22,231 bases of DNA from a virus. This document shows, piece by piece, positions 1-22,231 of the stretch. Positions within the stretch are counted from its first letter, which is position 1. Every line of letters starts with the position of its first letter. A program made the translations under genes and the position numbers. Location: the IMG/VR virus record IMGVR_UViG_3300042351_000658, positions 1 to 22,231 of that record; one strand, 5' to 3'. The notes under the pieces were generated by a model that made no database searches, was not told the origin of the DNA, and worked only from the letters and a program-made list of their open reading frames with translations.

Positions 1-104
1 CTACTAGCACAACACAATCTTCTCTCACTTTGTGGAGAAAGGTAAGTGTGAGTCCAGGGAGCCATACAAAATGTTTTATTTCCGTTTAATGGTTTTATTT
101 TCAT
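1..104 (-). CDS. Radical SAM protein, N-terminal fragment (third in tandem)
   Basis: This is the first 34 codons of a gene cut by the left edge of the window. The translation begins MKIKPLNGNKTFCMAPW and continues to a CC pair near residue 31. The pattern FCxxPW followed by CC is typical of the N-terminal cysteine segment of radical SAM proteins with an N-terminal twitch-type auxiliary Fe-S region. The two complete radical SAM genes just upstream carry the equivalent FCxAKW...CHHP segment. The start ATG (104-102) overlaps the TAA stop of the preceding gene by one base (TAATG), which suggests translational coupling. The CxxxCxxC core lies outside the window, so the assignment rests on the N-terminus and context. 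Confidence 0.7.
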   Translation of the reverse strand, partial: MKIKPLNGNKTFCMAPWTHTYLSPQSERRLCCAS

Positions 105-1672
105 TAATTATTCTTTATATAATCTAATACATCATCTTGAATATCAGTTTCAATATATTCTTGTGAACCTGGATTTGCACCTTGTGGGTTTAATACCCAA
201 CCTTCTTTTTTAGCAGTATCCATAACTTCATCAACATATCTGTTTGATTTTGCATCATCACCATCTTTTAATGAGGTAAGTGGTGCTATAACTGTTTCTG
301 GAATAGAATCCCACCATTCTTTTAATTGTGGAAACGTTTCAACAAAGTTTTTATTTCTTCGTATATCATATTGAGTATAGAATGATTTAAAATCTCTTTC
401 TCTTGTTTGTATAGATGAAGTATGTGCATGACCGGTTTCTATTTCTCTAATGTAAGTTACTAATCTAATCATACTATCTCTTTCCCATTCTATAAATCCG
501 TTTTCCCCATTGTTCCAATTTTTATTAATCCACGCTTCAATTGCGTCTGCTCTTTCTAATCTGATTTCTTTTGGTAATGTTACAATGGATTGAAAAGATG
601 GGAATCTTAAAATATTAAAAGAACAAACAGGTGATTGTGTTTTGTATTTAATTTTTAATTTTAGCATTTCATCCATAAATTCGGGTAAAGTAAATAAACA
701 TAATGAGTTAATCGTCATCATACAGTTTACAGATTGAACATTACCTTCGGATAACATTCGTTCTATATTTTTTAACCAACCTTCCCAATTTAAACCATCT
801 CTAATATACTCAGCATCTTTTCCAGTTGCCTCACAAGATGTATATAAATGAAATGATTTAATATTATGACTTGCTTTTAATAGTTGTTCAAACAATTCTT
901 GTTTTTGACCTAGGTTTGAATTAACTGCAAACTCAACTTCGCAATCTTTATTAGATTCCCACCATTTCATTAGTTTCCAAAAATCTTGTGACATCGTTGG
1001 TTCTCCACCTGTAACTCTTAATTCTCTTAGTGAATATTGTAGTTCTCCTTCCCACCATTTCCAAAATGCTTCTACATACGGATTACCCACATTCTTTTTA
1101 CCATATGGCATTGAGTGTGCACCATCGTGTTGAAATGCACCTGCACCATCTGAAACTAAATTTTGATAAGGTCCGTTTTTCTTTATATCATTTTGCCAAC
1201 TTGTAGAAAATGATGAATTACAATATGAACACGCAAAATTACAATTTGGGTCAAACGCAATTTCTAATGTTTTTAAATCAACATCTTTTTCCCAATTAAA
1301 TGCAGATTTACATTCCGCTAATTCTTCATCTGTATAAATTACAGATTTGTGAACTCTATCTGAAACATTATCTTTACCCAAATCCTCTATCTTCCAACAA
1401 TACTCACATTCTTTAGGTCTAACTCCCTCAAGCATTTGCTTTCGGATTAACTTTTTATATTGAGTGTTGTGAATTGCTTTGTGATTCATAGCAACTTCGT
1501 GTAATGGAATTTTATGTGCGGGTGGGTGATGGCAACTAGCAGTTGTCCCATTTCCCAACCATATTGTAGCATTGTACCACTTTGCTCCACAAAATGCTGG
1601 AGAAATTGGATTTATAACTCTATCTCTGTATTCTTGATAAGTCTCTTCTGGTTTTTTAGCAATTATGCCCAT
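104..1672 (-). CDS. Radical SAM protein with N-terminal auxiliary cysteine cluster
   Basis: A 522-residue radical SAM enzyme that should bind a [4Fe-4S] cluster and S-adenosylmethionine. The core motif CNFACSYC supplies C144, C148 and C151, and the SAM-binding GGEP motif is at 222-225 (RVTGGEPTMSQDFW). Ahead of the core are four further cysteines, C28 (FCGAKW), C47 (SCHHP) and C89/C92 (CEYC), which could bind an auxiliary cluster, as in radical SAM proteins whose twitch domain is N-terminal. It is clearly paralogous to the 470-aa gene upstream: both share HKIPL, MLEGxRPxECEYCWKxED, NPYVEAFW and TGGEP. The C-terminal tail from about 455 is longer than in the paralog. It starts one base after the upstream stop and overlaps the next radical SAM start. 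The substrate is unknown; context suggests a peptide or glycan linked to the fibre/glycosylation operon. Confidence 0.88.
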   Translation of the reverse strand: MGIIAKKPEETYQEYRDRVINPISPAFCGAKWYNATIWLGNGTTASCHHPPAHKIPLHEVAMNHKAIHNTQYKKLIRKQMLEGVRPKECEYCWKIEDLGKDNVSDRVHKSVIYTDEELAECKSAFNWEKDVDLKTLEIAFDPNCNFACSYCNSSFSTSWQNDIKKNGPYQNLVSDGAGAFQHDGAHSMPYGKKNVGNPYVEAFWKWWEGELQYSLRELRVTGGEPTMSQDFWKLMKWWESNKDCEVEFAVNSNLGQKQELFEQLLKASHNIKSFHLYTSCEATGKDAEYIRDGLNWEGWLKNIERMLSEGNVQSVNCMMTINSLCLFTLPEFMDEMLKLKIKYKTQSPVCSFNILRFPSFQSIVTLPKEIRLERADAIEAWINKNWNNGENGFIEWERDSMIRLVTYIREIETGHAHTSSIQTRERDFKSFYTQYDIRRNKNFVETFPQLKEWWDSIPETVIAPLTSLKDGDDAKSNRYVDEVMDTAKKEGWVLNPQGANPGSQEYIETDIQDDVLDYIKNN

Positions 1673-1673
1673 A

Positions 1674-3086
1674 TTATAAATTTATATTTTTACAACTATC
1701 GTAAAATTCTTTGTATTCTGGAAAAGTTTCTAAAAAATTAATACCTCTCCGTTTATCATGTTCATCAACAAATTTATAAAAATTAAAACGATTTCTTTTT
1801 AAAGTGTTTTCATCTTGTTCTGAAAGCATCCAATCGTATATTCTTTTTATTTTTGTAATTTCTATTTCTGAAAACCCATAAGTTACACCAAATTCGTTAT
1901 GAGTGGTGTGATATATTTCTTCTAAACTTTTTGCAAGTTCAGCTGATTTATTTATATTTTCTGAAAATTCTTTAGGTAATATTTGTACAGTTTGGTGAGA
2001 TGGGTATCTTAAAAATGATGTATCTAATGATACTGCGGTATTCCAAGCTCTATCCATAGATGAATATTTTTTCTTATATTCATATACTCCTTTTATCAAT
2101 TCATCAAAACTTAAAATTGAAAATACATTATAAGTACACATTATTCCAATAGTAACTGTAGGGCATTTTGATAAGATTTTATCTATGTTTTTCCAAAATT
2201 TATCAAAATCCAAACCGTGTCTACCATATTCTGCATGTTTACCCCAACCATCGACTGATGTAAATATTACAAAATCACTAACTCTGTTTTCTTTTTCTAA
2301 TTTATTTATTTTTTCAATAAATCTATCGATTAAATTATCAGGTACTCCTAAATTAGAATTAATAGCTAAATGTAAATTTTTATTTGGAGTAGGATGTTCA
2401 ATTATGTAATCCAAAACTTTCCAAGTATCTTTTGCTAATAATGGTTCTCCCCCTGTAATTCTAAATGTGTGTAAATCTCTATATAAATCAGGCCACCATT
2501 CCCAAAATGCTTCTACATATGGATTTACATCGGAATGTTTATATGGTAACTTACCTTCGGCTTTTATTTGCTCCAATCCATTGAATGAATCGGTAGTAGG
2601 GTATCCACCATATTTTTCAATTTCTTCAATCCATTTAGAAGAAAACATAGGTCCACAATACGAACACTTAAAATTACAAGCATTACTAAATGCAACTTCA
2701 ACGTATTTTGGGTTGTAATTTTCTCTCCAATCTAAATTAGATATATCTTCTAAAAAGGGTTGTGACCATGGTTCTTCTGATTTAAATACTCTATCCGAAA
2801 ATGATTTGGAATTATCTTCTACTTTCCAACAATATTCACATTCTGCTGGTCTTTTACCTTCCAACATTTCTTTTCTTTTATACTTTTTATGTTTAGTATT
2901 ATGTAAAGCTGATGGATTGTTTTTAATTTCAGATAATGGTATTTTATGTGGAGTTGGGTGGTGGCAAGAGTGTGTTAATCCATTATGTAAATGCATAGTC
3001 ACCTGTGTCCATTTTGCTAAACAAAACCCTTTTCCAACTTGGTCTAATTTATATTTTATATCTTGAAATTTATTTGTTTCTTGCAT
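1674..3086 (-). CDS. Radical SAM protein with N-terminal auxiliary cysteine cluster (paralog)
   Basis: A 470-residue paralog of the adjacent radical SAM gene. The CxxxCxxC motif is CNFKCSYC (C137, C141, C144) and the SAM-contact motif is GGEP at 212-215 (RITGGEPLLAKDTW). The N-terminal cysteine set is C22 (FCLAKW), C41 (SCHHP) and C83/C86 (CEYC), with the same order and near-identical spacing as the neighbour. This points to a tandem duplication of an enzyme that uses an auxiliary Fe-S cluster. The start lies one base after the stop of the GT7-like gene upstream, so expression is probably coupled to the glycosyltransferases. No RiPP-like precursor was recognised next to it, so a peptide substrate is unproven. 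Confidence 0.88.
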   Translation of the reverse strand: MQETNKFQDIKYKLDQVGKGFCLAKWTQVTMHLHNGLTHSCHHPTPHKIPLSEIKNNPSALHNTKHKKYKRKEMLEGKRPAECEYCWKVEDNSKSFSDRVFKSEEPWSQPFLEDISNLDWRENYNPKYVEVAFSNACNFKCSYCGPMFSSKWIEEIEKYGGYPTTDSFNGLEQIKAEGKLPYKHSDVNPYVEAFWEWWPDLYRDLHTFRITGGEPLLAKDTWKVLDYIIEHPTPNKNLHLAINSNLGVPDNLIDRFIEKINKLEKENRVSDFVIFTSVDGWGKHAEYGRHGLDFDKFWKNIDKILSKCPTVTIGIMCTYNVFSILSFDELIKGVYEYKKKYSSMDRAWNTAVSLDTSFLRYPSHQTVQILPKEFSENINKSAELAKSLEEIYHTTHNEFGVTYGFSEIEITKIKRIYDWMLSEQDENTLKRNRFNFYKFVDEHDKRRGINFLETFPEYKEFYDSCKNINL

Positions 3087-3087
3087 T

Positions 3088-4554
3088 TTATAATTGTACG
3101 TTTATCATATATGAATTATCAGTAATACTTTGAACATGCAATAATTCATATTTTATAGTATTAATACCATCCGATTTATAATCAATTTTATCTTGTTGCA
3201 TTTCTAATATGTATCTTTTTTCATTTTTTGCAGTAGTATCACCTTTTGCCCATCTATCAATTCCACCAATATTAATCAACCCTTCCGTTTTATGTGGTAA
3301 ACACTCAAACCTACCATCAACTCTATATGGTAATATAACTTCAGGTATTTTAACATGCTCTTCAACAAAATTTACATTGTAAAATGTTCCATCATTTTGA
3401 TTAGTTAAATCTGTTATTTTTTTATTTTCATAATCTATATTTTGAAAATCATAATGCAAAACTAAACCATCTTCAGGTTGTTCTTTATATAAATTTGAAA
3501 AACCTATAATTTCCTCTTCACTTAAAGCTCTATTCCAAAATTTAATATCAGATATTTTTCCTTTAAAAAAGGCATTTGGTTCATTTTCTGATACAGATGT
3601 GGTTTTTCCTATATAGTATGGTTCTGAACCATATCGTTTTAATGGTGCATTTAATTTTATTGGGGAATGTGTACCAGAACCATTTCTTGCAGAACTTTCT
3701 CTACCATTTAAATAAAAATGCATTAAATTATTATCAACATCTACAACCATAGTTACCCAAGTCCATTCGTTTTCGTATCGTTTAAACCATTGGTATATTT
3801 GTTCTTTATTTGTATTCCATAACATAGCGGTGTACGCTCTACTATTATTAAATGATAATCCCCAATCATAACCAGGTTTTCTAAATATTGGATATTCTAC
3901 AAATTTACGATTTGAATCTCCTATTAACCAAATTGCTACTTTTTCTATTTGTTGTGCAGAATTTACTAAAATAGAAACAGTATGAGATTCATTTAAAATA
4001 TTTCCATACCTATTTGGGACTTTTATAAAAGAATCAATCCCATTAAATTCTCCTACTTTTTTAAATTTTTCATATTGCAATTCTTTTTTATCAACCATCC
4101 CTTCTTTTACACATCTCCAAAAAAGGTCATCATCTTCCATGCCCCAATCCCAATATTCGTTTGAATATCCATTTGTTTTTCCAACTTGTTCACGCGTAAA
4201 CAAAACTGCTCCTCCAAAATATTGTTCATACTTTAACATATAATCTGATTGAGATATATTAACTGCAATATGTTTTGGATGTTCTTCTGGATATGAATAA
4301 TCGCAAGTATCATCTTCTGGTATCATATCAATATCATGCCAAACTATATAATCACACCCATCATCAAATGCATGTTTAGCTGCAATGTTTTTCATTGCAC
4401 CTCTATTAAATAGTTTATCATCACATTGATGTGCAAAATAAATTGAATAATCTATATCTCTATCTTCTAAGAATTTAGAAACTCTTGGTATAAATTCTTT
4501 TAAATGCTCTTCTCTATTTCTGTATGGGACACATACTCCTAATTTATGCTTCAT
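3088..4554 (-). CDS. GT7 (beta-1,4-galactosyltransferase-like) enzyme with nested LamG-like domain
   Basis: A 488-residue protein. The N-terminal half resembles the GT-A fold of family 7 beta-1,4-galactosyltransferases: VPYRNRE at 9-15, FNRG at 49-52, the metal-binding DxD in HDIDMIP at 73-79, FGGAVLF at 113-119, and the acceptor/catalytic block ending WGMEDDD at 137-143. Residues of about 166-395 instead look like a LamG/concanavalin-like jelly roll (FNGIDSFIKVP, HFYLNGRE, FFKGKISDIKFWNRALSEEE). After that, the C-terminal lobe of GT7 resumes: RFECLPH at 415-421, RY at 447-448 and DGINTIKYELLHVQ at 462-475, similar to the DGLNSLTY segment of animal enzymes. No signal peptide or membrane anchor is seen, so it should act in the host cytoplasm. 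It overlaps the paralogous gene upstream by 4 bases. Donor and acceptor sugars cannot be read from the sequence. Confidence 0.85.
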   Translation of the reverse strand: MKHKLGVCVPYRNREEHLKEFIPRVSKFLEDRDIDYSIYFAHQCDDKLFNRGAMKNIAAKHAFDDGCDYIVWHDIDMIPEDDTCDYSYPEEHPKHIAVNISQSDYMLKYEQYFGGAVLFTREQVGKTNGYSNEYWDWGMEDDDLFWRCVKEGMVDKKELQYEKFKKVGEFNGIDSFIKVPNRYGNILNESHTVSILVNSAQQIEKVAIWLIGDSNRKFVEYPIFRKPGYDWGLSFNNSRAYTAMLWNTNKEQIYQWFKRYENEWTWVTMVVDVDNNLMHFYLNGRESSARNGSGTHSPIKLNAPLKRYGSEPYYIGKTTSVSENEPNAFFKGKISDIKFWNRALSEEEIIGFSNLYKEQPEDGLVLHYDFQNIDYENKKITDLTNQNDGTFYNVNFVEEHVKIPEVILPYRVDGRFECLPHKTEGLINIGGIDRWAKGDTTAKNEKRYILEMQQDKIDYKSDGINTIKYELLHVQSITDNSYMINVQL

Positions 4555-5972
4555 ATTGATACCAATATATGTAATTGATTTGAAATTTTTGTTTTTTCTA
4601 TTTCAGTAAATTCTAATGAATTTAACCCATCTTCTTTTGGATTTTTATAACCTTTAGACACTTCATTGATATATTTCATTTGATTATATCTAGTTGTTAT
4701 GTTTTTCCAAGAACCATTAACAAATCCATTTTCCTCATGTGGTATTAATTTAAATGTATTTTCTCTTCTATGAGGAATATAAATTGTTTTATTTTTTTCA
4801 GTAGATACCCCTAACATTCCACAATTATTAACAACTCCATCATTATTATTGCCTGATAAATCTATGAGTCTGTATTCTTTCATAAATTTAGCATCATAAT
4901 AAGTTTTTAATAAATGTGGTGATTGATATTCTCCATAACTTTGAGTAAGTCCAAAGAAATCATTTGTAGATATTTCTACAATTTCTTCTTCTTTTAAAAT
5001 TCCATCAAATATTGCAAATGATTGAATTAATCCTTTAAAAAATTTAGGATTATTTTCTCTATTAGGGTCACCTACTCCTAAATAAAAATATGGTTCTTTT
5101 TTATATAAATGTAATCTATTTTCTATTGTTTTAGAACCAACAACAATACCATCTTGATACATTGTTATTATTTCGTTTTTTGGGTCAATAGTTACACATA
5201 TATTTGTTTTATAATTTGGTTTTATTTCTGAATTTATATAAATAATATTTTCACTAGCATCATATATTTCAAAATTATATCTTCCATATGAATTATAATT
5301 TATACTCATATCAAACCCAGGAATTGTAAATGCAGAAAATGTATCATCATATGATTCCGGATTACAAGTTAATTCTTCAGGAAAAAACGATAAAAATAAT
5401 GTAATTTGATTTTTAGTATCTATTGGGTTTTTACCAACTACATATGAATCGTTTCCATTGAATTGTAAAGATGCCATATTAACACCTGGCATTTTTATTT
5501 CTTTAGTGTTTAATTCTATATTAAATATTTTACATCTATGTAATAAATCATTATCCTCATATCCCCATCCCCAATATTCATTTGAATAACCATTTATTGC
5601 TTCAAATAAAATAGTTGGAAACAATGTTACACCACCAAAATATTCATCAAATATAATTCTAGTAAAATTTGAATTATAATTTATAAATTTAGATGAAAGG
5701 TGTATAGGATGTGGTGAATATGAATAATCGGCATCAACTGGAATCATGTCTATATCGTGAAATACAACATAATCACATTTTAATCTTTGAGCATATTTAA
5801 AACCAATATTTAATAACTTCCCTCTATTAAATGTTTTAGCACCATCTTGTTCTACAATTATTAATTCAAAATCAATATTTTTATTATTTAAATAATTTAT
5901 TATTGATTTTTTAAAAGCAATTAAATGGTCTGCTCTATCTCTATACGGTACAATTATTGCTAATTTATGCAT
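4551..5972 (-). CDS. GT7 (beta-1,4-galactosyltransferase-like) enzyme with nested LamG-like domain (paralog)
   Basis: A 473-residue paralog of the following gene with the same split architecture. The N-terminal GT7 lobe has VPYRDR at 8-13, FNRG at 48-51, HDIDMIP (DxD at 73-75), FGGVTLF at 112-118 and NGYSNEYWGWGYEDND at 127-142. A LamG-like domain follows at about 168-385 (LQFNGNDSYVVGKNP, MYQDGIVVGS, FFKGLIQSFAIFDG, then LIDLSGNNNDGVV). The GT7 C-terminal segment returns with FKLIPHEENG at 407-416 and EDGLNSLEF at 447-455. The motifs needed for catalysis appear intact. The stop overlaps the start of the next gene (ATGA), and the 59-aa gene ends 2 bases upstream. The pair has diverged strongly, especially in the LamG part, which suggests different ligands or acceptors. 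Confidence 0.85.
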   Translation of the reverse strand: MHKLAIIVPYRDRADHLIAFKKSIINYLNNKNIDFELIIVEQDGAKTFNRGKLLNIGFKYAQRLKCDYVVFHDIDMIPVDADYSYSPHPIHLSSKFINYNSNFTRIIFDEYFGGVTLFPTILFEAINGYSNEYWGWGYEDNDLLHRCKIFNIELNTKEIKMPGVNMASLQFNGNDSYVVGKNPIDTKNQITLFLSFFPEELTCNPESYDDTFSAFTIPGFDMSINYNSYGRYNFEIYDASENIIYINSEIKPNYKTNICVTIDPKNEIITMYQDGIVVGSKTIENRLHLYKKEPYFYLGVGDPNRENNPKFFKGLIQSFAIFDGILKEEEIVEISTNDFFGLTQSYGEYQSPHLLKTYYDAKFMKEYRLIDLSGNNNDGVVNNCGMLGVSTEKNKTIYIPHRRENTFKLIPHEENGFVNGSWKNITTRYNQMKYINEVSKGYKNPKEDGLNSLEFTEIEKTKISNQLHILVSI

Positions 5973-5974
5973 AT

Positions 5975-6154
5975 TTAATCATTATTAGCTTGTGGGGTTG
6001 TTTTATGCCATTCTGCTAAGTAATACTGAGCTCTATCACTCCATTCTTTTTTTTCTATTTCTTCAAACCATACAGTTAAAGCATCCATTGAATTTGCAAT
6101 CTTTTCAAGTGCTTTTACTTTTCTAGTTTCTAATAATAATTCTTCATCTGTCAT
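5975..6154 (-). CDS. Small conserved-looking protein, 59 aa, function unknown
   Basis: A short gene coding for MTDEELLLETRKVKALEKIA and then 39 more residues, including ALTVWFEEIEKKEW and RAQYYLAEWHKT. The start ATG overlaps the TGA of the upstream glycosyltransferase by 4 bases (ATGA), and the stop is 2 bases before the next start, so it fills the gap exactly as a coupled operon member. The N-terminal two thirds should be helical and amphipathic; the C-terminus has several aromatic residues (W, YY, W). No cysteines, signal peptide or membrane segment is present. It could be a small accessory subunit of the neighbouring enzymes. A peptide substrate for the radical SAM enzymes is possible but nothing in the sequence shows a leader/core layout. 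Confidence 0.8.
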   Translation of the reverse strand: MTDEELLLETRKVKALEKIANSMDALTVWFEEIEKKEWSDRAQYYLAEWHKTTPQANND

Positions 6155-6999
6155 ATTGATATTATTTTGTTAATTAATTGTTCCCATTTTGAATAACCTA
6201 AATAATGATAAGTTGGTGATAATTCAAACCCAAATCTTTCATCATCTAATGGTAATTTAAATCTATATTTTGCTAATTCTCTGTACATTTTTCTATATTC
6301 TTCGGAATAAGAGTAATCTTTATTTACATTTGCAACTGCTCTAATTCTTTCTCTACAAGTATTATCCCATTTGAAATGATGAACCTGTACATTATACATT
6401 TCAATTGGTGCAATTAAAGGATGCTTCCAACCTTGCCATTTCCAAGTTGTATGCCCATCTATTTTAGCATAATGTTGCCCGTTTGTAATCTCAACATATC
6501 CTTTTGCAATACAAATTTTATTAGGGTTTGCTCCACTCAATGGGTGTCTAAAAAATCCAGCATACGGAAACTTTTCGAATATATCATCCGTATCTAATAG
6601 TTCAACCATTTCACCATCTACACCAATTCTATCTACAAATCCACCTCTAACCATATCCCAACCGTTCATATCGCATGCGGCTATAATAGATTTAAGTGAA
6701 TATGAATACGAGTGGAATTCATCATCATCTGATATTACCCACCAATCATTAGGATGTGTAGATTTAATTTCGTTATATAATTGAGTTACTTTTTCCCAAT
6801 TATATTTTTCTTCAATTACAGTTTTTACAATTTTAGCATTTCGAAATTCAGATACAATATTTTGAACCTCTAATAAATTAGATTGTTCTTCCCAATCATA
6901 AACAACAATATGCATTTCATCCACCATATCTGTATAGTGGTTTAACATATGTTTTAATGTTGTTGTTCTAGAGCCTGTTACGGTAACTAATCTAATCAT
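6151..6999 (-). CDS. GT-A type glycosyltransferase (family 2-like)
   Basis: A 282-residue protein that resembles compact GT2-like glycosyltransferases. It starts with a beta strand and loop (MIRLVTVTGSRTTTLKHML), and carries WWVISDDDEF at 86-95, which fits the metal/nucleotide-sugar DxD region after a strand. A later VHHFKW at 206-211 matches the conserved histidine/aromatic motif near the end of such domains. It is soluble, with no membrane segments. The start overlaps the stop of the methyltransferase by 4 bases and its stop overlaps the start of the 59-aa gene. It likely transfers a sugar in the same pathway as the other glycosyltransferases in the operon; the donor is not predictable. Confidence 0.8.
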   Translation of the reverse strand: MIRLVTVTGSRTTTLKHMLNHYTDMVDEMHIVVYDWEEQSNLLEVQNIVSEFRNAKIVKTVIEEKYNWEKVTQLYNEIKSTHPNDWWVISDDDEFHSYSYSLKSIIAACDMNGWDMVRGGFVDRIGVDGEMVELLDTDDIFEKFPYAGFFRHPLSGANPNKICIAKGYVEITNGQHYAKIDGHTTWKWQGWKHPLIAPIEMYNVQVHHFKWDNTCRERIRAVANVNKDYSYSEEYRKMYRELAKYRFKLPLDDERFGFELSPTYHYLGYSKWEQLINKIISI

Positions 7000-7763
7000 T
7001 TTCTTCTAACTAATGTAAGACCTGTTGATGATGGTTTATTTTTTACTATTCCAAAATTAAACAAATCAAATGTTTCCCATTTCGGATTATCTTTTAATTC
7101 TTTTACAAATTGAATAGGACCATTCCAATCATCAAAATCACCTCTGTCCTTTACTTCGTTTGTTACTAAATAACTATCCGCAAAATTAGGGTCAGTATCG
7201 TGAATAGAAATAATTCCATTTGGGGATAGCAGTTGGGAATATAATTCAAAATCTTCTTTAACATTTTCATAACTATGTCCTGCATCTATATGTAAGTAAT
7301 CAATTTTAATATCATTTAATACAAAAAAATTATGGAATGCCTCTTCTGTAGTAGTTCCTAAAATACGTGGATGAAAAGTTCTTCTGAAAAAAGATTCTTC
7401 TTTAAACCAATCCACTTTACCACCGATACCATTCATAGCATCCACTACATAAGTAACTCCAATATCTCCCCAATTTAAGTTAGCATCACCTTCAAATATA
7501 TTTTGTCTATATAAATCATATCTAGCCTGAGTCATTAATCTGGGCACAAAACCGCCTCCACTACCTAAACAAACGCAAACTTTTGCTCTCATATACTGAA
7601 TAAGAGAATAAATAATTAAACCATCTCCTAAATGAGTATCGGTTGCTCCATGAGACCATCTGTAAGGAACTGGTGTTTCTTCTTGTTCCTGATGTTCATT
7701 GAATTCTAAATTATTTGTTAAGTAACTTTTTAAGTAGTGTAAATCTTGTAGTACTGGAAGCAT
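6996..7763 (-). CDS. Class I SAM-dependent methyltransferase (TylF/Methyltransf_24-like)
   Basis: A 255-residue methyltransferase. Motif I is VCVCLGSGGGFVPRLM at 62-77 (glycine-rich SAM loop). Later strands are YVVDAMNG at 105-112 and DYLHIDAGHSYENVKEDF at 155-172, followed by LLSPNGIISIHDTD at 178-191. The IDxxHxYxxVxxDxxxxxxLLxxxGxIxxHD pattern is that of macrocin O-methyltransferase-like enzymes, which often methylate sugars. A Bacteroidota-type promoter lies just upstream inside the end of the preceding gene and would give a leader of about 28 nt. Together with the glycosyltransferases it suggests O-methylation of a sugar; the acceptor is an inference. Confidence 0.82.
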   Translation of the reverse strand: MLPVLQDLHYLKSYLTNNLEFNEHQEQEETPVPYRWSHGATDTHLGDGLIIYSLIQYMRAKVCVCLGSGGGFVPRLMTQARYDLYRQNIFEGDANLNWGDIGVTYVVDAMNGIGGKVDWFKEESFFRRTFHPRILGTTTEEAFHNFFVLNDIKIDYLHIDAGHSYENVKEDFELYSQLLSPNGIISIHDTDPNFADSYLVTNEVKDRGDFDDWNGPIQFVKELKDNPKWETFDLFNFGIVKNKPSSTGLTLVRRK

Positions 7764-7796
7764 TGTCAGTTTTTTAGCTTGGTAATTAAAAGTACA

Positions 7797-8786
7797 TCAA
7801 ATATACAAAAAAAAATTGAGATTAACAACTTTTTCTATCCATTTATTTTTATCAGTATATTCTTCTAATCCTGTTTTTAATTTATTAAATTCTTTCAGAT
7901 TTTTTTTATAACCTTCTTCTAATATTTCTAAATATCTTTGATGAAATTCTCCTTTACTACTTGCTCTGTATTTGTAATCAATATGTTTCATCCAATCAGT
8001 ATGTATAATTGGAATTTTACCATTATCAATAGCATCAAATATTGAATATCCAAATGGTTCTTTTTCATAACACCCGTGAAATATTTGAAAATTACTTTCA
8101 AAAAATTTTTTATGAAATCTATAATCAAATTCCATAAACCTATGATAATCCGAATTAGTTTTGGAAGCTTCTAACATTCTTCTATAATCATATTTGTTAG
8201 AAAATATAATCGATGGAATGTAATCTAAATAATGTGCGTTCTTTCGTGTTTCACATCTTGCAGCATAACCTATTTTATCCGATAAAATTCCTAAAAACGG
8301 AATATTATTTTTCCATTCATAGTAATTGGTAATTATTTTTGTTTTAGGATAGTATGTATGAATTGTATCAGCTTTGTATCCAATCCAAACTATATTATCA
8401 GAATTATCTAATATTTCTTTTTGCCATTCCCAATCAATACGAGTCATTAGATTTTCATACTCATCGTTTAATCCCAACATATCGGGAATAAATGCGTGAA
8501 CAAAGGTTGTGTGAGTTTTGTAAAGATACTTTTTAATTATAGGATTTGGTTTGTATGAATGATGTAGAAAAATTATCTTATCACACTCATTTAATATCCT
8601 ATTTATTTCTTCATCGTTTTGGAAAGTGTATATTGCATCTTTTTCTGGCAATAACGGTCTTCCATCAACTACAATTTTGTAATCTTCTGTAACTAATGGT
8701 AAGATGTTCTCTACAAAGTTGTTACACCATATATCCGAACCTCCTACTATATTTTTTCCATAACCTGTTGTAATAAATACTATCAT
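7797..8786 (-). CDS. GT-B type glycosyltransferase (group 1/GT4-like)
   Basis: A 329-residue protein with a two-Rossmann GT-B layout. The N-terminal domain begins MIVFITTGYGKNIVGGSDIW, with the GG loop near 15. The C-terminal domain has IGYAARCETRKN at 172-183 and the donor-binding region EPFGYSIFDAIDNGKIPII at 243-261, equivalent to the E(x7)E-type region of family 4 enzymes, although the second acidic residue here is D251 rather than E. It overlaps the tail fibre stop by 4 bases (ATGA), tying its expression to the fibre. There are no membrane segments. The likely role is sugar transfer to the fibre or another surface polymer; this is contextual. Confidence 0.75.
   Translation of the reverse strand: MIVFITTGYGKNIVGGSDIWCNNFVENILPLVTEDYKIVVDGRPLLPEKDAIYTFQNDEEINRILNECDKIIFLHHSYKPNPIIKKYLYKTHTTFVHAFIPDMLGLNDEYENLMTRIDWEWQKEILDNSDNIVWIGYKADTIHTYYPKTKIITNYYEWKNNIPFLGILSDKIGYAARCETRKNAHYLDYIPSIIFSNKYDYRRMLEASKTNSDYHRFMEFDYRFHKKFFESNFQIFHGCYEKEPFGYSIFDAIDNGKIPIIHTDWMKHIDYKYRASSKGEFHQRYLEILEEGYKKNLKEFNKLKTGLEEYTDKNKWIEKVVNLNFFLYI
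7798..7828 (-). promoter_or_regulatory. Candidate Bacteroidota-type promoter (before methyltransferase)
   Basis: On the minus strand TATATTTG (7805-7798) matches the -7 element TAnnTTTG, and TTG (7828-7826) lies exactly 20 bases upstream as the -33 element. The expected transcript start is near 7791, 28 nt before the methyltransferase ATG. The site overlaps the last codons of the upstream glycosyltransferase, so it could raise expression of the modification genes independently of the fibre. AT-richness makes a chance match possible. Confidence 0.5.
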
Positions 8787-11700
8787 ATAGAACCACTAAG
8801 TTTTGCTTCCAATTCTTCTATTCTTTTATTTAAATCTTGTACTACTTTTATTGTAGATGCAAATATAGATTGGTAATTTAAAGCTTCAATACTTCCAGAC
8901 TCATCGTGTAATACCCAATCGATATATCCTAAATCATTAACTTCTTCGGCTATTAAACCAGTTGCTTTATTTCCGTTATCCGTTTGTTCAATGCCATTAT
9001 ATTTACGAACATTTAAATGTAATATACGATTTGCATCCGATTGTGATAAATCTTCAATATTTTTTTTATATTTTCTAGATGATGCTATTTTTTTAACTTT
9101 ATTTTGTGCATTTACTCCCAATGGGACAGCTTGTGAATCGTTATATAAAAAATCAAATGATAATGAATCTGAATAATCCGACTCTGCCTCTTTATTTTGG
9201 TACAATCTTATTCTTTGGGTAAACATTGAGTATCTTTGAACCGAAGTACCAAATATACCTGCTCCGGTAGTAGCATATAATCCTTGGTCATCTATTTGTA
9301 AATTACCAAATTTTATTGAGCCAAATCCAGCAACAGTTATTCCATTAACTCCAGTAACCGTCAACCCATTAGGTCCCATTGTTACCGCACCTGCAGTTAC
9401 ATCACCTGTAAAAGTACCACCGGTTGCAGTTATTTCTCCTCTAAATTTGGCATTACCACTACTATCTATTAAAAAGTTTCTTGAAGAAATCCAACCACTT
9501 CCAATTGTAATACTACCACCACCGGTAGTATATACTCCATCAGTTCCTTTAGTTCCTTTAAATATTGAATTTGAATCAATAGACCATCCACCTATTGTTG
9601 CTCCCAATGCGGATAATTCTGCTACGGTTATTTTATCTGCCGTTACTGCTCCTGCTGCAATCGTACCTGCCGTTACTGCATTTGTTGCAATTTTTCCTGC
9701 TGTAATTTGCCCCGCACCTATTTTTGAAGCAACTACTGCCTCTGCTGCTATTTTACCAGAAGTTACTGCATCTAACGCAATGTTTCCTTCTTGTACTGCG
9801 TTAGCTGCTAATTCTGCATTTGTTACTGTACTTTTAGTTGCCAATCCACCCAAACCGGTTATACCATCTGATGGTGATACACTATTTTTAGTTGCCAATG
9901 CCCCCAATCCACTAACTGCCGAATTTGGTACTGAACTACCAACTGTTAAATTTCCGGTTATATTTAATGTAGTTCCATCCCAACTTAATCCATTTGCTCC
10001 CGTACCACTTAAAAAGAAATTACCATTGTTAGCCATATAGGTTTTCCAACCTGCCGTAGTTCCACTCCCATTATGATAACCTAAATATTCTGAACCTAAA
10101 TAGAGACCAGCAGTTCCAGTTGATGGTGCTTTAATTATTCTACCATTTGCATTTGTAAATACCTTACCATCAACTGCAATTGCAGTAGCACTTGCAGCAT
10201 CCGCAGATGTTTGTGCATTACTTGCGGCAGTAGCAGCATTACTTGCGGCAGTTGCCGCATTATCAATTGCAGTTTTGGTTGCACCACTTGTAATATTAAC
10301 CTCACCAGTTAAACTCAATGCACTTCCATTCCAAGATAATTTATCTCCCAATGAAAGTTTACCGGTACTATCTAAATATACAGGTGTATTTGTATTATTA
10401 AATGCTCCAGAATATTCATTATATACCGTATCGGATGGGTTTACTATTCCACCTATGAATATTTTTCTAGGGTTTTGTCTTGCATCTAAATAAATAGATG
10501 GAGTTGTACCAACTTTAAATAATGTACTAAAGTATCCAAGTTGTCCACCAATAACAGGAGAATAAATTGAATCATTTTCTATAAATGTTCCTGGATATCC
10601 ACCATTTGCTAATTGTTGTACTCTTGCAAAAGCATCTGCTTTTGCATTATTAATACTTGTACTTACACTACTACTTAACGATGTAATAGAACTACTAACA
10701 CTTCCACTCAATACTCCAATTGTACCACTTACAGAACCACTTAATACTCCAATTGTACCACTTACAGAACCACTTAAAGTGACTATACTACCACTTACAC
10801 TTCCACTTAGTGTTACAATTGTAGTGTTAGCTGATGAACTGTATAATGTAGCCGTTCCACTAATAGAAGATGATACCCTATTTAAATCTGCTAAAGATGA
10901 AGATGCAGATGAACTAATTAATAAAATAGTACCACCAATATTTGTATTACCACCATTAAATAACGCCGATTGTGTTACCGAAACAGGTACATAGTTATTA
11001 TTTATATCGTAAAATTCAAATTTAAAATTAAATGTTTCATTACCCAATACGGTTGGCATTGTGGTTATAAATCCAATTTCATCTGGTGAAAATGCAGTAT
11101 CTTCTGATAATTTTAAACTAACATTTCCTAAATGCCATTGACCTTGTGATTGAGAAAAATATAAAGATGCAGTTGGATAATCTCTATCTATTTTAAATGG
11201 TATAGTTGTATCTAATAAATTTTTAGTAGGTTGTGTTCCTATTAGTGTGCCAATACTACTACTTGTTGAACCAGATATTAAATAAATTCCTAAGTTACTA
11301 TCAGTTGATGCTGAATAAAATGCATCTAAATTTAATTCGTAAGTATTTGTACTAGATAAATCCAAAGATTGTGTATATCTAAAATTACCGTTTCCAGTCA
11401 ATCTAACACCTGCTTCAACTCTTGAAGAATCTAAAACTGCAGTTAATGAACCACTATTCCATTGATTTTTTAAAATTTCTGAGGTAAATATACCAGTATT
11501 ACCAACTACACTTCCACTTAAACCATATGATATTAATAATTCTTTAGATTCAACTAAAATATCTTGTATCAAATCATAATCAGAAATATCACCAATAGAT
11601 GTTCTAAAAACTTTTACTCGTTTTACATCACCTGCAAATGTTTCTAAATTTGAAAGTTTTATATCGGCAAAAGATTGAGTAACTGCCGATGCTACTTTTA

Positions 11701-12259
11701 AATCATTTTCAATTTTATAAATAGGACTTAATATTTCGGAAATTTTAACAGTAGGTCTTTTATAAAAACGAATTTTTGTATTATTTGCCAAAGATGGCAC
11801 TACATTTATTTCTTTTTGCCATTTAACATTATAGTTCCCCTCCCAATTTGCAGGTATAGGGGTATTTATCCCATTATTATCATAAGATGATAATTCACCT
11901 AATATAGTAATAGTACATGGACCAAATGCGGTATCCGGATATATGTAAACAGAAACTAATTTAGAAACACCCTCATAATATTCAGTTACAATTGGTTCAC
12001 CACCAACCGATGCCGAAATAATACCTTCACCTGGTTCGTGATAAATAACATCACCATTCGCATCTTTTAATTCAATTTTTATTAAACTATCTGCAATCAA
12101 ATATTCAGAACCTTGTATAAGAAATGCGTTTTTACCACCAGTAAACGTATCAGGAAGTTCTGTTAATTTAAAATATTTGCTTAATGGGTCTGTATCTGTA
12201 ACAAATGTATTATATTTGTCTAAATTATCAGCAAATAATGTTTTTTTAGTAATAGCCAT
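8783..12259 (-). CDS. Tail fibre with C-terminal intramolecular chaperone (peptidase S74)
   Basis: A 1158-residue fibre. The N-terminal part (1 to about 440) is a mixed beta region starting MAITKKTLFADNLDKYNTF, probably for attachment. Residues of about 446-540 form a Ser/Gly stalk of 11-residue repeats (IGVLSGSVSGT). Residues of about 665-700 are Ala-rich (ATAASNAATAASNA), probably coiled coil. Residues of about 810-886 contain degenerate AVTAGKIAAGAV-type repeats, followed by Gly-rich beta structure (GGWSIDS, TGGTFTGDVTAGAV). The C-terminus is an S74 chaperone: SSRKYKKNIEDL from 1060 supplies the Ser/Lys autocleavage dyad, then GLIAEEVNDLG, and a terminal coiled coil ending EELEAKLSGSI. Fibres of this type trimerise and cut off the chaperone. 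It determines host binding. A candidate late promoter lies upstream, and a glycosyltransferase overlaps its stop. Confidence 0.92.
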   Translation of the reverse strand: MAITKKTLFADNLDKYNTFVTDTDPLSKYFKLTELPDTFTGGKNAFLIQGSEYLIADSLIKIELKDANGDVIYHEPGEGIISASVGGEPIVTEYYEGVSKLVSVYIYPDTAFGPCTITILGELSSYDNNGINTPIPANWEGNYNVKWQKEINVVPSLANNTKIRFYKRPTVKISEILSPIYKIENDLKVASAVTQSFADIKLSNLETFAGDVKRVKVFRTSIGDISDYDLIQDILVESKELLISYGLSGSVVGNTGIFTSEILKNQWNSGSLTAVLDSSRVEAGVRLTGNGNFRYTQSLDLSSTNTYELNLDAFYSASTDSNLGIYLISGSTSSSIGTLIGTQPTKNLLDTTIPFKIDRDYPTASLYFSQSQGQWHLGNVSLKLSEDTAFSPDEIGFITTMPTVLGNETFNFKFEFYDINNNYVPVSVTQSALFNGGNTNIGGTILLISSSASSSLADLNRVSSSISGTATLYSSSANTTIVTLSGSVSGSIVTLSGSVSGTIGVLSGSVSGTIGVLSGSVSSSITSLSSSVSTSINNAKADAFARVQQLANGGYPGTFIENDSIYSPVIGGQLGYFSTLFKVGTTPSIYLDARQNPRKIFIGGIVNPSDTVYNEYSGAFNNTNTPVYLDSTGKLSLGDKLSWNGSALSLTGEVNITSGATKTAIDNAATAASNAATAASNAQTSADAASATAIAVDGKVFTNANGRIIKAPSTGTAGLYLGSEYLGYHNGSGTTAGWKTYMANNGNFFLSGTGANGLSWDGTTLNITGNLTVGSSVPNSAVSGLGALATKNSVSPSDGITGLGGLATKSTVTNAELAANAVQEGNIALDAVTSGKIAAEAVVASKIGAGQITAGKIATNAVTAGTIAAGAVTADKITVAELSALGATIGGWSIDSNSIFKGTKGTDGVYTTGGGSITIGSGWISSRNFLIDSSGNAKFRGEITATGGTFTGDVTAGAVTMGPNGLTVTGVNGITVAGFGSIKFGNLQIDDQGLYATTGAGIFGTSVQRYSMFTQRIRLYQNKEAESDYSDSLSFDFLYNDSQAVPLGVNAQNKVKKIASSRKYKKNIEDLSQSDANRILHLNVRKYNGIEQTDNGNKATGLIAEEVNDLGYIDWVLHDESGSIEALNYQSIFASTIKVVQDLNKRIEELEAKLSGSI
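10710..10775 (-). repeat. Exact 33-bp tandem repeat in fibre stalk
   Basis: Two identical 33-bp copies lie at 10710-10742 and 10743-10775, each encoding 11 residues of the IGVLSGSVSGT type. Degenerate copies extend on both sides, from roughly 10640 to 10920. This is an in-frame coding repeat of the fibre stalk, so gain or loss of a unit would change fibre length without a frameshift. Confidence 0.9.
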
Positions 12260-12265
12260 TGATAA

Positions 12266-12283
12266 TATCTTTAATATAAATAT
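12266..12283 (-). promoter_or_regulatory. Candidate late promoter element, fibre gene
   Basis: The minus strand reads ATATTTATATTAAAGATA, ending 6 bases before the fibre ATG. The same 18 bases occur upstream of the 207-aa structural gene (20835-20852), and shorter versions precede the 80-aa and 401-aa genes. The recurrence at gene starts suggests a phage-specific promoter, probably for late transcription. Confidence 0.5.
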
Positions 12284-12312
12284 CCCAAAAAAATATATTT
12301 TACATAATTATA

Positions 12313-12347
12313 TAAAGAAAACTAATAATTACTAAAGAAAACTAATA
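12313..12347 (+). promoter_or_regulatory. Direct-repeat operator candidate upstream of RHH gene
   Basis: Two identical 15-base copies of TAAAGAAAACTAATA lie at 12313-12327 and 12333-12347, a 20-bp period (about two helical turns), with the second ending on the A of the ATG. Ribbon-helix-helix dimers commonly bind tandem direct sites in their own promoter, so this is likely an autoregulatory operator. It lies in the divergent region between the fibre gene and the regulator gene. Confidence 0.6.
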
Positions 12348-12517
12348 TGAAATATGCAATGTTACAAATAAAAAAAGAAACCCACGAACTTCTCAAAGAT
12401 TATTGTGAAGAACATGGGTTTAAAATGGGTAGTTTAGTTGAAAACTTAATCAAAAAACACGTTGGTGTTCATAAACCATCTGTTAATGTTTTAAGAGCAG
12501 ATAAAATTAGAAATTAA
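12347..12517 (+). CDS. Small ribbon-helix-helix (Arc/MetJ/CopG-like) regulator, 56 aa
   Basis: The only plus-strand gene seen. It encodes MKYAMLQIKKETHELLKDYC, then EEHGFKMGSLVENLIKKHVG and a basic tail ending LRADKIRN. The layout is that of an RHH DNA-binding protein: a short strand (YAMLQIKKE), helix A (THELLKDYCEEHG), a turn (FKMGS) and helix B (SLVENLIKKHV). The length is normal for the class. Two identical repeats precede it (12313-12347) and could be its operator. The 3' end overlaps the 3' end of the convergent SbcD-SbcC gene by 11 bases (12507-12517). It may repress its own gene and perhaps the divergent fibre operon, and so act as a temporal switch; this is inference. Confidence 0.85.
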   Translation: MKYAMLQIKKETHELLKDYCEEHGFKMGSLVENLIKKHVGVHKPSVNVLRADKIRN

Positions 12518-15500
12518 TCTTACTAAATCCATTTTCTTTTTTAATTTCAATTAAACCATCTACAATATCTCTCATTTGTTCTAAGTGAGATATAACCCAT
12601 ATAAAATCAAATTGAGTTTTAAGATATTGCATCATCATAAATAAAGATGATAAATTATCGGAATCCAATGTCCCAAATCCTTCATCTATTACTAAAAAGT
12701 TTGGACGAGGTAAATTACATATGTTAATAAGAGCAACTCTTATTGCTAATCCACTAACAAACTTCTCCATACCACTACACATCTCTAATGGCCATTCCTG
12801 GTCATCATAAACTATCTTAGCATTGATTGATTTTCCATCCATTTCCATTACACAACCAAAATCAACTACTTGTGCAAGAATGTTATTTACTTCGTTTTCA
12901 ATAACAGGTAGAGCTTTAGAAATCAACTCATAAGGTATTCCATCTCTCTTTACAGAATCCAAATAGTAGGTGTATAAACGATTTTTTTCCTCTAAGTCTT
13001 TAACTTCATTCATCCTACCCTTTATCCCCTCTACAAACGAAGATATGGAGGCAATAACACCCTTTGTATCACCAATCTTTTTACTCAATTCGGATACTTC
13101 CGATTCTATTTCTTTTTTGGTTCTTTGTAAACCATTTATAATAGTTTCTATCTGAGTATTACGTTTAATAGTTTCTTCATTTATATAATACTTACGGATA
13201 TTTTCTTCAACTACTTCTAATTGATGCTTTACTAATTCTATTTTAGTTTTTAATCCGTTTAATTCTGCTTTTTCGGTTTCTATTGTAGAATATCCTTTTT
13301 GATATTTTAATTTTAATGTTTGTAAATTTTTGTATTGTTCTTTGGATGTTTCAAAAAGACTCATTACATTTAGAGAACCATTTACATCATTTAAACTATA
13401 ATCTAAACTTGCTTCCAATCCTTCTAACTCTTCTTTTGCTTTTAATGCATCTTTTACGAACACATTATCGCAACAAAACTTACAATTAGGGTCATACTCA
13501 TGCGTTTCTAAATGAGCAATCTTATCTTTAATAGATTGAATCTTTTGTTTTAATAATTGATGTTTAGTATTTGCTTCACTAAAATCTTTTTCTGCTTGAA
13601 CATAATTAGAGTGTGCTTCTTCAATATCAATGTGTTCTTCTTGTGAAACATAAAACTTTTTAGTGTCTTCCATTGATTGAGAAACTTCTCCAACTAATTT
13701 ACTATAATCAATAATAGTATTTTCTTTTGTTTCAAATGAAGCAGTATATCCATTTAATGTAGATTGTAATTTTGTTTTAGATTGATTTAAATCATCTATA
13801 TTTAAATTACCATCCATAGGAACTAATTGAGCACTCAACCCAACAATTCTTTCTCCTAAATCATCTCTATCGTATGTTCTATCACCTAATGTTTTTTCTA
13901 AATCTTTAAGTTCAGCAGTTTTACTAATAAATTCAATTTTCTTTTCAGCTAATTCTGAAGTAAAATCTGTTTTCTTAAAGTTTTTAATTAAGATAGAAAC
14001 TTCTTTAACATCTTCACTTGCAATATCATATAGTTTATCAAAGATATTGATACCCATAAACTGTGCTAGTAAATCTTTTCTTTCTGATTGAGATTTATCA
14101 ATGAATAAAGCATTGTTTCCTTGTAGTGATAAAGCAGTTAAAATGAAATCTTCATATTTTCCTACATATTGTTCAATAATGTTATTTGTATCACGTCTTT
14201 CGTTTCCGTTTAGGATTGTATTTAATCCACCTTCTTCTTTCCAAAACTGAACATCAACTTTAACATTTTTTCCTTTGTTAATCGTTTTGGCAGTTCTTTC
14301 AATATGATAATCTAATCCATCAATTTGAAAATGTAAATGACAAACAAAATCCGTTTTACGATTATTTAGAATATTAGATGCTTTAAATGCTCTACTACAT
14401 TTATCGTATAAACAAAAAGATATTGCATCAAACAAAGAAGATTTACCCGCTGCATTTGGTGCAAACAAGCCCATTAATCCACCTACTTTAGTAAAATCAA
14501 TTTTGTTATTTTCCCCATAACTAAACATATTTGAAAACTCAAACTTAACTGGTTTCCAATGTATATTTCTTTGAATATCATCGTGAGTAATTCTACTATT
14601 TATATCTCTATTAATCGTTTCTAAACCATCCAAATCATCTTTACTAACAAATGGCATCATTCTGTTAATATAATCGTTTATAAGAGAGTTCTGATAGTTT
14701 ACATCGGTTATATCTTCAAAGTCTAATCTATTGTTTCTATTTCCTGTTTTTGATTTAGAAAGAGAATCTGTTCTAATAATTGTAAAATCATCTACACCAT
14801 ATAATTGTTTTATTTCAGCAATTACTTTCTTTGTATCAGCCGTATCAGTATTTGATAAACGAACTCTTAAACGAGGATTCTTTGGCATATTGGAAACCTT
14901 TGGAACGTTCCCATTATCAATATCCATAGTATAATATCCATAATCATTTTGAATATCAATTTCCTCATAACTCATTTTATCCAAATCCCAAACAAGCAAT
15001 CCATGTTTATCTAAAGTTTCACCAAAGTTTTGTTGAACTAATGAACCTGCATACGCAATCGTACATCCTTTTGGAGATTTAATAATTTGTCGTTTGTGAA
15101 TATCACCTAATAAGGCTAAATCATATCCATCAAACATATCAGGTGTAAAATGACGAGATGAAACTACATATCCAATATCTGTTTGAGATGTATCCAATGG
15201 TCCGTGAAAAAGAGCAATCTTTTTATTACCAAATAGTTTATTAGCAGGAATCCAATTTTCTCTTTTATCAAAAATAGAGAATACCGAAAAATCCACTCCA
15301 CCTATTGAGTAAACTTGCGTATCTCTCAAATATGTAAAGTTTGGTAAATTTAATGCCTCAACGATTGGTGTAAGAACATCCAATCTATCGGAATTATTCA
15401 TATTACAATCGTGATTACCTGTAATAAGGATAGTTTCACATAACTTAGAACATTCCGTAAATAACCAACTAATCTCTCTTACCAATTCAGGTGAAAGTTC

Positions 15501-15665
15501 TAATTTAGCATGGGCAATATCTCCTGCCAAATAAATAATAGAATCATCCGTTCCCCTCTTACGAATTTCATCAAACATTTTTTCAAATACCTGACGATAC
15601 TCATTGTGTCTTTTCACATTACGGATATGTACATCGGCAATGTGATAGATTTTCTTTAAACTCAT
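12507..15665 (-). CDS. Fused SbcD-SbcC (Mre11-Rad50, T4 gp47-gp46-like) nuclease/ATPase
   Basis: A 1052-residue protein that joins two normally separate subunits. Residues 1 to about 340 are a metallophosphoesterase nuclease: DVH at 11-13, GDIAH at 48-52, GNHD at 83-86, FHG at 153-155 and GDIH at 187-190. From about 370 a Rad50/SbcC ATPase begins (FSNMFSYGENNKIDF), with Walker A APNAAGKSS at 402-410, a long coiled coil of about 570-900 broken by the zinc-hook CKFC (C728, C731), signature CSGMEKFVSG at 963-972, Walker B FLVIDEG at 990-996, D-loop TLDSDN at 999-1004 and H-loop H1027. All motifs are intact. The role is DNA end processing for recombination-dependent replication and degradation of branched DNA. 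The start overlaps the primase stop by 4 bases. There is no frameshift or internal stop at the junction, so this is a genuine fusion. Confidence 0.93.
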   Translation of the reverse strand: MSLKKIYHIADVHIRNVKRHNEYRQVFEKMFDEIRKRGTDDSIIYLAGDIAHAKLELSPELVREISWLFTECSKLCETILITGNHDCNMNNSDRLDVLTPIVEALNLPNFTYLRDTQVYSIGGVDFSVFSIFDKRENWIPANKLFGNKKIALFHGPLDTSQTDIGYVVSSRHFTPDMFDGYDLALLGDIHKRQIIKSPKGCTIAYAGSLVQQNFGETLDKHGLLVWDLDKMSYEEIDIQNDYGYYTMDIDNGNVPKVSNMPKNPRLRVRLSNTDTADTKKVIAEIKQLYGVDDFTIIRTDSLSKSKTGNRNNRLDFEDITDVNYQNSLINDYINRMMPFVSKDDLDGLETINRDINSRITHDDIQRNIHWKPVKFEFSNMFSYGENNKIDFTKVGGLMGLFAPNAAGKSSLFDAISFCLYDKCSRAFKASNILNNRKTDFVCHLHFQIDGLDYHIERTAKTINKGKNVKVDVQFWKEEGGLNTILNGNERRDTNNIIEQYVGKYEDFILTALSLQGNNALFIDKSQSERKDLLAQFMGINIFDKLYDIASEDVKEVSILIKNFKKTDFTSELAEKKIEFISKTAELKDLEKTLGDRTYDRDDLGERIVGLSAQLVPMDGNLNIDDLNQSKTKLQSTLNGYTASFETKENTIIDYSKLVGEVSQSMEDTKKFYVSQEEHIDIEEAHSNYVQAEKDFSEANTKHQLLKQKIQSIKDKIAHLETHEYDPNCKFCCDNVFVKDALKAKEELEGLEASLDYSLNDVNGSLNVMSLFETSKEQYKNLQTLKLKYQKGYSTIETEKAELNGLKTKIELVKHQLEVVEENIRKYYINEETIKRNTQIETIINGLQRTKKEIESEVSELSKKIGDTKGVIASISSFVEGIKGRMNEVKDLEEKNRLYTYYLDSVKRDGIPYELISKALPVIENEVNNILAQVVDFGCVMEMDGKSINAKIVYDDQEWPLEMCSGMEKFVSGLAIRVALINICNLPRPNFLVIDEGFGTLDSDNLSSLFMMMQYLKTQFDFIWVISHLEQMRDIVDGLIEIKKENGFSKINF

Positions 15666-16603
15666 AAACTATTAATTTTTGTTAATAACAACTCCTCTAT
15701 TCCAAACTCTTTTGTATTATTTAACTCTTCATAAAACTTTTGATACCCCATATCGGCAGCATCTTTATCTTTTAGATTCATAAACTTAACATTTATTCCT
15801 TGTTTTCTAAAATATTCAGATGCTTTCAATGCTTCTGTTTTAGCATCATTATCTAACGAAATAACAATATCACTAACTCCATTCATAAATATTTTCTCAA
15901 CTAATGTTTTAGATGGAAACTTACCTAAAAGGGGAATTGCGTTTCTTCTGATTGTAATTGCATCAAATACTCCCTCACATAAAATAATAGGTTCATTCCA
16001 ATTGATTTGGGAATCAAAACAAATTACATTTTTACTGATTGGTGGATTTTTGTATTTCATCTTCTCATCTACATAATAAGAACGAGAAACGAAGTAATTT
16101 AATGAACCATCACAATTATAAGATGGGATAATTACTCTTCTTGCATACAAACCCTCTGAACAATATCCTATACCATACTTTACAATTTGTTTTTCTGTTA
16201 TACCTCTTTGTGTAAGGTAGTTCATTGCCTGTTTATATTCTGGATTAAATCCTTTTGGTTGTTCTGCTAACGAAATAAACTCTTTTGGTAATGATATGAA
16301 TATCTTTGTATCATTATCATCGTTTTGTGGATTGTAATGTGAATCACCATATATCTCCCTAATAACTGCAATAGTTTTTCTATCAACATCTAATCTTTTT
16401 AGTAAAGATGTTAATTTTTTACCACCACTATTACACGTCCAACAATGCCAATTCTGTGTTTCGGTGTTTACTTGTAATTTTTGTTTGTGATGGTGACAGA
16501 ATGGACAGTAGAATGCTAATTCGTTTCCCCTTAAAACGGAGAAACTACCTAACACATTAGAAAGTGTTGTAGTTATTTTTGTCTTATCTGTATTATTCAG
16601 CAT
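15662..16603 (-). CDS. DnaG/gp61-like DNA primase (zinc ribbon + TOPRIM)
   Basis: Starting at ATG 16603 the protein has 313 residues. A zinc ribbon has CPFC (C33, C36) and CWTC (C54, C57). The TOPRIM catalytic domain has CEGVFDA (E210, D214) and SLDNDA (D251, D253), the metal-binding acidic residues. It should make RNA primers for lagging-strand synthesis at the phage fork. An in-frame TTG lies 18 bases upstream (16621), but it falls within the putative promoter, so the ATG is preferred. Even this ATG sits at the predicted transcript start, so the mRNA may be leaderless. The gene overlaps the SbcD-SbcC start by 4 bases (ATGA), linking primase with recombination. No helicase is fused to it. 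Confidence 0.87.
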   Translation of the reverse strand: MLNNTDKTKITTTLSNVLGSFSVLRGNELAFYCPFCHHHKQKLQVNTETQNWHCWTCNSGGKKLTSLLKRLDVDRKTIAVIREIYGDSHYNPQNDDNDTKIFISLPKEFISLAEQPKGFNPEYKQAMNYLTQRGITEKQIVKYGIGYCSEGLYARRVIIPSYNCDGSLNYFVSRSYYVDEKMKYKNPPISKNVICFDSQINWNEPIILCEGVFDAITIRRNAIPLLGKFPSKTLVEKIFMNGVSDIVISLDNDAKTEALKASEYFRKQGINVKFMNLKDKDAADMGYQKFYEELNNTKEFGIEELLLTKINSL

Positions 16604-16607
16604 GATA

Positions 16608-16639
16608 CAAATATACAACAATTATTTCAAATTTCCAAA
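16608..16639 (-). promoter_or_regulatory. Candidate Bacteroidota-type promoter (before primase)
   Basis: On the minus strand TTTG (16639-16636) is followed by 20 bases and TATATTTG (16615-16608), a full match to the -33 TTTG and -7 TAnnTTTG elements of Bacteroidota housekeeping promoters. It fills the gap between the resolvase stop and the primase ATG. The predicted start falls on or next to the ATG. It should let host polymerase transcribe primase and SbcD-SbcC before late genes. Confidence 0.65.
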
Positions 16640-17056
16640 TTAATTAAACCATTCTTCTGGAATAAATTTATCTGCATACAAAAACCCATTCTTATCACAC
16701 CAATCCGCATAAGATGTTTTTGAATTTTTTGAAATTTTGTTTTTGGATGATGTGAATACAAACCTAATATCAAATTCAGGATGTTGTTCTTTTATAAATA
16801 GATGTTTCTTTCTATCAGCAGGAACAAACCTACCTTTGGTTTCTATAAAGATACCATTAGGTAATTTGAAATCTGGATTGTATGTATGTTTTGAAGCAGG
16901 TACAATGTATGGAATCTTTTCTGATTCATATTGTACGGAAATACCTTTACTATCTATTTGAATTGATATTGATTCTTCCAAGCCCGATTTAAAACCATGC
17001 TTCCTTGCCACCCAACCCTTTTTGGTTGGTTTTTTTAATGTAACCTTTTTAGCCAT
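16640..17056 (-). CDS. T7 endonuclease I-like Holliday junction resolvase
   Basis: A 138-residue PD-(D/E)XK nuclease. E27, D62 (YNPDF), E72 and K74 (IETKG) reproduce the catalytic set of T7 endonuclease I (E20, D55, E65, K67) with exactly the same spacing: 35, 10 and 2 residues. The length is also close to the T7 enzyme (149 aa). It is expected to resolve branched DNA during recombination and packaging. The basic N-terminus (MAKKVTLKKPTKKGW) fits DNA binding. It follows the 105-aa gene by 2 bases and is followed by a separate promoter for primase. Confidence 0.88.
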   Translation of the reverse strand: MAKKVTLKKPTKKGWVARKHGFKSGLEESISIQIDSKGISVQYESEKIPYIVPASKHTYNPDFKLPNGIFIETKGRFVPADRKKHLFIKEQHPEFDIRFVFTSSKNKISKNSKTSYADWCDKNGFLYADKFIPEEWFN

Positions 17057-17058
17057 TA

Positions 17059-17376
17059 TTATTTTTTTCTATCGGTAGCACCGTATTTTTTTACGTTGGT
17101 GTATCCATTTTTAAGAAAGCTACTACCTGCACCCAATTCACCTAATTGATATTTATTTCCACTTGCATTAAGTTTTTCAACGGCTTTCAATCCTTCTTCA
17201 TCAATATCTTTTTTACCAGCGTATCCAGTACCCAATGAATATGGTGTTTGGTCTCCACTATAAAATCCACCTGGTAGATTATTATATTTTTTAGCGTCTA
17301 ATGTTTTTACATCCGGTCCTCCTTCAGTAAATGATTGGTCTTTTTTTGATTCGTATAATTCTAGTAATGTTGGCAT
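17059..17376 (-). CDS. Hypothetical protein, 105 aa
   Basis: No family was recognised. The protein is polar and glycine-rich, beginning MPTLLELYESKKDQ, with PGGFYSGDQTPYSLGTGYAG in the middle and a basic end (KKYGATDRKK). There is no membrane segment, signal peptide or cysteine. It lies between the 80-aa gene (12 bases upstream) and the resolvase (2 bases downstream), on the same strand. Low-complexity Gly/Tyr/Ser content would fit a minor virion protein, but this is only a guess from context. Confidence 0.75.
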   Translation of the reverse strand: MPTLLELYESKKDQSFTEGGPDVKTLDAKKYNNLPGGFYSGDQTPYSLGTGYAGKKDIDEEGLKAVEKLNASGNKYQLGELGAGSSFLKNGYTNVKKYGATDRKK

Positions 17377-17388
17377 AATTTATTTTGT

Positions 17389-17631
17389 TTATTTTAATGC
17401 TACTATTGGAAAATTAATATCGTTTTCTTTAATTTTATTTATTATTTCTTCCGAATTTGGATAAATATCTAAAATTATATGTTCATATTTATTAAAATCT
17501 TCTTCTAATATGTGAGCTATGGTTAATTCACCATTTTCTAATACAGCAATACCAAATAATTTATTTTCAACTAATTCTGAATTTACAGGATTAATTAAAT
17601 ATTCTCCAAACGCTTCCAATTTTAGTTCCAT
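17389..17631 (-). CDS. Hypothetical protein, 80 aa
   Basis: An acidic protein of unknown family starting MELKLEAFGEYLINPVNSEL, with a probable alpha/beta pattern (LFGIAVLENGELTIAHILEE, then YEHIILDIYPNSEEIINKI). There are no cysteines or membrane segments. The gene has a copy of the candidate late promoter element just upstream (17646-17655). It sits directly after the 401-aa structural gene and could be co-expressed with virion genes or be a small regulator. Confidence 0.72.
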   Translation of the reverse strand: MELKLEAFGEYLINPVNSELVENKLFGIAVLENGELTIAHILEEDFNKYEHIILDIYPNSEEIINKIKENDINFPIVALK

Positions 17632-17645
17632 AGTATTCTTTTGTA

Positions 17646-17655
17646 TATAAATATC
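17646..17655 (-). promoter_or_regulatory. Candidate late promoter element, 80-aa gene
   Basis: The minus strand reads GATATTTATA, followed by 14 bases to the ATG at 17631. It shares GATATTTATA with the element before the fibre gene. Confidence 0.4.
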
Positions 17656-17657
17656 AA

Positions 17658-18863
17658 TTAAGTATCAAAACGGACAATAAAGTTTACGGGAATTTCTGGG
17701 TCTGATTTAATTGGTTTTGGTAACTTTGCTACCGCAACCAAATCACAATCATCATCATATAAACCAATTGTTGTTATAAACGGTGCAAGGAATGAACCAG
17801 TTGAATCTACAGAACCACTTAAATCATAATGTTCAAATCCTGCCTTTGTAGTTCCTATAGAACCACTAAATCTACGGTCTAAAATATTTCCGTTTTCTAA
17901 TGTAGTTAATTTTTTAATATATTTTACAGGTTGTTCTGTATATACTCTTTTAGCTTTACCATAATCATCAATAAATGTTTCATATGAACCCCCTACCGAT
18001 TCTACCGCTGATGGGTTAGTAGATACATTGTAATCGGATTCATTTACAATTAAAAGATATTCATGTTCGTAAATGGTTTCTGTTGATTTAAATGTTAAAT
18101 CCCAAGGTTTTACCAAACGTATATCAGGCTTTCTAGTTACCACAATTAATCCGTGATTATAAAATACGTTACCAATTTTGATACCACTTGCTTCTTCCGG
18201 TAAAAATGTAAAATTATTTACAACCATAACACCGGTTTCTACATCAAACGAATCAACTAATGCATTATATTCTACAGAATCTATTTCTAAATAAATTTCT
18301 TTTGATTCTACATCAAAAAACAAACTATCTATTACTGCCGAATACTCATTTCCAATAATATCTGAAAATATCAAAGTACCAGAAGATGGTTCAACTCCAT
18401 TATCTATTAATGAAATATATACTTCATCTCTAGCATCAAATATGTTACCATTGCCATCATCTATAAATGAAATATTATTTTCATATAAAGTTAATGATTG
18501 TTTTTTAATTCCTTCACCAACGTATATATTTGGTATAGATATAACTTTTGCACTACTACTTAAAAATCTTTCAGTAGCAGTTATTGCAGGTGTATATCTA
18601 TTACTTTTGTTACCAATTCTAACAAATGGATTATCTTCATGTCCATTATAAAATTGAGCTCTTAATTGCCCATAAACAGAATGTTTATTATACGATGAAC
18701 CATTTAAACTACCAGATGTTAATATATTAGAATCGGTTGATGTATAATCACCACTAACTGCTTCTAATACACTAATTTCTGTAGATTCATTATCAAACGC
18801 CCATTCTTTATAAGCTTTGAATGGTCTTACACTAATATCCGATTTTGGTATTCTTTTTAACAT
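17658..18863 (-). CDS. Virion structural protein, 401 aa (shares C-terminal domain with 417-aa protein)
   Basis: Not assignable to a named protein. It is predominantly beta with many Ser/Thr/Asn/Gly residues, typical of phage virion components. The N-terminus is MLKRIPKSDISVRPFKAYKEWAF. The C-terminal 60 residues include FITTIGLYDDDCDLVAVAKL and PEIPVNFIVRFDT, which align with YITTVGLYDDANELLAVAKT and the VKLDF end of the 417-aa protein upstream. A further shared patch is SxNP before this domain. A hairpin terminator precedes the gene and a candidate late promoter element lies 6 bases before its ATG, so it probably starts its own transcript. It could be a baseplate, tail or head decoration component. 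Confidence 0.75.
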   Translation of the reverse strand: MLKRIPKSDISVRPFKAYKEWAFDNESTEISVLEAVSGDYTSTDSNILTSGSLNGSSYNKHSVYGQLRAQFYNGHEDNPFVRIGNKSNRYTPAITATERFLSSSAKVISIPNIYVGEGIKKQSLTLYENNISFIDDGNGNIFDARDEVYISLIDNGVEPSSGTLIFSDIIGNEYSAVIDSLFFDVESKEIYLEIDSVEYNALVDSFDVETGVMVVNNFTFLPEEASGIKIGNVFYNHGLIVVTRKPDIRLVKPWDLTFKSTETIYEHEYLLIVNESDYNVSTNPSAVESVGGSYETFIDDYGKAKRVYTEQPVKYIKKLTTLENGNILDRRFSGSIGTTKAGFEHYDLSGSVDSTGSFLAPFITTIGLYDDDCDLVAVAKLPKPIKSDPEIPVNFIVRFDT

Positions 18864-18869
18864 ATCAGT

Positions 18870-18879
18870 AATAAATATC
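18870..18879 (-). promoter_or_regulatory. Candidate late promoter element, 401-aa gene
   Basis: The minus strand reads GATATTTATT, 6 bases before the ATG at 18863 and just after the terminator hairpin. It is the weakest of the four copies (TATTTATT rather than TATTTATA). Confidence 0.35.
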
Positions 18880-18880
18880 T

Positions 18881-18911
18881 CATAAACTAAAAACCCACCA
18901 AAAGGTGGGTT
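18881..18911 (-). terminator. Rho-independent terminator after the 417-aa gene
   Basis: A perfect 8-bp stem AACCCACC/GGTGGGTT (18911-18904 with 18899-18892) with a 4-base loop is followed on the minus strand by a T-rich tail (TTTTTAGTTTATG). It lies 24 bases after the 417-aa gene stop. The plus-strand side has no T tract, so it acts on minus-strand transcripts. Confidence 0.85.
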
Positions 18912-18934
18912 AGTAATCTATAAATTACTTTAAA

Positions 18935-20188
18935 TTAAAAATCTAATTTAACTTTGATTGCCACTTCTTTGTCAAATGATTTCTCAACAGGTTTAGAAGT
19001 TTTTGCTACTGCTAACAATTCGTTAGCATCATCATATAAACCAACAGTTGTTATATAAACTTTAGGGTCTCTTTCAAATAATGGTTGTACAAATTCACCA
19101 ACCGAACCCGTTACAAATGTTGGGTTGTTTGAGAAATTAAATTCTCTATTGTTTGCTCTTACAAAATAGTGTGATGTAGAAACGTTTTCAGTTCTACGAA
19201 CTTGAAAATCTGCTCCTCCACTAATTGCCATTAATAATGCTACCGAACCAGATGTATTACCATTCTTTTGGTGATATATATTTTGTATTGAAGAATTAGC
19301 AGGGGCTAATTTAATATCAACGGATGAACTTAATGCAGTTGGGTTTAACAATATAATTCCCATATCTGGATAGAATAAACCATATCCTTGTCCGTTTTTA
19401 GCTGCGTAACTATGTATAGATGCAGTTGCCGCTGAACCAATATTTAATGAACCACTAACTAAGTTGTAAACTCTACCCGCAGTTGTTACATTTTCATCAG
19501 TTCCACCACTATCATCAATTAATGTTACCAATCCTTCCGAACCACTTAAATCTATTGATATGTTACCTGGGTCTAATCTTTCTTTGTATCTAGCTCTATT
19601 TACGTTTATTGCATAAAATGAACTCATATCAGCTCCCCCTGCAACTATACCTGCAGCTGAACTACTTAAATAGATACTAAAATAGGGGTCAGCCGAATCT
19701 AATAATATATTTTTGTATTGATTATATGTAGCTTTTGTTGGTGAAGTTGAATCATCATTTTGAGTCAATGTTGGTGCACCAAACCCATTAACATCACCAT
19801 ACGCAATTGAAAATTGAACTTCTGCTGATGCAGTGTTTTCTGAATTATATACATCCAAATAGTATCTACCACTTGTAGATGCTGCTTGTAGAGAAGATGT
19901 ATAGTTTGCCTTTACATCAAATGAACCAGTATCACCACTCCATATTCCAGAAGTTACAATTTCAGTTCTATTTGTTACTCTATCAATTGCTCCAAACTTT
20001 TTATAAATACCATTTGTAATAGTAGTTATATCGGAACTAATTTGTTCTCCAGTTCCTAAAAATTGATTTACGATTCTAACTAATTCGCTAGTATCTACCG
20101 GAGTTCCTGCCGTGTTAGCAGCACCTGCCAAATATTGTGAAATATTACTTGCTAAAAGTGCCCCCCTATTATCTCTTATTACTGCCAT
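18935..20188 (-). CDS. Virion structural protein, 417 aa (shares C-terminal domain with 401-aa protein)
   Basis: A Ser/Thr/Gly/Asn-rich, beta-dominated protein starting MAVIRDNRGALLASNISQYL. The segment YYLDVYNSENTASAEVQFSI and the C-terminal YITTVGLYDDANELLAVAKT are characteristic; the latter is repeated in the 401-aa protein downstream. SFYAINVNRARYKERLDPGN precedes an acidic Gly-rich loop. There is no signal peptide. It lies 9 bases after the 207-aa gene without a promoter motif of its own, so the two are probably one transcript that ends at the hairpin at 18881-18911. Its exact place in the virion is unknown. Confidence 0.78.
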   Translation of the reverse strand: MAVIRDNRGALLASNISQYLAGAANTAGTPVDTSELVRIVNQFLGTGEQISSDITTITNGIYKKFGAIDRVTNRTEIVTSGIWSGDTGSFDVKANYTSSLQAASTSGRYYLDVYNSENTASAEVQFSIAYGDVNGFGAPTLTQNDDSTSPTKATYNQYKNILLDSADPYFSIYLSSSAAGIVAGGADMSSFYAINVNRARYKERLDPGNISIDLSGSEGLVTLIDDSGGTDENVTTAGRVYNLVSGSLNIGSAATASIHSYAAKNGQGYGLFYPDMGIILLNPTALSSSVDIKLAPANSSIQNIYHQKNGNTSGSVALLMAISGGADFQVRRTENVSTSHYFVRANNREFNFSNNPTFVTGSVGEFVQPLFERDPKVYITTVGLYDDANELLAVAKTSKPVEKSFDKEVAIKVKLDF

Positions 20189-20197
20189 TGTTATTTA

Positions 20198-20821
20198 TTA
20201 TTGAACGTAAGTTACGGTTATTGGAATAGTTTGAGAACCTCCTGTTTCATTACCATAAACTGTAATAGTAGTTCTAATGGTAGATGTTAAAGATGGGTTC
20301 GGTATAAATTTAAATGTTAATCCTTTTGATACTGCTGCAGTTGCCGATACATCATCTCCGATAAAGATAGGTACTGAACCTACTTCAGATGTTACACCTG
20401 AACCAATAATATCACCCGCATTTTTGTTTGCCAATACAATAGTGTATCCTAAACTTCTGTTTCCTGCTGGAGATGTTGTTGGTGATAAAGCAACTTCACC
20501 ACTTCTTTGATTAACTGAAATATTTGGAACTCCGAATTCAACAACCGGTATTCTTGTAGTATTTTTTGGTAAAGTTACCAATTTATACTTCATTACCTGC
20601 GTTTCATCAGGATTTGCTTCCAATACAGGCATATTTTTAATTGCTGCATCGTAGTAAGCACTTCCAAGTGGATGAGCCGGCTCATATAATGAATAATCAA
20701 TCTCATCATCTGCTAATGCAAATTGAGTGATGTTTAAACCTTGTCCCGCTGCCAGTTTTTCTCTACCTTTTTTTGTAAGGATTGCATCTACTGTTAATTC
20801 GGTATTACTTAAATATCCCAT
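20198..20821 (-). CDS. Virion structural protein, 207 aa
   Basis: A 207-residue protein with the N-terminal block LTKKGREKLAAG at 15-26, then ITQFALADDEIDYSLYEPAH at 31-50. I recall this kind of block from structural proteins of large phages but cannot name the homolog. The C-terminal half (about 100-207) is beta-rich with an Ig-like feel, ending TIRTTITVYGNETGG and then ITVTYVQ. The candidate late promoter element lies just upstream (20835-20852). It starts a short transcription unit with the 417-aa gene. Possible roles are baseplate or tail accessory protein. Confidence 0.75.
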   Translation of the reverse strand: MGYLSNTELTVDAILTKKGREKLAAGQGLNITQFALADDEIDYSLYEPAHPLGSAYYDAAIKNMPVLEANPDETQVMKYKLVTLPKNTTRIPVVEFGVPNISVNQRSGEVALSPTTSPAGNRSLGYTIVLANKNAGDIIGSGVTSEVGSVPIFIGDDVSATAAVSKGLTFKFIPNPSLTSTIRTTITVYGNETGGSQTIPITVTYVQ

Positions 20822-20834
20822 AGTGTTAATGTAT

Positions 20835-20852
20835 TATCTTTAATATAAATAT
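20835..20852 (-). promoter_or_regulatory. Candidate late promoter element, 207-aa gene
   Basis: The minus strand reads ATATTTATATTAAAGATA, identical over 18 bases to the element before the fibre gene, 13 bases before the ATG at 20821. Confidence 0.5.
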
Positions 20853-20869
20853 AGTTTTTTTAAAAATTA

Positions 20870-22231
20870 TTACTCTACTTCCAAAATTGGTTCATTTGCA
20901 CTTCTACCTGCTTTATTAACCTTTAATGTATTAGGATTTGATACAAATGTTTCAACAGGAGAACTACCATCGAGTGTATTCCAAATTGTACGTCCTTCTT
21001 TATCAACAAATGATTTATATCTTGAACCATTATAAAAAGAATTTTGCAATCCCTTTGTTAAATCGGTTGTGTTTTTATAATGTGTTGGTAAATATCCATC
21101 AACATTTTTAACATCAATTATATTACCTTTAATAATTGGTACTATTGAACCCAAAAATGGTTGGATATTTAATTTAGTTTCATTATAAGTTTGAATATCC
21201 GAAACATACCCCCCACGCGGGTCACCTAATCCCGTAGCAGATGCAGTTACAGCAAATTTAGTTACAATTCTTTCTTTTTGTTCGGTTATTAATTGTACTC
21301 TAACTCTTTCTTTAACTCGTCTACCTTCTTTATCAAAATAAGTTCTGATAGCAGAACCACTTTGTGCATAAATACCAAATCCAACGGTTTCGTAATCAGT
21401 TTGACCAATTGTAACACTACTGTTTATTAAATCAATTTCAGTAAGTATTGTTGGGTCTGCTAATCCCGCGTCAATTGTAACTTCTTGCTGATAATAATCT
21501 CCACCCACCAATGTAGTTTCGGTGTTTTGGATTTCAGTATCGTATTGATAATTTTCAGCAAATAAATTTTCACTTAAATTTGCATCAATTATAGTTTCTT
21601 TTTGACTGTTTTCACCAGTTAATAAATATTGAGAATTTGCATCTAAAGTTACTTCTTTTTGAAAATTTTCTGAAGTTAATATAGTTGAATCATCATAATG
21701 TATTACTGATTCATATTGAGTATTTTCTCCGATTGGTTTCTTTTGAGCAATCTTACTTCTTTCTAAGAAATGTGGTTCAATTAAAAGACCCGTTGTTGCT
21801 TTAACTCTAGCAGGCAACATATTTTTAATATCTTCAAACATAGATTTCTCATACAACTTAATTAAGTTAATATAAGCATATATGTCTATATTATTAAATC
21901 TTTTAAAATAATATTTTCTTAAATCATCTAATCCCCTGTAGTTTGATTTATATCTATCAGATGGGTCACCAATATAATTATCTAAATTAATTCCACCAAA
22001 TGATTTAGCAATATCAATATTTAATTCTTTTGTGGGAGAGAAAAATAAACCAACTCTATTAGAATCAACCGGTGCTTGGTCAAATGATTTTTTAGTTGCT
22101 CTACTATTAACTGATAAATCGGTTACTAATGTTTGTTCTTCAAAACGAATTTTATTAGTTGAATATCTAGATGAACCAACATCTGGTATATCCAAAACAA
22201 TAGTTCTATCAATTGCTTCAAATTGGTATGG
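20870..22231 (-). CDS. Large virion structural protein, C-terminal part (truncated by window edge)
   Basis: The reading frame stays open to the right edge (PYQFEAIDRTIVLDIPDVGS at the boundary), so the TTG at 22195 is not the true start; at least 453 residues are present. The first part has SFGGINLDNYIGDPSDRYKS and LRKYYFKRFNNIDIYAYINL, then a helical stretch with FEDIKNMLPARVKA and LLIEPHFLERSK, which I recall from large structural proteins of T4-like phages. Then five 19-residue repeats follow, and a C-terminal region with YFDKEGRRVKERV and YKSFVDKEGRTIWNTLDGSS, two copies of a DKEGR motif. It heads the structural block. Virion location is unknown; baseplate or tail is plausible. Confidence 0.8.
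   Translation of the reverse strand, partial: PYQFEAIDRTIVLDIPDVGSSRYSTNKIRFEEQTLVTDLSVNSRATKKSFDQAPVDSNRVGLFFSPTKELNIDIAKSFGGINLDNYIGDPSDRYKSNYRGLDDLRKYYFKRFNNIDIYAYINLIKLYEKSMFEDIKNMLPARVKATTGLLIEPHFLERSKIAQKKPIGENTQYESVIHYDDSTILTSENFQKEVTLDANSQYLLTGENSQKETIIDANLSENLFAENYQYDTEIQNTETTLVGGDYYQQEVTIDAGLADPTILTEIDLINSSVTIGQTDYETVGFGIYAQSGSAIRTYFDKEGRRVKERVRVQLITEQKERIVTKFAVTASATGLGDPRGGYVSDIQTYNETKLNIQPFLGSIVPIIKGNIIDVKNVDGYLPTHYKNTTDLTKGLQNSFYNGSRYKSFVDKEGRTIWNTLDGSSPVETFVSNPNTLKVNKAGRSANEPILEVE
21443..21727 (-). repeat. Five tandem 19-residue (57-bp) coding repeats
   Basis: The structural protein contains five units in a row, starting ENTQYESVIHYDD, ENFQKEVTLDANS, ENSQKETIIDANL, ENYQYDTEIQNTE and DYYQQEVTIDAGL, each 19 residues. 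The pattern is (E/D)NxQxExxIDAN. The copies have diverged at DNA level, so the array is old and probably structural, such as a beta-solenoid or stacked hairpins. Confidence 0.82.

Follow-up and report, generated by a model that had tools for sequence, protein, structure and literature searches.

The window, namely the whole 22,231-base stretch of DNA analysed here, is an IMG/VR virus record with a G+C content of 24-37%, in which all the larger genes lie on the minus strand. Among its products are a primase-like protein, a nuclease of fused SbcD/SbcC type and a long fibre that carries a Peptidase_S74 signal at its C-terminus, gene content that points to a large tailed phage. The features discussed below are the following, with the evidence that supports each of them; counts of loci refer to the neighbourhood sample of 79 described further on.

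3088-4554, minus strand: GT7A (P0001), 488 aa, GT7 galactosyltransferase with nested LamG (Pfam, AlphaFold2, Foldseek, IMG/VR relatives)
4081-4554, minus strand: GT7A residues 1-158, N-terminal GT-A part with VPYR, FNRG, HDID, YFGG and WDWGMEDDD (phmmer, Foldseek)
3331-4080, minus strand: GT7A residues 159-408, nested LamG/pentraxin-like jelly roll (Laminin_G_3, model strands, Foldseek, dN/dS 0.18)
3091-3330, minus strand: GT7A residues 409-488, remaining GT7 catalytic domain, with the RxDGRFECLPH lid and the DGINTIKYELLHV hairpin (split profile hit)
3292-3294, minus strand: His421 of GT7A, equivalent to the metal ligand His347 (bovine) or His343 (human) of B4GALT1 (invariance in types A and B)
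4327-4335, minus strand: D74-I75-D76 of GT7A, DxD metal motif (invariant in A and B)
4551-5972, minus strand: GT7B (P0002), 473 aa, second GT7 galactosyltransferase with nested LamG (Pfam, AlphaFold2, Foldseek, related loci)
5493-5972, minus strand: GT7B residues 1-160, N-terminal GT-A part (phmmer to B4GALT1, profile hit)
4776-5492, minus strand: GT7B residues 161-399, nested LamG jelly roll (Laminin_G_3, model strands, Foldseek matches to pentraxins)
4554-4775, minus strand: GT7B residues 400-473, remaining GT7 catalytic domain (split profile hit, 27.5 bits)
5975-6154, minus strand: P0003, 59-aa ORF immediately upstream of GT7B, candidate accessory protein (tblastn, dN/dS)
6151-6999, minus strand: GT2-like cluster protein (weak Glyco_tranf_2_4 match, E 0.007; homologue in 76 loci)
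6996-7763, minus strand: Methyltransf_24 methyltransferase of the cluster (Pfam, E 3e-11; homologue in 72 loci)
7797-8786, minus strand: GTx, probably a glycosyltransferase by context (homologue in 67 loci; no significant family match)
8783-12259, minus strand: tail-fibre-like protein, Ser/Thr-rich, with a C-terminal Peptidase_S74 chaperone signal (Pfam, homologues upstream of the cluster)
1674-3086, minus strand: twitch-domain radical SAM protein adjoining GT7A downstream (NF033640, E 4e-108; label in 79 of 79 loci)
104-1672, minus strand: second twitch-domain radical SAM protein (NF033640, E 6e-91)

The GT7A and GT7B ORFs, whose coordinates agree with the original prediction, are joined by an ATGA overlap, and the two proteins share 29% identity over their full length, insert included. 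Pfam searches assigned Glyco_transf_7N (E 5.5e-20 in P0001 and 4e-22 in P0002) and Glyco_transf_7C (E 7e-19 and 2.4e-15, respectively) above the curated cut-offs, together with Laminin_G_3 (E 5e-14 and 1.1e-10; 53.1 and 42.3 bits against a cut-off of 27.6), the latter spanning residues 174-349 of P0001 and 204-331 of P0002. In agreement with these assignments, phmmer against the PDB aligned residues 2-154 of P0001 to B4GALT1 (E 3e-32), as well as the N-terminal part of P0002 (E 2e-26). A second phmmer piece matched P0001 453-476 to the DGLNSLTYQVLDVQ segment of B4GALT1, a weak alignment that is not significant alone. The GT7 motifs listed in the original prediction are present in both proteins, while two of its details needed revision. 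Specifically, the insert, put at about 220 residues, measures about 240-250 (approximately 159-408 in P0001 and 161-399 in P0002). In addition, the segment described as GT7 C-terminal does follow the insert together with the lid, but the Pfam Glyco_transf_7C match lies mostly before it (residues 95-153 of P0001, profile positions 2-60 of 78), and Pfam has no model for the post-insert part.

The question of whether the jelly roll is nested in the catalytic domain, as originally proposed, or appended to it was addressed with a GT7 profile built from 45 uninterrupted bacterial-genome GT7 enzymes. With this profile, each of the 149 phage proteins tested yielded two separate hits, one stopping at about profile position 170 and the next starting at about 169, on either side of an insert with a median length of 245 residues (range 189-261). 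The second hit covers residues 411-481 of P0001 (profile 170-234, E 1.2e-6) and 401-465 of P0002 (profile 169-232, E 4.3e-7). An example of the alignment is offered by the uninterrupted enzyme L119, in which 'RDGTFTGLPHQHEG...DGF' pairs with 'RVDGRFECLPHKTEG...DGI' of P0001. As a control, a C-terminal profile derived from uninterrupted bacterial enzymes only was scored against the last 90 residues of each protein. All 149 phage proteins exceeded 10 bits (median 31.5; P0001 36.1 and P0002 27.5), compared to a maximum of 9.1 bits for shuffled C-termini, and only one of the insert regions rose above 10 bits, at 10.4. The two-part profile hits and the control on the C-termini rule out an appended domain.

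Structure prediction and comparison with B4GALT1, suggested along with the original prediction, gave a concordant picture. AlphaFold2 models were obtained for GT7A (mean pLDDT 90.7, pTM 0.85, 77 sequences) and GT7B (mean pLDDT 92.8, pTM 0.88, 71 sequences). With an insert of this length, each Foldseek alignment covers a single half of the protein; the packing of the C-terminal segment was judged by pLDDT, pTM and homology. In both models the predicted GT-A fold resembles those of B4GALT7 and B4GALT1 (mostly 1.4-3 rmsd over about 155 columns; for the GT-A half of GT7A, mostly 1.4-2.2 over about 154 columns), and in both the middle region, predicted as a concanavalin-like jelly roll, matches pentraxins, that of GT7A also 4dqa. 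The C-terminal residues 461-488 of P0001, with the hairpin at 470-487, reach a pLDDT of 97-98. By alignment, the spots of low pLDDT (P0001 101-110 and 421-440, P0002 411-420) match loop1 and the lid of B4GALT1, which puts the jelly roll splice at the hairpin directly ahead of the lid. In B4GALT1, loop1, lid and Trp loop move together, and lid closure brings Met340 and His343, numbered as in the human enzyme, to the Mn2+ site (PMC6198961).

A circularly permuted LamG insert was at first suspected from a strand pair, 'YDF...D.S.N.NxG', at the C-terminal end of the insert; in LamG_3 proteins this pair usually precedes the core. Permutation is not claimed, since pentraxins seem to possess a similar element at their C-terminal end and the order is no different in the cluster's stand-alone LamG genes. 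Inspection of the insert by eye did not reveal the E-Q-D motif of the pentraxin calcium site.

Among 79 type A and 78 type B proteins, the equivalents of bovine R228, D252, D254, Y289, W314, E317, D318 and H347 never vary, the sole exception being one gapped row at R228. At the position of M344, every type A protein has Cys and type B varies (L, S, K or T). As invariant residues lie on both flanks, the active site needs residues from either side of the insert. From this conservation we strongly infer that GT7A and GT7B are active metal- and UDP-sugar-dependent enzymes. Tyr289 favours UDP-Gal over UDP-GalNAc, as known from B4GALT1 mutants, and because the equivalent Tyr is kept, the same strength of inference makes UDP-galactose the likeliest donor of both.

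All together, these data show two phage enzymes of the GT7 beta-1,4-galactosyltransferase type, in each of which a complete LamG/pentraxin-like jelly roll splits the single GT-A domain, inserted at a beta-hairpin about 8 residues before the metal-binding His and directly upstream of the lid loop. The nested arrangement of both paralogs, the core of the original prediction, is thus borne out by homology, by relatives with an empty site, by invariant flanking residues and by confident models.

The same architecture was then found in other phages, as the original prediction had proposed to search for. Relatives of GT7A occur in 178 IMG/VR stretches, from which 142 full-length proteins were examined, and a direct search with GT7B gave 22 distinct related loci. 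The nested layout is also present in MAG contigs, always at the same site. The inserted-GT7 system is widespread in uncultured phages. Uninterrupted GT7 enzymes of 194-279 aa are encoded by bacteria (Azospirillum, Pelagibacteraceae, Chlamydiota relatives and Planctomycetota), and one scan of viral GT7 proteins recovered 49 uninterrupted and 79 split members, with no insert of intermediate size among them. Two viral GT7 proteins have 441 aa; the one examined consists of a GT2 domain fused in front of GT7.

A tree of the GT7 parts with all rows contained two changes of insert state, the second of which is due to only one very long branch (L144). Following the removal of four long or doubtful rows, one change was left, with a support of 62, which is consistent with a single origin of the insert, albeit not proof of it. 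The presence of the insert in both A and B is most simply explained if it predates their duplication. In types A and B, median dN/dS was 0.05-0.10 in the N-terminal GT part, compared to 0.17-0.18 in the insert and 0.13-0.14 in the C-terminal part; a third paralog, described below, gave 0.13 in its insert. The insert is therefore under purifying selection (0.13-0.18) and evolves faster than the catalytic core. In type A, mean identity is 0.56 in the insert versus 0.79 in the GT part, and aromatic and charged residues are frequent at the conserved positions of the insert. The lower identity fits a specificity module, but would also fit a spacer.

Gene neighbourhoods were compared in the 79 loci, out of the 178 stretches, with the most similar GT7A; these include many related strains, so the counts are not independent. 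The order is nearly constant, fibre - GTx - methyltransferase - GT2-like - [third GT7] - GT7B - GT7A - radical SAM, with homologues of GT7B and GT7A in 78 loci, GT2-like in 76, methyltransferase in 72 and GTx in 67. The window and many relatives show an ATGA overlap between the fibre and GTx genes. A third GT7 paralog is present in 33 of the 79 loci and keeps the insert; of the 34 proteins assigned to this type, 32 have Tyr in place of R228, and E317 is mostly lost, while the gene is under purifying selection. P0003, located between GT2-like and GT7B, has a dN/dS of 0.19 and, by tblastn, homologues in 78 of 79 inserted-GT7 loci versus none of 51 loci with an uninterrupted viral GT7. Further downstream, the relatives encode stand-alone LamG-like proteins, the largest family of which occurs in 61 loci and includes 34 members that match the insert profile at E <= 1e-3, as well as an RmlC-type epimerase, an NAD-dependent epimerase and TPP enzymes. 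The radical SAM proteins belong to NF033640, of the twitch-domain type. The fibre match to Peptidase_S74 scores 20.6 bits, slightly below the Pfam cut-off of 22. Fibres of the S74 type contain 23% S+T versus 11% in other ORFs; a Ser/Thr-rich fibre as substrate is an attractive, unproven idea, and the case for it is only circumstantial because fibres are Ser/Thr-rich anyway.

By comparison with the characterised enzymes of CAZy family GT7 (B4GALT1, B4GALT7; PF13733 and PF02709), the phage proteins share the GT-A fold, FNR, DxD, YFGG, WGxEDxD and the metal-binding His, as well as the C-terminal DG(L/I)N hairpin and the Tyr at the Gal-selecting position. In the known enzymes the catalytic domain runs uninterrupted for about 250 residues, whereas in GT7A and GT7B about 245 residues are nested before the lid. 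GT7A and GT7B thus display every GT7 family feature tested (homology, GT-A fold, catalytic and metal residues) except continuity of the catalytic domain. Such continuity is a trait of the characterised members and is not required by the family definition. Their closest continuous relatives are the uninterrupted bacterial and viral GT7 enzymes (L111, L113-L158; L241 and others; PHROG 1721), which align residue by residue on both sides of the insert but differ in being insert-free, 194-279 aa long, encoded by one gene per locus and without the 59-aa neighbour.

TarM, GtfA/GtfB and SdgA/SdgB likewise carry a beta-domain inside the catalytic domain, with a paralogous pair in an operon, and their inserts bind the acceptor and/or oligomerise (PMC8561734, PMC5156392). 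These DUF1975-inserted enzymes are GT-B proteins with an unrelated inserted fold and are non-homologous to GT7A and GT7B, which combine GT-A with Laminin_G_3, so the likeness is one of analogy only. The phage insert shares its fold with Laminin_G_3/pentraxin jelly rolls (PDB 4dqa, 4pbo, 1gnh), but in known proteins these are stand-alone or appended, whereas the insert is joined to the glycosyltransferase at both ends. Eukaryotic glycosyltransferases with appended modules include the GALNT enzymes, with a ricin-type lectin domain, and B4GALNT3/4, with PA14. They also couple a glycosyltransferase to a beta-rich, potentially sugar-binding module, which is however attached N- or C-terminally and not nested.

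The original prediction knew of no described enzyme with this layout, and our searches of the literature, the PDB, BFVD and 50,697 phage genome records are consistent with that view. Specifically, tblastn found no relatives of GT7A or GT7B in the 50,697 records (INPHARED), NCBIfam has no model for them, and no description of the layout emerged from the literature as far as our searches reach. The 50 best BFVD matches cover GT7 and LamG separately, none being full-length to GT7B (best TM-score by query length 0.42). The galactosyltransferase and LamG proteins of Aureococcus virus, which the searches turned up, are listed as separate proteins. New, in addition to the layout, are the pair in a conserved phage glycan cluster by a tail fibre, the degraded third paralog, from which most of the catalytic residues are gone, the 59-aa ORF and the nearby stand-alone LamG genes.

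By analogy with the DUF1975-inserted enzymes, the jelly roll most likely would bind an acceptor or a partner enzyme next to the lid. In SdgB, the inserted domain binds glycosylated Ser-Asp repeats and dimerises (PMC8561734), while inserted beta-domains join two paralogs in GtfA/GtfB and trimerise TarM (PMC8561734, PMC5156392). Binding of an acceptor glycan is plausible, and dimerisation or protein-acceptor binding about equally so. According to the reading we propose, the jelly roll would act as a substrate- or partner-binding module beside the lid; as acceptor it may capture either a glycan under construction or the Ser/Thr-rich fibre from the same gene run. The A and B enzymes would act on one substrate in succession, within a glycan cluster that would decorate the virion fibre or another phage product. 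Taken as a whole, from the nested active pair to the decorated product, this reading seems to us evenly poised between right and wrong. A bolder version, in which the jelly roll at the lid hinge senses or holds the acceptor in a manner coupled to lid closure, and in which two active enzymes, sometimes a dead third copy and the accessory protein of about 60 residues assemble on the fibre, is unlikely as a complete scheme.

Oligomerisation in place of sugar binding, with the jelly roll joining GT7A, GT7B and, in loci that have it, the third paralog, perhaps also the 59-aa protein, is a real if tentative possibility. Nearly all loci have A and B as direct neighbours, and the third paralog, which retains the insert and purifying selection while losing catalytic residues, looks like a non-catalytic partner. 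The inserted beta-domains of TarM, GtfA/GtfB and SdgA/SdgB form trimers, heterodimers or dimers (PMC8561734, PMC5156392). The nearest folds of the insert are those of pentraxins. Pentraxins are oligomers. Nevertheless, the conserved aromatic and charged positions of the type A insert could equally form a ligand site, and an inserted domain may serve both roles, as in SdgB. Nearly as likely, though still less likely than not, is that the cluster instead remodels the host surface polysaccharide, for receptor masking or superinfection exclusion, with the insert anchoring the enzymes on host glycans. The RmlC-like and NAD-dependent epimerase genes downstream in relatives speak for it, as do LamG domains that bind polysaccharides in other settings, as quoted in PMC7507832; however, the cluster genes follow the fibre gene in the same direction, and this arrangement, with the ATGA overlap between fibre and GTx, points to co-expression with a virion protein. 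In addition, an unsystematic look noticed no membrane or lipid-carrier enzyme.

We regard it as very improbable that the insert merely serves as a passive spacer or is a functionless hitch-hiker: its conservation is the lowest within A and B, but its dN/dS stays at 0.13-0.18, none of the 149 proteins tested and none of the three paralog types lacks it, and no insert-free member came to light in these clusters. An assembly or gene-model artefact, such as two fused genes or a chimeric contig, has practically no chance of being the explanation. The window itself is a metagenome contig, yet no support for an artefact was found, and it is ruled out by the identical layout and site in the 149 proteins; the architecture recurs at one site in the 178 IMG/VR stretches and in the MAG contigs.

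In conclusion, a lectin-like domain nested beside the mobile lid of a GT-A enzyme represents a natural experiment in building acceptor specificity. B4GALT1 changes its acceptor only with a separate protein, alpha-lactalbumin. The phage system offers a defined test set, composed of a presumably active pair, a degraded third copy, a small protein encoded next to them and, as controls, relatives that lack the insert. Were the fibre the substrate, the cluster would constitute a phage-encoded protein glycosylation pathway.

The LamG insert is kept in a third GT7 paralog, found in about 32 further loci besides the first one listed here (L-numbers denote other DNA stretches carrying related loci).

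L165:6781-8238, plus strand, third GT7 paralog
L205:6501-7982, plus strand, the same paralog in one of the further loci

Catalytic residues are missing from this paralog: R228 (bovine B4GALT1 numbering) is replaced by Tyr in 32 of 34 third paralogs, and E317 is mostly absent. The paralog is nevertheless under purifying selection and is likely a maintained pseudo-enzyme. Other related loci encode an uninterrupted GT7 preceded by a long N-terminal extension, which in L268 is a family-2 glycosyltransferase domain.

L268:3329-4654, plus strand, 441-aa protein
L279:1760-3085, plus strand, 441-aa protein

Several further genes were identified in the window and its related loci.

window:104-3086, minus strand, two twitch-domain radical SAM proteins (NF033640) adjoining the glycosyltransferase cluster
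L052:2998-5742, plus strand, 914-aa in-frame fusion of GT7A and the downstream radical SAM protein
window:5975-6154, minus strand, unlisted 59-aa ORF just upstream of the GT7 genes
window:7797-8786, minus strand, conserved 329-aa protein
window:12507-15665, minus strand, single 1052-aa ORF joining an SbcD-like phosphoesterase and an SbcC/Rad50-like ATPase

The first radical SAM protein has a counterpart in nearly all loci; the L052 fusion, whose GT7A portion lacks its final ~20 residues, is either natural or an assembly error. Of 79 loci, 78 conserve the 59-aa ORF, and among the GT7 loci compared it was seen solely in those of the inserted type; it had no match in Pfam or INPHARED and only non-significant ones in PHROGs. 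The 329-aa protein, found in 67 loci and with its gene often overlapping the fibre stop codon, gave no significant match in Pfam, PHROGs or NCBIfam, and is possibly a divergent glycosyltransferase. While T4 uses separate genes, 47 and 46, for the SbcD- and SbcC-type functions, the window joins them in one ORF.

Finally, the same cluster encodes stand-alone LamG-like proteins (~220-280 aa), remotely related to the GT7 insert.

L185:12815-13564, plus strand
L164:14810-15481, plus strand
L221:6511-7179, plus strand

It is possible that the insert was derived from these proteins.
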